This document shows, one piece after another, positions 1-64,000 of a DNA stretch of 64,000 nucleotides. The notes below the pieces were generated by a model. That model saw only the letters and a program-made list of their open reading frames with translations. It was not told the DNA's origin and searched no databases. The stretch lies in NCBI RefSeq assembly GCF_000024405.1, contig NC_013517.1, forward strand, positions 2,108,001 to 2,172,000, read 5' to 3'. Position 1 is the first letter of the stretch. Each line of letters starts with the position of its first letter. Source of the DNA: Sebaldella termitidis ATCC 33386 (GTDB lineage Bacteria > Fusobacteriota > Fusobacteriia > Fusobacteriales > Leptotrichiaceae). A program made the position numbers and the translations under genes.

Positions 1-50
1 GAAGGATATTTTGATACAATTTCACCTAGTGTCATTTCTTTTTTTATCAT
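1..50 (-). CDS. Partial CDS: N-terminus of a DUF1858/ScdA-N-like redox-domain protein
   Basis: The minus strand opens an ATG reading frame at 50 that runs off the window edge after 16 codons. The visible residues are MIKKEMTLGEIVSKYP. The pattern M-T-L-G-E-I-V-x-K-Y-P is typical of the DUF1858 domain (the hybrid-cluster-protein-associated redox disulfide domain) and of the N-terminal domain of ScdA/RIC iron-sulfur repair proteins. The domain's cysteines would lie outside the window, so the two cannot be told apart. An inverted repeat upstream at 109-124 resembles an HcpR operator, which fits a nitrosative-stress role. That link is inference. Confidence 0.55.
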   Translation of the reverse strand, partial: MIKKEMTLGEIVSKYP

Positions 51-108
51 AAATATTACCTGCTTTCTAATTTATATAAATATCTTACATAAATTTTCAC
101 TAAAAAAA

Positions 109-124
109 TGTAACATTGGTTACA
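109..124. promoter_or_regulatory. Inverted repeat TGTAAC-N4-GTTACA, HcpR/CRP-FNR-type operator candidate
   Basis: TGTAAC at 109-114 and GTTACA at 119-124 are perfect inverted repeats separated by ATTG. From memory, the HcpR regulators of anaerobes (CRP/FNR family, nitric-oxide response) bind GTAAC-N4-GTTAC in clostridia and related groups. The site lies about 60 bp upstream of the minus-strand gene at 50, between it and pnp. The regulator itself is not in the window. Confidence 0.5.
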
Positions 125-196
125 ATTGATGACTATATTTTATGAATGTGTGCTGAAATGCCCTGTTTATTTATTAAAGGATGTATAAGAAGAGAG

Positions 197-226
197 TTGC
201 TATTTTATGGAAATGTATGGTATAAT
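197..226 (+). promoter_or_regulatory. Probable promoter for pnp
   Basis: A consensus -10 box TATAAT lies at 221-226, with a weaker -35 box TTGCTA at 197-202 and an 18-bp spacer. It is the best sigma-70 match upstream of pnp and would give a leader of roughly 120 nt. Confidence 0.5.
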
Positions 227-351
227 CACTATAAATCAAGAAGAAAAGGAGTAAGTAATTCTTAAATTCTTTGTATCAATACATATCTAAGAGTATTTAA
301 GTGTTATTTGCTTCTCTTCTTGGTTTTAAATTTATAAACAGGAGGAATAAT

Positions 352-2484
352 ATGTTTAATGAAAAATCCTATGAATTGAAAATAGGAGAAAAAACAGTAA
401 AGATAAGCAGCGGTAAAATAGCGAGACAGGCAAGCGGAGCAGTAATAGTAGAATGCGGAAAGACAGTACTTCTGGTTACAGCGACAAGAAGTAAGGAAGT
501 AAGAGAAGGGACAGACTTTTTCCCGCTGACAGTGGACTATATAGAAAAATTTTATGCTTCCGGAAAATTTCCCGGAGGTTTTATAAAGAGAGAATCAAGA
601 CCGTCTACAGACGAGGTGCTTATAGCAAGATTGATAGACAGACCTATAAGACCGTTATTTCCTGAAGGGTTTTTCTACGGAGTTCATATAGTAATAACTG
701 TAATCTCTTTTGATGAGGTAAATCTTCCGGAAAATCTGGCTACACTAGGAGTATCAGCGGCATTGTCAATATCTGATATACCTTTCGCAGGACCGGTGGG
801 AGGAGTAAACGTAGGTTATATAGATGGAAAATTTGTGCTTAATCCTACACCTGAGGAACTGGAAATAAGTGATATTGAACTGTCTGTGGCAGGTACTGCA
901 GATGCAGTAACTATGGTCGAAGCAGGAGCAAATGAAATTCCCGAGGATATAATGCTGGAGGCTATTATGTTCGGGCATGGAAAAATAAAAGAGATGTGTG
1001 AAGAGCAGGAAAAATTCATAAGCCAGTTTGAAGTAAATAAAATGGAGTTTGAAGTGGCAGAAGTGAATCCCGAAGTAAAAAGCTTTATAGATGAGAAAGC
1101 AACAGAGGAGCTGGGGGCTGCTATAGAGAAACACGGGAAGCATGAAAGAGATGATGCTATAGATGCTCTTTTTGACAGACTTCTGGAAGAATTTTCCGCA
1201 TCATATGAGAATAATGAAATACCTGCTGATATAGCAAAAGAATTTAAAAACTATTATCATGATTTAATGAAAAAAATGGTAAGAGAATCTATCTTATATA
1301 AAAAGAACAGACCGGACGGAAGAAAGACGGAAGAGATAAGACCTATAGATGTGGAGATAGACACACTGCCTATACCGCATGGTTCTGCATTGTTTACAAG
1401 AGGAGAAACACAGGCACTGGTTACGGTAACACTGGGAAGCAGAGTGAATGAGCAGATAGTAGACGGAATGGAAGAGGAATCAAGAAAGAAATTTTACCTT
1501 CATTATAATTTTCCTCCTTATTCAGTGGGTGAAGCCGGATTTATGAGAGCTCCGGGAAGAAGAGAGCTGGGACACGGAAGCCTTGCTGAAAGAGCATTAA
1601 AGTATATGATACCTGAACAGGAAGATTTTCCTTATACTATAAGAGTAGTTTCTGAAATTACAGAATCAAACGGATCATCATCACAGGCAAGTATATGCGG
1701 CGGATCGCTTGCATTAATGGCAGCAGGTGTGCCGATGAAGAGCTCTGTAGCCGGAATAGCAATGGGTCTCATAAAAGAAAACGAAGAATTCGTAGTTCTT
1801 ACTGATATTCAGGGATTGGAAGACCACCTTGGAGATATGGACTTTAAGGTAGCAGGAACTAAGAATGGTATTACAGCTCTTCAGATGGATATAAAGATAA
1901 CAGGAATTACAAGAGAAATAATGGAGATTGCATTGAAGCAGGCTCACAACGGAAGAATGTTCATACTTGATAAAATGAATGCTGTTATTCCGGAGCCAAG
2001 AAAGGATGTCTCGGAAAATGCTCCAAAGATTCACTTTATGAAGATAGATCCTAGTAAAATTGCTATCTTAATAGGTCCTGGCGGAAAAACAATAAAATCA
2101 ATTATCGACCAGACAGGTGCAACAATAGATATAGAGGATGACGGAAGCGTAGCCATCTTTGTAAAAGAAAAATCAAGTCTTGATAAAACAATAGAGCTTG
2201 TAAAATCTTATACACAAAGCGTAGAATTAAACGCGGTTTACACAGGAAGAGTAGTTAAAATTGCTAAATTCGGAGCCTTTGTAGAAGTGCTTCCGGGTAA
2301 AGAAGGACTGCTTCATATTTCTGAAATAAAGAAAGAAAGAGTAAATAAAGTAGAGGATGTCCTGAAAGAAGGACAGATAATAAAAGTAAAAGTTATTGGA
2401 ATGGAAGATGAAAATAAATTTAACCTGAGTATGAAAGCTTTAGAAAATGAGAAAGTAGGAGGTAATGATGAATCTGCCAAATAA
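352..2484 (+). CDS. pnp: Polyribonucleotide nucleotidyltransferase (PNPase)
   Basis: PNPase degrades RNA from the 3' end by phosphorolysis and acts in mRNA turnover and RNA quality control. The 710-residue product has the family's usual length and order: two RNase PH-like domains joined by a helical linker, then a KH domain with the GPGGKTIK loop near residue 575, then an S1 domain from about residue 629 ([15 protein letters not shown]). The ATG at 352 is chosen because GGAGG at 341-345 precedes it. An in-frame GTG at 301 would add 17 unconserved residues and has no ribosome site. The 3' end overlaps pgsA, so the two are probably translationally coupled. Confidence 0.97.
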
Positions 2485-3010
2485 ATTAGCAGTTTTAAGA
2501 ATAATATTAGTCATTCCTTTTGTCTTTATCCTTAGTTTTGGATTAAGAATAGAAGGAATAGGTGGTTTTATATTAAGAATACTGGCTTTTTGGATTTTTG
2601 TAGGAGCATCAATTACGGATTTTTTAGACGGCTATATAGCCAGAAGAGATAATCTGGTAACAAATCTGGGGAAACTTTTGGATCCCCTTGCAGATAAGAT
2701 TTTAGTGCTTTCTGCACTTGTGGTATTTACTAAAAATGATCAGCTTTCAGTATGGTTTGTTTTGTTAATTCTTTTTAGAGAGCTGGGGATAACAGGTCTG
2801 AGATCTATAGCGGCGGCAGAAGGAAAAGTAATTGCGGCAGAAACTCTCGGGAAATGGAAAACAGTTTCACAGATTATCGCAATACTTATTATAATATTAT
2901 TTCCTCTGGGAAATATGTTCGGTACTTTTATAATGATTATTCCTCTTGTTCTGACTTTTATGTCTGGATATGAGTACTATGTGAACTGTAAAGATATACT
3001 GAATAAGTAG
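2468..3010 (+). CDS. pgsA: CDP-diacylglycerol--glycerol-3-phosphate 3-phosphatidyltransferase
   Basis: This membrane enzyme makes phosphatidylglycerol phosphate from CDP-diacylglycerol and glycerol-3-phosphate. The CDP-alcohol phosphotransferase signature is complete: D54-G55, A58-R59, G68, D72 and D76, within the stretch DGYIAR...GKLLDPLAD. Hydrophobic segments follow, and the length of about 180 residues is typical. Two ATGs at 2465 and 2468 compete. AGGAGG at 2457-2462 is better spaced for 2468. The gene starts inside the last codons of pnp in another frame. Confidence 0.93.
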
Positions 3011-3024
3011 GAAGGTATTAAATT

Positions 3025-3288
3025 ATGTATTTTATAGGAGAGATTTTATTAAGAGTAATAGATATTTATCAGATCATAATATTAGTTTCTGTGGTATTAT
3101 CGTGGATTGACAGATATGGTGAAATGGGAGTGACAAAATTCGTAAGACAGCTGACTGATCCTTATCTGAATAAGCTCAAGGTGATAGTTCCTGTCGGGGG
3201 GATGTATTTCGACCTTTCACCGATTATAGGACTTTTGCTTCTGGGATTGATCAGGCAGATTGTTGTCAAGATATTTTGGGGATTTTAA
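3025..3288 (+). CDS. YggT family membrane protein
   Basis: This 87-residue protein has two hydrophobic segments, at about residues 5-27 and 63-85. Between them lie the polar stretch SWIDRYGE and the conserved-looking LTDPYLNKLK, the layout of the YggT family (half-size members have one unit). YggT-like proteins are linked to membrane and division genes, but their biochemical role is unsettled. It follows pgsA by 14 nt and ends just before a strong terminator, so it closes the pnp-pgsA-yggT unit. Confidence 0.82.
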   Translation: MYFIGEILLRVIDIYQIIILVSVVLSWIDRYGEMGVTKFVRQLTDPYLNKLKVIVPVGGMYFDLSPIIGLLLLGLIRQIVVKIFWGF

Positions 3289-3306
3289 AAAATAAAATTA
3301 TAATAC

Positions 3307-3348
3307 AGGGCTTGGAATCAAATAAAATTATTTGTTCCGCCCTTTTTT
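3307..3348 (+). terminator. Rho-independent terminator after yggT
   Basis: AGGGC at 3307-3311 pairs with GCCCT at 3339-3343. Inner arms GGAA/TTCC and CAAATA/TATTTG extend the stem, and a run of six T follows. Confidence 0.85.
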
Positions 3349-3433
3349 ATTTACTGGTATTATATTTTATACAGTCTGCTTAATCACTTACAGCGACTTA
3401 TTCTGAGAAGTATCTGGAATAGAAAAAAATACA

Positions 3434-3472
3434 TTGAAGAAGAAAAAATTATGTTGTATAATAAAAACAACA
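3434..3472 (+). promoter_or_regulatory. Promoter with overlapping inverted repeat before the TrmB-type regulator
   Basis: A -35 box TTGAAG (3434-3439) and a -10 box TATAAT (3457-3462) are separated by 17 bp. The inverted repeat TGTTGT (3452-3457) / ACAACA (3467-3472) straddles the -10 box, which is where an autoregulatory repressor would bind. Confidence 0.6.
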
Positions 3473-3492
3473 AAGTATAGGAGTAAAATTTT

Positions 3493-4269
3493 ATGAAGAT
3501 AATAGAAGAGCTTCAAAAATTCGGACTTACTAAAATAGAAGCACAGGTATATTATGAGTTATTGAAAAATCCTGATTCTAACGGTTCACAGATATCAAAG
3601 AAAATAGATACACCGCGTACATCTGTATATATGGCATTGGAAAAGCTGTATTCGCTTGGCTTTATTTATCTTATTCCCAGTCTTAATGAAAGAAAAAATT
3701 ATATGGCTGCCGATCCTGATAAATTAGTAATGAAGTTAAAAAGCGAATATATGAGAAGCGCGGAATTTCTTGAGAATGAACTGCTGAAAATACATATAAG
3801 AAGTGATAACGAGCAGTTCATAAATCTCAGAGGTGAAGAAAATATCCTTGATAAGATAAAAGAGATACTGAATAACACAGAAAAAGAAATCTATATGAAT
3901 ACTAACATTAATCTTATGTTATTTGAAACAGAACTGGAAAATCTGCTGAATAAAGGAGGAAGAGTGATTTTATTTAGTTTTGAAAAGCACAAGCTTACCG
4001 ATTCACGAATAGAAGCATATAATAAGACAGAAAACTACATCAGTGATCCCAATAAGAGACTGATGCTTGTTTCTGATATGAAAGAAGTGATTATAGGAAG
4101 TTCTGATGCAACACACGGTTTTACGGGAACGTATACAAAAAATCCCCTTCTGGTAAATATAGCAGCAGAGCATATTCATAATGATATTTATTTATATAAA
4201 CTGGAAACAAAGTTTGGGAAAGATTTTTGGAATGATCTGAAAATAAGTACTTTAAATGAGGAGAAATAG
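3493..4269 (+). CDS. TrmB family transcriptional regulator
   Basis: The 258-residue protein has an N-terminal winged-helix domain (about residues 1-80), with the TrmB-like opening LQKFGLTKIEAQVYYELL and a recognition region TPRTSVYMALEKLYSLGF. A C-terminal sensor-like domain follows and contains NTEKEIYMNTNINL, resembling the PLD-like effector domain of TrmB proteins. TrmB relatives often respond to sugars such as maltose or glucose. The gene lies 11 nt before glycogen phosphorylase and is probably cotranscribed with it, so control of glucan breakdown is a reasonable inference. The effector cannot be read from the sequence. Confidence 0.85.
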   Translation: MKIIEELQKFGLTKIEAQVYYELLKNPDSNGSQISKKIDTPRTSVYMALEKLYSLGFIYLIPSLNERKNYMAADPDKLVMKLKSEYMRSAEFLENELLKIHIRSDNEQFINLRGEENILDKIKEILNNTEKEIYMNTNINLMLFETELENLLNKGGRVILFSFEKHKLTDSRIEAYNKTENYISDPNKRLMLVSDMKEVIIGSSDATHGFTGTYTKNPLLVNIAAEHIHNDIYLYKLETKFGKDFWNDLKISTLNEEK

Positions 4270-4280
4270 GAGGAATTATT

Positions 4281-6791
4281 ATGATAGTAAGTGATGAAAG
4301 CTTGAAGCATACCGAGTCAAGGCTTAGACAGCAGTTTGGCCTGAGTCTGGAGGAAGCAAAAGAATATTTGAAAGTAAGTATAGAAAGAAAAATAAGAAGA
4401 CAGTTTGGGAAAACAATAAAAGAGGCTGAACCTCATGAAATATATTATGCATTATCAAGAACAATTCTGGATTACAGCATAGAAAGCTGGTATAACACAA
4501 CAAGAAATTATAATGAAAAACAGGTAAAGCAGGTTTATTATTTTTCAGCAGAATTTTTAATGGGAAGATATATGGGAAATAACCTGATGAATCTCCAGAT
4601 ATATGAAGAGATAAAAGAAGTGTTAAAGGATCTGAATATAGATATAAATATCATCGAGGACAGCGAGCCTGACCCGGGTCTTGGAAACGGCGGGCTGGGA
4701 AGACTTGCAGCGTGCTTTTTGGATTCACTGGCAACGTTAAAAATGCCGGGACATGGTTATGGAATAAGATATAAGTACGGGATGTTCCAACAGAAGATAG
4801 AGAACGGTTATCAGATGGAATATCCGGATGACTGGCTGAAATATGGAGATCCGTGGTCTATAAAGAGACTGGACAGAGTATACGACATAAAATTCGGCGG
4901 TGAAGTGGAAGTACATAAAGATGAAGTAGGAAAAGAATATTATAAGAGAATGAATACAGAAACTATCAATGCAATAGCTTATGATGCTCCGATACTCGGA
5001 TACGGCACTGAAACCGTGAATACGCTGAGACTGTGGGAAGCAAAATCTCCTCAGGGATTTGACCTTCAGCTTTTTAATGATCAAAAATATCTGGAAGCCA
5101 GTGCAAGTGCAGTAAAAGCAGAAGATCTGTCAAGAGTGCTTTATCCTAATGATACAGAAAGAAGCGGTAAGGAGCTGAGACTGAAACAGCAGTATTTCTT
5201 CGTATCAGCATCGCTTCAGGATATAGTAAGAAAATATAAGGAAAAGTACGGTAATGTATTTTCCGGATTTGCAGATAAAATAGCCATACAGCTTAATGAT
5301 ACGCATCCTGTGGTAGCAATACCCGAATTAATGAGAATATTCCTTGACAGTGAAAAAATAAGCTGGGTAGAAGCATGGGAAATATGTCAGAAAGTATTTT
5401 CATATACGAATCATACAGTTCTTGCAGAAGCTCTGGAAAAATGGGATATTAATATATTCAGTTCGCTTCTTCCGAGAGTGTATCAGATAATAGAAGAGAT
5501 AAACAGAAGATTTATGACGGAGATAAGTAAAAAATACCCTGAAGACTGGGCAAAGCAGCAGAGAATGTCAATAATAGGAAACGGGGAAGTAAGAATGGCG
5601 TGGCTGGCAATAGTAGGGACACATGCTATAAATGGAGTTGCAGCAATTCATACAGAGATTTTGAAACATCAGACATTAAAAGACTGGTATGAGCTTTATC
5701 CGGAAAAATTTCAGAATAAAACAAACGGGGTAACACAAAGAAGATGGCTTCTTAAAGCAAATCCGGAACTGGCAGGGTATATTACTTCACTGATAGGCAG
5801 TGAATGGGTAACTGATCTTTCCGAATTAAAAAAGCTGGAAAAATATATTGAAGATGATAATGTACTGAATAAGCTTCTTGAGATAAAGCATAAGAAAAAA
5901 CAGGATCTTGCCGAATATATAAAAGAGAATAACAATATAGAGGTAAATATAGATTCTATATTTGATGTGCAGGTAAAAAGACTCCATGAATATAAAAGAC
6001 AGCTTCTGAATGTGTTTCATATAATGGATTTGTATAATAAGATAAAAGAGAACCCTCTGCTGGAAATAGTTCCGAGAACGTTTATTTTTGGTGCTAAGGC
6101 TGCTCCGGGCTACAGAAGGGCGAAGTCGATCATAAAGCTGATAAATGCAGTAGCCGAAAAGGTTAATAATGATCCTGAAATAAATGATAAGATAAAAGTT
6201 ATTTTTATAGAGGATTATAAAGTATCGCTGGCAGAAAAGATAATTCCGGCAGCAGATGTATCAGAGCAAATTTCCACTGCTGGAAAAGAAGCATCAGGAA
6301 CAGGTAATATGAAGCTCATGATGAACGGAGCCATGACATTAGGGACACTTGACGGAGCCAATATAGAAATAGTAGAAGAAGCCGGGGAAGAGAATAACTT
6401 TATATTCGGTCTGAAGGCCGACGAGGTGGAAAGACTGAATCTTTACGGAAAATCAAATCCGCTGGAGGAATATCATGTAGTAGAGGGCTTGAAAAAAGTA
6501 ATAGACCAGCTTGTTGACGGAACATATTATGATAATCATAGAGGGCTCTTCAAAGAGCTGCATGCTTCACTGCTGAATGGTGTGGAGGGAGGCAAGCCGG
6601 ATCAGTATTATGTACTGAAAGACTTTGCTTCATACAGGGCAACACAAACCAGACTGCAAAATACTTATAAAGATAAGAGAAAATGGGCACAGATGATGCT
6701 TATGAACATAGCAAACTCAGGAAAATTCAGCTCTGACAGAACTATAAAAGAGTATGCAAAAGATATTTGGAATATCAGTTCATTTGAATAA
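4281..6791 (+). CDS. glgP: Glycogen/starch/alpha-glucan phosphorylase
   Basis: This cytoplasmic PLP enzyme releases glucose-1-phosphate from the non-reducing ends of alpha-1,4-glucans. The 836-residue length is that of the full E. coli/muscle-type family. Seen are the N-terminal glycine-rich stretch EPDPGLGNGGLGRLAACF, the NDTHP motif, the KRLHEYKRQ segment and the cofactor site KEASGTGNMK, with the probable PLP lysine at K678. The upstream ribosome site AGGAGG begins at the stop of the TrmB gene. No other glycogen gene is adjacent, so it is a regulator-enzyme pair rather than a full glg operon. A strong terminator follows. Confidence 0.97.
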   Translation: MIVSDESLKHTESRLRQQFGLSLEEAKEYLKVSIERKIRRQFGKTIKEAEPHEIYYALSRTILDYSIESWYNTTRNYNEKQVKQVYYFSAEFLMGRYMGNNLMNLQIYEEIKEVLKDLNIDINIIEDSEPDPGLGNGGLGRLAACFLDSLATLKMPGHGYGIRYKYGMFQQKIENGYQMEYPDDWLKYGDPWSIKRLDRVYDIKFGGEVEVHKDEVGKEYYKRMNTETINAIAYDAPILGYGTETVNTLRLWEAKSPQGFDLQLFNDQKYLEASASAVKAEDLSRVLYPNDTERSGKELRLKQQYFFVSASLQDIVRKYKEKYGNVFSGFADKIAIQLNDTHPVVAIPELMRIFLDSEKISWVEAWEICQKVFSYTNHTVLAEALEKWDINIFSSLLPRVYQIIEEINRRFMTEISKKYPEDWAKQQRMSIIGNGEVRMAWLAIVGTHAINGVAAIHTEILKHQTLKDWYELYPEKFQNKTNGVTQRRWLLKANPELAGYITSLIGSEWVTDLSELKKLEKYIEDDNVLNKLLEIKHKKKQDLAEYIKENNNIEVNIDSIFDVQVKRLHEYKRQLLNVFHIMDLYNKIKENPLLEIVPRTFIFGAKAAPGYRRAKSIIKLINAVAEKVNNDPEINDKIKVIFIEDYKVSLAEKIIPAADVSEQISTAGKEASGTGNMKLMMNGAMTLGTLDGANIEIVEEAGEENNFIFGLKADEVERLNLYGKSNPLEEYHVVEGLKKVIDQLVDGTYYDNHRGLFKELHASLLNGVEGGKPDQYYVLKDFASYRATQTRLQNTYKDKRKWAQMMLMNIANSGKFSSDRTIKEYAKDIWNISSFE

Positions 6792-6829
6792 AATTTTCAT
6801 TAAATAAAAACAAGATGTTGTGAAAAATT

Positions 6830-6872
6830 AAAACGGTAAACACTAGATATAGTGAAATACCGTTTTTTTTTA
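6830..6872 (+). terminator. Rho-independent terminator after glgP
   Basis: AAACGGTA (from 6831) pairs with TACCGTTT (from 6858). The inner pair CACTA/TAGTG forms the top of the stem, and eight or more T follow. Confidence 0.88.
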
Positions 6873-6927
6873 TTTGCACTACAAAAAAAAGCTTGCAAAA
6901 AATCTTAAATAAAGGTATAGTTGTTAT

Positions 6928-6961
6928 GTGGGAGAAAGTGGTAAGAAGTGGTAAAAAGTGG
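6928..6961 (+). promoter_or_regulatory. Four GTGG direct repeats at exact 10-bp spacing (MraZ operator)
   Basis: GTGG occurs at 6928, 6938, 6948 and 6958, each one helical turn from the next, with purine-rich spacers. MraZ proteins of E. coli and mycoplasmas bind TGGG- or GTG-containing direct repeats with 10-bp periodicity upstream of their own gene. The array ends 29 nt before the mraZ start, so autoregulation is strongly suggested. Confidence 0.82.
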
Positions 6962-6989
6962 AAAATGATATGAAAATAGGTGAGTTGCT

Positions 6990-7421
6990 ATGTTTATGGG
7001 AGAATTTACCTGCAAGATAGATGATAAAGGCAGGTTTATGTTACCGGCTAAGTTTAGGGAGATATTACAAAATGATGAATTCGTTATTACAAGAGGTCTG
7101 GATAACTCAATAGACCTTTTTCCAAGTAGCGAATGGACTAATATCGAAAATGAACTTAGAAAGCTGAAAAGAACAGACAGTAAGCACAGAGCATATCAAA
7201 GATTCGTATTATCAGCAGCCACAAAACTTACAGTAGATAACCAGGGAAGGGTAAATCTGCCGAATTCACTGGTGGAGCATGCCAAAATAAATAAAACTCT
7301 CATTGTAACAGGCATGGTAGATAAAATAGAAATATGGGCAGAAGAAGTATGGAAAGAATATATTGAGAAAACAGAAGCATCTATAGAAGATATAGTTGAT
7401 GAAATAAATTTTGATTTTTAG
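6990..7421 (+). CDS. mraZ: Transcriptional regulator MraZ
   Basis: MraZ is a ring-forming AbrB-fold DNA-binding protein that controls the division and cell wall (dcw) operon. The 143-residue product shows both tandem half-domains, with DKGRFMLPAKFR near residue 12 and the matching NQGRVNLPNSL near residue 85. The start MFMGEF agrees with the usual MraZ N-terminus, and a second ATG at 6996 is possible. The gene lies directly behind four phased GTGG boxes. rsmH follows after 9 nt, the standard order. Confidence 0.95.
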   Translation: MFMGEFTCKIDDKGRFMLPAKFREILQNDEFVITRGLDNSIDLFPSSEWTNIENELRKLKRTDSKHRAYQRFVLSAATKLTVDNQGRVNLPNSLVEHAKINKTLIVTGMVDKIEIWAEEVWKEYIEKTEASIEDIVDEINFDF

Positions 7422-7430
7422 GAGTAAATT

Positions 7431-8357
7431 GTGGATTATCATAAGCCGGTTTTATTTGACGAAGTAATTGAGAATATAGTTACCAATAAAGAAGGAGTAT
7501 ACTTAGATTGTACACTGGGAGGTGCAGGACATACTCAGGGGATTTTGGAAAATACTTCTGAAAAAGGAGTGGTAATTGCTATAGATCAGGATGATGATGC
7601 AATAGAGTTTGCCGGGAAAAAACTGGAGAACTATAAAGAACGTATAAAAATATTTAAAGATAATTTCAAAAATCTGGATACTGTTCTTTATATGGCTGGA
7701 TATGAAAAGGTGTCGGGAATTCTTATGGATATAGGAGTTTCATCATATCAGCTTGATGATCCCGAAAGAGGTTTTTCTTATAAATATGAGGCTAAGCTGG
7801 ATATGCGTATGAACAAAAATGCTAAGATCAGTGCATATGAAGTAATTAACGAGTTTTCAGAACAGGAAATAGCAGATATATTATATAAATACGGTGAAGA
7901 GCCGAAATCAAGAAGAATAGCAAGAAAAATAACCGAAGCAAGAAAAGAAAAAAAAATAGAAACAACAACAGAATTAGCAGATATAGTAATTAGAGCAATT
8001 GGGAAAAGCATGAAGAGACATCCGGCCAAAAGAACTTTTCAGGCCGTAAGAATGTATGTGAATCAAGAATTGGAGGTTCTCGAAGAAGCATTGGAAAAAG
8101 CTGTAGAACTTTTAGAAGATAGAGGGCGATTATTAGTAATAACTTTTCATTCTTTGGAAGATAGAATAGTTAAAAATAAATTTAGAGAATTCGAAAAGCC
8201 ATGTAAATGTCCGCCAAATATACCTATTTGCGTTTGTGGTAAAGAAAGTTTAGGAAAGGTCATAACTAAAAAGCCAATTGTTGCCGGCGAGTTAGAGTTA
8301 AATGATAATTCAAGAGCACATTCTGCAAAGTTAAGGGTTTTTGAAAGGAGAGCATAA
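7431..8357 (+). CDS. rsmH: 16S rRNA (cytosine(1402)-N(4))-methyltransferase
   Basis: RsmH (MraW) methylates N4 of C1402 in the ribosomal P site using S-adenosylmethionine. The 308-residue protein opens with the family's HKPVLFDEV. It has the SAM loop DCTLGGAGHT near residue 26, the MDIGVSSYQLDDPERGFSY stretch, and the C-terminal FHSLEDRIVK and RAHSAKLRVFER segments. The start is GTG, set by GGAG about 7 nt upstream. The stop shares one base with the next start. Confidence 0.97.
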   Translation: MDYHKPVLFDEVIENIVTNKEGVYLDCTLGGAGHTQGILENTSEKGVVIAIDQDDDAIEFAGKKLENYKERIKIFKDNFKNLDTVLYMAGYEKVSGILMDIGVSSYQLDDPERGFSYKYEAKLDMRMNKNAKISAYEVINEFSEQEIADILYKYGEEPKSRRIARKITEARKEKKIETTTELADIVIRAIGKSMKRHPAKRTFQAVRMYVNQELEVLEEALEKAVELLEDRGRLLVITFHSLEDRIVKNKFREFEKPCKCPPNIPICVCGKESLGKVITKKPIVAGELELNDNSRAHSAKLRVFERRA

Positions 8358-8740
8358 TGGTTAAGAGAGAGAGAAAAATTGATGTTATAGATTTGCCTGT
8401 AGTAAAAAGAACCATAAGACAATATGATAATTTTGAAACAGTGCGTAAGCAACACAGAAAAACGAGAAGCAGAAACAGCGCAAAGTTGTATATGAAAATA
8501 TTTGTGTATTCAGCAATTTTTATGGGTGTTTCAGCATTCAAAATGACAACACTGTATGATGTAATGGATCTGACGATGAAGCTCCAAAAATTAAATACAG
8601 AAATATATGAGACTGAATTGGTTATAGATGATCTGAATTATTCATTTGACTCAAAAGAAAATTTGAAAGAGGTAGAAAATCTGTCAAAAAAACTTGGTTT
8701 TGTAGATGACAGAGATATAAGATATGTTAGATTTAATTAA
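8357..8740 (+). CDS. FtsL-like division protein (small basic membrane protein with coiled coil)
   Basis: The 127-residue protein has a basic cytoplasmic N-terminus (residues 1-46), one membrane span at about 47-66 and a short coiled-coil-like periplasmic part (70-115). Size, topology and position right after rsmH are those of FtsL, a divisome protein that works with FtsB and FtsQ. FtsL sequences diverge greatly, so the call rests on context and layout. Its ATG overlaps the rsmH stop (TAATG). No PBP3 or mur gene follows, unlike the usual dcw order. Confidence 0.7.
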   Translation: MVKRERKIDVIDLPVVKRTIRQYDNFETVRKQHRKTRSRNSAKLYMKIFVYSAIFMGVSAFKMTTLYDVMDLTMKLQKLNTEIYETELVIDDLNYSFDSKENLKEVENLSKKLGFVDDRDIRYVRFN

Positions 8741-8984
8741 AATAGTTGGTAAATTCTTTAAACAATATAATATGAAATCTTTTTAACTAATGTATATTAG
8801 GAGAAAAGATTTTTTTTATGCAAATTTTTTTTATTTATTGTAATTATAATGAATATTTTGATTTTTTGAATACAGTAAATCCGGATACTGCTTATAATTT
8901 TAAAAAAAATTGTGAAATATATGTGAAAGAAGAGCTGCATAAAAAAATTTTGGATTGCTGTTTGGATTAGCTGAAATAAAAAAA
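8741..8984. other. Intergenic stretch after the FtsL-like gene
   Basis: This AT-rich gap separates the end of the mraZ cluster from the convergent esterase gene. It holds only the doubtful 50-codon frame at 8818. No clear plus-strand terminator for the mraZ unit was found here. Confidence 0.5.
8818..8970 (+). CDS. Possible 50-residue small protein or gene remnant
   Basis: An ATG frame of 50 codons at 8818 ends at TAG 8970. It is rich in Phe, Tyr, Asn and Cys (it begins MQIFFIYCNYNEYF) and matches no family I know. The AGGAGA at 8799 is about 13 nt from the ATG, longer than usual, and AT-rich sequence makes chance frames common. It could equally be the end of a decayed gene. Confidence 0.22.
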   Translation: MQIFFIYCNYNEYFDFLNTVNPDTAYNFKKNCEIYVKEELHKKILDCCLD

Positions 8985-9048
8985 GGAGTCCATTTTTTGA
9001 AAGATATTTGGTACTATTACCGAATACTATCTTAAATGGAACCCCGGT
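8985..9048 (-). terminator. Long hairpin terminator for the minus-strand esterase
   Basis: Read on the minus strand, GGGGTTCCATTT near 9048 pairs with AAATGGACTCC near 8990 with one bulge. Nested inner arms are AAGATA/TATCTT and GGTA/TACC, and seven T follow. The stem is longer than most terminators in the window, so an origin as a small inverted-repeat element is also possible. Confidence 0.65.
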
Positions 9049-9171
9049 ATAAAAGATTGATCATAAGAAAAAAGTATATAAATTACAGAATACCAAATTT
9101 TAACAAAAATAATTTGATCTCTAAATTTTTTTTATAAAATTTATATTTAATATGAAAAGTTTTCAGATAAT

Positions 9172-9984
9172 TTATTTTGGAAAATGCTTAACAAAAAACA
9201 GCATCTGATAATTAATTGAATTTGCCCAGTATTCCCAAGTATGACCTCCCGGTCTTTCAACATAATCATGAGGAATATTCATTCCTAAAAGCTTCTTATG
9301 CAGATCTCTGTTGCTTTCGATAAAAAAGTCATTTATACCGCAGTCAATGATAATATTGACATTTTGGTTCAAAAACTCGGAAGAAAGAGTGGAAATAGTA
9401 TAATCATCCCAGCTTTCTCCGCTTTTTGAAGGATCAATTACTTTATTTATACCCCAGTTATTTTTGAAGTTTTTAGGATCAACTCCGCCGCTCATACTTC
9501 CTACAGAACCAAATGTATCAGGGTGCTTTATTGTCAGATAAAGAGCACCGAAGCCGCCCATACTGAGTCCTGTAACAGCTCTTCCTTCTTTTTTGGCAAT
9601 AGTCTGATAATTTTTATCTATGTATTCAACTATTTCTTTTCCCACAAATGTTGAAAATTTTGAATTTTTATTGATTTTACTGTCTATATACCATTTATCA
9701 TAGTCACCGTCCGGAGCAACAAGAATAACACCGTATTTATCTGCTAATTCTTCAACGGGAGTTTGTTTAACCCAGTCAGTATTGTCTCCGCTCCAGCCGT
9801 GAAGCAGATATACCACGGGAAAATTTTTAGATGAGTTCTTATATTCATCTGGTGTAACAACAGTTGTCTTGTATGATTTTCCCATTGCCCTGCTCGGAAT
9901 ACTGACAACCTTACTTTCATAGGTGAAAATTACGGCACTTAGAATAAAGAAAACCATGATTCTGATAAAGCTGAATTTTTTCAT
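9172..9984 (-). CDS. Secreted alpha/beta-hydrolase esterase (EstA/FrmB-like)
   Basis: The 270-residue protein belongs to the esterase D/tributyrin-esterase group, which hydrolyses short acyl esters. It begins with a signal-peptide-like hydrophobic segment (residues 4-21), so it probably acts in the periplasm or outside. LLHGWSGD (60-67) is the oxyanion region. GLSMGG holds the nucleophile S141, and D219 and H248 (PGGHTWEYW) complete the triad. An AGGAGG site precedes the ATG. It is transcribed alone, against its neighbours, from the promoter at 10055-10028. Confidence 0.86.
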   Translation of the reverse strand: MKKFSFIRIMVFFILSAVIFTYESKVVSIPSRAMGKSYKTTVVTPDEYKNSSKNFPVVYLLHGWSGDNTDWVKQTPVEELADKYGVILVAPDGDYDKWYIDSKINKNSKFSTFVGKEIVEYIDKNYQTIAKKEGRAVTGLSMGGFGALYLTIKHPDTFGSVGSMSGGVDPKNFKNNWGINKVIDPSKSGESWDDYTISTLSSEFLNQNVNIIIDCGINDFFIESNRDLHKKLLGMNIPHDYVERPGGHTWEYWANSINYQMLFFVKHFPK

Positions 9985-10027
9985 TTTTAACCTCCTAAAA
10001 TTTAGATATAAAATAATTACCTCTAAA

Positions 10028-10055
10028 ATTATAACCTGATAATCAGGGAAGTCAA
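10028..10055 (-). promoter_or_regulatory. Esterase promoter with palindrome in the spacer
   Basis: On the minus strand, TTGACT (10055-10050) and TATAAT (10033-10028) are 16 bp apart. The spacer contains the perfect palindrome CCTGAT-A-ATCAGG at 10035-10047, placed so that a bound protein would block RNA polymerase. Confidence 0.6.
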
Positions 10056-10059
10056 TTAA

Positions 10060-10310
10060 ATTATAAGCAAATACTTTTTCATAAATATAGATATATTCAA
10101 AAAATAAAAGGAAAACCGGTGTTGTATAATATAGCGGGATTGCGGAAAAAAGTGTTGAAAATAGAGGAAATATATACAGAATGATAAAAATATACAGGAA
10201 ATTTTTTTGGAAAAGACTGTTGAATTATATTTTACATATTAACTTAAGTCTTTTTACATATAAAAGATTTATTTATAATTTTTAAATTACTGTAAAATAT
10301 ATTTAAAAAA
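10060..10310. other. AT-rich intergenic stretch between divergent promoters
   Basis: This is the divergent gap between the minus-strand esterase promoter and the plus-strand amidohydrolase promoter. No reading frame, repeat or stable hairpin stands out. Confidence 0.5.
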
Positions 10311-10312
10311 TC

Positions 10313-10341
10313 TTGTATAAATAGACTTTTTATTTTATACT
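10313..10341 (+). promoter_or_regulatory. Probable promoter for the M20 amidohydrolase
   Basis: TTGTAT (10313-10318) and TATACT (10336-10341) lie 17 bp apart, about 50 bp before the start codon. Confidence 0.5.
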
Positions 10342-10390
10342 ATTAGTAAATATCCAAAAATATAAAAAGGATAAATAGTTAGGAGCTATA

Positions 10391-11590
10391 ATGAGTAATG
10401 ATTTTATAAAGGCAGAGGTCTCAAAGATTTTTGACGGGATTGTAAAAATCAGAAGAGATATACATATGAATCCTGAGCTTGGGTTTGAAGAGACTGAAAC
10501 ATCGCAGAAAATAAAAGTTTTTTTGACAGAACACGGATTAGAGGTACAGTCTGCTGCGGGAACAGGAATAGTCGGTATACTTCATAACGGCTTGGGAACA
10601 GTAGCTGCAAGCAGGGCTGATATTGATGCACTTCCTATAACAGAAGAAAATGAAGTGGAATATAAGTCCAGAATAAGCGGAAAAATGCATGCTTGCGGAC
10701 ATGATCTACATACCGCGGTACAGCTTGGGGCAGTAAAGTTTTTTGCCGAAAACAGGGATAAATGGAAAGGAACAATAAAATTTATTTTTCAGCCTGCCGA
10801 AGAAACAACAGGGGGAGCTAAGCCTATGATAGAAGAGGGAATCTTAGAGAATCCCAAGGTAGAATATATTTTTGCACTTCATGCCGCACCGGAGATAAAA
10901 ACAGGTAAATTCGGTATAAAATATGGAAAAATGCATGCTTCATCAGATGTATTTGAAATAAAAATATACGGTGAATCAGCGCATGGAGCACTTCCGCAGA
11001 ACGGAACAGATGCAATAGTAATAGCTTCACAGCTGATCAGCTATATACAGACAATAGTGAGCCGTAATATAGATCCGAGAGAAGAGGCAGTTATTACCAT
11101 AGGTAAAATTTCCGGAGGCAAAGCGGAAAATATAATATGCGATCTTGTAGAGCTAAAGGGGACAATCAGAACTCTTTCTCCGGATATTAGAGAGTATATA
11201 CTAGATAAAATGCGTAATAGCGTAGTAAAATTTGTGGAAATTCTCGGCGGTAAAGCGGAGATTTTCATAAGAAACGGTTATGATTCTGTAATAAATAATG
11301 ATGAGGTTACAGCAATACTGGAAAATAACATAAAAGAGCTGTACGGGGAAGACAGCATTGTAAAAATTGATAAGCCGAGGATGGATGTAGAGGATTTCAG
11401 CTTTTTTCTGCAGAAAGCAAAGGGAGTGTTTTTCAGACTTGGCGTAAGAAATGAAGAAAAAGGAATAATCTATGATCTTCATCATCCCAGATTTAACGTT
11501 GATGAGGAAAGTATAAGATATGGTATGGAACTGCAGATAAAAAATTTGATAAGTGTATTGGAAATGGGTGAATATGAAAAAGGGAGATAA
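10391..11590 (+). CDS. M20-family amidohydrolase (N-acyl amino acid/hippurate hydrolase type)
   Basis: The 399-residue protein belongs to the M20D metallo-amidohydrolases, which cleave N-acyl or indole-acyl amino acids. It shows RRDIHMNPELGFEE at residue 21, ADIDALPI at 76, the metal-binding HACGHDLHT (C102, H104) and PAEETTGG with E137/E138 near the active site. A His-containing DLHHPRFNVDEE lies near the C-terminus. No signal peptide is seen, so it is cytoplasmic. The natural substrate cannot be told. Its last codons overlap the next gene, suggesting cotranscription. Confidence 0.9.
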   Translation: MSNDFIKAEVSKIFDGIVKIRRDIHMNPELGFEETETSQKIKVFLTEHGLEVQSAAGTGIVGILHNGLGTVAASRADIDALPITEENEVEYKSRISGKMHACGHDLHTAVQLGAVKFFAENRDKWKGTIKFIFQPAEETTGGAKPMIEEGILENPKVEYIFALHAAPEIKTGKFGIKYGKMHASSDVFEIKIYGESAHGALPQNGTDAIVIASQLISYIQTIVSRNIDPREEAVITIGKISGGKAENIICDLVELKGTIRTLSPDIREYILDKMRNSVVKFVEILGGKAEIFIRNGYDSVINNDEVTAILENNIKELYGEDSIVKIDKPRMDVEDFSFFLQKAKGVFFRLGVRNEEKGIIYDLHHPRFNVDEESIRYGMELQIKNLISVLEMGEYEKGR

Positions 11591-12929
11591 CATAACAATA
11601 AAAATAGAAAAACTGGTATTTGGCGGAGAAGGACTCGGACATTATGACGGATTTACGTTTTTTGTTCCTATGTCAGTACCCGGGGACGAAGTGGAAGCAG
11701 AAATTATTTCACTAAAAAAGGATTACGGGCGTGCCCTCATAAAGAAAATTATAAAGCCGTCAGAGGACAGAATTGCCGGGATGGATAAAATAAGCTTTGA
11801 AGATTTTCAGGGCTGTGATTATGCAATGATAAAATATGATAAACAGCTGGAATATAAAAGCAGTATCCTTTTGGAAACAATAAAAAAGATCGGGAAAATA
11901 AATGATGAAATTAATTTTGAAGGTATCATCGGTGCTGATAATATAACCAATTACAGAAATAAAGTTTCTGAACCGTTTGCCAAAAAAGACGGGAAGATAA
12001 TAACAGGATTTTATCAGAAAAAATCTCATGATGTCTTTGAAGTGGAAAATAATATGCTCAGAAGCAAAATTGCCGATAAGGTGGTAAATGAGCTGCTTGA
12101 GAAGCTGAATGAAGGGGATTTTACCGTTTATAACGAGGTAAATAAATCGGGATTTTTGAGATATCTTCTGGTAAGAAATAATTCCCGTAATGAAGTAATG
12201 ATAACAGTAGTGATCAATAAAACTACTCAGTTAAAAAAGCTTAGAACCGTACTTCTGGGACTTACAGAAAAATACAAGGAAATAGTTTCTGTGTATATCT
12301 CACTGAAAAGCGATGAAGGAAATTATGTTCTGGGAAATGAGCATAAGCTAATATATGGCTCAGAGTATCTTGAGGAAGAGCTTGACGGGATAAAATTCAA
12401 GATATACCCGGACTCGTTTTTTCAGATAAACAGTGAGCAGACAATAAAGCTGTATAATAAAGCTATGGAATATCTTGGAGATTCTGAGGATAAAAGAATA
12501 GTGGATGCCTTTTCGGGAACAGGTACTCTGGGGATGCTGGTTTCCAAAACAGCAAGAAAAGTGTACTGTATAGAGAGTATGGAAAGCTCTGTTATATCTG
12601 CAAAGCATACTGCTGCTGAAAATAATATAAAAAATGTAAGATTCAAAATAGGAAAAGTGGAGAATAAGCTTCCCGAAATTTTGAAAAACACAAAAATGGA
12701 CGGAATAATATTTGATCCGCCAAGAAAAGGGATAGACGAGAATACTCTTAAGAGTATCGGAAAGCACGGAATAGAAAGAATAGTTTATATTTCATGTAAT
12801 CCGTCTACCCTTGCGAGAGATGTTAAGATTCTTACTGACTTAGGTTACAGGCTGGAAAAGCTTGCAGCTGTGGATATGTTTCCGCAGACTCATCATATTG
12901 AGGCAGTCAGCTTATTTTTAAAAAATTAA
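11574..12929 (+). CDS. rlmD: 23S rRNA (uracil-5-)-methyltransferase, RlmD/RlmCD type
   Basis: This TrmA/RlmC/RlmD-family enzyme makes 5-methyluridine in rRNA from S-adenosylmethionine. An N-terminal TRAM-like domain (IKIEKLVFGGEGLGHYDGF) is followed by a linker and a Rossmann domain with DAFSGTGTLGM near residue 310, FDPPRKG near 380 and the catalytic CNPSTLARD near 410. Only some of the cysteines that bind the Fe-S cluster in E. coli RlmD are evident, so an RlmCD-like enzyme is an alternative. ATG 11574 is preferred. An upstream GTG at 11553 would add seven residues. It overlaps the amidohydrolase by 17 nt. Confidence 0.88.
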   Translation: MKKGDNITIKIEKLVFGGEGLGHYDGFTFFVPMSVPGDEVEAEIISLKKDYGRALIKKIIKPSEDRIAGMDKISFEDFQGCDYAMIKYDKQLEYKSSILLETIKKIGKINDEINFEGIIGADNITNYRNKVSEPFAKKDGKIITGFYQKKSHDVFEVENNMLRSKIADKVVNELLEKLNEGDFTVYNEVNKSGFLRYLLVRNNSRNEVMITVVINKTTQLKKLRTVLLGLTEKYKEIVSVYISLKSDEGNYVLGNEHKLIYGSEYLEEELDGIKFKIYPDSFFQINSEQTIKLYNKAMEYLGDSEDKRIVDAFSGTGTLGMLVSKTARKVYCIESMESSVISAKHTAAENNIKNVRFKIGKVENKLPEILKNTKMDGIIFDPPRKGIDENTLKSIGKHGIERIVYISCNPSTLARDVKILTDLGYRLEKLAAVDMFPQTHHIEAVSLFLKN

Positions 12930-12937
12930 TAATCAAT

Positions 12938-13021
12938 AACTTCTTTTGTAAAAAATGACAGCTATAGTATTTTTGTTTATAAATACTGTAATTTCATGAC
13001 TTTTACAAGAGAAGTTTTTTT
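12938..13021 (+). terminator. Extended nested hairpin with T-run after rlmD
   Basis: AACTTCT (12938-12944) pairs with AGAAGTT (13010-13016), GTAAAA (12948-12953) with TTTTAC (13001-13006), and AGTATTT (12966-12972) with AAATACT (12981-12987). Seven T follow. This gives an elongated stem of about 80 nt ending as a Rho-independent terminator. Confidence 0.7.
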
Positions 13022-13184
13022 AGTGAAAATCTTTTATATTTTCTTAATGTAAATTATTTCTTGCTTTTAAACTCTTATTTTGGTATAAGTAACTAGAGAA
13101 AATTCTAAAATAATTTTTTGTCATAATGTATTAAAAAAGACCGCAAAGTATTGAAAAATAAAGGTCACAATAGAAAAATATAAA
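13022..13184. other. AT-rich stretch upstream of sorC
   Basis: This is the first part of the gap between the rlmD terminator and sorC. It is AT-rich and holds a half-site-like TCACAA at 13165-13170 but no gene. Confidence 0.5.
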
Positions 13185-13196
13185 TCACATTTGTGA
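13185..13196. promoter_or_regulatory. Operator-like palindrome TCACA-TT-TGTGA upstream of sorC
   Basis: TCACA and TGTGA are inverted around TT. Near-identical sites occur at the sorD promoter (14505 and 14525), which suggests that one regulator, probably SorC, binds both regions. The centre differs from a CRP site, whose half-sites are in the opposite orientation. Confidence 0.55.
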
Positions 13197-13311
13197 AAAT
13201 GTATTTGTAATATTGTTAAATTCAGATATCAAAACTGAATTTATCCGAAAAAATTTTAGTGAAAAATTTTTATGTGCCGAATACAAGGAATAAATAAAAC
13301 GGAGAGTGAAT

Positions 13312-14271
13312 ATGAAAAAGAATGAAGACAGGCTTTTAGTAAAAATAGCACAAATGTACTACGAAGAAAATAAAACACAAAGCGAAATTTCAAAAATACT
13401 CGGAATCCACAGAACAAGCATAAGCCGGATGCTTAAAACAATAAGAGAAAAGAAAATAGTAAAGATTTTTATTAATTATGATTTCGGGGGAACATTAAGC
13501 CTGGAAGAGGAGCTTAAGAGCGTATTCGGATTAAGAGATGCCATAATAGTACCGTCTACTCCGAATCAGGATAAGAAGATAAAGGTAAGTCTTATAGGTG
13601 CAGCAGCAGCGGATTATCTCGGAAGGATAGTAAAAGACAATGATCTTATAGGTGTTTCCTGGGGCGAGGCCTTGGCAGAAACTGTGAATGCCATGGAAAA
13701 AAAGGATTGTAAGGGAGTGGTATGTATTCCGTTAATAGGAGGACCTTCGGGAAAGCTTGCCAGCTCATTTCATGTGAATACCATAGCTTATGAAATAGCC
13801 TCTAAGCTGAATGGAAAGTCTATGCTTATAGATTCACCGGCTATTCTTGAGAGTGAGGAAATAAAAAAAGCACTTATGGAAACTGAATATAACCATGAGC
13901 TGTCTGAATTATGGAAGAAAATAAATATTGCAGTATGCGGAATAGGGAGCCCTCTGATCAGCAAGCATTCAAACTGGCAGGGCTTTTATGCGGATAATCT
14001 TCTGGAATCATTAAAAGGCGAACAGGTAGCGGGAGATATATTATCGAGATTTTATGATATAAACGGAAAAGTTTTGGATACCATTATTTCCAAAAAAATG
14101 ATAAGCTCTGAACTTGATAATTTGAAAAACGCTGATTATTCCATAGGAATAGCAGAATCTCTGGATAAAGTAGCCGGAATTCTGGGAGCTTTGAGGGGGA
14201 AATATATAAATGTACTGGTAACAACTGAGGAAACAGCAGAAGCAGTTTTAAAGATGAATAATAAAGCATAA
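13312..14271 (+). CDS. sorC: SorC-family regulator of the L-sorbose operon
   Basis: The 319-residue protein has an N-terminal helix-turn-helix (KTQSEISKILGIHRTSISRMLK, about residues 20-42). A large sugar-phosphate-binding domain follows, with GVSWGEALAETV near 118 and VCIPLIGGPSG, typical of SorC/DeoR-type sensors. SorC of Klebsiella activates and represses sorbose genes according to L-sorbose. ATG 13312 follows GGAGAG at 13301, and a GTG two codons earlier is weaker. It is set off from sorD by its own terminator, so the regulator and the structural genes are separate units here. Confidence 0.88.
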   Translation: MKKNEDRLLVKIAQMYYEENKTQSEISKILGIHRTSISRMLKTIREKKIVKIFINYDFGGTLSLEEELKSVFGLRDAIIVPSTPNQDKKIKVSLIGAAAADYLGRIVKDNDLIGVSWGEALAETVNAMEKKDCKGVVCIPLIGGPSGKLASSFHVNTIAYEIASKLNGKSMLIDSPAILESEEIKKALMETEYNHELSELWKKINIAVCGIGSPLISKHSNWQGFYADNLLESLKGEQVAGDILSRFYDINGKVLDTIISKKMISSELDNLKNADYSIGIAESLDKVAGILGALRGKYINVLVTTEETAEAVLKMNNKA

Positions 14272-14280
14272 AGCAAAATG

Positions 14281-14308
14281 AGACTATAATTTTTATGGTC
14301 TTTTTTTA
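14281..14308 (+). terminator. Rho-independent terminator after sorC
   Basis: AGACTATAA (14281-14289) pairs with TTATGGTCT (14293-14301), allowing one G-U pair, and T7 follows. Confidence 0.82.
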
Positions 14309-14468
14309 TTTTAGCAGTATAACGGCTTATTTGGATAATATTTTCGGCATATATTGCATGTACGGATAATGAAATTAATCAAAATTTATTATTATTAAGT
14401 TTTATCAGTTTTTATAAGAGGTTCGTAAGATTTATTTTTTCTAAAAGTATTTTTCTGAAAAAATATAG

Positions 14469-14497
14469 TTGACATTGAAAAAAATTTTTCATATAAT
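14469..14497 (+). promoter_or_regulatory. Consensus sigma-70 promoter for the sorbose operon
   Basis: Perfect TTGACA (14469-14474) and TATAAT (14492-14497) boxes are separated by 17 bp. Transcription would start near 14504, directly at the first operator-like site. A promoter this strong needs tight repression. Confidence 0.85.
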
Positions 14498-14504
14498 CAA
14501 GTTA

Positions 14505-14536
14505 TCACAAATGTTAATTAAAAATCACAAAAGTGA
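14505..14536. promoter_or_regulatory. Pair of operator-like palindromes at the sorD transcription start
   Basis: TCACAAATGTTA (14505-14516) and TCACAAAAGTGA (14525-14536) begin exactly 20 bp apart, two helical turns, between the -10 box and the sorD ribosome site. They share the TCAC core with the site at 13185. Confidence 0.6.
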
Positions 14537-14548
14537 GAAAGGAGAATT

Positions 14549-15352
14549 ATGACTGAAAATTGGTTGAATTTAGAAGGAAACGTAGTAATAGTCACAGGAG
14601 GATCTTCCGGAATCGGAGAGAGTATCGTGAAAGAACTCCTTGAACTGGGGGTTTATACTGTAAATGCAGATATTCACCCGGGAAAAACTGAGCATGAGAA
14701 TCTTTTATACATAAAAACAGATGTTTCCTCAAAAGCAGATATAGATAATCTTATAAAAAAGGTTATGGAAAAATACGGAAAAATAGACGGGCTGGTGAAT
14801 AATGCCGGAATAAATATACCAAAGCTTCTGGTAGATGCGAAAGATACAGGATCAAAGTATATGGCAGATGAAACAGCTTTTGACAAAATGACTTCAATAA
14901 ATCAAAGGGGGCTTTTTCTGATTAGTCAGGCTGCCGGAAAAGTATTCGTAGATCAAAAACACGGTGTAATAGTAAATATGTCTTCTGAAAGCGGAGCTGA
15001 AGGCTCGGAAGGACAGAGCATATACGCAGCTACGAAGGCGGCATTAAACAGCTATACCAGATCATGGGCCAAAGAGCTGGGGAAATATAATGTACGTGTA
15101 GTCGGAGTGGCACCGGGAATAATGGAGGAAACAGGACTTAGAACGATTGAATATGAAACAGCTCTGGCTTATACAAGAGGGATAACAGTAGAGCAGCTGC
15201 GGGAAGGATACAGCAAGACAAGTACAATACCATTGAACAGAAGCGGTAAATTAAGTGAAGTGGCAGACTTTGTATGTTATCTGTTATCTGAAAAAGCAAG
15301 CTATATTACAGGAGTAACATGCAATGTAGCAGGTGGAAAAACAAGAGGATAA
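14549..15352 (+). CDS. sorD: D-sorbitol-6-phosphate 2-dehydrogenase
   Basis: This short-chain dehydrogenase oxidises D-glucitol-6-phosphate to fructose-6-phosphate, the last step of L-sorbose use. The 267-residue protein has the NAD-binding TGGSSGIGES loop near residue 17, NNAGIN near 89, an active-site Ser in VNMSSESG and the catalytic pair Y159/K163. The function is assigned from close resemblance to SorD and from its place between sorC and the sorbose PTS genes. AAGGAGAA lies 5 nt before the ATG. Confidence 0.88.
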   Translation: MTENWLNLEGNVVIVTGGSSGIGESIVKELLELGVYTVNADIHPGKTEHENLLYIKTDVSSKADIDNLIKKVMEKYGKIDGLVNNAGINIPKLLVDAKDTGSKYMADETAFDKMTSINQRGLFLISQAAGKVFVDQKHGVIVNMSSESGAEGSEGQSIYAATKAALNSYTRSWAKELGKYNVRVVGVAPGIMEETGLRTIEYETALAYTRGITVEQLREGYSKTSTIPLNRSGKLSEVADFVCYLLSEKASYITGVTCNVAGGKTRG

Positions 15353-15363
15353 GGAGAAAAATT

Positions 15364-15771
15364 ATGATAGTAATCTTGGCAGGACATGGAAAAATCGGAA
15401 CAGCGATGTTAGAGTCAACACAAATGGTAATAGGGGAATGCAGTAACTTTTTTTCTGTAGAATTTCATAAAGGGGAAGGACCTGAGGATATCATAGAGAA
15501 GTATAACAAAATACTTGAAGGAAGAGAAAATGAAGAAGTCCTGATAGTGACTGATTTATTTGGAGGAAGTCCGTATAATGCAGCAGCAGTACTGGCAATG
15601 AAAAATGATAAGGCAGAAGTGCTTACGGGATTATCACTTCCTCTCTGTGCTGAGCTGGCCACTATGGAAGCTGTAAGTGCAAAAGAAGCATCTTCATATA
15701 TGAAAGAGGCAGGAAAAGAATTTGTAAAGTCGTTCAGAGATCAGACTTTAGAGGATGAGGAGGAATTATAG
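15364..15771 (+). CDS. sorF: L-sorbose PTS EIIA component (mannose family)
   Basis: This 135-residue EIIA-Man-type protein accepts phosphate from HPr. The phosphorylation site is H8 in ILAGHGKIGTAM, and VTDLFGGSPYNAAA is the second conserved segment. The ATG at 15364 follows AAGGAGAA. An in-frame upstream ATG at 15319 lies inside sorD and adds an unconserved basic tail. EIIA and EIIB are separate genes here, as in the Klebsiella sorbose system. The stop directly abuts the sorB start. Confidence 0.92.
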   Translation: MIVILAGHGKIGTAMLESTQMVIGECSNFFSVEFHKGEGPEDIIEKYNKILEGRENEEVLIVTDLFGGSPYNAAAVLAMKNDKAEVLTGLSLPLCAELATMEAVSAKEASSYMKEAGKEFVKSFRDQTLEDEEEL

Positions 15772-16260
15772 ATGATAATTAATCTGGCAAGAATTGATGA
15801 CAGGCTTATTCACGGGCAGGTAACCACAGTCTGGTCAAAGGAGGCAAATGCAAACAGAATTATAATAGTCAGCAAAGAGGTAAATAATGACGAGATCAGA
15901 AAAACTCTTGTGAGACAGGCGGCACCTCCGGGAATAAAAGTAAATGTGGTAGATGTAGAAAAAGCCGTAAGGGTTTTTAATAATCCTAAATATGATAATG
16001 ACACTGTTTTCTATCTTTTTACCAATCCCGGCGAAGTTTTGGAGCTGGTAGAAAGCGGTGTGCCGTTAAAGAAAATAAACATAGGGGGAATGTCATTTAA
16101 AAACGGGAAAACGCAGATTACAAAGGCAGTTTCAGTAAACGAAGAAGACGTGGCAGCATTTCGTAAATTAAAAGCCCTTGGGGTAGAACTGGATTTACGT
16201 GTAGTAATATCTGATCCGCCGGTTGATTTTGAAAAAAAATTAAGCGAACACTTTAATTAA
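15772..16260 (+). CDS. sorB: L-sorbose PTS EIIB component
   Basis: This 162-residue EIIB-Man-type protein carries phosphate from EIIA to the sugar. It has the signature ARIDDRLIHGQV with the phosphorylatable H14, followed by ANRIIIVSKEV. GAGGAGG lies just before the ATG. The start follows the sorF stop without a gap, so translation is probably coupled. Confidence 0.94.
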   Translation: MIINLARIDDRLIHGQVTTVWSKEANANRIIIVSKEVNNDEIRKTLVRQAAPPGIKVNVVDVEKAVRVFNNPKYDNDTVFYLFTNPGEVLELVESGVPLKKINIGGMSFKNGKTQITKAVSVNEEDVAAFRKLKALGVELDLRVVISDPPVDFEKKLSEHFN

Positions 16261-16273
16261 GGAGGAATAGGGA

Positions 16274-17086
16274 ATGGAATTAAGTATTTTACAGATAGTC
16301 TTAATATTTATATTCTCATGTATAGCGGGTATGGGAAGTGTACTGGATGAATTTCAGACACACAGACCTTTGATTGCCTGTACAGTGGTAGGACTAATAT
16401 TGGGAGACGTAAAAACAGGAGTAATCCTGGGAGGTACTCTGGAACTGATAGCCTTGGGATGGATGAATATAGGAGCTGCACAGTCTCCTGATTCGGCGCT
16501 GGCGAGTGTAATAGCAGCAATACTGGTAATAGTAGGGAAACAGGATATACAAAAGGGAATAGCAATTGCACTTCCCGTAGCAGCAGCCGGTCAGGTGCTT
16601 ACAGTCTTCGCAAGAACAATTACCGTAGCATTTCAGCATGCAGCAGATAAAGCAGCTGAAAATGCAGATTTTAGAAAAATAGAGTTTTTACACTTTAGTG
16701 CATTGTTTATTCAGGCGCTGCGTGTGGCAATACCATCTACGATAGTAGCAGTATTTGTAAGTGCCGAGATGGTAGATAAAATGCTTTCGCTTATTCCGGA
16801 CGTAGTAACAGGCGGACTGGCAGTAGCCGGAGGATTTATAGTAGTAGTAGGTTATGCGATGGTATTAAATATGATGAGTGTAAAATATCTGATGCCTTTC
16901 TTCTTTTTGGGATTCGTGGTAGGAGGTTATCTGAATTTCAGCCTTCTGTCATTTGGAGTAGTAGGACTGGTAATGGCGCTGATATATGTACAGCTGAATC
17001 CTAATTACAAACAGGGAAGAACAGTTGCAGAAACAATACCGGGAAATAGTGCTGCCGCAGAATACGACGACGAACTGGAGGATTAG
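16274..17086 (+). CDS. sorA: L-sorbose PTS EIIC component
   Basis: This 270-residue, very hydrophobic EIIC-Man-type permease has many membrane spans. It contains GLILGDVKTGVILGGTLELIALG near residue 40, the segment that marks this family. With EIID it forms the channel that brings in L-sorbose and passes it on as L-sorbose-1-phosphate. It ends in an acidic cytoplasmic tail. A structured gap of about 250 nt separates it from sorM. Confidence 0.93.
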   Translation: MELSILQIVLIFIFSCIAGMGSVLDEFQTHRPLIACTVVGLILGDVKTGVILGGTLELIALGWMNIGAAQSPDSALASVIAAILVIVGKQDIQKGIAIALPVAAAGQVLTVFARTITVAFQHAADKAAENADFRKIEFLHFSALFIQALRVAIPSTIVAVFVSAEMVDKMLSLIPDVVTGGLAVAGGFIVVVGYAMVLNMMSVKYLMPFFFLGFVVGGYLNFSLLSFGVVGLVMALIYVQLNPNYKQGRTVAETIPGNSAAAEYDDELED

Positions 17087-17090
17087 TGTC

Positions 17091-17145
17091 GTATCCCGTT
17101 CACTCCGCTAAAAATAATGCGGCTGGTAAATTGTGAATGAGATAC
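17091..17145 (+). other. Intercistronic hairpin between sorA and sorM
   Basis: GTATCCCGTTCAC (17091-17103) pairs with GTGAATGAGATAC (17133-17145) with one mismatch and one G-T pair. CCGC (17105-17108) pairs with GCGG (17119-17122) inside it. There is no T-run, so it is not a terminator. It could protect or process the operon mRNA and set different EIIC and EIID levels. Confidence 0.65.
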
Positions 17146-17333
17146 AATACTGTACTTTGACCGGTTTGACTCGGAATTTTATGAATTACGGATAATCAGA
17201 GATATTTTGACTGAATAATTTCAAAATATTTATCAGCATGATTATTTGTTATATCTGAAAAAGAAATTCTGAGTAAAGTATTCAGGCAATAAAAATATTT
17301 AAGAAAATTGCCAAAATACCAGGAGGGAATAAA

Positions 17334-18164
17334 ATGTCAGAAATAAAAACTAAGATAAACCGTAAAGATATGATAAGTACTTTCATAAGATCAAATTTTC
17401 AGCAGGCTTCGTTTAATTATGAAAGAATACACGGACTTGCATTCTGTGTGGATATGATTCCTACAATAAAGCGTGTTTATTCAAAAAAGGAAGATCAGAT
17501 AGAAGCATTAAAAAGACATCTGGTTTTCTTCAATACGACGCCGGCTGTCTGCGGACCGGTTATAGGGGTAACAATTGCCATGGAGGAAGCTAAGGCAAGC
17601 GGTGCAGAAATAGACGACGGTACTATAAATAGTCTGAAAGTAGGACTTATGGGGCCGTTGGCAGGAGTAGGAGATCCTCTGGTATGGGGAACTTTAAGAC
17701 CAATTACGGCAGCAATAGGTGCTTCATTGGCGTTATCGGGAACTATACTCGGACCTTTAGTATTCTTTTTAACATTTAATGCAGTAAGACTGGGGATGAA
17801 ATGGTTCGGTCTGAAATACGGCATAGCAAAAGGGATGGATATAGTAAAGGATCTGTCAGGAAATATTCTTCAAAAGCTGACAGAAGGAGCTACTATTCTG
17901 GGACTCTTCATAATGGGAGTTCTTGTTACGAAGTGGACTTCAATAAACGTGCCGCTGGTAGTATCGGAAACTCCGGGACCAGATGGAAGCATGGTAGTAA
18001 CAACAGTACAGAATATTTTGGATGATCTGGTACCGGGATTACTGGCTCTGGGTCTGACAATGCTTATGATGAAGCTTCTGAAAAAGAAAGTAAGTCCTAT
18101 TGTACTGATATTTTCCTTATTTGCTGTAGGGATTATAGGTTATTGGTCAGGTATTCTTGGGTAA
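17334..18164 (+). CDS. sorM: L-sorbose PTS EIID component
   Basis: This 276-residue EIID-Man-type membrane protein has the conserved N-terminal part SNFQQASFNYERIHGLAFC, the EDQIEALKRHLVFFNTTP segment, the GLMGPLAGVGDPL loop near residue 105, and several spans toward the C-terminus. It pairs with EIIC in the transporter. AGGAGG lies before the ATG. It is separated from sorA by a hairpin-bearing spacer, unlike the tight spacing of the other sor genes. Confidence 0.93.
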   Translation: MSEIKTKINRKDMISTFIRSNFQQASFNYERIHGLAFCVDMIPTIKRVYSKKEDQIEALKRHLVFFNTTPAVCGPVIGVTIAMEEAKASGAEIDDGTINSLKVGLMGPLAGVGDPLVWGTLRPITAAIGASLALSGTILGPLVFFLTFNAVRLGMKWFGLKYGIAKGMDIVKDLSGNILQKLTEGATILGLFIMGVLVTKWTSINVPLVVSETPGPDGSMVVTTVQNILDDLVPGLLALGLTMLMMKLLKKKVSPIVLIFSLFAVGIIGYWSGILG

Positions 18165-18199
18165 ATATACAGTAGAATTTTGAAAGGTGAGGATAATTA

Positions 18200-19432
18200 A
18201 TGAAAACAAAAGCGGTAAGACTTTATGGCAAAAATGATTTGAGACTGGAAGAGTTTGAGCTGCCGGAAATAAATGATGACGAAATATTAATGTCAGTAGT
18301 AACAGACAGTATATGTATGTCTACCTGGAAGCTGGCAAAGCAGGGTGAGGATCATAAAAAAACACCGGAAAATATAAAAGAAAAACCGATTATAGTAGGA
18401 CATGAATTTTGCGGTGAAGTTATAAAAGTCGGAAAAAACTGGGGAAATAAATATAAGGAAAGCGAAAGATATGTAGTGCAGGCTAATCTGCAGCTGCCGG
18501 ATGCTCCATGGTGTCCCGGTTATTCATATCAATACTGCGGAGGAGATGCTACATATATTATTCTGCCTGCTGATGTTATGAAACAGGACTGTCTGCTTCC
18601 GTACAACGGGGAAACTTACTTTGAGGGATCGCTTATAGAACCTTTATCTTGTGTAATAGGGGCATTTAAAGGAAACTATCATCTTATAGAAGGTACATAT
18701 GATCATAAAATGGGAATAAAAGAGGGCGGAAATCTCCTTATATCGGGCGGAACAGGACCTATGGGTCTTCTTGCCATAGATTATGCACTTCATGGAGACA
18801 TAAAACCTAAGAACATAGTAATAACAGATGTAAATGAAGAAAGACTGAAAAGAGCTTCCGAGCTTTATAAAACAGAGGGAGCAGTAAAAGTACATTATGT
18901 AAATACAGCTAAAATTGATGATGTTGTTGCTCATCTAAAAGAAACAGCCGGAGGAGGATATGATGACGTATTTATATTTGCTCCGGTGCCTGAACTGGTT
19001 ACTCAGGGCTCAAAAATTCTGAATCCTGACGGATGTCTGAACTTTTTTGCAGGACCGCAGAACAAGGATTTTTCTGCTGAAATAAATTTTTATGATATAC
19101 ATTATAATTTTACACATTATGTAGGGACTTCCGGAGGGAATACTGATGATATGCGTGAGGCAATAAAGCTTATAGAAGATAAAAAGGTAAATGTGGCAAA
19201 GGTGGTAACTCACATTCTGGGTCTTGATGCAGTAGCAGAAACAACATTAAATCAGCCTGAAATAGCCGGCGGAAAAAAGGTAGTCTATACACAGAAAAAA
19301 TTTATGCTGGAATCTCTTGAAAAGCTTATGCAGGATGAGAACAGCGAGCTTGGAAAAATATTAAAGAAAAATGACGGAATATGGTCAAAGGAAGCAGAAG
19401 ACTATATAATGAAGAATACAGAAGAAATATAA
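18200..19432 (+). CDS. sorE: L-sorbose-1-phosphate reductase
   Basis: This 410-residue zinc-type medium-chain dehydrogenase is predicted to reduce L-sorbose-1-phosphate to D-glucitol-6-phosphate with NAD(P)H. The alcohol-dehydrogenase layout is seen: GHEFCGEVIKVG near residue 68, the nucleotide-binding loop ISGGTGPMGLLAIDYAL near 182, and VTHILGLDAVAET near the end. The substrate is taken from gene context, because it completes the sorCDFBAME order. A bidirectional terminator follows. Confidence 0.87.
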   Translation: MKTKAVRLYGKNDLRLEEFELPEINDDEILMSVVTDSICMSTWKLAKQGEDHKKTPENIKEKPIIVGHEFCGEVIKVGKNWGNKYKESERYVVQANLQLPDAPWCPGYSYQYCGGDATYIILPADVMKQDCLLPYNGETYFEGSLIEPLSCVIGAFKGNYHLIEGTYDHKMGIKEGGNLLISGGTGPMGLLAIDYALHGDIKPKNIVITDVNEERLKRASELYKTEGAVKVHYVNTAKIDDVVAHLKETAGGGYDDVFIFAPVPELVTQGSKILNPDGCLNFFAGPQNKDFSAEINFYDIHYNFTHYVGTSGGNTDDMREAIKLIEDKKVNVAKVVTHILGLDAVAETTLNQPEIAGGKKVVYTQKKFMLESLEKLMQDENSELGKILKKNDGIWSKEAEDYIMKNTEEI

Positions 19433-19477
19433 AAGTTTTATTGAAACATTTTAGAAAAGTAACAGAATATTAAAAAT

Positions 19478-19510
19478 AAAAAATCCCTCATTAATTAAGA
19501 GGGATTTTTC
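19478..19510. terminator. Bidirectional terminator between sorE and the flavodoxin gene
   Basis: AAAATCCCTC pairs with GAGGGATTTT around a loop of about 9 nt. A-runs and T-runs flank it on both strands, so it can serve both convergent genes. Confidence 0.88.
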
Positions 19511-19511
19511 A

Positions 19512-20000
19512 TTAGTCCAGCTTCTCTATAATTTCGTCAACCCATGAGCTTACTTTTGCATTAACTTCTTTCGGGTCGCTTTTTACCGGGCTGAGAAACT
19601 CCGTTTCACCGATAATATTATTATCTCGCAGAATATCATGTAACTTTATGAAGACTTTTCCTTTACCTCCTCTGGAACAGCAGAACAGTGCAATATTTTT
19701 ATTTTGTATTGAATTTTCAGCCAGAAAAGTATTTAGGGCAGGAGCAAAGGAACCAGCCCACACAGGTGTACCGATAAAGATAAGATCATATTCAGCGGGA
19801 TTAATATCAAACGGCTCCAGTTCAGGCTTTTCATTCTTAAAAATCTGTCTGCCGCCTGAAAGCAGTTTGAAAAGTCCTTTTTTATTATTGTCATGAACAG
19901 GCTTTAAACGCAGAATATCACCGTTAACAGCACTCTTTATCTGTTCGGCAATTAATTGGGTATTTCCGTCAAGTGAATAATAAACTGTTAAAATTTTCAT
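19512..20000 (-). CDS. Flavodoxin-family protein
   Basis: The 162-residue protein begins ILTVYYSLDGNTQLIAEQI, where S-x-D-G-N-T is the FMN phosphate loop. IFIGTPVWAGSFAPALNTFL near residue 73 and ALFCCSRGGKG near 103 shape the flavin site. Flavodoxins shuttle low-potential electrons or act as small quinone or disulfide reductases. The redox partner is unknown. It is a single gene, and a TGTCATATT half-site like the palindrome before the next gene lies in its upstream region at 20084. Confidence 0.88.
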   Translation of the reverse strand: MKILTVYYSLDGNTQLIAEQIKSAVNGDILRLKPVHDNNKKGLFKLLSGGRQIFKNEKPELEPFDINPAEYDLIFIGTPVWAGSFAPALNTFLAENSIQNKNIALFCCSRGGKGKVFIKLHDILRDNNIIGETEFLSPVKSDPKEVNAKVSSWVDEIIEKLD

Positions 20001-20228
20001 GGGAACCTCCTTAATAAAAAGTATTTGAAAGATTTTTGTTAAATTATTTATTATACAGTTTGTAAGTTTTTTATAATCCTATATGTCATATTATTATAAC
20101 AGCCTATTTTATCTGGTGTCAACAAGATTATTAAATATAGATGCTTTTTTTGAAAAAAAACAGAAAAATATATCAGACAAAAGAAAAAGAAGCAGATAGC
20201 GAAAAATAAAAAATAAGATTGAAATAAT

Positions 20229-20252
20229 AATATGACAGAATCATGTCATATT
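20229..20252. promoter_or_regulatory. Perfect 9-bp inverted repeat at the promoter of the GyrI-like gene
   Basis: AATATGACA (20229-20237) and TGTCATATT (20244-20252) are exact inverted repeats around GAATCA. A TATAAT box follows at 20261-20266, so the palindrome covers the -35 region. The half-site TGTCATATT recurs at 20084-20092 before the divergent flavodoxin gene. Confidence 0.65.
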
Positions 20253-20298
20253 AGATAGTGTATAATAAAGCATGCAATATAATTAGGAGGATAGTAAC

Positions 20299-20760
20299 AT
20301 GAAGTACGAAATAGTAGAAATACCTACTAAAACAATGGCTGGAATAAGTATTCGGACTACCAACGAAAATATGCAGGCTGTTAATGATATAGGGAAATTA
20401 TGGGAAGAATTCTGGAACAAAAATATATTTAGCTTTACTGAAAATAAAAAAAACAATAAGATGTACGGAGTATACACCAATTATGAAGGTGATTTTACAA
20501 AGCCTTATGATTTTTACGCATGCTGTGAAGTAAGCAGTGAGGGGAACAATAACGATGAATTTTCTGTGATATCTGTTCCCGAATCAAAATACGCAAAATT
20601 TTCTCTAAGAGGGAACTATGATGAAGCTGCAGAAAAATTATGGAATACAATATGGGAGACAAAACTTGACAGAAAGTACACATATGACTTTGAGGTTTAT
20701 CATAATGATGGTAATGACCCTGAAAATTTACTTCTGGAGATATATGTTGCCGTGAATTAA
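20299..20760 (+). CDS. GyrI-like/effector-binding domain protein
   Basis: The 153-residue protein is a stand-alone AraC-effector-binding (GyrI-like) domain. It opens with YEIVEIPTKTMAGISIRT, contains YGVYTNYEGDF, and ends YDFEVYHND...LEIYVAVN. No DNA-binding domain is attached. Such proteins bind or hydrolyse small molecules or act as decoy sensors. AGGAGG lies before the ATG. It is divergent from the flavodoxin gene across a shared operator-like region, so the two may answer the same signal. Confidence 0.78.
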   Translation: MKYEIVEIPTKTMAGISIRTTNENMQAVNDIGKLWEEFWNKNIFSFTENKKNNKMYGVYTNYEGDFTKPYDFYACCEVSSEGNNNDEFSVISVPESKYAKFSLRGNYDEAAEKLWNTIWETKLDRKYTYDFEVYHNDGNDPENLLLEIYVAVN

Positions 20761-20776
20761 TATATATTTCATGCTG

Positions 20777-20808
20777 AAAATGGCGGTTTATTAATTATCC
20801 GCCATTTT
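20777..20808 (+). terminator. Stem-loop terminator after the GyrI-like gene
   Basis: AAAATGGCGG (20777-20786) pairs perfectly with CCGCCATTTT (20799-20808). Confidence 0.8.
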
Positions 20809-21057
20809 GAATTTTATAAAAATATACTTTGAAAATTATTGAATTTTAATATGAAATTTCTATGGAAATTATAAGGAATTTTTATATTTATTTACAGGAA
20901 ATATATGTTATCATTTTTAGGTACAAATATGAGTTTCATATGAAATGAAAAATAATGTATAAAAAAACAAAACATTGAAATACATGTGTTATTAGTCGAA
21001 AGTATGATTGCTTGCTTTTTCCGTCTGAACTGCTGGATGCTTTGAAATATTTACAGC
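20809..21057. other. AT-rich intergenic stretch upstream of plsY
   Basis: About 250 bp lie between a terminator and the plsY promoter. No gene, repeat or RNA was recognised in it. Confidence 0.5.
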
Positions 21058-21086
21058 TTGACATCCTGAGCCAAAATGCTTATAAT
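21058..21086 (+). promoter_or_regulatory. Consensus promoter for plsY-gpsA-sigma-dnaN
   Basis: TTGACA (21058-21063) and TATAAT (21081-21086) have a 17-bp spacer, a full match to the sigma-70 consensus. No terminator is seen before dnaN, so it may drive all four genes. Confidence 0.85.
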
Positions 21087-21174
21087 CAGATATAAGAAAA
21101 ATAAATAGAAGGAATCAAAGCAAAATTGTATTTTTTACTTTGTTTTGTTTTATTTACAAAATATGGGAGGTATG

Positions 21175-21798
21175 ATGAACCTAATTATAATGTGCATATT
21201 TGCATATTTTTTAGGAAGTATTCCTAATGCTGTATGGGTAGGGAAGGTATTTAAGAAGATCGATGTAAGAGAGCACGGAAGTAAAAATGCAGGATCTACA
21301 AATGCAGCAAGAGTACTTGGAGCAAAATTAGGGATATTAGTACTGATTTTAGATGTACTAAAAGGTGTGATACCGACGTATTTAGCCTTAGGAATTAATA
21401 CACTCGGGAATATGACAGGCATAGCTGGGATTGATCCTATTATTATAGGTATAGTTGCTATTCTGGGTCATACATTTTCTATTTTCCTGAAATTTAAGGG
21501 AGGTAAAGGTGTAGCGACAACTTTGGGTGTTTTTTTGGTTCTTGCTCCAAAAGCAATATTATTTTTATTTATTATTTTCTTTGTACTATTTGCTGTTTTT
21601 AGATATGTATCGCTGTCTTCTATAGTAAGTGCCGCATGTCTGCCTTTTTTTATATATTTTATATATAAAAATATTCCGTTAACAGTGGTTTCTTTAATAT
21701 TGGCACTGGTCATAATAGTAAAACACAGAAGTAACATACAAAGACTCATAAACGGAACAGAGAATAAATTTAAAGTAACTAAGGATGGTGAAAAATGA
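21175..21798 (+). CDS. plsY: Acyl-phosphate:glycerol-3-phosphate acyltransferase
   Basis: PlsY is the membrane enzyme that makes lysophosphatidic acid from acyl-phosphate and glycerol-3-phosphate. The 207-residue product has the three family loops: FLGSIPNAVWVG near residue 12, HGSKNAGSTNAARVLG near 34, and FKGGKGVATTLGVF near 105. ATG 21175 sits 4 nt after GGGAGG, and ATG 21172 is also possible. The gene overlaps gpsA by ATGA, matching their linked roles in glycerol-3-phosphate supply and use. Confidence 0.95.
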   Translation: MNLIIMCIFAYFLGSIPNAVWVGKVFKKIDVREHGSKNAGSTNAARVLGAKLGILVLILDVLKGVIPTYLALGINTLGNMTGIAGIDPIIIGIVAILGHTFSIFLKFKGGKGVATTLGVFLVLAPKAILFLFIIFFVLFAVFRYVSLSSIVSAACLPFFIYFIYKNIPLTVVSLILALVIIVKHRSNIQRLINGTENKFKVTKDGEK

Positions 21799-22799
21799 GT
21801 AAAGTATTAGTACTTGGCGGGGGTGGATTCGGAACATGCCTCTCAAATCTTCTTACTGAAAACGGAAATGATGTTTATCTTTGGGAATACAACGAAAAGG
21901 TAAGAGATGTAATACGAAAAGAGCATGAAAATACAGTTTTCCTTCCGGGAATAAAACTGTCAGAAAAACTAAAAGTGGTGGATGAGTATCAGAAGCTGCT
22001 GGGCGAAGAAAAGTTTGACTTTATTTTATTAGCGACACCATGCCAGTTTTTGAGAGGCATACTGAAAAATTTGAAAACTTCCTTGACGTATAAAGTAATA
22101 ATTATAAATATTGCTAAAGGAATAGAAATAGCTTCGAAAAAAAGAATGTCAGAAGTAGTGGAGGAGGAACTGGACGGATGCGATTACGAATACGGGATAC
22201 TCACAGGACCTACACATGCAGAAGATCTGGCAAAAAAAATGCCGTCGGCAATTCTTGCAGCATCAGTCAATCTTGAAACTGCCGAAAAAATACAGAAATT
22301 ATTTAATAACGATTATTTAAGAGTATATACAGGAACAGATCTGATCGGTGCAGAGCTTGGCGGAGCACTGAAAAACTGTCTTGCTATAGCTGCGGGCATG
22401 GCAGACGGACTGGAACTTGGCGACAATTCCAAAGCAGCGCTTCTTACAAGAGGAATAAATGAAATAATAAGAATAGGAGAGTACTACGGAGCAGATCCAA
22501 AGACTTTTTTTGGTTTGTCCGGACTTGGTGACATTATAGTTACCTGTACAAGTAAACACAGCAGAAACAGATTTGTAGGCGAGCAGCTCGGCAAAGGAAG
22601 AAAACTTGCGGAAATATTAGAGAGTATGAACGGTATTTCAGAAGGATCAGAGACAATAAAAGCGCTTCATAATATTATTGTTGATGAAAACATAAATGCA
22701 CCAATTTTTACTGAATTATACAAAGTCCTTTATGAAGATGAAACTCTGGAAAATTTATTTTATAACCTAATGAGTAGAAAACTAAAGTCAGAATTTTAG
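21795..22799 (+). CDS. gpsA: Glycerol-3-phosphate dehydrogenase [NAD(P)+]
   Basis: GpsA reduces dihydroxyacetone phosphate to glycerol-3-phosphate for phospholipid synthesis. The 334-residue protein has the dinucleotide loop LGGGGFGTCLSNLL (residues 6-19), ILTGPTHAEDL near 137 and the catalytic-lysine segment GALKNCLAIAAG near 190. The start overlaps the plsY stop. The product of this enzyme is the substrate of PlsY. Confidence 0.97.
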   Translation: MSKVLVLGGGGFGTCLSNLLTENGNDVYLWEYNEKVRDVIRKEHENTVFLPGIKLSEKLKVVDEYQKLLGEEKFDFILLATPCQFLRGILKNLKTSLTYKVIIINIAKGIEIASKKRMSEVVEEELDGCDYEYGILTGPTHAEDLAKKMPSAILAASVNLETAEKIQKLFNNDYLRVYTGTDLIGAELGGALKNCLAIAAGMADGLELGDNSKAALLTRGINEIIRIGEYYGADPKTFFGLSGLGDIIVTCTSKHSRNRFVGEQLGKGRKLAEILESMNGISEGSETIKALHNIIVDENINAPIFTELYKVLYEDETLENLFYNLMSRKLKSEF

Positions 22800-22812
22800 A
22801 TGGAGATAGAGT

Positions 22813-23625
22813 ATGGAAAAAGAATATAATTTAATTGATTTATATTTGAAGGATATTCAAAAATATGAATTATTAAATAGAGAAGAAGAATATGAACTCT
22901 TTAGAAGAATCAAGGAGGACGATTCTCAGGATGCAAGACACGAGCTTATTTTATCTAATTTAAGACTTGTAATAAGTATTGCAAAAAAATCTCTGGGGAA
23001 CGGACTTCCGCTTATTGATCTGATAAGTGAAGGCAATATTGGTTTAATCAAGGCAATCAATAAATTCGACTATACTAAAGGACACAGATTTAGTACATAT
23101 GCAGTGTGGTGGATAAAGCAGTCTATAAAAAAGGCTATTATTAATAAAGGAAGGGATATAAGAATACCTTCATATAAATATGAACAGCTTGCAAAAGTAA
23201 ATAAAGTGATGGTTAACTATATAAATGATCATGGCGAGACACCAAGCGTAGCTTATATAGCGGAACAGCTGGAAATAAAGGAATATAAGGTAAGTCTCCT
23301 TATAAACGAATTTCAGGATATAATATCACTGAATGACGTCATAGGGGATAACATCTTTCTGGAAGATGTTATAGGGAATGAAGATAATATAGAAGAAAAA
23401 ATAATAAAGAATGACCAGATAAACAAAATGCGTGAACTTCTTGATAATATATTAAGTGAAAGAGAAAGAGAGATAATAGAACTCAGATATGGATTATACA
23501 ACAATAAAATGCATACCCTGAAAGAAATAGGCGATGAGCTGAATATAACAAGAGAGAGGGTAAGGCAGATAGAGAAAAAAGCAATTACAAAACTAAAATC
23601 TCATTTCCATGAGTTTTTTAAATAA
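22813..23625 (+). CDS. Short RpoD-like sigma-70 family factor
   Basis: The 270-residue sigma factor has region 1.2 at the start (DLYLKDIQKYELLNREEE), region 2 with GLIKAINKFDYTKGHRFSTYAVWWIKQSI near residue 75, region 3, and region 4.2 (TLKEIGDELNITRERVRQIE) near 235. It lacks region 1.1 and the long non-conserved region of a primary RpoD. The -10-reading part is close to RpoD, so it may be a group 2 factor using near-consensus promoters. It lies in the plsY-gpsA-dnaN unit. Whether the genome has another rpoD cannot be seen here. Confidence 0.88.
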   Translation: MEKEYNLIDLYLKDIQKYELLNREEEYELFRRIKEDDSQDARHELILSNLRLVISIAKKSLGNGLPLIDLISEGNIGLIKAINKFDYTKGHRFSTYAVWWIKQSIKKAIINKGRDIRIPSYKYEQLAKVNKVMVNYINDHGETPSVAYIAEQLEIKEYKVSLLINEFQDIISLNDVIGDNIFLEDVIGNEDNIEEKIIKNDQINKMRELLDNILSEREREIIELRYGLYNNKMHTLKEIGDELNITRERVRQIEKKAITKLKSHFHEFFK

Positions 23626-23640
23626 TATAAAGGAGGAATA

Positions 23641-24765
23641 ATGCTAAATATAAAAGTAAATAGAAAAGATTTTCTCAAAGGATTACAGATAGTAGAAAAT
23701 GCAGTATCGGAAAATAAAATCAGACCTGTAATTTCAGGTATTTTTATAGAAGCAAGAGAAAACGAAATATTTTTGAAAGGTACCGATCTTGAACTGTCAA
23801 TAAACTTTAAGATAAACGGAGAAGTAAAAGAAAACGGCAAAATAGTTATTAAATATAAGCTTATAGAAGAATTTTTGAAGCAGATAGAGGATGAATTCAT
23901 AGAGCTTATAGAAGAAAGCGGAAAAATAATAATAAAAACAGGAAAAATAAATTCGGAATTCTCTACTTATGATCCTGAAAATTATCCTGCCACACCTACT
24001 TTGGAATTAGGTGTAGAATATAATTTTGATAAGCAGAAGCTTTTGGAATCTATAGAAAAAGCCAGAATAGCAGCATCGCTTACACCTGAGAATCTTGCAG
24101 TTAACTGTATCAGATTTGAAATAGAGGAAAATAAGCTGAAGCTGGTATCTTCAGATACGTACAGACTGATTTATCTTGAGGAAGAACTGGATGAAGAAGA
24201 GAAAAACAAAGAAAGTCTGAGTGTGAGCATACCTCTGAAAACAATGGACGGCCTTCTAAAAATAATGAAGCTGACAAGTGAGGATAAAATTGTTTTAAAA
24301 TCTGACGGAACAAAAGTATATTTCCAAATGGGAGATGTGGAAATTCTTACAAGAGTTATTGAATTGCAGTTCCCTGATTATAAAGCAATTTTAACAGGTG
24401 CCCAGTATGATAAAAAAATACTTCTTAATACAAAGGATTTTATTTCTGTATTAAAAAGAACACTTATATTCGTAAGGGATAACTATGAAGCTAAAAACAG
24501 CGGAATATTCAGCTTTGAAAATGACAAGCTTTTTTTGAACGGAATTAGTGAAAATGCTAAAATAAAAGAAGAAATACCAATTATAAAAGAAGGGGAAGAT
24601 ATTAAGATTTCCCTGAATGTAAAATTCTTACTGGACTATATTTCTACCATTACAGGAGAAGTTACGCAGCTGAAAATGCTTAATTCAAAGAGTTCGGTAT
24701 TAATAACAGAAGAAAAAAATGATAAGTCGCTGTATCTTACAATGCCGTTGGCACTTAGAGATTAA
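23641..24765 (+). CDS. dnaN: DNA polymerase III subunit beta (sliding clamp)
   Basis: The 374-residue clamp protein shows the usual three-fold domain layout. It starts LNIKVNRKDFLKGLQIVENAVSE, has VNCIRFEIEENKLKLVSSDTYRL near residue 157 and ends close to the clamp-typical LTMPL. It encircles DNA and tethers polymerases. Its place after a sigma-factor gene rather than next to dnaA is unusual compared with most bacteria. AGGAGG lies before the ATG. Confidence 0.96.
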   Translation: MLNIKVNRKDFLKGLQIVENAVSENKIRPVISGIFIEARENEIFLKGTDLELSINFKINGEVKENGKIVIKYKLIEEFLKQIEDEFIELIEESGKIIIKTGKINSEFSTYDPENYPATPTLELGVEYNFDKQKLLESIEKARIAASLTPENLAVNCIRFEIEENKLKLVSSDTYRLIYLEEELDEEEKNKESLSVSIPLKTMDGLLKIMKLTSEDKIVLKSDGTKVYFQMGDVEILTRVIELQFPDYKAILTGAQYDKKILLNTKDFISVLKRTLIFVRDNYEAKNSGIFSFENDKLFLNGISENAKIKEEIPIIKEGEDIKISLNVKFLLDYISTITGEVTQLKMLNSKSSVLITEEKNDKSLYLTMPLALRD

Positions 24766-24839
24766 TAGCTTATCTGAATACACCTGAATTATAAGTGTAT
24801 TAAAATAAAAATATAGTAGTAGTGTAATTAGGAGGAAGC

Positions 24840-25250
24840 ATGGGAGCCTGGGGATATGGGTGTTTGGAAAATGATACAGCCCTTGATTTTATAGGTTATT
24901 TAGAAAATTATAAGGGGAAGGAACCTAGTTTAAAGAAAATATTAAGAGAAATGGAATATGATGCAGAGTATGTGGATTCAGATGTAGATGCCGAGATTCT
25001 TGCACTTGCAGCGGTAATTCTGAATCAGGAAAAGATAATAGAATTTACTGAAATAACAGAAGAAGTTCCATATCTGCCGCATACAAAAGATGATATAAAA
25101 GTATTAAAAGAACAGATTGAAGATATAGTTGCCAATTCTGAAAGCCATGAGCTTTATGAATTATGGGAAGAGACAGAAGCAGAAGACTTTAATGAATGGA
25201 AACAGGAAGTGGAGGATCTGGCAGAAGCTTTATCAGATCTTTTGAAATAG
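24840..25250 (+). CDS. DUF4259 domain-containing protein
   Basis: The 136-residue acidic protein opens MGAWGYGCLENDTALDFIGYL, the hallmark of DUF4259 (M-G-A-W-G-x-G-x-x-x-N-D-x-A-L-D). No catalytic motif is recognised and the family has no settled function. AGGAGG lies before the ATG. A terminator follows at once, and an imperfect inverted repeat (AATACAC/GTGTATT, 24777-24801) lies upstream. Confidence 0.8.
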   Translation: MGAWGYGCLENDTALDFIGYLENYKGKEPSLKKILREMEYDAEYVDSDVDAEILALAAVILNQEKIIEFTEITEEVPYLPHTKDDIKVLKEQIEDIVANSESHELYELWEETEAEDFNEWKQEVEDLAEALSDLLK

Positions 25251-25251
25251 G

Positions 25252-25278
25252 AAAAAGGAGAGAAAATCTCTCCTTTTT
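25252..25278 (+). terminator. Terminator after the DUF4259 gene
   Basis: AAAAAGGAGAG (25252-25262) pairs perfectly with CTCTCCTTTTT (25268-25278). The symmetric flanks allow use in both directions, including for the minus-strand gene that ends at 25332. Confidence 0.88.
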
Positions 25279-25331
25279 ACATTAGTATTTATTGAAATAT
25301 AATTTCAGCTTTTTGATAAACAGATAGCTGG

Positions 25332-25652
25332 TTAATCTGTCCATATTCCGTTCATAGCAAAAGATTTACACGGTTTACCGGTTTTGTATTCAGCTTTGTA
25401 TGCTTCCAGCTCTTTGTTATCCTGAATATTTTCATATATCATACGGAACATAGCACATTTAGCATAAATATTTCCAGCTTTATCAGCTTTTCTATAGTAT
25501 TTTTCAGCTTTTTCAAAATTATTTTCTTCCTGATATTTAGCAGCTTTTGAAAATAACGAATCAGGATAAATTTTTACTCTCGTAATAAAAACTGCTGATA
25601 TTTCAGCTGTTATCAAAATTATCAGTATAAAAATAAACAATGCTTTTTTCAT
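25332..25652 (-). CDS. Small membrane-anchored TPR/Sel1-like protein
   Basis: The 106-residue protein has an N-terminal signal anchor (residues 4-24) and then AAKYQEENNFEKAEKYYRKADKAGN, a pattern like a single TPR or Sel1-type repeat (alternating Ala and aromatic residues). The C-terminus is short and holds one of two Cys (KPCKSF). I do not recognise a specific family. It is a single gene on the minus strand, with AGGAGG-like spacing before its ATG. Confidence 0.65.
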   Translation of the reverse strand: MKKALFIFILIILITAEISAVFITRVKIYPDSLFSKAAKYQEENNFEKAEKYYRKADKAGNIYAKCAMFRMIYENIQDNKELEAYKAEYKTGKPCKSFAMNGIWTD

Positions 25653-25804
25653 TTTTTCCTCCTTGTTTCATTACTTATTCTATCATATAATCGGTTTTTA
25701 GTATAAAATATTTTATACAATTTTATTATGAAATAAATTACGGAATTTTGTTATAAAATATCATAGATTTTTAGAAAACAGACAGAATTTCAGCTGACGC
25801 GCAA

Positions 25805-25833
25805 TTGCAAAAACAGCTTAGAAATGTTATAAT
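25805..25833 (+). promoter_or_regulatory. Probable promoter for dnaX-rplI-dnaB
   Basis: TTGCAA (25805-25810) and TATAAT (25828-25833) lie 17 bp apart, giving a leader of about 25 nt before the GTG start. Confidence 0.6.
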
Positions 25834-25865
25834 TAAAGACAAACAAAAAATGGGAGAATTTTATA

Positions 25866-27356
25866 GTGAATATAACTTTATATAGAAAATATAGACCTCA
25901 AAATTTCGAGGAAATTGCCGGGCAGGGACATATAGTCAAGGCAATAAGAAATTCTTTAAAAGAAAATAAATTATCTCATGCTTATCTTTTCAACGGACCG
26001 AGAGGAGTGGGAAAGACTACAATAGCCAGATTAATAGCAAAAGGGGTTAACTGTCTGACTAACGGTATTTCCGACCATCCATGCGGTACTTGCGATAACT
26101 GCCGCGAAATAGCAGCGGGGATTTCTATGGATATGGTGGAAATAGATGCTGCTTCAAACAGAGGAATAGACGAGATAAGAGAGCTGAAAGAAAAAATAAA
26201 CTATCAGCCTGTAAACGGCAATAAAAAGGTATATATAATAGATGAAGTTCACATGCTTACAAAAGAAGCATTTAATGCTCTTTTGAAGACTCTGGAAGAA
26301 CCGCCTTCACATGTTATATTTATTCTTGCTACTACTGAGGTGGATAAAATACCTGATACTGTAATATCAAGATGTCAAAGATATGACTTTCTTCCATTAA
26401 ATATGAATGATATTATAGAAATGCTGAAAATGGTTGCTGAAAAAGAAAATATAAAAATAGATGAGGAAAGTCTGAAGCTTATTTACAGAAAATCCGAAGG
26501 AAGCGCCAGAGACAGTTTTTCTATTTTTGAACAGGTAGCATCTAATTTTTCCGGTGAAGAAATAGATATAGAAAAGACTCAGACAGCTTTGGGAGTGATC
26601 CCTGACAAGCTTTTGAATGAATTTCTGACAGTGGTATCCAATGGAGATAAAATCGGCGGAATAGATTTTGTGGATAAATTATGGGAAGATGGTATTCTGA
26701 TAGAAAATTTTCTGAAGGATTTTTCATATTTTTTGAAGGAAAATCTAAAAAGAGAGGATTCTATCGGGATAGACAGAACTTTATCACTAATAAGCGTAAT
26801 TTACTTTGTTCTGGGAGAATTCAGATATGAAGAGGACAAAAGGCTGCTTGGTTATGTTCTTATAAATGAAATATTCAAACAAGAGGCACCCGTTGTTATT
26901 ACAGAAGTAAGACAGGAATATAAAGCAGCAGAATCAGCTCCGAAAAGTACTCAGGAGATACCAGCGGGCAATACTCAGATACAGGAAACAGCTCCGAGTC
27001 CTTCTGTGGAACTTTCCGATCTTAATATAAATATTATAGAAAAAAAATGGCCTTTATTTAAGGGAGAGCTAAAAAAAGAGAGCATCATGCTGTCTGCATT
27101 CCTTACAGATACCACTCCTGTGGAGCTGGAGGGTGATAAGCTGATGCTGGGGCTTCCGGGATGGCAGTCCTTCCACCGTGAAAAAATAGAAGATAAAGAT
27201 AATAAGCTTAAAATAGAAAAAATATTAAAAAAAATATACGGTGCGAAATTAATTATAAATACAAAATTAATCGGAGAACAGCCGAAAAATGAATCTGACG
27301 AATTCATCAATAAAGTCATAGACTTTTTTGATGCTGAAATAATTGAAAAAAAATAA
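25866..27356 (+). CDS. dnaX: DNA polymerase III subunit gamma/tau
   Basis: DnaX is the clamp-loader ATPase. The 496-residue protein begins LYRKYRPQNFEEIAGQ and has the Walker A loop GPRGVGKTT (44-52), a zinc-binding set C63, C73, C76 and C79, the Walker B DEVHML and the sensor SRCQRYDF. A Ser/Ala/Pro-rich linker near 350-380 leads to a C-terminal domain. The start is GTG, placed by TGGGAGAA 9 nt upstream. An A-run near 27040 could allow slippage, but no evidence of a short gamma form is visible. Confidence 0.95.
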   Translation: MNITLYRKYRPQNFEEIAGQGHIVKAIRNSLKENKLSHAYLFNGPRGVGKTTIARLIAKGVNCLTNGISDHPCGTCDNCREIAAGISMDMVEIDAASNRGIDEIRELKEKINYQPVNGNKKVYIIDEVHMLTKEAFNALLKTLEEPPSHVIFILATTEVDKIPDTVISRCQRYDFLPLNMNDIIEMLKMVAEKENIKIDEESLKLIYRKSEGSARDSFSIFEQVASNFSGEEIDIEKTQTALGVIPDKLLNEFLTVVSNGDKIGGIDFVDKLWEDGILIENFLKDFSYFLKENLKREDSIGIDRTLSLISVIYFVLGEFRYEEDKRLLGYVLINEIFKQEAPVVITEVRQEYKAAESAPKSTQEIPAGNTQIQETAPSPSVELSDLNINIIEKKWPLFKGELKKESIMLSAFLTDTTPVELEGDKLMLGLPGWQSFHREKIEDKDNKLKIEKILKKIYGAKLIINTKLIGEQPKNESDEFINKVIDFFDAEIIEKK

Positions 27357-27372
27357 GACGGGAGTGAATGGT

Positions 27373-27831
27373 ATGAAAGTAAAAGTGATACTAAAAGAGA
27401 ATATCAAGGGCGTAGGAAAAAAAGATGAAATAATAGAGGTTAAGGACGGTTATGCAAATAACTTTTTATTTGCACAGAATAAGGCAGTTCCTGCCACTGA
27501 GGAAAATATAAAGAAGCTTCAAAATAAAGCAGAAAAAAATAAGAAGGACCATGCTAAGGAAGTAAAAAAAGCAGAGGAAATAAAAGGAAAAATTAATAAT
27601 AAGGAAATAGTTCTTGCAGTAAAGGCAGGAGAAAACGGAAAGGTTTTCGGATCAATAGGATCAAAGGAAATAGTGGATGAAGTAAAAAAAGTTTTTGGAC
27701 TGGCTATAGATAAGAAAAAAATAGATGGTGAAAATTCAAGAATGAAAGAATTAGGCGTTCATGATGTGGAAGTAAAGCTGCACAGCGAGGTAAAGGCCAT
27801 ATTAAAAGTGAAATTAATAAATAAGGAGTAA
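27373..27831 (+). CDS. rplI: 50S ribosomal protein L9
   Basis: The 152-residue protein begins KVKVILKENIKGVGKKDEI, contains the L9 signature stretch VKDGYANNFL near residue 24, a long lysine-rich helix (about 45-75) and a C-terminal rRNA-binding domain (KVFGSIGSKEI). An upstream in-frame ATG at 27343 lies within dnaX and adds ten unconserved residues, so ATG 27373 is preferred. dnaB follows after 2 nt, the common rplI-dnaB pair. Confidence 0.96.
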   Translation: MKVKVILKENIKGVGKKDEIIEVKDGYANNFLFAQNKAVPATEENIKKLQNKAEKNKKDHAKEVKKAEEIKGKINNKEIVLAVKAGENGKVFGSIGSKEIVDEVKKVFGLAIDKKKIDGENSRMKELGVHDVEVKLHSEVKAILKVKLINKE

Positions 27832-27833
27832 AT

Positions 27834-29210
27834 ATGGACCAGAATGCAGTAAAAACACCATATAATATAGAAGCGGAAGAGGCGCTTCTGGGGTCAATAT
27901 TCATAAAACCCGATGTTCTTTCGGAAATTATAGAGCTTGTTACAGAAGATGATTTTTATAAAAATAACTATAAAATTATTTTTATGGAAATGAAGGAAAT
28001 ATACAGAAGTTCAGCAGTAATAGATTCATTACTGCTGATAAATTCTTTAAACAGAAAAGGTGTTCTGGAAGATATAGGCGGAGAACAGCTTATATATGAC
28101 CTTACAGAAGCAGTTCCTACTGCTGCCAATGCAAAGATGTACGCACAAATAATCAGAGACAACGCAGTGCAGAGAAAGCTGATAGATACAGGAAGTAAAA
28201 TAGTCGAAATGGCCTATAAAGGTTATGATGATGTGCAGACAATGCTTGATAAATCTGAAAGCATGATTTTTAAAATAGCAGAATTCAAGCAGAAAAAAGA
28301 CGTAATAACATTAAAGGAACTGGCAAATCTGGAATTGGAAAGAATGGAAAAAATGCCTAAAGGATCAGGAATAACAGGTATCAGTTCAGGATTCACGGAT
28401 TTTGATTCTATGACAAGCGGATTTCACGGTTCTGACCTTCTTATTCTTGCGGCAAGACCTGCTATGGGGAAAACCGCTTTTGCTCTAAATCTGGCACTGA
28501 ATATAGCAAGACAGAATAAATCAGTGCTGGTTTTCAGTCTGGAGATGTCAAATGTGCAGCTTTACCAGAGACTTCTTGCAATGGAGACAAGGATACCGCT
28601 TACTAAGCTGAGAGAAGCAAGGCTATCGGAAACAGAATGGGCTGCACTGGCAAACGGAGTCGGGAAGCTTGCAGATCTTCCGTTTTATATCTCTGATGCA
28701 CCGGGAATCAATGTTCTTGAGATAAAAGCAATAGCACGTAGACTGAGAGCCGAGGGGAAGCTGGATGCTATTGTAATAGATTATCTTCAGCTTATTACAG
28801 GTACTGACGGAGGAAGAAAGAGCAGGGAGCAGGAAATATCAGAGATATCAAGATCATTAAAAATAATAGCCAAAGAGCTGGATATTCCTGTAATAACACT
28901 TTCACAGCTGTCAAGAGCACCGGAATTAAGAGCAGATAAAAGACCTATGTTATCAGATTTGAGAGAATCCGGAGCCATAGAACAGGATGCCGATATAGTT
29001 CTGTTTTTATACAGAGATGAATATTATAATGAACAGAACAGGGGAGAAGGCGGCGAAAGTACTCCTAATCCTGAGCCGGCAGTGGTAAATAACATACCGG
29101 TAACTGAGGTAATTATAGGTAAGCAGAGAAACGGTCCGGTGGGAACCGTAAAAATAGGATTTCTGAAAGAACAGCAGAGATTTGTAAATATAACTTTCAG
29201 AACGGATTAA
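27834..29210 (+). CDS. dnaB: Replicative DNA helicase DnaB
   Basis: DnaB is the hexameric 5'-3' helicase of the replication fork. The 458-residue protein has the N-terminal scaffold domain (PYNIEAEEALLGSI), a linker, and a RecA-like domain with Walker A AARPAMGKTAF near residue 207, the DYLQLI Walker B and SDLRESGAIEQDADIV near 376. No intein interrupts it. GGAG lies just before the ATG, which immediately follows rplI. Confidence 0.97.
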   Translation: MDQNAVKTPYNIEAEEALLGSIFIKPDVLSEIIELVTEDDFYKNNYKIIFMEMKEIYRSSAVIDSLLLINSLNRKGVLEDIGGEQLIYDLTEAVPTAANAKMYAQIIRDNAVQRKLIDTGSKIVEMAYKGYDDVQTMLDKSESMIFKIAEFKQKKDVITLKELANLELERMEKMPKGSGITGISSGFTDFDSMTSGFHGSDLLILAARPAMGKTAFALNLALNIARQNKSVLVFSLEMSNVQLYQRLLAMETRIPLTKLREARLSETEWAALANGVGKLADLPFYISDAPGINVLEIKAIARRLRAEGKLDAIVIDYLQLITGTDGGRKSREQEISEISRSLKIIAKELDIPVITLSQLSRAPELRADKRPMLSDLRESGAIEQDADIVLFLYRDEYYNEQNRGEGGESTPNPEPAVVNNIPVTEVIIGKQRNGPVGTVKIGFLKEQQRFVNITFRTD

Positions 29211-29303
29211 TAACTTATAGACAGCTGTACTTAATTATATGAAAAAGTCTTTCATCTTTAAATCAGACTGTAAGACAGCGCATAAGATTAATTAGGAGGA
29301 AAA

Positions 29304-30566
29304 ATGAACACAAGAAAAATCGAATTATTAGCACCCGCAGGTAATCTTGAAAAACTGCAGTCTGCATTTCATTTTGGAGCAGATGCCTGCTATATAGGCG
29401 GAAATGCTTTTAATTTAAGAGGGATGTCAGCAAATTTTAAGAACCCTGAACTGGAAGAAGCAGTAAAATTTGCACATAATATAAATAAAAAAATCTATAT
29501 AACCTTAAATATATTTGCACATAATAAAGAGATTGACCATCTTCCGGAATTTATAAAATTTCTGGAAGGTGCAAATGTAGATGGAGTAATAGTAGCAGAT
29601 TTAGGAGTTTTTCAGCTGGTAAGGGAAATAGCCCCTGATCTTGATGTGCATGTAAGTACACAGGCTAATAATACAAACTGGAGAAGTGTAAAGCTGTGGA
29701 AAGATTTAGGAGCTAAAAGAGTAATACTTGCCCGTGAAATGTCTCTTGATGAAATAAAAGAAATAAGGGAAAAAGTTCCTGACATTCAGCTGGAAGTGTT
29801 TATTCACGGAGCAATGTGTATGGCAGTATCGGGAAGATGTCTTCTGAGTAATTATTTTACAGCAAGAGATGCTAACAGGGGAGTATGCGCACAAAGCTGC
29901 AGATGGAATTATAAGGTTGTCGCGGAAAACAGACCCGGACAGTATCATGATGTGGTAGAGGATGAAGACGGTACATTCATATTTAATGCAAAAGATCTCT
30001 GCACTATTGAGTTTATAGACCAGCTCATAGAAACAGGAGTAGATTCGCTGAAAATAGAAGGACGTATGAAAAGCATCTATTATAATTCCACAGTAGTAAA
30101 ACAATACAGAGAAGCAATCGACCTCTATCTGAAAGGTGAGTATAAATATGATCCTAAGTGGCTTCATGAGCTTCAGACAATAAGCCACAGACTTTACTCA
30201 AAAGGATTTTATTTGGGAAAAACAACAGAGGAAGACCAGAATTATAATACTAATCTATCTTACAGCCAGACCTATCAGTTGGTAGCAAATGTACTGGAAA
30301 AAAGAGAAAATAATCAGTATCTGCTTCAGATAAGAAACAGGCTGTCAGTCGATGATGAGGTAGAATTGATAAGACCTGCAGGAGATCCGCAAAAATTCAG
30401 AATAACAGAATTTTTAAATACAAAAAATGATGAGACAGTAAATGTAGTGCACCCTAATACACTTGCACTTATTACAAGCGAACTGGAAATGGAACCAAAG
30501 GACTTATTAAGAGTAAAGCTTCCTTTAGGCGAAAGTGAAAGCGATATAGATAAAGAAAGTAATTAA
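29304..30566 (+). CDS. Peptidase U32 family protein (TrhP/RlhA-like)
   Basis: The 420-residue protein has the U32 pattern: ELLAPAGNLEKLQSAFHFGADACYIGG at the start, STQANNTNW near 117, EVFIHGAMCMAVSGRC near 158, and the following cluster of cysteines with C-x-x-x-C (GVCAQSCRWNY). U32 proteins were named as collagenases, but several act in prephenate-dependent RNA hydroxylation, such as TrhP for tRNA 5-hydroxyuridine. The TrhP-like length and Cys cluster favour that role. The exact RNA target is not shown. Confidence 0.87.
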   Translation: MNTRKIELLAPAGNLEKLQSAFHFGADACYIGGNAFNLRGMSANFKNPELEEAVKFAHNINKKIYITLNIFAHNKEIDHLPEFIKFLEGANVDGVIVADLGVFQLVREIAPDLDVHVSTQANNTNWRSVKLWKDLGAKRVILAREMSLDEIKEIREKVPDIQLEVFIHGAMCMAVSGRCLLSNYFTARDANRGVCAQSCRWNYKVVAENRPGQYHDVVEDEDGTFIFNAKDLCTIEFIDQLIETGVDSLKIEGRMKSIYYNSTVVKQYREAIDLYLKGEYKYDPKWLHELQTISHRLYSKGFYLGKTTEEDQNYNTNLSYSQTYQLVANVLEKRENNQYLLQIRNRLSVDDEVELIRPAGDPQKFRITEFLNTKNDETVNVVHPNTLALITSELEMEPKDLLRVKLPLGESESDIDKESN

Positions 30567-30570
30567 CAAA

Positions 30571-30600
30571 GAACTTGCCTTGAAGGTGAGTTTTTTTCTT
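30571..30600 (+). terminator. Terminator after the U32 gene
   Basis: AACTTGCC pairs with GGTGAGTT around a short loop, with G-U pairs, and T7 follows. Confidence 0.68.
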
Positions 30601-30680
30601 TATTGATATAAAAACTAAAATTAGACTTATTTTAAAATATAGTATAAAATGTAGTTATAATAATGTAAAGGAATGATAAT

Positions 30681-31271
30681 ATGAATTTTCTTGGGCATTC
30701 AAGAATCTCTATGGAGATTGACATAAAAACTATGTATGGTAATTTTACGGGTGATTTTTATAAAGGCAGACTGGAGAATCTTAAGCTTCCCTCTGATGTG
30801 AAAAACGGTTTGTTTCTGCATAGAAAAATAGATTCAATATCTGATACAGGAAATATTCTTACCGAAAAGATAGATAAAAAATTCTCTATTTTCAGGGGGG
30901 TTATTTCTGATATTATAATAGATCATTTTCTTGCACTGGAATGGGAGAAGCTGTTTAATGAAGACCTGAATGACAGTATAAAAATGGTATACAGAGAACT
31001 GGACAAATACAGGGATATTTATACGAAAGATTTCACAGAAGTTTATAACTGGATATCCCAAAATAACATACTCTATTCTTATAAAAATCCTGAGAATATA
31101 AAAAAGACTTTTGCAGGAATTTCTAAAAGAGTGAGAAAAGGAAATATATTAACAGAGGTATATGATGAGCTTATAAAAAAATATGATTTATTCCACAGGC
31201 TGGGTATAGAGGAATTCAGGAGGACAGCAGATATCGTCCATACAGAATACGCACCTTTTGACAATAAATAA
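30681..31271 (+). CDS. ACP phosphodiesterase-like protein (AcpH family)
   Basis: The 196-residue protein has the AcpH features: MNFLGHSRIS at the start, GNFTGDFYKG near residue 20, LFLHRKIDSISD near 44 and DIIIDHFLALEW near 72. The His/Asp residues of these segments bind metal in the family. AcpH removes the phosphopantetheine arm from acyl carrier protein. It is divergent from the E. coli enzyme, so the substrate is an inference. It stands alone between terminator-like regions. Confidence 0.8.
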   Translation: MNFLGHSRISMEIDIKTMYGNFTGDFYKGRLENLKLPSDVKNGLFLHRKIDSISDTGNILTEKIDKKFSIFRGVISDIIIDHFLALEWEKLFNEDLNDSIKMVYRELDKYRDIYTKDFTEVYNWISQNNILYSYKNPENIKKTFAGISKRVRKGNILTEVYDELIKKYDLFHRLGIEEFRRTADIVHTEYAPFDNK

Positions 31272-31372
31272 GCTGTCAAAGGTAATTCTATATAATAAAG
31301 TTCTTTAGTTATGATATAATACGAAAAATAAGTTTTGTATTCAAGAATTTAGTGTAAAATAAGGAGTGTGAA

Positions 31373-32878
31373 ATGTCAGAAAATAAAGAAAATATAGAGA
31401 AAAAAGAATTAGCAGAGGAAAAAGAAAATAATACGGAAATTTCTGAAGAAAATACTGAGATATCTCAGGAAAATACAGGAAAAAATATTTCGGAAGAAAT
31501 AGAACCGGAAACAGGAGAGGATAAAAATCCCGAAATTTTTATCCATGAAACTGAAGAAGAAGCTAAAATTGAAGAAAATCCTGAAGAGGAGCTTTTGGAT
31601 GAAAATATTAAGGATAAATTTGACCCCGCAAAGTATGTTCCTTATGATCCAGGGGTAAAGAGCCGCGGAAATAGCAGCAAGCTTCCTTATATAATATTTG
31701 GAATTATAGTGGCTTTGGGAATACTTCTTTATATTATAATTGGAAACATGGGAGGCGGTAATAGAATAGGCGACCTCGCTCAGGAAGAAGAACAGACTGA
31801 AATTGAACAGACTGCTGCTCCAAGCACAGATATTAATGATTATAAAAAGAAATACTGGAGCGGCGATTCGAGCATAACGATAACAGATGCTTTCTCAGGA
31901 TATAAAAATGCTAAAAATATAGAATATCTTTTGTATGAAAAAGATGGAAGAACGGTTTTTCAGGTTAAGGCAGAGCTGGAGGTAAAGCAGATTCTCGATT
32001 ATAACGGTCCTGATATAAAAATCGGAAATGACGGAGACCTGTCTGAAACAGCATATCTGTATTTCAGAAAGCATCAGAATGATATAAAGATTTATGATAA
32101 CAGTTATTTTTATATACCAAAGGAAAATACAGGAAGTGAAAATCTGGATTTATCCAAAAGAGAAGTAGAAATAACAAACGGGAACGAAGTATATAAAGCT
32201 GAGTATTCCAATGGTTTGAATGATATATATAATGACAGTTTTAATTATGGTGCAATGCTGAAAAATATGAATAATTTTTATTTAAAAGTAGTTCCTAAAA
32301 AATCAACTAGTATAAGCGTAAAATTTGAAACTAAGGAAAAGGCTGATGAGGAATTAAATAAGGTATATCAGCACCTCACGGGAATACTTAATGATGACCA
32401 GAAGTCAAAGCTTACATCTTCCCAAAAAGCATGGCTGGATTACAGAGACAGCGAGTTTAAATTTTTGAATTCTGTATTCTTTATAAAAGATATACCAAAT
32501 TCTGCAGAAATTTCGAATAGATTTTCTGAAAAATACAAAATAAAAATAATAGAAAACAGAATCAGCGAATTGAATACATATAAAGAACTGGTAGATAAAA
32601 AAGGTACAGTAAAACTTGATGAAACAGAAATAAACAAGCAGATGGAAAATCTGAAGCAGAGATATGCAACACTGCTTACACATCTGAGCGGTGACAGTCT
32701 GCAGTTTATGAAAGATTCGGAAACAAAATGGTCTTCTTTTGCAGATACTGATCTGATATTCGTTCAGAGCCTTTCTGCTGTACTTCCGGAAGGAGAAACA
32801 TCACAGTTTTCAATAGGATTTGAGCCTTACAGTATAAGACTGAAGATGCTTCAGGTATATGATGATATCTTATTTTAA
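31373..32878 (+). CDS. Membrane protein with acidic repeat N-terminus and C-terminal LprI-like domains
   Basis: The 501-residue protein starts with about 80 very Glu-rich residues containing repeated E-N-T-E-I-S units. One membrane span (104-124) and an exported part follow. Residues about 325-375 contain LTSSQKAWLDYRDSEFKF, the W-x-x-Y-R-D signature of the LprI/DUF1311 domain found in lysozyme inhibitors. A second, weaker copy (FMKDSETKWSSFADTDLIF) lies near 445-470. A role in protecting the cell wall from lysozyme is inferred. The middle domain (150-320) is unrecognised. Confidence 0.7.
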   Translation: MSENKENIEKKELAEEKENNTEISEENTEISQENTGKNISEEIEPETGEDKNPEIFIHETEEEAKIEENPEEELLDENIKDKFDPAKYVPYDPGVKSRGNSSKLPYIIFGIIVALGILLYIIIGNMGGGNRIGDLAQEEEQTEIEQTAAPSTDINDYKKKYWSGDSSITITDAFSGYKNAKNIEYLLYEKDGRTVFQVKAELEVKQILDYNGPDIKIGNDGDLSETAYLYFRKHQNDIKIYDNSYFYIPKENTGSENLDLSKREVEITNGNEVYKAEYSNGLNDIYNDSFNYGAMLKNMNNFYLKVVPKKSTSISVKFETKEKADEELNKVYQHLTGILNDDQKSKLTSSQKAWLDYRDSEFKFLNSVFFIKDIPNSAEISNRFSEKYKIKIIENRISELNTYKELVDKKGTVKLDETEINKQMENLKQRYATLLTHLSGDSLQFMKDSETKWSSFADTDLIFVQSLSAVLPEGETSQFSIGFEPYSIRLKMLQVYDDILF

Positions 32879-32926
32879 GAAGATCGTACTGTAGTTTATC
32901 AAATAAGTAAAAAAACATATATAAAT

Positions 32927-32967
32927 AAAACAGGAATTATCATTTTACAGATAATTCCTGTTTTTTA
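32927..32967. terminator. Bidirectional terminator between the LprI-like and PBP genes
   Basis: AACAGGAATTATC pairs with GATAATTCCTGTT around a short loop, flanked by A- and T-runs. The converging genes on both strands can share it. Confidence 0.9.
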
Positions 32968-32983
32968 TTTTAATAAATTATTT

Positions 32984-35014
32984 TTAAAAGAAACCTTCGA
33001 GTCCCATTCTGTACTTATTCTGAAGTTCCACAGGCTCTGTACCGACTTTGAATAATGCTGTTCTTTTATCCATATTATCAGTATCAAGAAGACCGGTTTT
33101 CAAATCAATATCTCTCATAGAAAGATCCTTACTTTTTATGTAGTCATCAATAAAGGCAAAATTACCTACTTCAAATCCTTCAAGATTAACAACAGTCTGC
33201 ATATAGTTTTTCCAGATAGGAGCAGCAGCAGCTCCTCCAGTCATTCCGCCGCCCATAGATTTATTATCATCGTTACCGACATATACTATGGTTACCAGTG
33301 TAGGTGTGTATCCTGTGAACCATGCAGAACCATAGTCACTTGTAGTTCCAGTCTTTCCGGCTTCCGGTATAAGCTGTCCGTTTTTAAATACTTTTGCACT
33401 TTGACCTGTACCATATTTTACCGCACTTTCAAGCATGAAAGTAATCAGTGCCACATCTTCAGGTTCATATATTTTTACTTTTTCCTGTTCTTTTTTAGCA
33501 TCATAAATAACTTCACCATATTTATTTTCTATTTTATATATAAATATAGGTTTAACTCTGTAACCGCCGTTAGCAATAGCTGAATAAGCCTTTGCCATAT
33601 TAAGGGGGTTAGTGGTAATAGATCCTAAGGCAAGGGTAAGATCCCGAGGGAAGTCTCCGCCTTCTATACCGGCATCACGCCAGATTTTTTCCACTTTATC
33701 TATACCAATCTGCTGTAATAATTTTACAGGTACTACGTTATTTGAGATTTCAATGGCTTTTAGCAGACTCATGCCGCCTCTGAATTTTCTGTCATAGTTA
33801 TTCGGGCTCCATCCAGGAGTGGTAAAAGGAGAATCCTCTATAACAGTATTCATAGGAATATTCTGCTGTATTGCAGCCAGATAAATAAACGGCTTATATG
33901 ATGAACCGGGCTGTCTTGTAGAGCTTATTGCCCTGTTAAAATCACCTTTTCTGTAATTTTTCCCGCCGACCATAGCTTTTACAAATCCTGTATTAGGATC
34001 CATTGAGATTAATGCTCCGTTTAGTTTTTCACGTCTTTTCAGGTTGTAATTATTGTGAAAAGCTTTGTAAGCAGCTCTCTGCATATCAAGGTCAACTGTA
34101 GTATATATTTTATATCCATCAAACAGAGCTTTTTGATCGCTCTCATTGATTTTTAGTATTCTTTTTGCTTCGCTTATAGCAATAGATGTAAATTCCGGCG
34201 CATTATTTGAAACCGAAATTTGTTCGTCTTCATTCAGATCAGCATTTAAGTCGCTGTTTTTAGAAAGTACAATTTTTTGGTTCAATGCTTCTTCATATTG
34301 TGCTTCGGTAATAAACTTATATTTGTACATCTGTGCCAAAACTACCTGCTGACGTTCTATTGCATTTTTCATATTTTTTGTAGGCGAATATTTTGTAGGA
34401 GATTTTGGAATACTTGCAAGTATCGCAGCTTCAGCAATTGTAAGATCCTTTGGTTCCTTATCAAAATATTTTCTTGCTGCATTTTTGATTCCGTATGATC
34501 CGTTACCAAAATAGATGGTATTTAGATAATTTTCAAGAATTTCGTCTTTAGTATATCTTCTCTCTATCTCAATAGCAAGCAGAGCTTCTTTCAGCTTTCT
34601 GTCAAATGATCTTTCAGGAGACAGAAATGCATTTTTCGCAAGCTGCTGGGTAATGGAACTTCCGCCTTCTTTGGCGCTGCCGGTAACATTAGATAATACT
34701 GCTTTACCGAGTCTCATAAAGTCAAAACCATGGTGTGTTCTGAATTTTCTGTCCTCTATAGCAAGAAAAGCGTTCTGAACATCCATGGGAACTTCGCTTA
34801 TATGAACCGGAGCCCTGTTTTCCAAAGTGATGATGTCCAACTGGTTTCCATTAATGTCATAAATAACAGTAGGGGAAATAGGCTGGTAATTTTCAATTAC
34901 TTCTGAATTGGGAAGCTCTTTCTTTACCTGATATACAAGAACCCCCACGGCAATAAGCAATGCTATAAATAGAAAAATAAAAATTTTTATTGCTATAGAT
35001 AATTTTGATTTCAT
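32984..35014 (-). CDS. Class A penicillin-binding protein (PBP1A-type)
   Basis: This bifunctional enzyme polymerises glycan strands and cross-links peptidoglycan. After a short cytoplasmic tail and a membrane anchor (about residues 8-28) comes the transglycosylase domain, with EDRKFRTHHGFD near 84 and GGSSITQQLAKN near 117. The transpeptidase domain has the Ser-x-x-Lys site in PGSSYKPF, S-N-N in EISNNVVP and the K-T-G-T box in AGKTGTTSDYGSAW. A GGGAG site sets the start at 35014. The earlier ATG at 35050 lies within rlmN. The product is 676 residues. Confidence 0.94.
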   Translation of the reverse strand: MKSKLSIAIKIFIFLFIALLIAVGVLVYQVKKELPNSEVIENYQPISPTVIYDINGNQLDIITLENRAPVHISEVPMDVQNAFLAIEDRKFRTHHGFDFMRLGKAVLSNVTGSAKEGGSSITQQLAKNAFLSPERSFDRKLKEALLAIEIERRYTKDEILENYLNTIYFGNGSYGIKNAARKYFDKEPKDLTIAEAAILASIPKSPTKYSPTKNMKNAIERQQVVLAQMYKYKFITEAQYEEALNQKIVLSKNSDLNADLNEDEQISVSNNAPEFTSIAISEAKRILKINESDQKALFDGYKIYTTVDLDMQRAAYKAFHNNYNLKRREKLNGALISMDPNTGFVKAMVGGKNYRKGDFNRAISSTRQPGSSYKPFIYLAAIQQNIPMNTVIEDSPFTTPGWSPNNYDRKFRGGMSLLKAIEISNNVVPVKLLQQIGIDKVEKIWRDAGIEGGDFPRDLTLALGSITTNPLNMAKAYSAIANGGYRVKPIFIYKIENKYGEVIYDAKKEQEKVKIYEPEDVALITFMLESAVKYGTGQSAKVFKNGQLIPEAGKTGTTSDYGSAWFTGYTPTLVTIVYVGNDDNKSMGGGMTGGAAAAPIWKNYMQTVVNLEGFEVGNFAFIDDYIKSKDLSMRDIDLKTGLLDTDNMDKRTALFKVGTEPVELQNKYRMGLEGFF

Positions 35015-36087
35015 TAAATCAACTCCCTTTTTACTTTTAGCTGTCCGCATGCTGCAGCAATATCCTGCCCTTTTGTTTCTCTTAAGGTTGCATTGATATT
35101 GTTTTTCAATAAAATTCTATAAAATTCCTGTTGTCTGGTTTTGGAAGGAGTCGCGTATGACTTTCCTGCTACCGGATTATAAGGAATCAGGTTTACAAGA
35201 CAGCTGAATTCTCTGAGAAACTTAGTAAGCTCAAATGCATCATTTTTACTGCAGTTGAAATCATCAATAAGGATGTACTCGAAGCTTATGCGTTTTTTAG
35301 TTTTCTTCTGGTAAGCCAAAAGGCTTTTTTTCAAATCCTTAAGAGGATATTTTTTGTTTACAGGCATAATTTTACTACGATATTCATCGTTTACAGAATG
35401 CAGTGACACTGCAAGATTTACCTGTGAGTCCAGATCTGTAAATTTTTCAATATACGGAACAAGTCCGCTGGTAGAAACAGTAAAATTTCTTTTAGAGCAA
35501 TTCTGTCCGTCGATACTGTTCAGAATGTCTATAGAGTCCATAACATTGTCAAAATTCAGAAAAGGTTCCCCCATTCCCATAAAAACAACATTATCAAGTT
35601 TATTACCCTTTTGGTTCAGATATTTCTGTACATAATAAAACTGCATCAAAATTTCGGAAATATCCAGATTTTTTTCAAATTTCATCGTGGCAGTAGCACA
35701 GAATTCACATCCTAAAGCACAGCCGGCCTGTGATGAAACACAGAGAGTATAACGGTTTTTATGACCAATAAGAACACTCTCAATCAAGACATTCCCCTGT
35801 AATTTAAATAAAAATTTTTCAGTATTATCATTTTCAGAAATCAGGTGATCCAACAGAGTAATCTCCGGTATAAAAAAATTTTTACTTAAAATATTTCTGT
35901 TTTCTTTTGAAATATTGGAAAAATTATCAAAATTATCTTCCATTTTATTATGAAGCCAGTTAAATATCTGTTTAACATTATATTTTTTGAAATTTAGTTT
36001 TAAGAGTTCTTTTTCCAGAGTATCGTATTTTAAGCCTGATATATTAAGTTTTTCGATTATTATCACCTTCATGTTTATGATATACAT
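35014..36087 (-). CDS. rlmN: Dual-specificity 23S rRNA/tRNA adenine C2-methyltransferase RlmN
   Basis: This radical-SAM enzyme methylates A2503 of 23S rRNA and A37 of some tRNAs. It has the cluster-binding CALGCEFC (C-x3-C-x2-C), GMGEPFLN and a C-terminal ETKGQDIAAACGQL with the catalytic Cys. The product is 357 residues from ATG 36087, or 352 from ATG 36072. Neither has a clear ribosome site, and a -10-like box lies just upstream, so a leaderless or very short-leader mRNA is possible. The stop shares one base with the PBP start (TAATG), so the two genes are coupled. Confidence 0.94.
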   Translation of the reverse strand: MYIINMKVIIIEKLNISGLKYDTLEKELLKLNFKKYNVKQIFNWLHNKMEDNFDNFSNISKENRNILSKNFFIPEITLLDHLISENDNTEKFLFKLQGNVLIESVLIGHKNRYTLCVSSQAGCALGCEFCATATMKFEKNLDISEILMQFYYVQKYLNQKGNKLDNVVFMGMGEPFLNFDNVMDSIDILNSIDGQNCSKRNFTVSTSGLVPYIEKFTDLDSQVNLAVSLHSVNDEYRSKIMPVNKKYPLKDLKKSLLAYQKKTKKRISFEYILIDDFNCSKNDAFELTKFLREFSCLVNLIPYNPVAGKSYATPSKTRQQEFYRILLKNNINATLRETKGQDIAAACGQLKVKRELI

Positions 36088-36100
36088 GATATTTTATCAT
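36086..36100. repeat. Perfect palindrome at the rlmN start
   Basis: ATGATA-TTT-TATCAT is a 6+3+6 inverted repeat overlapping the first ATG of rlmN and the likely promoter. It may be a regulatory site or chance in AT-rich DNA. Confidence 0.35.
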
Positions 36101-36183
36101 AAAATGGATAAAAACAAAAGATAATTTGAAATTGTAAGTAAAATTATGTATAATATAAGAAAGATTATTTAAAGGAGAAAAAA

Positions 36184-37008
36184 ATGAGAAGGTTCATGAT
36201 CTTATTTTTGTTATTATTTACGGCAGTATTTGTTTTTGGGGATATGCTTCATTCTGATTATCAGGTAAGTAATGACAGAGTCTATTTAATTAATCCGATT
36301 TTTTATGAGAATATAAAAGTTAAAGATGCAGGTAACGGAAGATATGAAGTTACTGACACCGGAGATTTTAATTTTATTTCGAATTCCGGAAGAAATATCG
36401 CTTTTTCTCTGAAAAACGGCGAGCTTACCGGAAGCTTTACGGAATATTATGAAAACGGATTGAAATTATCAGAGGGAAGTTATGTAAACGGGAAAAAAAA
36501 TGGAAAATGGTATACGTATAATGACAGCGGTAGAAGATGGATACAGGAAACGTATAAAGATGGAAAGCTTGACGGCGAGTATGTGGAATGGTATTCGAAT
36601 ACAGGACAGGAAAAAATAAAGGGAAACTATGTCAATAATAAGAGAGTAGGAAAGTGGAATACTTATTATACCAACGGTCAGAGAGAATCAGAAGGCAGCT
36701 ACAGCAATAACCAGAAAGACGGTAAATGGACAACATGGTATAATTCAGGAATAAAAAAACTGGAAACAGAATATTCTAATGGTGAAATATCGGGAGATGA
36801 CATAGCTTATTACGAAAACGGCAATGTTTTTTATAAAGGAAAATATCGTAATGGCGAAGGAAGTGTTGTTTCTTATTTCAGTTCGGGAGAGCTGAAGTTT
36901 GAAGGGAACTATAAATTAAGAAAAAAAGAGGGTACATGGAAATACTTTGATAAAAGTGGAAATATTGTAGCTACAGAAATATATAATAACGGAATTTTAC
37001 AATATTAA
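36184..37008 (+). CDS. Secreted MORN-variant repeat protein (YwqK-like)
   Basis: The 274-residue protein has a signal peptide (residues 1-19, ending FVFG). About seven repeats of the MORN_2 type follow, with units such as G-S-Y-V-N-G-K-K-N-G-K-W-Y-T-Y recurring every 22-24 residues from about residue 80 to the end. YwqK-family proteins are often annotated as antitoxins, but here an exported repeat protein is all the sequence shows. Its partner or ligand is unknown. AAAGGAG lies before the ATG. The gene at 40986 ends in a similar unit. Confidence 0.8.
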   Translation: MRRFMILFLLLFTAVFVFGDMLHSDYQVSNDRVYLINPIFYENIKVKDAGNGRYEVTDTGDFNFISNSGRNIAFSLKNGELTGSFTEYYENGLKLSEGSYVNGKKNGKWYTYNDSGRRWIQETYKDGKLDGEYVEWYSNTGQEKIKGNYVNNKRVGKWNTYYTNGQRESEGSYSNNQKDGKWTTWYNSGIKKLETEYSNGEISGDDIAYYENGNVFYKGKYRNGEGSVVSYFSSGELKFEGNYKLRKKEGTWKYFDKSGNIVATEIYNNGILQY

Positions 37009-37036
37009 CGAATTCTAAAAATCAGGAGGTATTTGT

Positions 37037-37267
37037 ATGGGTATACTTGAATCGCTCATAGTAGGTGCAGTAGCCGGAATTATAGCAAAGGCACTTATGG
37101 GGGAAAGATATAGTTTCATAGTAACAATTATTATAGGATGCATAGGTGGTCTGATTGGCGGACTTATATTCCATGGTACTTATGGATTGTTTGCGCAAAT
37201 ACTGGTTTCAGCTGTAGGAGCTATTATATTTTTAGTAATCCTCGGTTTTTTTAAAAGAAAATTCTAA
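37037..37267 (+). CDS. GlsB/YeaQ/YmgE family membrane protein
   Basis: The 76-residue protein has three hydrophobic helices and many glycines (GAVAGIIAKALMG, GCIGGLIGGLIF). This is the YeaQ/YmgE layout, formerly called transglycosylase-associated protein and linked to stress responses. Function is not established. AGGAGG lies before the ATG, 28 nt after the MORN protein stop, so the two may be cotranscribed. Confidence 0.84.
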   Translation: MGILESLIVGAVAGIIAKALMGERYSFIVTIIIGCIGGLIGGLIFHGTYGLFAQILVSAVGAIIFLVILGFFKRKF

Positions 37268-37297
37268 CTTGAAATATGGGGCTTTTTGCCTGAATGA

Positions 37298-37328
37298 AGA
37301 TGACCTGAAAATATGGTCGTCTTTTTTT
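37298..37328 (+). terminator. Terminator after the YeaQ-like gene
   Basis: AGATGACC (37298-37305) pairs with GGTCGTCT (37315-37322), one G-U pair, followed by T7. Confidence 0.8.
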
Positions 37329-37566
37329 GTGCTGTATTTATTATAGTATAAAAGGTGTAAGTTTAGTTTTCTTTTAAAAAAATTAACCTAATGAACCAAA
37401 AGATATTATTAGGCAATATAAAATAATATATGATAGAATATTATATAAATTTGCATTATATTAAAAAAATAAAAAGATAACATCTGAAATATAAATAAAA
37501 ATGTCTGGATATCAGCAGGATATATACGAGATATTTTATTAAATATAAAAAATAAAGGAGGAATTA

Positions 37567-38136
37567 ATGCTAAATCATCAGGGAACTGAAATTATAGAAA
37601 CAGAAAGACTGTTATTAAGAAAATTCAAATACAGCGATACGGAAAATATGCTGAAATACTGGATCAGCGACCCGGCTGTGCAGCATATGTATTCTGAACC
37701 TGTCTATTCCACAAAAGACGAAGTAAAAGAACTGCTGGAGAAATATATAAAAAACTATGAAAAAGAGGATTACTACCGATGGGCGATAATTGACAGGAAA
37801 GAAAATGTCTGTATAGGTCAGATAGCCTTTTTTCTGGTAGACAATAAGAATCATTTTGCAGAAATAGAATATTGTGTGGGAAGAGATTTTCAGGGGAAGG
37901 GACTGGCAACAGAAGCTGCGCGGGCATTACTGAATTTCGGATTTGGGAAAGTAAATTTTCACAGAATTCAAATTTGTCATAAAGAGCATAATCTTGCATC
38001 CAAGGCAGTAATATTGAAATGCGGGTTTAACTTTGAGGGAGGTCTGCGGGATTTCTTTTTTATGGGTGATACTTATGTTACCAGAATGTACTACTCACTT
38101 TTGAAAAATGAGTGGAATACATCAAATAAATCATAG
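37567..38136 (+). CDS. GNAT-family N-acetyltransferase (RimJ/RimL-like)
   Basis: The 189-residue protein has the RimJ/RimL opening ETERLLLRKFKYSDTENM and an acetyl-CoA loop in GRDFQGKGLATEAAR near residue 107. HRIQICHKEHNLASKAVILKCGF near 138 is also typical of the group. It transfers acetyl groups to an amine. The substrate (ribosomal protein, antibiotic or metabolite) cannot be told. GGAGG lies before the ATG. The roughly 230 bp upstream of it are AT-rich and featureless. Confidence 0.85.
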   Translation: MLNHQGTEIIETERLLLRKFKYSDTENMLKYWISDPAVQHMYSEPVYSTKDEVKELLEKYIKNYEKEDYYRWAIIDRKENVCIGQIAFFLVDNKNHFAEIEYCVGRDFQGKGLATEAARALLNFGFGKVNFHRIQICHKEHNLASKAVILKCGFNFEGGLRDFFFMGDTYVTRMYYSLLKNEWNTSNKS

Positions 38137-38236
38137 ATTTTATTTATGTATAAGGTAAGCATATTTATCTGAAATATATTAATAAGAGAAAAAATAATAT
38201 GATATAATCAAAAAAATAAATGATGAAGGAAGAAAA

Positions 38237-38965
38237 ATGGGAAAAATAAAATATGACAAGATATATGAAGACCTTAAGGAAAAAATCGAGTCGGAAGTAT
38301 ATAAAAACCAGCAAAAGCTTCCATCTGAAAATAATTTGGTAAAGGAATATAAATGTTCGCGCAATACATTAAGAAGAGCAGTGGCACAGCTGGCATCAAG
38401 CGGTTATGTACAGAGCCTTCACGGAAAAGGTGTGTATGTAATATATGAACAGCATAAAAAACCGGATTTCATGCTTGGGGATATTGAGAGCTTTAAAGAG
38501 GCCGGCATAAGAAACAGCAGTGAAAATAAAACAAAAGTTGTCTGTTTTTCCGAGCTGACTGCTGATGAGAGCATAAGCAGAAAAACTGGTATTCCTGAAG
38601 GAACTGATATATATTATATTCAGAGAGTAAGATTTATGGACAGTCAGGCATTGATAATAGACCATAATTATTACAGGAAAGATATAGTAAAGGATCTTAC
38701 CCTGGAGATAGCAGAGGATTCCATATATGAATATATAGAAAACGAGCTGAATGAAAAGGTAATTACGACCAAACGTATTATTACCGTGGAAAAAGCCGGA
38801 AAAGACGATTTCAGATACCTGAATCTCCAAGAATATAACTGTGTAGCGGTAATAAGTAATTATACCTATAATGCTGACGGGATAATGTTCGAGTATACGC
38901 AGTCAAGACACAGACCGGATTATTTTATGTTTTTCGGGCAGGCGCAGAGAATAAAAAAGAGCTGA
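38237..38965 (+). CDS. GntR-family regulator with UTRA domain
   Basis: The 242-residue protein has a winged-helix N-terminus (KIYEDLKEKIESEVYKNQQ, then NTLRRAVAQLASSGYVQSLHGKGVYV, residues 8-70). A UTRA ligand domain (about 80-240) includes YYIQRVRFMDSQALIIDHNYY. This is the HutC subfamily of GntR and resembles the trehalose repressor TreR. No sugar gene is adjacent, so its target is probably elsewhere. Confidence 0.88.
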   Translation: MGKIKYDKIYEDLKEKIESEVYKNQQKLPSENNLVKEYKCSRNTLRRAVAQLASSGYVQSLHGKGVYVIYEQHKKPDFMLGDIESFKEAGIRNSSENKTKVVCFSELTADESISRKTGIPEGTDIYYIQRVRFMDSQALIIDHNYYRKDIVKDLTLEIAEDSIYEYIENELNEKVITTKRIITVEKAGKDDFRYLNLQEYNCVAVISNYTYNADGIMFEYTQSRHRPDYFMFFGQAQRIKKS

Positions 38966-39134
38966 CTAAATATTCCGGAGCTGTATTCAGATCAGGTGAA
39001 ATTTTTGTATTTTCATATTTTGCAGACAGTTATAATCGGAAAATACAGAATTCTGTAAAAAAATTATAAAAGTATCTTTCTTTTATAGTGTTTTAAGTGT
39101 TATAATAAGAAAAAATAATTGATGGCGGTTTTGT

Positions 39135-40790
39135 ATGAAAGTAATATTGGATAAAAAGTTAATAAATGAAAAAGGATTAAAGGATTTTGATCTGGATCCT
39201 GTTAATAAAGACCTTGTTGCTGTGGGGAAGAAGCTTTATTTTGTATCGCAGGATTTGGAAGGAAAAGTAATTATTAAGGAACTCGGCGGAAAATTGAAGA
39301 ATATAGAGGGAGTAAAATTTATAAAGGAAGAAAATCAGCTCTTTGTATCAAATTCTTTTCTTGTTCTGACTATGTACGGGGAGATTTTCAAATATTATGA
39401 CAGAAAACATAAAGCGTCCAAAACAGTGTTTTCTATGGAAAGAACACCTGATTATATAAATTTTACCACAAATGGGAAGATAATATATCTGATGGACGAT
39501 ACTCTTTATTCATATAATCCTAATTCCGAAATGACTATAAAAAAGCCTGTTATTAATAAAAATAATGAAAACAGAGGGAAATACAAAATATATGTAAACG
39601 GTGAAAATATAGTATTAAAGCATCGTGCACTTCATTCACAGGAAAATACCATAAGTATTTTTGATGAGAAGCTGGAAGAGATTTTTAATATAAAAACTGT
39701 AAAAAATCATATATACTCAAGTATATCAGAACTTCAATATATTGCAGGCACAGAAGACGGAGAAGTGGAAATATGGGATGTGATCACAAAAGAGCTTTAT
39801 AATTCCGTGAAGATAAGCGACTATCGCATATCTTACATTGAAAAGACAAAGGAAAATTACCTTCTAGGTCTCTCTTCGGGAGAATTAATCATAACAGACG
39901 AAAAATTCAGAATAGAGAAAAAGCTGAATCTTCATAAAGGCGATATTTTGAAAATAAAGGCCAATGATGAAAGAATATTCACACTTGGAATGGATTATAA
40001 TATATTAAGTCTGAAAATATTGAAAAATGAGGAAACTGATATTGAAAGACGCGGCTTTATGCAGGAATATAATATAAATGACGAATATTTTGAGTTTTTT
40101 ACTTATGAAAGAATAGAAGCTGTAAGAAATTTTATAAGAGAATTAAAAATAAAAAATATATCATATAATCCAAAGGAAAATCTTATATTTAAAGTATTTT
40201 CAGAGCCGCTTTCGGAACAAAAAATATGTATACCGGTAAAAGAGCCGTATACTCAGGGAAATACCGCAACAGGACTTGCATTGGAAATGGAAAAAAATTC
40301 ATGGACTGATCCCGAACTGAATAATTCTTTGAGAAACATACTGAAATTGCTTTATAAAACATATATGGGCACTTCAAAAGATTTGAATTATATAAGGGAA
40401 GATATAGAAAAGCATATATTTAATATTCTTCCTCCGGACAAAATTTTTAAATACTGGCAGAAAAACGGAGTACTTCTTTTGAATACGGTTTTGACAATTG
40501 CGGAAACAAAAGCAGCTGATCATAGTAAATTTTGGACACCTTTTACACAGGAACTGCTGGAATTTATCTCAGAAAAAAATAAAAATATCACATATTTTTT
40601 ATGGGGAAAAGATGTGCAGGCATTTGAGAAAAATATAAAAAGCGGAGAAATAATCAAACATAATCATCCGTCTGTATGGGGAAATCCTGAAAATGAGAAA
40701 GATTTTTTGAACAGCAGCTCATTTGAGAAAACAAAAGGAATTATAAACTGGCTTGGGTGTGAAATGGAACGAAAGACGACATTATTTTAA
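39135..40790 (+). CDS. Beta-propeller protein fused to a divergent uracil-DNA-glycosylase-like domain
   Basis: The 551-residue protein has an N-terminal propeller-like region (about 1-300). Its short repeats resemble WD40 blades, for example GTEDGEVEIWDVITKEL near 205 and HKGDILKIKANDERIFTLG near 267. Residues about 318-540 match family 1 uracil-DNA glycosylase along their length: YNPKENLIF, then KEPYT where UNG has QDPYH, GLALEM for GLAFSV, LLLNTVLT and NHPS. N450 (UNG N123), H511 (H187) and Y372 (Y66) are kept. Asp64 is E370, His67 is T373, Phe77 is L383 and Leu191 is W515. It may be a weakened glycosylase or a binding protein. The start is supported only by weak GGCGG spacing. Confidence 0.8.
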   Translation: MKVILDKKLINEKGLKDFDLDPVNKDLVAVGKKLYFVSQDLEGKVIIKELGGKLKNIEGVKFIKEENQLFVSNSFLVLTMYGEIFKYYDRKHKASKTVFSMERTPDYINFTTNGKIIYLMDDTLYSYNPNSEMTIKKPVINKNNENRGKYKIYVNGENIVLKHRALHSQENTISIFDEKLEEIFNIKTVKNHIYSSISELQYIAGTEDGEVEIWDVITKELYNSVKISDYRISYIEKTKENYLLGLSSGELIITDEKFRIEKKLNLHKGDILKIKANDERIFTLGMDYNILSLKILKNEETDIERRGFMQEYNINDEYFEFFTYERIEAVRNFIRELKIKNISYNPKENLIFKVFSEPLSEQKICIPVKEPYTQGNTATGLALEMEKNSWTDPELNNSLRNILKLLYKTYMGTSKDLNYIREDIEKHIFNILPPDKIFKYWQKNGVLLLNTVLTIAETKAADHSKFWTPFTQELLEFISEKNKNITYFLWGKDVQAFEKNIKSGEIIKHNHPSVWGNPENEKDFLNSSSFEKTKGIINWLGCEMERKTTLF

Positions 40791-40810
40791 ATAAATATTT
40801 ATGACTGTTA

Positions 40811-40838
40811 AAAAGGCTTTTTTAGGAAGCCTTTTAAT
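40811..40838 (+). terminator. Terminator after the propeller-UDG gene
   Basis: AAAAGGCTT (40811-40819) pairs with AAGCCTTTT (40827-40835). The following T-run is short. Confidence 0.75.
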
Positions 40839-40985
40839 TATATGGCGGTCATACAGGAATTAGCAGGCTGTTATTTTATAAAATCGGGAATAAAATGATT
40901 ATTTCTTGTAAATTATACACTAAAGTATTATAATAAAAATATATTTAAGTATTACTAAAATATTATGATAAGAGGTGATTTTATC

Positions 40986-41762
40986 GTGAAAAAGGTGATA
41001 TTAATGTTAATGACATTATTGTCCGTAGGAACATTCAGTGCATCGGAGATAGCATGTGTGGAAACAAGGGAGCGTCCGAGACCTGAGGGTGTGGTAATAA
41101 AAGGAGACGGTATATATTATGACAACAAAAAGGTAGATACTGATGTGGAAAAACCAAGAATTTTGAAAAAAAAGTATGATCTTGAAAATTTTTATAAAAG
41201 TGATAACGAATTAAAGCTGAAAAGACAGGGAGATGAAGGTTACAGAGCTGAAAACAACGAATACTTTATTACAGCCGGGAGACTTTATTATAAAAATTAT
41301 CAGATAAATAAAAATAATTATAAAAATCTGGCAGCGGTAGGGCAGGTACGGTATTCTACCACAGGTCACTGCAGTACATATACTGTATATAATGACATTA
41401 TAAAAGCTGATAATTCCTATATAATAGGAGGAAACAGCTATGCTTCCATAAATAAATATATTTCTGATGTCCTTGGAAATGAAAATGTAAAGTTGTTTTA
41501 TATTTTGCTGGATAACAGACTTACTGTATATAATTATTTTGAAAACGGGTCGTTTATGAATAATTATGTGTATAATTCATCAAAAAATATGTTTATAGCC
41601 GATGGCGTGCAGGAAGTAAGGGACAAGAATTACAAAATTTTATATAAAACGACTTTTAAAAACGGAACAGGATATATGAAGGTTTATGATGACAGTCTGA
41701 GCCTTGTGGAGGAAGGAAAGTACGAAAATTCCAAAAAAGTAGGCAACTGGAAGTCATATTAA
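40986..41762 (+). CDS. Secreted protein of unknown function with C-terminal MORN-like unit
   Basis: The predicted 258-residue protein starts at GTG 40986, chosen because AGAGGTGA lies 8 nt upstream and the product then begins with a clean signal peptide (MKKVILMLMTLLSVGTFSA). An ATG at 40965 would precede the ribosome site. The mature part is rich in Tyr, Asn and Lys, with stretches like YYKNYQINKNNYKNL that recall DKNYY-type exported proteins. The last 40 residues (FKNGTGYMKVYDDSL...GKYENSKKVGNWKSY) form one MORN_2-like unit, as in the gene at 36184. Confidence 0.65.
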   Translation: MKKVILMLMTLLSVGTFSASEIACVETRERPRPEGVVIKGDGIYYDNKKVDTDVEKPRILKKKYDLENFYKSDNELKLKRQGDEGYRAENNEYFITAGRLYYKNYQINKNNYKNLAAVGQVRYSTTGHCSTYTVYNDIIKADNSYIIGGNSYASINKYISDVLGNENVKLFYILLDNRLTVYNYFENGSFMNNYVYNSSKNMFIADGVQEVRDKNYKILYKTTFKNGTGYMKVYDDSLSLVEEGKYENSKKVGNWKSY

Positions 41763-41773
41763 GTTTGATTTCT

Positions 41774-41813
41774 GCCGGAATAATCAGAGAAAGTGGATTA
41801 TTCCGGCTTTTAT
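41774..41813 (+). terminator. Terminator before polA
   Basis: A perfect 12-bp stem GCCGGAATAATC (41774-41785) / GATTATTCCGGC (41796-41807) is followed by TTTTA. Confidence 0.88.
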
Positions 41814-41877
41814 ATTTTAAACATAAAAATCTTTTTATATACTGAATTGAAAAAGATTTTTTATGCCCGATGAATTA

Positions 41878-41886
41878 TGGTATAAT
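41878..41886 (+). promoter_or_regulatory. Extended -10 promoter for polA
   Basis: TGG-TATAAT at 41878-41886 is an extended -10 element about 55 nt before the polA ATG. No good -35 box is present, as is usual for this promoter type. Confidence 0.5.
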
Positions 41887-41941
41887 ATTACAGAATAAAA
41901 GAATAATAGATAATAAAAAACAGAAATAAAGGAGAAAAAAA

Positions 41942-44599
41942 ATGCCAAAAGCCGTAATATTAGATACAAGTGCCATTATGTACAGAACACACTTTGCTCT
42001 TATGGGAATGAGGAATTCCAAGGGGAAAGCTACAGGTGCGACATATGGTTTTATAAATACCCTGAACCTTATAATAAAGGAGTTTTCTCCTGATTATCTG
42101 GTTGCCTGCCTTGATGTCAAGAGATCCGAGCTGAAAAGAACCTCAGAGCTTACTGAGTATAAAGCTCACAGAGAGGATATGCCGGAAGAACTGGTATATC
42201 AGATTCCTAAAATAATGGAAGTTTTGGATGCCTATAATATACCTAAGTATAAAGTAGACGGCTACGAGGCGGACGATGTCATTGCCACGCTTGCCAAGAA
42301 GTTTTCGGATGATAATAATGAGGTATTTATAGTAACAGGTGATAAAGATCTTATGCAGCTTATAAAGGATAATATAAATATAGCACTGCTGGGAAAAGGA
42401 GACGGTAAAAGCCAGTTTAAATATATACAGACAGAGCAGGATGTAGTAGAATATCTCGGAGTAAGACCTGATCAGGTAATAGATCTTTTCGGTCTTATGG
42501 GAGATAAGTCGGACGGAATTCCGGGAATACAGGGAATAGGGCCTAAAACCGGAGTGGAGCTGATATCAAAATACGGAAATCTTGAAACATTATATGAGAA
42601 TATAGAAGAGATAAAGGGGAAAAGAAAAGAAAAGCTGGAAAATGAAAAAGAAAATGCATTTTTGAGCAGAGAACTGGCAACAGTTCATATGGATCTTGAT
42701 GTAGAATATAATAAAGAAAAGCTTAAATATGAAGAAAAAAATATGGATAAGCTCATACCTTTATATAAAGAAATGGAATTCAAAAGATTTCTTGAGGATG
42801 CAGAGCGTGCGAAAAAGATCGCGAATCCGCTTCAGGGAACTTTATTTCAGACAGCTGTACAGGAAAAAATACCTGCTGTGAAAGAGGAAAAAAAAGAGAC
42901 TCCGTTTCAGTATGAAATAATAGAGACTTTGGAAAAGGCAGAGGAAATAACAAAAATAATAGGTGATGAAGTAACTGTATTTGATAATGAGCTGGGATTT
43001 GGAATTTCCAATAAAGAAAAGAATTATTATATTCCTGCGGCAATTATTTCAGATAAAGCAGATTTTCTGAAAAAATTTAAGGATAAGAATGTAAATGCTT
43101 ATAATATAAAAGAGCTTTTTAAGTCAGGCCTTGAATATAAGGATTACTTTGATATTATGCTTGTCTGGTATGTATTGGGAACTGAAGCAGCACAGGATCT
43201 GGAAAGTATAATTTTTTCAGAGTTTCAGGTACTTTTGGAGAAGTATGAGGTGGAATTTAAGAAGCAAAATATGGATGAAGTTTCTCCTGAAAGAAAAGCG
43301 GAGTTTCTTACAAAAAGATCTTATTATATGACGAGATTAAAGGAAATTCTCGGACATCGTCTGGAAGCAGAAGGCTTGAATAACGTTTATGAAAATATAG
43401 AAAAGAAACTGGTTCCTGTTCTTGCTGATATGGAGAAAAAAGGCATACTGATAGATCCGGACTATTTTGGAAAATATGGAAACGAGCTGAAAAATAATCT
43501 TGCTGAAATTGAGAAAAATATATATGGACTTGCAGGTGAGGAATTTAATATTAATTCTCCAAAGCAGCTTTCGGAAATATTATTTGAAAAAATGATGCTT
43601 GATCCGGTAAAGAAAACCAAAACCGGATATTCGACAGATGTAGAGGTTCTTGAAGTTCTTGCAGCACAGGGTGTGGAGGTAGCAGAAAAGATACTGGAAT
43701 ACAGAGGTTATACCAAGCTTTTGACAACATATGTAGAGCCGCTTCCAAAGCTGGCAGACAGTGAAAACAGAATTCATACTACATTTCATCAGAATGGTAC
43801 TGCTACAGGAAGACTTTCTTCAAGTAATCCCAATATACAAAATATCCCGGTAAAAACAGACGAGGGAATAAAAATAAGAAGAGGATTTGTTTCTGAAGAA
43901 GGATGGAGCTTTATATCTTTTGACTATTCACAGATAGAGCTCAGAGTATTGGCAGAACTGTCAGAGGACGAGACTCTCATACTGGCATACCAAAAGGACA
44001 AAGATCTTCATGACCTTACTGCAAGAAAGCTGTTTTTTAAAACAGATGAGGAGCCGGTAAGCAGAGAGGAAAGAAGTATTGCAAAGGTAATAAATTTCAG
44101 TATTTTATACGGGAAAACTCCTTTCGGACTGTCAAAGGAGCTGAAAATACCTATGGGCGATGCAAAGCTGTATATAAATAAGTACTTTGAGGAATATCCC
44201 AGAGTAAGAACATTTTTGAATAGTGTACTTCAGGAGGCAAAGCTGAACGGCTTTGTAGAAACATTATATGGGACAAGAAGATATATTACTGGAATAAATT
44301 CTTCGAATAAAAATATAGAAGCACAGGCTGACAGAATGGCTGTAAATACTGTCGTTCAGGGAACAGCGGCTAACATCATAAAAATAGTAATGGTAAAGCT
44401 GTATGAAGAATTTAAAGATAAGGAAGATATAAATATGCTGCTTCAGGTTCATGATGAACTTATCTTTGAAGTGAAGAATGAGTCTGTGGACAAGTATCTG
44501 AAAGAAATAGACAATATTATGGAAAATACAATAAAGCTGAAAAATGTAAGGCTTGCAGCAAACGGCAATGTGGGAAAAAACTGGGGAGAGCTGAAATAA
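41942..44599 (+). CDS. polA: DNA polymerase I
   Basis: PolA fills gaps and removes RNA primers. The 885-residue protein has an N-terminal 5'-3' exonuclease (about 1-290, with DGYEADDVIATLAKKF and GDKSDGIPGIQGIG). A middle 3'-5' exonuclease-like domain follows, then a C-terminal polymerase with motif A FDYSQIELRVLAELSED near 659, motif B RSIAKVINFSILYG near 714 and the VHDELIFEV motif C near 836. In the middle domain the first D-x-E is present (VFDNELG), but the later Asp-bearing exo motifs are not evident, so proofreading is probably lost. AAAGGAG lies before the ATG. Confidence 0.96.
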   Translation: MPKAVILDTSAIMYRTHFALMGMRNSKGKATGATYGFINTLNLIIKEFSPDYLVACLDVKRSELKRTSELTEYKAHREDMPEELVYQIPKIMEVLDAYNIPKYKVDGYEADDVIATLAKKFSDDNNEVFIVTGDKDLMQLIKDNINIALLGKGDGKSQFKYIQTEQDVVEYLGVRPDQVIDLFGLMGDKSDGIPGIQGIGPKTGVELISKYGNLETLYENIEEIKGKRKEKLENEKENAFLSRELATVHMDLDVEYNKEKLKYEEKNMDKLIPLYKEMEFKRFLEDAERAKKIANPLQGTLFQTAVQEKIPAVKEEKKETPFQYEIIETLEKAEEITKIIGDEVTVFDNELGFGISNKEKNYYIPAAIISDKADFLKKFKDKNVNAYNIKELFKSGLEYKDYFDIMLVWYVLGTEAAQDLESIIFSEFQVLLEKYEVEFKKQNMDEVSPERKAEFLTKRSYYMTRLKEILGHRLEAEGLNNVYENIEKKLVPVLADMEKKGILIDPDYFGKYGNELKNNLAEIEKNIYGLAGEEFNINSPKQLSEILFEKMMLDPVKKTKTGYSTDVEVLEVLAAQGVEVAEKILEYRGYTKLLTTYVEPLPKLADSENRIHTTFHQNGTATGRLSSSNPNIQNIPVKTDEGIKIRRGFVSEEGWSFISFDYSQIELRVLAELSEDETLILAYQKDKDLHDLTARKLFFKTDEEPVSREERSIAKVINFSILYGKTPFGLSKELKIPMGDAKLYINKYFEEYPRVRTFLNSVLQEAKLNGFVETLYGTRRYITGINSSNKNIEAQADRMAVNTVVQGTAANIIKIVMVKLYEEFKDKEDINMLLQVHDELIFEVKNESVDKYLKEIDNIMENTIKLKNVRLAANGNVGKNWGELK

Positions 44600-44741
44600 T
44601 ATATTTACAGTATGAATTTTAATCCTGAAATTAACAGATTACTCTTTACATTTGCAGCTATAATTATGATAATAAACAGCTAGGCAATTTATTAATGCTT
44701 TATTATGTTTTTTACTTTGATAAAATTATTGGAGGATGTAA

Positions 44742-44804
44742 ATGAGGGGGAAAGATAAAGACGGAGGTATACATAATGGAAAAAGTAATAAAAAAGTTCG
44801 ATGA
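44742..44804 (+). CDS. Possible 20-residue leader peptide overlapping the first ElaA-like gene
   Basis: ATG 44742 follows GGAGG (44731-44735) at good spacing. It encodes a 20-residue basic peptide (MRGKDKDGGIHNGKSNKKVR) ending at TGA 44804. It overlaps the next start (44776) in another frame, so it may tune that gene's translation. Chance cannot be excluded. Confidence 0.3.
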   Translation: MRGKDKDGGIHNGKSNKKVR

Positions 44805-45234
44805 GCTGACTCTGAATGAACTGTATGATATCCTTAAGCTGAGGGTAGACATATTTGTAGTGGAGCAAAACTGTCCGTATGGTGAGCTTGACAATAAAGA
44901 CAAGGAATCCATACATATTTTTTACAGGGAAAATGGTGAAATTACTGCTTATCTGCGTATTATTCCGAAGTTTCTTTCTTATGAATCCGTATCAATGGGA
45001 AGAATATGCGTAAAACAGGAATTCAGAAGCAGAAAGCTGGGCAGGGAAATAGTAAAGGATGCAATAAATTATATAGAAAAAGATTTGAAGGAATATATAA
45101 TTACAATAGGAGCTCAGGAATATCTGAAGGATTTTTATGTATCTTTTGATTTTAAGCCTGTATCTGATATATATGACGAGGACGGAATAAAGCATCTGGA
45201 TATGCAGAGAAAATGTTTGGGCGCAACAGAATAA
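44776..45234 (+). CDS. ElaA-type GNAT acetyltransferase
   Basis: The 152-residue protein has the ElaA layout: FDELTLNELYDILKLRVDIFVVEQNCPYGELD at the start, with the ElaA signature V-V-E-Q-N-C-P-Y, and AYLRIIP. The acetyl-CoA region is GRICVKQEFRSRKLGREIV near residue 75, and IGAQEYLKDFYVSFDF near 115. The substrate is unknown. GGAGG lies before the ATG. A paralogue follows 21 nt downstream. Confidence 0.87.
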   Translation: MEKVIKKFDELTLNELYDILKLRVDIFVVEQNCPYGELDNKDKESIHIFYRENGEITAYLRIIPKFLSYESVSMGRICVKQEFRSRKLGREIVKDAINYIEKDLKEYIITIGAQEYLKDFYVSFDFKPVSDIYDEDGIKHLDMQRKCLGATE

Positions 45235-45255
45235 TATGATCAAAGGAGTAAAAAA

Positions 45256-45699
45256 ATGGAACTGCTTATAAAAAAATATGACAAACTTACGCTTGACGAG
45301 CTTTATGCATTAATAGAGGCAAGAATAGAGGTATTTATAGTAGGTCAGATAGGGGCATATCAGGATCTTGACTTTAAGGATACAGAAAGCTATCATCTTT
45401 TGTATAAGGACGGCAGAGAAGTGGCGGCATATCTAAGAATAGTCCCGAAAGGAGTCGGATACGACAAAATTTCTTTTGGAAGGGTTCTTGTAAAAGAAAA
45501 ATACAGAGGAAAACAATTTGGAAGATTAATAGTGGAAAATGCCGTGAAATTCATCACGGATGAATTAAAAGAGCAGGAGATAAAAATAGGGGCACAGAAA
45601 TATCTGGAAAAATTTTATGAATCATGCGGTTTTAAAACTGTATCAGACACTTATGATGTTTTAGGAATAGAGCATGTGGATATGATTTATAAACTATGA
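45256..45699 (+). CDS. Divergent ElaA-type GNAT paralogue
   Basis: The 147-residue protein aligns along its full length with the preceding gene (KKYDKLTLDELYALIEARIEVFIV, AYLRIVP, GRVLVKEKYRGKQFGR, IGAQKYLEKFYESCGFK). In place of the signature EQNCPY it has GQIGAY. The acetyl-CoA part is kept. This is a tandem duplication with change in the substrate-side motif, so the two enzymes probably differ in target. AAAGGAG lies before the ATG. Confidence 0.84.
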   Translation: MELLIKKYDKLTLDELYALIEARIEVFIVGQIGAYQDLDFKDTESYHLLYKDGREVAAYLRIVPKGVGYDKISFGRVLVKEKYRGKQFGRLIVENAVKFITDELKEQEIKIGAQKYLEKFYESCGFKTVSDTYDVLGIEHVDMIYKL

Positions 45700-45730
45700 A
45701 TAAAATAAGAATATAACGACAGGGGAAAAA

Positions 45731-46624
45731 ATGTTTTTGACAAAAATAATGGTTATAAACATGTACTTTATACTAGGCTATTTTATGAAGAAAATAAAGA
45801 TACTGAAGGAAGAAGACGGGAATACGCTGTTAAGAATGGCATTTTATATATTTCTTCCGGCAATTCTGTTTCAGTCAATAAGAAAAATAGACTTTACGCC
45901 CGGATATCTGGCATATCCGCTGGTAATTCTGGTAATGTATCTGTTTATAGCAATAATGGTTCTCACATATTTGAAGATAAAAAAAACTGAAAAAGATACT
46001 ATGAAAATAGTAGCGGGTTATTTTTCAATGGCAAATATAGGTTTTTTATACCCGTTTTATATAGCGATATTTGGTGAAGAAAATGTCTGGAGACTGGGAC
46101 TTTTGGATTTCGGAAATTCTATATTTGTTTATGCAGTATCATATGCATATATAGTAGGAGCAGAGCGTAAAAGAGATCTGGCAAAAAAGGTATTTACCGC
46201 TCCCGGGATAATAGCTTTAGCTCTTGCATTGGCATGTAATTTTGCAGGAATAAAATTTTTTACACCTGTAGAGGATTTTTTAAACCAGCTTGGGAATCTT
46301 ACAGGTTTTTCAATGCTGTTTTCTCTCGGATTATTTTTTAATTTTAGACTGGGCGAGCTGAAAGAAAGTATAAAAATAGTTTTTGCCAAAGAGATACTGA
46401 AGTTTATAATTCTTTTGATAATTTATAATCTGAATATAGAATTTTATATCAAAAGTGCATTTATGCTTATAATAGTGTCGCCTGTAGCGTCAAGCCTTCT
46501 GAATTTTTCGCTTTTTGCAAGGCTGGATACTAAATTTGTATCAAAGCTTATTTCTATATCAATGTTAATTTCTTTTATAGAAATACCCATAGTTGTTTAT
46601 TTTCTACAAAAACTTCAATATTAA
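45731..46624 (+). CDS. AEC-family transporter
   Basis: The 297-residue membrane protein has about eight to ten hydrophobic segments. LRMAFYIFLPAILFQSI near residue 33 and FYPFYIAIFGEENVW near 108 follow the auxin efflux carrier (AEC) family pattern of bacterial malonate or amino-acid permeases. The substrate cannot be inferred. AGGGG lies before the ATG. A weak terminator follows at about 46640. Confidence 0.82.
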   Translation: MFLTKIMVINMYFILGYFMKKIKILKEEDGNTLLRMAFYIFLPAILFQSIRKIDFTPGYLAYPLVILVMYLFIAIMVLTYLKIKKTEKDTMKIVAGYFSMANIGFLYPFYIAIFGEENVWRLGLLDFGNSIFVYAVSYAYIVGAERKRDLAKKVFTAPGIIALALALACNFAGIKFFTPVEDFLNQLGNLTGFSMLFSLGLFFNFRLGELKESIKIVFAKEILKFIILLIIYNLNIEFYIKSAFMLIIVSPVASSLLNFSLFARLDTKFVSKLISISMLISFIEIPIVVYFLQKLQY

Positions 46625-46639
46625 CAGTATAAAATGAAA

Positions 46640-46669
46640 TTTCCTTCCTGGAAACAAGGAGGATTTTTT
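46640..46669 (+). terminator. Probable terminator after the AEC transporter gene
   Basis: TCCTTC pairs with GGAGGA with a G-U pair across a loop of about 10 nt, followed by six T. The stem is weak compared with others in the window. Confidence 0.55.
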
Positions 46670-46761
46670 ATTATAATAATTTTTAGTATATAAAATCGTT
46701 TTATAGGTTTCAAATTATCTAAAAATCATGTATAATAACAGGTGATAATAAAGGAGGTTTC

Positions 46762-48708
46762 ATGCTTAATAATTATTGTAAAATTTTATCAAAATATTAT
46801 GATAATATTGCAAAGGTGTCGAAGGAAATAATTAATCTCGAAGCAATACTTAATCTTCCTAAATCAACAGAGCATTTTATAACTGATATACACGGCGAAT
46901 ATGAATCATTCAGCCATATATTAAGAAATGCTTCCGGTTATATCAGAATGAAGATAGACGAAGAATTCAGCGACTTAATGCTTCAGGAGAAAAAAGATCT
47001 TGCGACTTTGGTTTATTATCCGAAAGAATGGCTTAAAGCTAAAGCGAAACACAGAGATCAGAAAAACTGGTATAAAGTAACACTTGAAAGACTGGTTATA
47101 CTATGTAAGGTGGTTTCTTCAAAATACAGCCGTTCTAAGGTGAGAAAAGCCCTGCCTGAGAATTATTCTTATATCATTGAAGAGCTTCTGCATGAAAATT
47201 CCTATAATAATATCGACCGCAAGCAGTATTATAACGGTATACTGGAGTCAATAATAGAGCTCAACAGGGCTGATGACTTTATTGTAGAATTATCTAAAGT
47301 AATAAGAAGGCTTGCAGTAGATCATCTGCATATAGTAGGAGATATTTATGACAGGGGGCCGGCTCCGCATCTCGTAATGGACGAGCTGATGAACCATCAT
47401 TCCCTTGATATACAATGGGGAAATCATGACATTCTGTGGGCCGGGGCAGCGGCAGGTTCTACCGCATGTATTTATAATGTACTCAGAATCTGCATGAAGT
47501 ATAATAACCTTGAGAGTGTAGAGGACGGCTACGGCATAAATTTACTGCCTCTTGCAAGATTTGCAATGAAAACATATAAAAATACAAATTGTAAGATATT
47601 TGAACCAAAAATAAATAATGATGAAAATATATCACTGGATGATATAAAGCTGATTGCCCAGATGCATAAAGCAGTTACCGTGATACAGCTGAAGCTGGAA
47701 GGAAAAATCATTAAAGAAAGTCCTGAATATAATATGGATGACAGACTTTTTCTTGATAAAATTGATTTTTCAAAGAAGACAGTGAGAATAGACGGTAAGG
47801 ATTATCATATGCTTGATACTGACTTTCCCACATTTGATACTGTTGATCCGTATAAACTAAATAAAGAAGAAGAGGAACTTACAGAAAAACTTAAAAACAG
47901 TTTTCAAAAAAGTGAGAAACTGCAGAAACATGTAAAATTTTTAATTTTAAAAGGCGGAATTTATTTGAAATATAATTCTAATTTACTGTATCATGCATGT
48001 ATTCCTATGGAAGAAAACAAAGAATTTAAGAAAATAGAGATATTTGGAAAATTTTATTACGGGAAAAATTTTCTTGATAAAATTGACATGCTGATAAGAG
48101 AGTATTATCTCACAGAAAATAAACCGAAAAAGAAATTCGGGTCGGATTTTTTCTGGTATCTGTGGTGCCATAAAGACTCGCCTTTGTTCGGAAAAGATAA
48201 AATGGCGACATTTGAAAGATATTTTATTGCGGACAAGCTTACCCATAAAGAAATAGAGAACCCGTATTTTGTACATCGGGATAAAGAAAAAGTATGTAAT
48301 ATGATATTGGAAAATTTTGATCTGGATATAACAAAATCACATATAATAAACGGTCATATGCCTGTAATTGTAAGAAAAGGAGAAAGCCCCATAAAAGCCA
48401 ACGGAAAGCTTCTGGTAATAGACGGCGGACTTTCCAAAGCATATCAGAAAAAAACCGGTATAGCAGGATATACTCTGATTTATAATTCATACGGACTGCT
48501 TCTTACTACACACGGACCGTTTATATCTACACAGGAAGCAATAGAGTCCGGGCATGATATTCTTACAATAAGTGAAGTAGTCAGAAAAAGTGACAGAAAA
48601 TTTGTGAAAGATACCGATATAGGTATGGAAATATCGGAAGAAATATCAGAATTAAAGTATTTGTTAACTTCATATAAAGAAGGAATAATCAAAGAAAAAA
48701 ATATTTAA
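46762..48708 (+). CDS. fbp: Fructose-1,6-bisphosphatase, class III
   Basis: This large Firmicutes-type FBPase dephosphorylates fructose-1,6-bisphosphate to fructose-6-phosphate in gluconeogenesis. The 648-residue protein is related to calcineurin-like phosphatases. The metal-binding motifs are visible: DIHGEYESF near residue 43, GDIYDRGP near 194 and WGNHDILWAGAAAGS near 219, with NGHMPVIVRKGESP near 530. AGGAGG lies before the ATG. Confidence 0.95.
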   Translation: MLNNYCKILSKYYDNIAKVSKEIINLEAILNLPKSTEHFITDIHGEYESFSHILRNASGYIRMKIDEEFSDLMLQEKKDLATLVYYPKEWLKAKAKHRDQKNWYKVTLERLVILCKVVSSKYSRSKVRKALPENYSYIIEELLHENSYNNIDRKQYYNGILESIIELNRADDFIVELSKVIRRLAVDHLHIVGDIYDRGPAPHLVMDELMNHHSLDIQWGNHDILWAGAAAGSTACIYNVLRICMKYNNLESVEDGYGINLLPLARFAMKTYKNTNCKIFEPKINNDENISLDDIKLIAQMHKAVTVIQLKLEGKIIKESPEYNMDDRLFLDKIDFSKKTVRIDGKDYHMLDTDFPTFDTVDPYKLNKEEEELTEKLKNSFQKSEKLQKHVKFLILKGGIYLKYNSNLLYHACIPMEENKEFKKIEIFGKFYYGKNFLDKIDMLIREYYLTENKPKKKFGSDFFWYLWCHKDSPLFGKDKMATFERYFIADKLTHKEIENPYFVHRDKEKVCNMILENFDLDITKSHIINGHMPVIVRKGESPIKANGKLLVIDGGLSKAYQKKTGIAGYTLIYNSYGLLLTTHGPFISTQEAIESGHDILTISEVVRKSDRKFVKDTDIGMEISEEISELKYLLTSYKEGIIKEKNI

Positions 48709-48732
48709 AAATAATGAAATGAGTGATAAGTA

Positions 48733-50685
48733 ATGAACAATAAGCAATCGCATAATATAAATAAAGTAACATTAGCCACTTTAATTGTCACTTTAGGGGT
48801 AATTTACGGAGATATCGGGACATCTCCTTTATATGTAATGTCAGCAATAATACGAGGAAACAGTAACATAATTGATTTATCTTTTGTATTGGGGGGAGTA
48901 TCACTTGTTATATGGACTCTGACCCTGCAGACAACAATAAAATATGTTTTTTTAACTTTAAATGCAGATAATAACGGTGAGGGAGGAATTTTTTCATTAT
49001 ATACAATAATCAGAAAAAGAGCGAAATGGCTTTTGGTTCCTGCTGTTATAGGCGGTTCGGCACTTCTTGCTGACGGCATGATAACACCGCCGGTAACTGT
49101 AACTTCTGCAATAGAAGGACTAGTCACTATAATACCTCTTGAAACAGATGAAATAGTCATAATAGTAGCAATTATAATTACGGTACTTTTTCTTTTCCAG
49201 AGATTCGGAACAGCAGTGGTAGGAAGAGTTTTCGGGCCTGTAATGACATTATGGTTTTTTATGCTTGCAGTTCTCGGGGTAAAAGAACTCGTGACTTATC
49301 CGGAAGTAATAAAAGCAATAAATCCATATTACGGAATAAAGCTCCTTATTACCAATCCTTTGGGAATTATGATTTTGGGGGCGGTATTTCTGTGTACGAC
49401 CGGAGCAGAGGCTCTTTATTCTGATCTGGGACACTGCGGTAAAAAAAATATACACTATACATGGGTTTATGTAAAAATATCACTTATTTTGAATTATCTG
49501 GGACAGGCAGCATGGCTTTCTAAGCATGACGGACAGATTCTGTCAGGAAATCCTTTTTATAATATTATGCCGTCATGGTTTTTGATTCCGGGTATAATAA
49601 TATCCACACTGGCAGCAATAATAGCAAGTCAGGCGCTGATATCTGGATCTTTTACACTGGTATCGGAAGCAATAAAGCTGAATATATTTCCCAGACTTAA
49701 TATAAATTATCCTTCGGATTTAAAAGGACAGCTTTATATTCCCGCAATAAACACGGTATTATGGCTGGGATGTATGCTTGTATTATTTCACTTTAAAAAA
49801 TCTTCCAATATGGAAGCTGCATATGGTTTATCAATCACAATAACAATGCTGATGACTACTGTGTTATTCTATAATTATCTGAGATTTAAGCAGTATCCTG
49901 TGATTTTTTCGGTAATATTTTTATGTGTATACGGTACAATTGAGGGGATATTTCTATATGCCAATCTCTTTAAGTTTTTTCACGGCGGTTATATTACAGT
50001 GCTTATAGGTCTTATGATAATGTTCCTGATGTATGTCTGGATAAGAGGAAAGAGCATAAAAGAAGGACTGGCTGAAAATGTACAGATAAAACTTTATGAA
50101 GAACAGCTGACTGCTCTTCAGGAAGATGTAGATATACCTAAATATGCTACTAATCTAGTATATCTGACAAATACGCCGAATGAAGAGGAAGTAGAAAGAA
50201 AGGTAATGTATTCTATTTTGAATAAACAGCCTAAAAGAGCAGAAATATACTGGTTTATAAATGTTTTGGTTACTGATGAGCCTTTTACGATGGAATATAA
50301 AGTAAATAATGCGATACCGAATCAGGCAATAAAAATACAATTCAGACTTGGATTTAAGGTAGATCAGAGAATAAATGTATTTTTACGTCAGATAGTTAAC
50401 GAGCTGCTGGCAACAGGTGAACTGAATCCGTATCAAAAAGGATATTTTTCTGAATCCGGCAATCAGGCAGGGGATTTTAAATTTGTTATAATACAGGAAG
50501 CCTTGTCTAACGAGGGACAGCTTCCGAAATTTCAGGAATTTATAATGAATTTGAAGCTGTTTGTAAAAAAGTATACTGTAACGCCGGCAAAATGGTTTGG
50601 TTTGGATACCAGCAATGTAGAGGTAGAAACAGTACCTCTGGTACTGGGAAGAAGAAGAACGGCACAATTAACAAGAGTAAATTAA
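48733..50685 (+). CDS. kup: Kup-type potassium transporter
   Basis: The 650-residue protein begins with the KUP/HAK pattern TLGVIYGDIGTSPLYVM. It has about 12 membrane spans to residue 440, including DNNGEGGIFSLY near 77, ADGMITPPVTVTSAIEGL near 114 and TGAEALYSDLGHCG near 223, and a C-terminal cytoplasmic domain. It imports potassium. It lies 24 nt after fbp. No c-di-AMP riboswitch is present in that short gap. Confidence 0.95.
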   Translation: MNNKQSHNINKVTLATLIVTLGVIYGDIGTSPLYVMSAIIRGNSNIIDLSFVLGGVSLVIWTLTLQTTIKYVFLTLNADNNGEGGIFSLYTIIRKRAKWLLVPAVIGGSALLADGMITPPVTVTSAIEGLVTIIPLETDEIVIIVAIIITVLFLFQRFGTAVVGRVFGPVMTLWFFMLAVLGVKELVTYPEVIKAINPYYGIKLLITNPLGIMILGAVFLCTTGAEALYSDLGHCGKKNIHYTWVYVKISLILNYLGQAAWLSKHDGQILSGNPFYNIMPSWFLIPGIIISTLAAIIASQALISGSFTLVSEAIKLNIFPRLNINYPSDLKGQLYIPAINTVLWLGCMLVLFHFKKSSNMEAAYGLSITITMLMTTVLFYNYLRFKQYPVIFSVIFLCVYGTIEGIFLYANLFKFFHGGYITVLIGLMIMFLMYVWIRGKSIKEGLAENVQIKLYEEQLTALQEDVDIPKYATNLVYLTNTPNEEEVERKVMYSILNKQPKRAEIYWFINVLVTDEPFTMEYKVNNAIPNQAIKIQFRLGFKVDQRINVFLRQIVNELLATGELNPYQKGYFSESGNQAGDFKFVIIQEALSNEGQLPKFQEFIMNLKLFVKKYTVTPAKWFGLDTSNVEVETVPLVLGRRRTAQLTRVN

Positions 50686-50697
50686 GAGAGGGGAGAC

Positions 50698-51348
50698 ATG
50701 AAAAAAGTGGTTATAATATTTAAAATACTGCTGGTTCTATTTATAGGAGCAGTGTTTATAAATATATACATACAATACAGTACAAAAAAATATATATTTT
50801 CTGATGTGGAGGAGGCTCCGAAAACTTATACGGGACTTGTTCTGGGGTCAATGGTCTTTGATAACGGCACTCCCTCAGGAGTGGTAAGACAGAGGCTTGA
50901 TAAGACTGCAGAATTATATAAAGCGGGAAAGATAAAAAGAATACTTGTTTCGGGAGATCACGGTCAGAAGAATTATGATGAGGTAAATTCTATGAAAAAT
51001 TATCTTTTGAAAAAAGGAATACCTATCGAGGATATTTTTCTGGATCATGCAGGCTTTGATACATACAGCTCTATGGTGAGGGCAAAGGAGATATTTGAAA
51101 TAGACGATGTAATTGTCATAACACAAAAATTTCATCTTCCGAGATCTGTATATATAGCCAGAAAGAAAGGGATGAATGCATACGGGGTGGTTTCCAATCC
51201 GGGGGGGATGTATGATACGAAATATAACAGGGGGAGAGATAAGATATCACGGGTAAAGGCTTTTTTTGATGTTATGTTTAACAGAAAACCAAAATATTTA
51301 GGAGAAAAAATACCTATAAAAGGCAGCAATAAGAAAACATTAGATTAA
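50698..51348 (+). CDS. SanA/YdcF-type DUF218 envelope protein
   Basis: The 216-residue protein has one N-terminal span (residues 4-22) and a DUF218 domain. YTGLVLGSMVFDNGTPSGVVRQRLDK near residue 44, RILVSGDHG near 80 and ITQKFHLPRSVYIARKKGM near 140 match SanA, which affects envelope barrier function and vancomycin exclusion at high temperature in enterics. The catalytic activity is unknown. AGGGGAG lies before the ATG. Confidence 0.86.
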   Translation: MKKVVIIFKILLVLFIGAVFINIYIQYSTKKYIFSDVEEAPKTYTGLVLGSMVFDNGTPSGVVRQRLDKTAELYKAGKIKRILVSGDHGQKNYDEVNSMKNYLLKKGIPIEDIFLDHAGFDTYSSMVRAKEIFEIDDVIVITQKFHLPRSVYIARKKGMNAYGVVSNPGGMYDTKYNRGRDKISRVKAFFDVMFNRKPKYLGEKIPIKGSNKKTLD

Positions 51349-51557
51349 AAATGAAATTTCCTGTATAAAATATTTTTAATTTCTGATAAAATAGAGAGAA
51401 GAAATAAAAAGTTTGAAAAATTAAATGATTAATAAAAAATATTTTAGCTTTATAACTGCGTTGCCAAAATTACGAATTTCTAAAATTATATAAAGCATAA
51501 AACTCTAGTATAGATGTCGTCATCAGGAAAAAGATTCTAATAAAGGGAGAAATCAAA

Positions 51558-52094
51558 ATGGATAGAAATAGAGTAATAGCCGAGATTCCGGAATATCATC
51601 TGAATAAGTATAAATTAAAAAGAGGGTTCAAATTTGTGTATATGAAAAGCTACGAATTTTTGACTTCATTATTTTTGGTAGTGCTGATAGCAATGCTGGC
51701 AGGAGCTTATTATTATACCAATGTGGATAAATATCTGAAAGGAAAGTATTATATAGCTGCGTGTATAATAGTGGTAATATTGTATCTGATTTTTTGTTTT
51801 GTAACTTTCAGAATGAAAATATTAAGACGTTCAAGCAAAATTATTAAATCCATACCAAATAATCTTATGGGACTTACTATAAGAATAAAATTTTATCTCG
51901 ACAGAGTAGAGTTTGACTCGGATGATGACCGGGGAGGAGCATTAAAATATGAGGATTTTTATAGAATAGTAAAGCTGGACGACGGATATTTATTTTTATC
52001 AGCAAAAAAAGTATTCCATTATTTTGAATATTCAGAAATAAAAACATTGTATAATCTGGATTATCTTGACAGTGTTCTTGCAAAATATTATTAA
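51558..52094 (+). CDS. YcxB-like membrane protein
   Basis: The 178-residue protein has two membrane spans (about residues 33-54 and 68-88). The C-terminal soluble part (KFYLDRVEFDSDDD...LKYEDFYRIVKLDDGYLFL) has the layout of YcxB-family proteins. Function is unknown. AAAGGGAG lies before the ATG. The roughly 200 bp upstream are AT-rich with no clear element. Confidence 0.72.
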   Translation: MDRNRVIAEIPEYHLNKYKLKRGFKFVYMKSYEFLTSLFLVVLIAMLAGAYYYTNVDKYLKGKYYIAACIIVVILYLIFCFVTFRMKILRRSSKIIKSIPNNLMGLTIRIKFYLDRVEFDSDDDRGGALKYEDFYRIVKLDDGYLFLSAKKVFHYFEYSEIKTLYNLDYLDSVLAKYY

Positions 52095-52191
52095 AAAAAT
52101 TCAGCAGATAAATAGAATAACAGTGTTTGAAGGGCAATATAAAAATACTTGTTTCTGATTAACAGAAACAATATAATTTCCGGGAGAGAAA

Positions 52192-53088
52192 ATGTCTTAT
52201 TCTGCAAATGTAAAAAGTGAACTTTTTAATGTGCCAAATGAAAATAACAGTGAAAATCTGGCAGAGCTTTTAGGAATATTCATGGCTAAAAATTCCATAA
52301 AAGAAAATGAAATAAGATTAAGTACTGAAAATATAGCTTTGGCAAAAAGGGTATACTCTAATATGAAAAAAGCCGCAGGACTTACTATTCAGCTGAGATA
52401 CCTGACCAGCAAAAAGCTGGGAATTCATAAGGTATATGAAGTAATAATACCTTTTCAGAAAGGATATATTGAATTTTTGAAAAGTATTTTTGAATTCAAA
52501 AATCTCGAATCATCTATGAATGAAAATATATTCAAGGGTCTGATAAAGGGTTACTTTCTCAGCTGCGGATATATAAAATCCCCTGAAAAAGGCTACGCAC
52601 TGGACTTTTTTATAGATACTGAAGATGCAGCCACATTTTTGTACTATTTATTTAAAAAAATAGGAAAAAGAGTTTTTCAGGCTGATAAAAAGAATAAAAA
52701 TCTGGTATATATAAGAAATTCGGAAGATATACTGGATATATTGATTATAATAAATGCAGTATCTACATTTTTTAAATATGAAGATACAATCATAAATAAA
52801 GAAATCAGAAATAAAGTAAACAGAAATATGAACTGGGAGATAGCCAATGAAACCAGAAAAATCTCTACTTCGGAAAAACAGCTGAAAATGATCGAGAAAA
52901 TAGATGAGGCAGCAGGTCTGAATAATCTTTCCGATGTATTGCAGGAAACAGCCAGAATGAGAATTGAGAATCCTGACCTTTCACTTCAGGAACTGGCAGA
53001 TCTTATGAATATATCAAAATCGGGGATAAGAAACAGATTCAGACGTCTGACTGAATATTATGAAGAACTTATGGAAGATGAGAAATAA
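52192..53088 (+). CDS. whiA: DNA-binding protein WhiA
   Basis: The 298-residue protein has the WhiA build: an N-terminal LAGLIDADG-like domain (SYSANVKSELF, then GLIKGYFLSCGYI near residue 118) and a C-terminal helix-turn-helix (SLQELADLMNISKSGIRNRFRRL, about 265-288). WhiA controls sporulation in actinobacteria and influences division and chromosome segregation in Bacillus. Here it overlaps lpxK rather than the rapZ/yvcK genes usual in Firmicutes. GGAG lies before the ATG. Confidence 0.93.
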   Translation: MSYSANVKSELFNVPNENNSENLAELLGIFMAKNSIKENEIRLSTENIALAKRVYSNMKKAAGLTIQLRYLTSKKLGIHKVYEVIIPFQKGYIEFLKSIFEFKNLESSMNENIFKGLIKGYFLSCGYIKSPEKGYALDFFIDTEDAATFLYYLFKKIGKRVFQADKKNKNLVYIRNSEDILDILIIINAVSTFFKYEDTIINKEIRNKVNRNMNWEIANETRKISTSEKQLKMIEKIDEAAGLNNLSDVLQETARMRIENPDLSLQELADLMNISKSGIRNRFRRLTEYYEELMEDEK

Positions 53089-54067
53089 AATTCCGGGAAT
53101 GGTGGTACTTATGTACTTTTTATCGTTAATTTACGGACTGATAACAGGTATCAGAAATAAATTGTATGATTTTAATATTTTAAAGGCAAAAAAGGTGGAA
53201 AATACAACAATAATATGTGTAGGGAATATAACTGCGGGAGGAACAGGGAAAACACCGGCAGTTCAGTATTTTGCAAAAAAAATGCTTATGGAAAATAAAA
53301 AAGTTGCTGTATTGAGCAGAGGATATAACGGAAAAAGAAAAGAAGACCCCATGATTGTCAGGGATGAAAAAGAGATATATGCCACGGCTCTCGAAGCAGG
53401 AGACGAGACTTATCTTCATGCACTGAATCTGAAAATTCCCGTTGCAGTAGCCAAAGACCGTTATTCCGGTGCCAGGCTGCTTAAAGAAAAATATGATGTG
53501 GATGTAATAATATTAGATGACGGATATCAGCACAGAAAACTTTTCAGAGATAAAAATATCCTTTTAATAGATGCAACTAATCCCTTTGGTGGAAACCATC
53601 TGCTTCCCAAGGGAAGACTGCGTGAAAGTCTCGCAGGAATAAAAAGGGCAGATGAAATAATAATAACCAAAGTAAACTATACAGGAATGCAGGCGGCAGA
53701 GCCTGTGATAAAAAAGCTTGAAAAATACAACAAGCCTTTATTTCTTGCCGAGCATAAAGAAGATTACTTTTATAACCAGAAGCTTGAAAAATTTGATTTC
53801 AGTGTTATAAAAGATAAAAAAGTACTTTTATTTTCTTCTATTGCCAGTCCTGAAAATTTTAAAAAATCAATATTAAAGCTGGGGTCAGGTAAACTTGATG
53901 AAATAAAATTTTCAGATCATCATGTATATTCTGATGTGGAAATAGATGAAATTATAAGGGAAGCAAAGGATTATGACTTTGTTATTACCACAGAAAAAGA
54001 TATAGTAAAAATAAACAAAAATATTGAAAATCTTTTGATTTTGAAAATAAGTTTTAATATACTGTGA
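53060..54067 (+). CDS. lpxK: Tetraacyldisaccharide 4'-kinase
   Basis: LpxK phosphorylates the 4' position of the lipid A precursor at the inner membrane, which marks an organism with lipopolysaccharide. It has an N-terminal hydrophobic segment (YFLSLIYGLITGIRNKLYDF), the Walker A loop GNITAGGTGKTP (55-66), LSRGYNGK near 90 and ILDDGYQHRKL near 150. The ATG at 53060 lies inside whiA. Starts at 53078 and 53099 are also possible, and none has a clear ribosome site, so coupling to whiA is likely. Confidence 0.94.
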   Translation: MKNLWKMRNKIPGMVVLMYFLSLIYGLITGIRNKLYDFNILKAKKVENTTIICVGNITAGGTGKTPAVQYFAKKMLMENKKVAVLSRGYNGKRKEDPMIVRDEKEIYATALEAGDETYLHALNLKIPVAVAKDRYSGARLLKEKYDVDVIILDDGYQHRKLFRDKNILLIDATNPFGGNHLLPKGRLRESLAGIKRADEIIITKVNYTGMQAAEPVIKKLEKYNKPLFLAEHKEDYFYNQKLEKFDFSVIKDKKVLLFSSIASPENFKKSILKLGSGKLDEIKFSDHHVYSDVEIDEIIREAKDYDFVITTEKDIVKINKNIENLLILKISFNIL

Positions 54068-54079
54068 TACGGAGGTACA

Positions 54080-54780
54080 ATGAACATTAAAAATGAAAAT
54101 CTTCCTGAAAACTTTCATGAATTTGTGGAAAAATATCAGGGAAATTTTGAGAAAAGAAAATATTTTAAAATAAATCAGGATCTGAAAATCAGTGAAAAAG
54201 AACCGTCCTGGGTGCTTGAGCTTGCTTTTATTTATTACAATACCGGGGACAGCAGTATTCTTGATCTTGTAAATAATGAACTGGGCAAATGCTTTAAAGA
54301 TAAGATAAAAAAGATAGACAGGCTGTCAAAATACAGCATTCCTGAATTAAGTGACAAATTTTGGCGTGCACTTTTAAATAAAGACGGTATTCATACTATA
54401 AGACTTGGAAACGAGCTTTTTTTGAGAGACAGGGGACTGTTTCTGGAAATAGTTTATAAATATGCTTTTATATCCTCAGATGTGAATAAACTGATAAAGG
54501 TATTTTTATTTGAATTATTATGTGAAAAAGTAACATATAATATTGAATTTACTAAAAATCTGCTGAATTATTTTTCGAGCTCCGAACTGGAGTATATAAG
54601 ACATGATTCTGCGGAATATATGAGTTATTTTAATAAATACCGTGCAGACATACTGTATAGTGATATTTATAAAAAAAAGCAGGGAAAATACAGTATGAAC
54701 AGTCTGGAACTAAATCCGGGTACAGCTTTAAGTCCTGAAAAAGAAATAATATACGGATATCTGAAAAAAGAGGGATATTT

Positions 54781-54784
<4 letters not shown>
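54080..54784 (+). CDS. Protein of unknown function between lpxK and nadD
   Basis: The 234-residue protein is predicted soluble, with no signal peptide or obvious motif. Its charged and aromatic pattern suggests an all-helical fold (for example SSILDLVNNELGKCFKDKIKK and LIKVFLFELLCEKV). I do not recognise a family. GGAGG lies before the ATG. It overlaps nadD by four bases (ATGA), so it is part of the whiA-lpxK-nadD-serS run. Confidence 0.78.
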
Positions 54785-56630
<1,846 letters not shown>

Positions 56631-56729
56631 CATCAAATAACTATCCGGGGGGGAAGTTATATAAGACTGAAAAAAGAGTAATAAAATAATGGGGAAAAGT
56701 ATTCAAAAAATAAAAAGGACGGCGATAAA

Positions 56730-57431
56730 ATGAAAATATTTAAATCAGTGTTACTTTTGATGATTTTTTCAGGAATATGTATAATGGCAAAAACTGAGGT
56801 AAAAGTTCCTGAAATAAAAACAGAAACTGTATATATTAACGGAAATAAAAATTATGAGATAATAAAGCCGGTATTTACCAATAATGTGAAATTCAAGGCT
56901 GTAAATGATGAAATAAATAAACTGATTGATGTGGAAGCATTAAAAGAAGACGAGAAAGAAATCTGTGTCAATGATCCTGAAAGATGCGGGGATTATGTAG
57001 TATCAGTGGGTCCTGATTTGATTTATGCAGATAATAATGTAATTTCTTTTACAATAAACGGTTATCAGTATACCGGTGGTGCACATGGAGGAAGCTGGGT
57101 AACTGCTTTTCTTGTGAACAGAAAAACAGGAAAGATTATTACAGATACTTTAAAGACTAATAATAAAGCAATATTTAATAAAATACAAAAATATATTACA
57201 GACAATCCGGAAGGAATATTTTTTGAGGATAAATATACAGCGGAAGACCTGATGAATAATGCTGTAGTATATCAGTCAGATAAGGATACTATTGGGATAA
57301 TGTATATGAGCTATGCTGTAGCACCGTATGCAGCCGGTATGCCGGAATTTGAATATAATACCAAAACAAAAAAACTTTATTTTCTGGATAGTTATTCAGG
57401 AGAAAAAGTACAAAAAGTAGAAATAAAATAA
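56730..57431 (+). CDS. Secreted DUF3298/RsiV-like protein
   Basis: The 233-residue protein has a signal peptide (residues 1-20, ending IMA). A DUF4163-DUF3298 arrangement follows, with the motif YQYTGGAHGGSW near residue 112 and YAVAPYAAGMPEFEY near 193, as in the outer parts of RsiV-type anti-sigma factors and lysozyme-binding proteins. No anti-sigma domain is attached. Binding of lysozyme-like proteins is a possibility, not shown. A terminator follows. Confidence 0.76.
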   Translation: MKIFKSVLLLMIFSGICIMAKTEVKVPEIKTETVYINGNKNYEIIKPVFTNNVKFKAVNDEINKLIDVEALKEDEKEICVNDPERCGDYVVSVGPDLIYADNNVISFTINGYQYTGGAHGGSWVTAFLVNRKTGKIITDTLKTNNKAIFNKIQKYITDNPEGIFFEDKYTAEDLMNNAVVYQSDKDTIGIMYMSYAVAPYAAGMPEFEYNTKTKKLYFLDSYSGEKVQKVEIK

Positions 57432-57435
57432 CATA

Positions 57436-57475
57436 AAACCGATTCTGAATTTATTTTTATCAGAATCGGATTTTT
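57436..57475 (+). terminator. Terminator before fba
   Basis: CCGATTCTGA (57439-57448) pairs perfectly with TCAGAATCGG (57460-57469), followed by ATTTTTG. Confidence 0.88.
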
Positions 57476-57529
57476 GTATAAATATTTTAAAGTAAGATTT
57501 TCATTGTAAAATATAAGGTTTAGAAATGT

Positions 57530-57588
57530 TTTGACGAAGGTCAAAGTTGTTCAAGAATGTTGATTTTAAGGTGTAAATTTGTTATTAT
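57530..57588 (+). promoter_or_regulatory. fba promoter with upstream palindrome
   Basis: TTGATT (57560-57565) and TATTAT (57583-57588) are 17 bp apart. An inverted repeat TTTGAC (57530-57535) / GTCAAA (57540-57545) lies 14 bp upstream of the -35 box, where an activator could bind. Confidence 0.55.
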
Positions 57589-57618
57589 ATAAGTGAACAT
57601 ATTTTAGGAGGTATTAAA

Positions 57619-58596
57619 ATGAAGTATCATTACAAAGATTTAGGTTTAAGCAACACAAAGGAAATGTTTGAAAAAGCTAACAAAGAAGGATATTCAGTTC
57701 CTGCATTTAATTTTAACAACCTGGAACAGATACAGGGGATAATCGAAGCATGTGTGGAAACAGGATCACCTGTTATTTTACAGGTATCAAAAGGAGCAAG
57801 AAATTATATCGGAAAAGAAATGGTGCCTTTCTTAGCACAGGCAGCAGTAGCTTATGCAAGATCGAAAGGTTCTGACATACCAGTTGCCCTTCACCTTGAT
57901 CATGGTCCTGATTTTGAAACTTGTAAAGACTGTGTTGAATACGGATTCAGTTCTGTAATGATAGACGGTTCACATCATGCGTACGAAGAAAATATAGAAG
58001 AATCTAAAAAGGTAGCAGAATTTGCCCACAAGCATGATGTTACAGTAGAAGCAGAATTAGGAGTACTTGCAGGAGTAGAAGATGATGTAGTGGCAGATGC
58101 ACATATATATACACAGCCTGATGAAGTGGAAGACTTCGTAAAAAGAACAGGAGTAGATTCATTAGCTATAGCAATAGGAACTTCTCATGGAGCTCATAAA
58201 TTCAAACCTGGGGATAACCCTAAAATAAGACTGGATATTCTTGAAGAAATAGAAAAAAGAATACCCGGATTCCCTATAGTATTACATGGTTCTTCATCTG
58301 TACCTAAGCAGTTTGTTGATTTAATGAAACAGTACGGTGGAGAGATAGCAGATGCTATTGGTATACCTGATGAACAATTAAGACTTGCATCAAAATCAGC
58401 TGTTGCTAAGATCAACGTTGATACAGACGGAAGACTGGCTTTTACAGCAGGAATAAGAGAAGCTCTTGCTAAAAATCCTAAAGAATTCGACCCAAGAAAA
58501 TATCTTGAGCCTGGTAAAAATTATATGAAAGAATTCTATAAAGAAAAAATAAAAACAGTATTTGGTTCAGAAGGTGCTTATAAAAAAGGCGAATAA
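57619..58596 (+). CDS. fba: Class II fructose-bisphosphate aldolase
   Basis: This zinc aldolase cleaves fructose-1,6-bisphosphate to two triose phosphates. The 325-residue protein has the metal-binding HLDHGPDFETC near residue 92, SSVMIDGSHHAYEENI near 112, AELGVLAGVEDD near 145, and HGSSSVPKQF near 222. Codon use looks more biased than its neighbours, in line with high expression. AGGAGG lies before the ATG. Confidence 0.96.
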   Translation: MKYHYKDLGLSNTKEMFEKANKEGYSVPAFNFNNLEQIQGIIEACVETGSPVILQVSKGARNYIGKEMVPFLAQAAVAYARSKGSDIPVALHLDHGPDFETCKDCVEYGFSSVMIDGSHHAYEENIEESKKVAEFAHKHDVTVEAELGVLAGVEDDVVADAHIYTQPDEVEDFVKRTGVDSLAIAIGTSHGAHKFKPGDNPKIRLDILEEIEKRIPGFPIVLHGSSSVPKQFVDLMKQYGGEIADAIGIPDEQLRLASKSAVAKINVDTDGRLAFTAGIREALAKNPKEFDPRKYLEPGKNYMKEFYKEKIKTVFGSEGAYKKGE

Positions 58597-58626
58597 TAAA
58601 AGTTTTATATTATAGAATCAGGAATT

Positions 58627-58649
58627 GGGCTGCATAAGCGGCCTTTTTC
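58627..58649 (+). terminator. Terminator after fba
   Basis: GGGCTGC (58627-58633) pairs with GCGGCCT (58638-58644) with G-U pairs, followed by T5. Confidence 0.7.
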
Positions 58650-58805
58650 TTTACTGATAATTTTGGTAAATACAGACAGAATAAACTAATAAAGAAAAAG
58701 ATTTAAGACAACATAAATATTTAATATATTTTTTTAATATTAAAGTGAAAATCGAATTTTTATGTTATAATAATATAGATTAAAGTATATGGAAAGCAGG
58801 ATATT

Positions 58806-59354
58806 ATGGAAAATTATATGAAAATCTTCCTATTATTTCTTTTTTTGATACAGAGTGTCGGTTATGCTGAAATAAATGCCATAGAAGAAGAAATACTGGC
58901 TGATAACATAAGAAATTTTTATAAAGTAAGTGATGGTATATACAGATCGGCGCAGCCTGACAGAAAAAATATGGAGTTAATGGACATAATAGGTGTAAAA
59001 ACTGTGATAAATCTCAGAAGGTATCATTCTGACATGAATGAAGCTAAAAATACATCTCTAAAGCTGGAAAGAGTAAAAATGAATCCCGGGAAGATAAAAG
59101 ATGAAGATATAGCAGAAATACTCACACTCATAAAAAATTCAGACAAGCCGGTTTTGATACACTGCTGGCACGGAAGCGACAGGACTGGGGTAGTAGTTGC
59201 TATGTACAGAATAGTATTTGAAGGATTCAGCAAGGAAGAAGCCATAAAGGAACTCAGAGAGGAAAAATACGGACATCACGAAAATATTTACGGAAATATA
59301 GTAAAGTATATTCGTAATGTTGACGTAGAAAAACTAAAAACAAAAATTTTATAA
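58806..59354 (+). CDS. Exported dual-specificity/tyrosine phosphatase-like protein
   Basis: The 182-residue protein has a signal peptide (about residues 5-20, ending GYA), so it acts outside the cytoplasm. The phosphatase P-loop is complete: H119-C120-W-H-G-S-D-R126-T-G, with general-acid candidates among the preceding residues (NLRRYHSDMNEAKN near 70). This is the C-x5-R class of cysteine phosphatases, related to bacterial DSP-like proteins. The substrate (phosphotyrosine, phosphoinositide or other) is unknown. Confidence 0.82.
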   Translation: MENYMKIFLLFLFLIQSVGYAEINAIEEEILADNIRNFYKVSDGIYRSAQPDRKNMELMDIIGVKTVINLRRYHSDMNEAKNTSLKLERVKMNPGKIKDEDIAEILTLIKNSDKPVLIHCWHGSDRTGVVVAMYRIVFEGFSKEEAIKELREEKYGHHENIYGNIVKYIRNVDVEKLKTKIL

Positions 59355-59359
59355 AATTA

Positions 59360-59388
59360 TTGACAAAATCTATTTTTTTTATTATACT
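59360..59388 (+). promoter_or_regulatory. Promoter for pyrG
   Basis: TTGACA (59360-59365) and TATACT (59383-59388) are 17 bp apart. The promoter starts 6 bp after the phosphatase stop codon and gives a leader of about 140 nt. Confidence 0.75.
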
Positions 59389-59433
59389 TAATAATAACTA
59401 AGTAAAAAAAATTGTATATAAATTCAAAAAACT

Positions 59434-59472
59434 GACGAAATTAAAGTTAATTTTTTTTTTTCGTCTTTTTTA
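59434..59472 (+). terminator. Leader hairpin with T-run before pyrG (attenuator candidate)
   Basis: GACGAAA (59434-59440) pairs with TTTCGTC (59459-59465) and seven or more T follow. The inner segment AAATTAA/TTAATTT allows a second pairing. Because the pyrG promoter lies upstream, this terminator-like element sits inside the pyrG leader and could control it. It may also end read-through from the phosphatase gene. Confidence 0.6.
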
Positions 59473-59532
59473 TTTGTGTAAAATAAAGAATACATACTAT
59501 CAAACTATCAAATTAGAAAGGAATGGTTTCAA

Positions 59533-61134
59533 GTGGAGAAAAAGTACGTTTTTGTTACCGGAGGGGTAGTTTCGTCTTTAGGGAAAGGAATTACTGCGTC
59601 ATCATTGGGAAGATTGTTAAAAGAAAGGGGATACAAAGTAACAATACAAAAATTTGATCCGTACGTAAATGTTGATCCCGGAACAATGAGCCCGTATCAG
59701 CATGGTGAAGTTTTTGTAACAGAAGATGGTGCGGAAACAGACTTGGATTTGGGACATTATGAGAGATTCATAGATGAGGAGCTTACCAAATATAACAGTC
59801 TGACTACAGGAAGACTTATGTCAACTATTTTGAATAAAGAAAGAAGAGGGGAATATCTTGGAGCTACAGTCCAGTTCGTACCCCATGTTACAGATGAAAT
59901 AAAAGACTATATAAGAAAAGTATCATGTGCTAATGACTCTGATATAGTAATTACCGAAATCGGCGGTACAATCGGAGATATAGAAGGCGATACCTTTATA
60001 GAAGCAATAAGACAGTTCAAAAAAGATGCAGGCAGAGATAATGTAATTTATATCCATGTAACACTGCTTCCTTATATAAAGGCAGCAGGGGAACTGAAAA
60101 CCAAGCCTACGCAGCATAGTGTAAAAGTACTGAGAAGTCTGGGAATATCACCTGATATTATAGTAGTAAGAAGTGAACATCCTGTAGACGAGAATATTAA
60201 GAAAAAAGTTTCTTTATTTTGCGATATAGATGAAGAAGCGGTAATAGAAGCAAATGATGCAGATGTATTGTATGAAATTCCTCTTACAATGGAAAAACTA
60301 GGTCTGGCTGATGTTGCTTGTAAATATTTAAAGCTTGAAAATAAAAAACCTGATCTGGCAAAATGGACAGCCATGGTAAATAAGTATAAAAATCCTAAGA
60401 AGTGTGTAAAAGTAGCTGTAGTCGGAAAGTATGTGGAATTAAAAGACGCATATATAAGTATACATGAAGCTATAGAGCATGCAGGTTATAATCAGGATAC
60501 AAAGGTAAAGATTGATTATATTCAGTCGGAAGATTATGATACGGCAATTTTGGGAGAGTATGAAGGAATACTTGTACCCGGAGGCTTTGGAGACAGAGGA
60601 ATTGACGGTAAGCTAAATGCTATAAAATATGCCAGAGAAAATAATATTCCATATCTGGGTATCTGTCTTGGAATGCAGACAGCATGTATAGAATTCGCCA
60701 AAAATGTTCTTGGTCATGAAAATGCAACTTCTACAGAATTTGATAAAACTACTGATTATCCTATAATAAATCTTATGGAAGAGCAGGAAGATATAGTGGA
60801 TCTCGGAGGAACAATGAGATTGGGGACTTATCCATGCAAGCTGAAGAAAAACAGCAGAGCATATTCACTGTATAATTCTGAACTAATAAATGAGAGACAC
60901 AGACACAGATATGAATTTAACAATAAATACAGAGATGAGTTCGAAAATGCAGGAATGAAAATAACTGGAACTTCACCTGACGGAAAGTATGTAGAAGTGG
61001 TAGAATTAGAGGGACATCCGTTTTTTGTGGCATCACAGTATCATCCGGAATTCAAGAGCAGACCGGATAAACCGCATCCATTATTTTTCGGCTGGATAAA
61101 TGCAGTTTTGGAAAATAGTAAAAAGCAGATATAA
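59533..61134 (+). CDS. pyrG: CTP synthase
   Basis: PyrG makes CTP from UTP, ATP and glutamine. The 533-residue enzyme has the synthetase domain ([20 protein letters not shown] near residue 6, [17 protein letters not shown] near 48, [13 protein letters not shown] near 139). The glutaminase domain has its nucleophile C378 in YLGICLGMQ and HPEF near 511. The start is GTG, placed by AAAGGA at 59517-59522. The leader carries a terminator-like hairpin. Confidence 0.97.
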
Positions 61135-61170
61135 ATTTTCAAAAAATAAATAATATAAAATATTTTACAG

Positions 61171-61198
61171 CCTGTTACACATTTGTGACAGGTTTTTT
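61171..61198 (+). terminator. Terminator after pyrG
   Basis: CCTGTTACA pairs with TGTGACAGG (one mismatch) around CATT, followed by T6. Confidence 0.85.
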
Positions 61199-61701
61199 AA
61201 TATTCAAGGCTTGAAAATATTGTAATATAAAGAATTTTTAGCTGTTAATTTTTTAATTATTATGCGCATAATAATTAAAATTAATGTTTTAATTTTTAAT
61301 TTTAATAAATGGAAATTAATCATATTGATTAATTTAAAATTTATAAAATGTATTTTTATATCATAAAACAGAATTCTCTGAAATGGCAGTCAGTATATTT
61401 TTAATTAATGAATACCGTTCATTTTTTTATTATAGCTGTGTAATTATTAATCACTATATTTCTTTATGCTTAACTCGTTTATGCCGCGTAAAATTATAAA
61501 TATATAAGGCTTTATACAGCTGAAAATAACAGGATATCAGAATATCGAGCTATAAAAGAATCATTTTTTTAATATATATTAATCTTAAAATAAAAAAAGT
61601 GAATTTAATATTATGACAAAAAAATCACAATATTTTAGACAGTAAGTAAATTTTTTTTTAATTATAAAAATTTTAATAGTAAATAAGCAGACACATTAAT
61701 A
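61199..61701. other. Long AT-rich non-coding stretch upstream of ptsH
   Basis: About 500 bp carry no reading frame of note on either strand and are even richer in A and T than the neighbouring gaps. A TTATGCGCATAA palindrome lies around 61260. No RNA family was recognised. It may hold regulatory sites for ptsH or be a decayed region. Confidence 0.5.
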
Positions 61702-61730
61702 TTGACAAAGTAAAATTTATATTGTAAAAT
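61702..61730 (+). promoter_or_regulatory. Promoter for ptsH
   Basis: TTGACA (61702-61707) and TAAAAT (61725-61730) are 17 bp apart, close to the gene and followed by the strong ribosome site AGGAGGAG. Confidence 0.7.
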
Positions 61731-61761
61731 CTTAGATATAAAAAAGCTCAAGGAGGAGAAT

Positions 61762-62022
61762 ATGGCAAGTAAAACAGTAACTATTACTAATCCTACAGGA
61801 TTACATACAAGACCAGGTGGAATTTTTGTATCTAAAGCAAAAGAATTTGAAAGTGATGTTTTTGTTGAACACGACGGAAAAAAGGTGAACGGAAAATCTC
61901 TGTTAAAGTTATTATCAATCGGAATCAAAAACGGTTCAGAAGTAACAGTAACAGCTGAAGGTTCTGACGCTGATCAGGCGGTAGAAACTTTAGGAGAATT
62001 ATTAGCAACTATAAGAGATTAA
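61762..62022 (+). CDS. ptsH: Phosphocarrier protein HPr
   Basis: HPr passes phosphate from enzyme I to the PTS EIIA proteins, such as SorF in this window. The 86-residue protein has the active-site H15 in GLHTRPGG and S46 in KVNGKSLLKLL, the position phosphorylated by HPr kinase in Firmicutes. The residues after S46 differ from the usual KSIMGVM, so kinase control is uncertain. A strong terminator follows at once, so ptsI is not in the same transcript, unlike in most bacteria. Confidence 0.95.
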   Translation: MASKTVTITNPTGLHTRPGGIFVSKAKEFESDVFVEHDGKKVNGKSLLKLLSIGIKNGSEVTVTAEGSDADQAVETLGELLATIRD

Positions 62023-62028
62023 TTTTTT

Positions 62029-62058
62029 ACACCCATTCTGTTTGTTTGGGTGTTTTTC
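62029..62058 (+). terminator. Terminator after ptsH
   Basis: ACACCCA (62029-62035) pairs with TGGGTGT (62047-62053), followed by T5. Confidence 0.87.
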
Positions 62059-62102
62059 TAACTATGTCGTATTTATTCACGGTTTTAATAAGGAAAAATA
62101 TA

Positions 62103-62193
62103 AGAATCCTGATATGCTCCTGATAAATTCAGAGTTTAAAGGATTCTGATAATCATATATATCAGCAGCAAAGTAATTTGCTGCTGTTTTTTT
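62103..62193 (+). ncRNA. Candidate small RNA: hairpin plus own terminator
   Basis: AGAATCCT (62103-62110) pairs with AGGATTCT (62140-62147). CAGCAGCAAA (62163-62172) then pairs with TTTGCTGCTG (62177-62186) and T7 follows. This second terminator cannot belong to ptsH, which already has one, and the next gene starts at 62306. It may be a small RNA or an extended ptsH 3' end. Confidence 0.4.
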
Positions 62194-62305
62194 AGCGTAA
62201 TATATTAAAGTGTGAAATAATTATATATATAAAATATATATGCAAAGGGTTTTAATTTTAAAAAAAGTTATGTATAATGAATAGTAGGAGAAAGGAGAAT
62301 CAATT

Positions 62306-63565
62306 ATGTTTTTTAAAAACCAATATCAGGAGATAAAAGAGATCGGTGAGAAAATTTTTAAAAATCCTGAGTTAGGGTATAAGGAATTTAAAACCAAAGA
62401 ATCAGTTATTGAATTTCTAAAAAAAGTAAATCCGGAAATAGAAATGGAATTTTTCAGTACTACCGGAATAAAAACTACTCTTGGAAGCGGGAAATCTGTC
62501 AATATGGCTTTTATTGGGGAGCTTGATGCAGTGTATGCCCCTTCGCACTGGTGTTCTGACAAGGAGAGCGGAGCAGCTCATAATTGCGGTCATCATACGC
62601 AAATAGCTATTACACTGGCATTATATAATTACTTTTATACAACAGGAGCATATAAAAATCTGGATTATACGCTAACCTTTATATTTATACCGGCAGAAGA
62701 GTATCTGGATCTGTCTTACAGGGAGAAGCTGCAGAAAGACGGAGTAATAAATTACTATGGCGGTAAACCTGAGGCTATGAGACTGGGTATTTTTGACGAT
62801 ATTGATATAGGTGTTTGTGTTCATGCAATAGGAGGATCTTTTACCGAAAGAACTTCCGAGATAAACTGCGACCTGGCAGGATTTCTTTATAAGAAATATA
62901 CTTTCAGGGGGAGTGCGTCACATGCAGGATTTGATCCTTTTTCCGGAAAAAATGCGTACAGTATGTCGAATATATTTCAGGTAGCTCTCGGACTTATGAG
63001 ACAGCAGCTGAAGGACAGCGAGCATGTAAGAATGAACCCTATTGTTATGGAGTCGGATATGTCAACTAATGTAATACCAAACTTTATAAAAGTAGGAACA
63101 GATTTGAGAACCAAAAGTGTAGAGTATATGAAAACAGTAGCAGACAGAATAGATAAAGCAGCAATGGGAAGTGCAATATGTCTTGACGGTGAGGTGGAAG
63201 CCGAAACACAGATGGGTTATCTTCCGTTTGTACAGGATCGTTATATAGGACAATTTGTAGTGGATGCCTTTACAGAGCAGAGTGAAATAAAAACTTTGTG
63301 GAATAATAAGTTTATCAGTGCTGCAGGGGATATCGGGGATCTTTCATTTATGGTTCCTTGTATACAGATAGGATACAGCGGATTTGCGGGTACAATACAC
63401 GGAGATGATTTTAAGGATGAAGATCCTGAAATGATTTATGAAATATTTCCGAGATTCGTAGCTAAGTCTCTGGAATATATGAGTGGAAAAATTGATAAAT
63501 CAAAGCTGTACAAAAAGAGTTTCAAAGAATATGAAGAATGTATAAATTCCATAGTAGGAAAATAA
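62306..63565 (+). CDS. M20-family amidohydrolase/peptidase
   Basis: The 419-residue metalloenzyme opens EIGEKIFKNPELGYKEFKTK and has FIGELDAVYAPSH near residue 72, the metal-binding AHNCGHH near 93 and FIPAEEYLDLSY near 132. It is only distantly like the M20 enzyme at 10391, for example with a Cys-rich region instead of DALP. The substrate is an N-acyl or dipeptide-like compound, not identified. The next gene is a DUF3100 membrane protein 35 nt downstream, which may supply substrate. AAAGGAG lies before the ATG. Confidence 0.85.
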   Translation: MFFKNQYQEIKEIGEKIFKNPELGYKEFKTKESVIEFLKKVNPEIEMEFFSTTGIKTTLGSGKSVNMAFIGELDAVYAPSHWCSDKESGAAHNCGHHTQIAITLALYNYFYTTGAYKNLDYTLTFIFIPAEEYLDLSYREKLQKDGVINYYGGKPEAMRLGIFDDIDIGVCVHAIGGSFTERTSEINCDLAGFLYKKYTFRGSASHAGFDPFSGKNAYSMSNIFQVALGLMRQQLKDSEHVRMNPIVMESDMSTNVIPNFIKVGTDLRTKSVEYMKTVADRIDKAAMGSAICLDGEVEAETQMGYLPFVQDRYIGQFVVDAFTEQSEIKTLWNNKFISAAGDIGDLSFMVPCIQIGYSGFAGTIHGDDFKDEDPEMIYEIFPRFVAKSLEYMSGKIDKSKLYKKSFKEYEECINSIVGK

Positions 63566-63600
63566 TATACAATAGAAATTTAGGAGGAAAGAAAAGTAGA

Positions 63601-64000
63601 ATGAAGAAATCTTATATTTATATGGTAATTTTTGCATTTATAATAATTGCCATTGCCGAAATAATAGGGATTCAGATGATTCCTATAGGGGAAAAGCTGG
63701 CACTGACTATATTACCGCTGGCATTTGCAATTTTATTTACAATGCTTTTAGGACTTAAACCTTTAAGAAAAGGGATTATAGCAAAAATTTATTCCAAGGA
63801 AAACGTAAATTTTGCAGGAAAATATCTTATTATAATTATGCTTCCTTTAATGGCAAGATATGGTGCCACAATAGCACCTCAGTTAGGAGATATAGTAAGC
63901 AAGGGTCCTATTTTCTTATTTCAGGAATTAGGAAACTTAGGAACAGTTGTTCTTGGACTTCCGGTGGCTATTCTTCTCGGGCTTAAACGTGAAGCCATAG
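63601..64000 (+). CDS. DUF3100 membrane protein (partial, cut by the window end)
   Basis: The frame from ATG 63601 is open to the end of the window (133 codons). It shows four or so hydrophobic segments, with GEKLALTILPLAFAILFTMLLGLKPL near residue 30, ARYGATIAPQLG near 86 and FLFQELGNLGTVVLGLPVAILLGL near the end, matching the DUF3100 pattern. DUF3100 proteins are thought to be transporters and are often found next to M20 peptidases. AGGAGG lies 13 nt before the ATG, a little long. ATG 63622 is an alternative. Confidence 0.78.
   Translation, partial: MKKSYIYMVIFAFIIIAIAEIIGIQMIPIGEKLALTILPLAFAILFTMLLGLKPLRKGIIAKIYSKENVNFAGKYLIIIMLPLMARYGATIAPQLGDIVSKGPIFLFQELGNLGTVVLGLPVAILLGLKREAI

Follow-up and report, generated by a model that had tools for sequence, protein, structure and literature searches.

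A single ORF of Sebaldella termitidis joins, by profile match and structural model, a WD40 β-propeller to a family 1 uracil-DNA glycosylase (UNG) domain with an altered active site. It lies in a 64,000-nucleotide stretch, here called the window (G000:C1:2108001-2172000 of the 4.49 Mb genome). The reading that we favor, at a probability of about 0.55, is that the ancestral propeller-UNG protein was the resident uracil glycosylase and that the Sebaldella form is now a weakened or non-catalytic DNA-binding module maintained by purifying selection. This would be a case of a redundant enzyme that loses its function or takes on another, with no new kind of system involved, and it offers a natural experiment on how a DNA repair enzyme fares after a second copy has been acquired.

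The complete ORF (39135..40790, forward strand, as are all features below) encodes 551 aa and has full-length homologues at 38–86% identity in 15 other Leptotrichiaceae genomes. Residues 1–296 (39135..40022) are all β and form the WD40-type propeller, which also occurs as a stand-alone protein in Leptotrichia-like genomes. In the AF2 model, it is followed by a linker helix (residues 298–311) with a short connection (40023..40085), after which comes the UNG-like domain (residues ~318–541, 40086..40757). Pfam WD40 models matched residues 175–290 with scores below the curated whole-domain cut-offs, and the whole-chain AF2 model (mean pLDDT 88) contains a ring of four-stranded blades. Foldseek matched the whole model to WD40 rings such as WDR5 (TMt 0.72) and also to β-TrCP. 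The window propeller has this fold in common with characterized WD40 proteins but no close sequence match among them, and differs in being fused to a glycosylase domain.

The C-terminal domain was identified by NCBIfam UNG models matching residues 322–537 (E values of 9e-26 to 6.7e-19), although the scores did not reach the equivalog cut-offs (91 versus 162 bits and 86 versus 185.75) and that of Pfam UDG was slightly below its own (21.3 versus 24.3). PDB sequence matches were to S. aureus UNG and other UNGs. A model of the domain built with 32 relatives (mean pLDDT 91, pTM 0.88) has the α/β UDG fold, and its best 50 Foldseek matches in the PDB were all family 1 UDGs, with TM scores of 0.63–0.77 normalized by target length. 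The profiles, two confident models and 50 fold matches bear out the original prediction of a propeller fused to a family 1 UNG homologue, and relatives that keep the residues equivalent to N450 and H511 were found as well. A non-UNG identity or chance match was ruled out by the NCBIfam profiles and fold matches; a frame artefact or pseudogene was ruled out by the full-length relatives and a dN/dS of 0.10.

Motif A, the water-activating loop (VKEPYTQGNTATGLALEM, residues 368–385, 40236..40289), aligned without gaps from V368 against the E. coli sequence GQDPYHGPGQAHGLAFSV from G62; few parts of either model are less certain than this motif (pLDDT 62–67). The gapless correspondence proposed earlier held for motif A: D64 is E370 (codon GAG, 40242-40244), H67 is T373 and F77 is L383, while Y66 is kept as Y372; the exchange of Q63 for K369 is to be added. 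The window protein has VKEPYT instead of GQDPYH, whose water-activating Asp is present in intact relatives. The uracil-recognition motif LLLNTVLT (residues 447–454, 40473..40496), supported by PDB matches and alignment, retains N123 as N450, and H187 is retained as H511. In UNG chemistry, D64 activates water and F77 stacks. PMC13160076 cites this role of D64. A literature search for activity data on D64E found none. A family 4-type Glu was considered and rejected: the family 4 Glu aligns with Q63 rather than D64, so it provides no precedent for E370 (PMC5387724).

Motif C, which includes the former Leu-intercalation loop, reads HNHPSVWGNPENEKDFLN in the window (residues 509–526, 40659..40712) where canonical enzymes have HPSPLSxxRGFFG. 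The HPSPLS loop is absent, its place taken by HPSVWGNPEN, and no residue aligned with the intercalating L191 in a 41-sequence alignment. W515, previously taken as the L191 equivalent, is unsupported in that role because the loop after HP has been rebuilt; most relatives have Cys in its column, and a Trp there is limited to two Sebaldella. In sum, the window protein shares with canonical family 1 UNGs (E. coli Ung and S. aureus UDG 3wdf) the fold, N123, H187, Y66, an LLLNTxLT motif and the order of motifs, and differs in D64E, Q63K, H67T, F77L, the rebuilt loop, a stretch from motif A to LLLN that is longer by ~20 residues, and the N-terminal propeller.

Relatives were surveyed in 96 Fusobacteriales genomes. 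The full fusion was found in 16 of them, all Leptotrichiaceae: that of the window and 15 others of the family, in which the original prediction had advised a search. Stand-alone propellers of ~290 aa (289–295 aa) occur in two Leptotrichia-like genera, g3 and g6, the latter probably Leptotrichia itself, and stand-alone UNG-like proteins of ~240 aa in three other Fusobacteriales families. Plasmid-borne stand-alone relatives were found in Ilyobacter, Haliovirga, Alkaliphilus, Rossellomorea, Virgibacillus, Aneurinibacillus and Pontibacillus, and more distant ones in hundreds of viral contigs, of which the 80 examined were all shorter than 300 aa. A contig scan with the full protein as query returned one stand-alone relative only, and no whole fusion was detected on phages or plasmids at 80% coverage. 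Published papers, within an incomplete coverage of the literature, yielded no WD40-UNG fusion.

In the tree, fused and stand-alone proteins of Fusobacteriota and Bacillota form one branch (36 rows, support 100/100) to which neither canonical nor phage UNGs belong. On this sequence evidence, the domain is one of a divergent subtype of family 1 UNGs (DPYPQ/HNHPAICG), whose marks are DPYPQ..VATG(L/R)(A/S)FEV and HNHPAICGNL..DFLNG. The fused proteins sit together within the branch (support for the fused group itself 86/78), a placement by which a single fusion took place at the root of Leptotrichiaceae. The stand-alone proteins share with the window protein the subtype characterized by DPYPQ..ATGLAFEV and HNHPAICG, the T533/W539 end and 31–47% identity, but have no propeller, and D64, Y66, F77, N123 and H187 are all intact in 20 of 20 members. 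An example is Ilyobacter ILYOP_RS11880, which is annotated as a uracil-DNA glycosylase and matches PHROG 12143. Window positions 40086-40757 also match this phage family, which is labeled ‘unknown function’; it matches the subtype with E values of 4e-28 to 1e-35 and is probably a uracil-DNA glycosylase family. Although the subtype has neither the HPSPLS loop nor H67, no other family 1 UNG was found in many genomes that carry it, and its members are annotated only as ‘uracil-DNA glycosylase’ or match an unnamed phage family. Vaccinia virus UDG (D4) resembles the subtype in having GIDPYP, with Pro at the H67 position, HPA in place of HPS and no intercalating Leu (PMC1936997). D4 is also a UNG with a role independent of catalysis (PMC1936997). 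It differs from the window protein in keeping D68 (D64) and F79 (F77), in lacking a propeller and in having the partner A20, and the likeness is taken as an analogy rather than as demonstrated kinship.

The state of the fused domain was compared with the presence of a canonical UNG, whose cut-off was passed in 66 of the 96 genomes. A separate canonical ung, for which the original prediction had advised a search, is present in the genome of the window. No genome with the stand-alone subtype has an intact canonical UNG, and in all 14 aligned stand-alone members from Fusobacteriota, each from such a genome, D64, Y66, N123 and H187 are kept. Among the 16 genomes with the fusion, a canonical UNG is present in eight (G000, G088, G064, G066, G081, G085, G090 and G091) and absent from seven (G067, G083, G084 and G092-G095); in the last, G087, which is 87% complete, none was found, and the fused domain is eroded, with P65-Y66 deleted. 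The fusion is the only UDG-superfamily match in G083, and the other fused genomes without canonical UNG also encode a short UDG-superfamily protein of ~190 aa. All propeller-only genomes carry a canonical UNG. As a separate observation, G055 contains a broken canonical UNG (L175, G055:C2:64500-65600), of which a 117-aa frame and a detached C-terminal piece are present but not the part between them, together with an intact stand-alone DPYPQ-type UNG, a replacement in the opposite direction.

Where the genome has no canonical UNG, D64 and F77 are each kept in 7/7 fused proteins; where it has one, D64 is kept in 1/8 and F77 in 3/8. D64E accordingly occurs in seven of the eight fused proteins beside a canonical UNG, that of the window included. 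The erosion centers on motif A: at positions invariant in stand-alone members, retention there is 61% with and 91% without canonical UNG, compared with 85% and 90% in the rest of the domain. At least one change among D64, Y66, N123 and H187 was found in 7/8 versus 1/7 (Fisher p = 0.010, kinship ignored); with kinship considered, the correlation is not significant, as the 3–4 independent pairs, none of them contrary, are too few to test. Exceptions are G090, which keeps D64 beside a canonical UNG, G084, which has N123S without one, and the incomplete genome G087, in which the eroded form stands with no canonical UNG detected. The surface charge of the UNG domain, taken as a marker of lost DNA binding, did not differ between groups. 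These comparisons qualify the ‘rewired active site’ of the original prediction: the site is changed in the window, but the change is not part of the build, as fused relatives without canonical UNG keep D64, Y66 and F77. Similarly, uracil recognition is largely retained in the window but not in all fused proteins, since those of G084, G085, G066 or G087 lack N123, H187 or Y66.

The direction of change was read from the trees. The canonical UNGs of Leptotrichiaceae are not one group but are scattered among those of other Fusobacteriales (moderate support): those of Sebaldella, g10, g2 and g3/4/6/7/9 are placed apart, and that of g2 adjoins another family's. Several gains are the simplest reading of this scatter, and canonical UNG thus seems to have been acquired more than once in Leptotrichiaceae. 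In the sister pair G085 (canonical UNG present) and G084 (absent), UNG-domain branches are 0.44 and 0.11, while propeller branches are equal (0.157 and 0.154); the branch-ratio test gave p = 0.06. The Leptotrichia-like stand-alone propellers nest inside the fused ones, which indicates that the fused state is older and that the UNG domain was lost in that lineage; no UNG remnant was detected downstream of these propellers. In one of the Leptotrichia-like genomes, the stand-alone propeller gene is itself split into frames of 162 and 80 aa (L053, G070:C1:1686405-1687276) and is likely a pseudogene.

Such a loss raises the alternative that only the propeller matters and that the UNG-like domain is a passenger on its way out, a process already complete in the Leptotrichia-like lineage. 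Consistent with it are the propeller-only proteins of g6 and g3 with their clean downstream sequence, the P65-Y66 deletion in G087 and a UNG domain that evolves faster on most tips with a canonical UNG. Between the window and G088, the two closest Sebaldella, the frame is uninterrupted and the UNG-like domain has a dN/dS of 0.102, the propeller one of 0.072; against G087, the value for the UNG-like domain is 0.19. A value of ~0.10 indicates that the domain is still under purifying selection, and together with the structural residues W390, N401, W441, W467, P512 and F530, which are kept in all, it makes the passenger explanation unlikely.

Under the favored reading, of a resident glycosylase turned weak or non-catalytic, a divergent family 1 UNG would have been fused once to a WD40 propeller in the Leptotrichiaceae ancestor, and members without canonical UNG would retain an intact domain that presumably works as a uracil glycosylase and is docked through the propeller. 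In the genome of the window, an acquired canonical UNG would have made the activity of the fused domain redundant, after which motif A may have been remodeled by D64E, H67T and F77L. Given this remodeling, uracil excision by the window protein is probably very weak or absent; with the water-activating Asp and the stacking Phe gone, strong weakening is expected, which favors a weak or non-catalytic DNA-binding module. Purifying selection would have retained the fold, N123 and H187, and the most likely present role of the domain within the propeller protein is that of a module for uracil/abasic-DNA binding or for structure. Homology, the single fusion, the gene-content correlation and purifying selection are drawn here from sequence and models; activity loss, DNA binding and propeller docking are what we infer.

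The nature of the D64 changes is pertinent to a different proposal. Every one of them, in eight members, is to Glu (codons GAA/GAG), through about four separate changes on the tree. Retention of an acid is unlike free decay and may mean residual catalysis. The domain could then be an altered but active glycosylase in which Glu still activates water and the F77L/H67T pocket makes excision slow or directs it elsewhere, for instance to an oxidized or modified pyrimidine ignored by canonical UNG. The intact Y372, N450 and H511 of the window protein and the purifying selection agree with this, and glycosylases of other specificity with weak UDG homology exist (Brig3, PMC13160076). However, the Glu-bearing G066, G085 and G087 have lost Y66, N123 or H187, so that the overall pattern is more one of loosening; no common new residue pattern replaces the lost one, and the motif A loop is modeled with low confidence. 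We consider continued activity of this kind possible but doubtful. A broader formulation, in which convergent D64E and pocket changes repeatedly made a propeller-docked family 1 UNG into a uracil/abasic-site reader or a slow, specificity-changed glycosylase beside a newly acquired canonical UNG, is put forward only tentatively and is rather improbable. Because the close species G084/G085 and G090/G091 are not alike in canonical UNG content or at the catalytic Asp, loss, change and retention of function can be compared directly.

A role as a sensor or decoy for phage proteins or DNA, such as a UNG-inhibitor sponge or a reader of uracil-containing phage genomes, was also weighed. Related UNGs are common in phage contigs, and the subtype lacks the HPSPLS leucine, as does the vaccinia enzyme, which is not inhibited by Ugi (PMC1936997). 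Against this, PADLOC gave no match and no defence genes adjoin the fused gene, whose neighbors are housekeeping genes; the protein therefore does not qualify as a Brig-type anti-phage DNA glycosylase or other defence component, and we regard the sensor or decoy role as highly improbable. Among the functions initially suggested, a weakened glycosylase is still a live option, while an inhibitor found no support.

Gene neighborhoods are clade-specific, and no operon is conserved across the family. The run exoIII – unknown – trmB – fusion – guaB – ligA is confined to one clade (L149, L151 and L152, in G064, G091 and G090), and in Sebaldella the fused gene lies upstream of polA. The exoIII/ligA and polA neighbors fit base excision repair, loosely and differently by clade. 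A promoter and terminator scan gave no more than chance. Two probably secreted proteins with MORN/YwqK-like repeats are encoded near the fused gene (window 36184-37008 and 40965-41762); the latter stands between it and polA in both the window and G088, whereas G087 lacks it. The Sebaldella relative G088 has a further UNG fusion of independent origin (contig C50, L155:2773-6012), a 1079-aa ORF that begins with a UNG of canonical motifs (GQDPYHG and HPSPLAANGGFFG) and has KWGFIN-like (WG) repeats, a repeat family recognized by eye, in its remainder.
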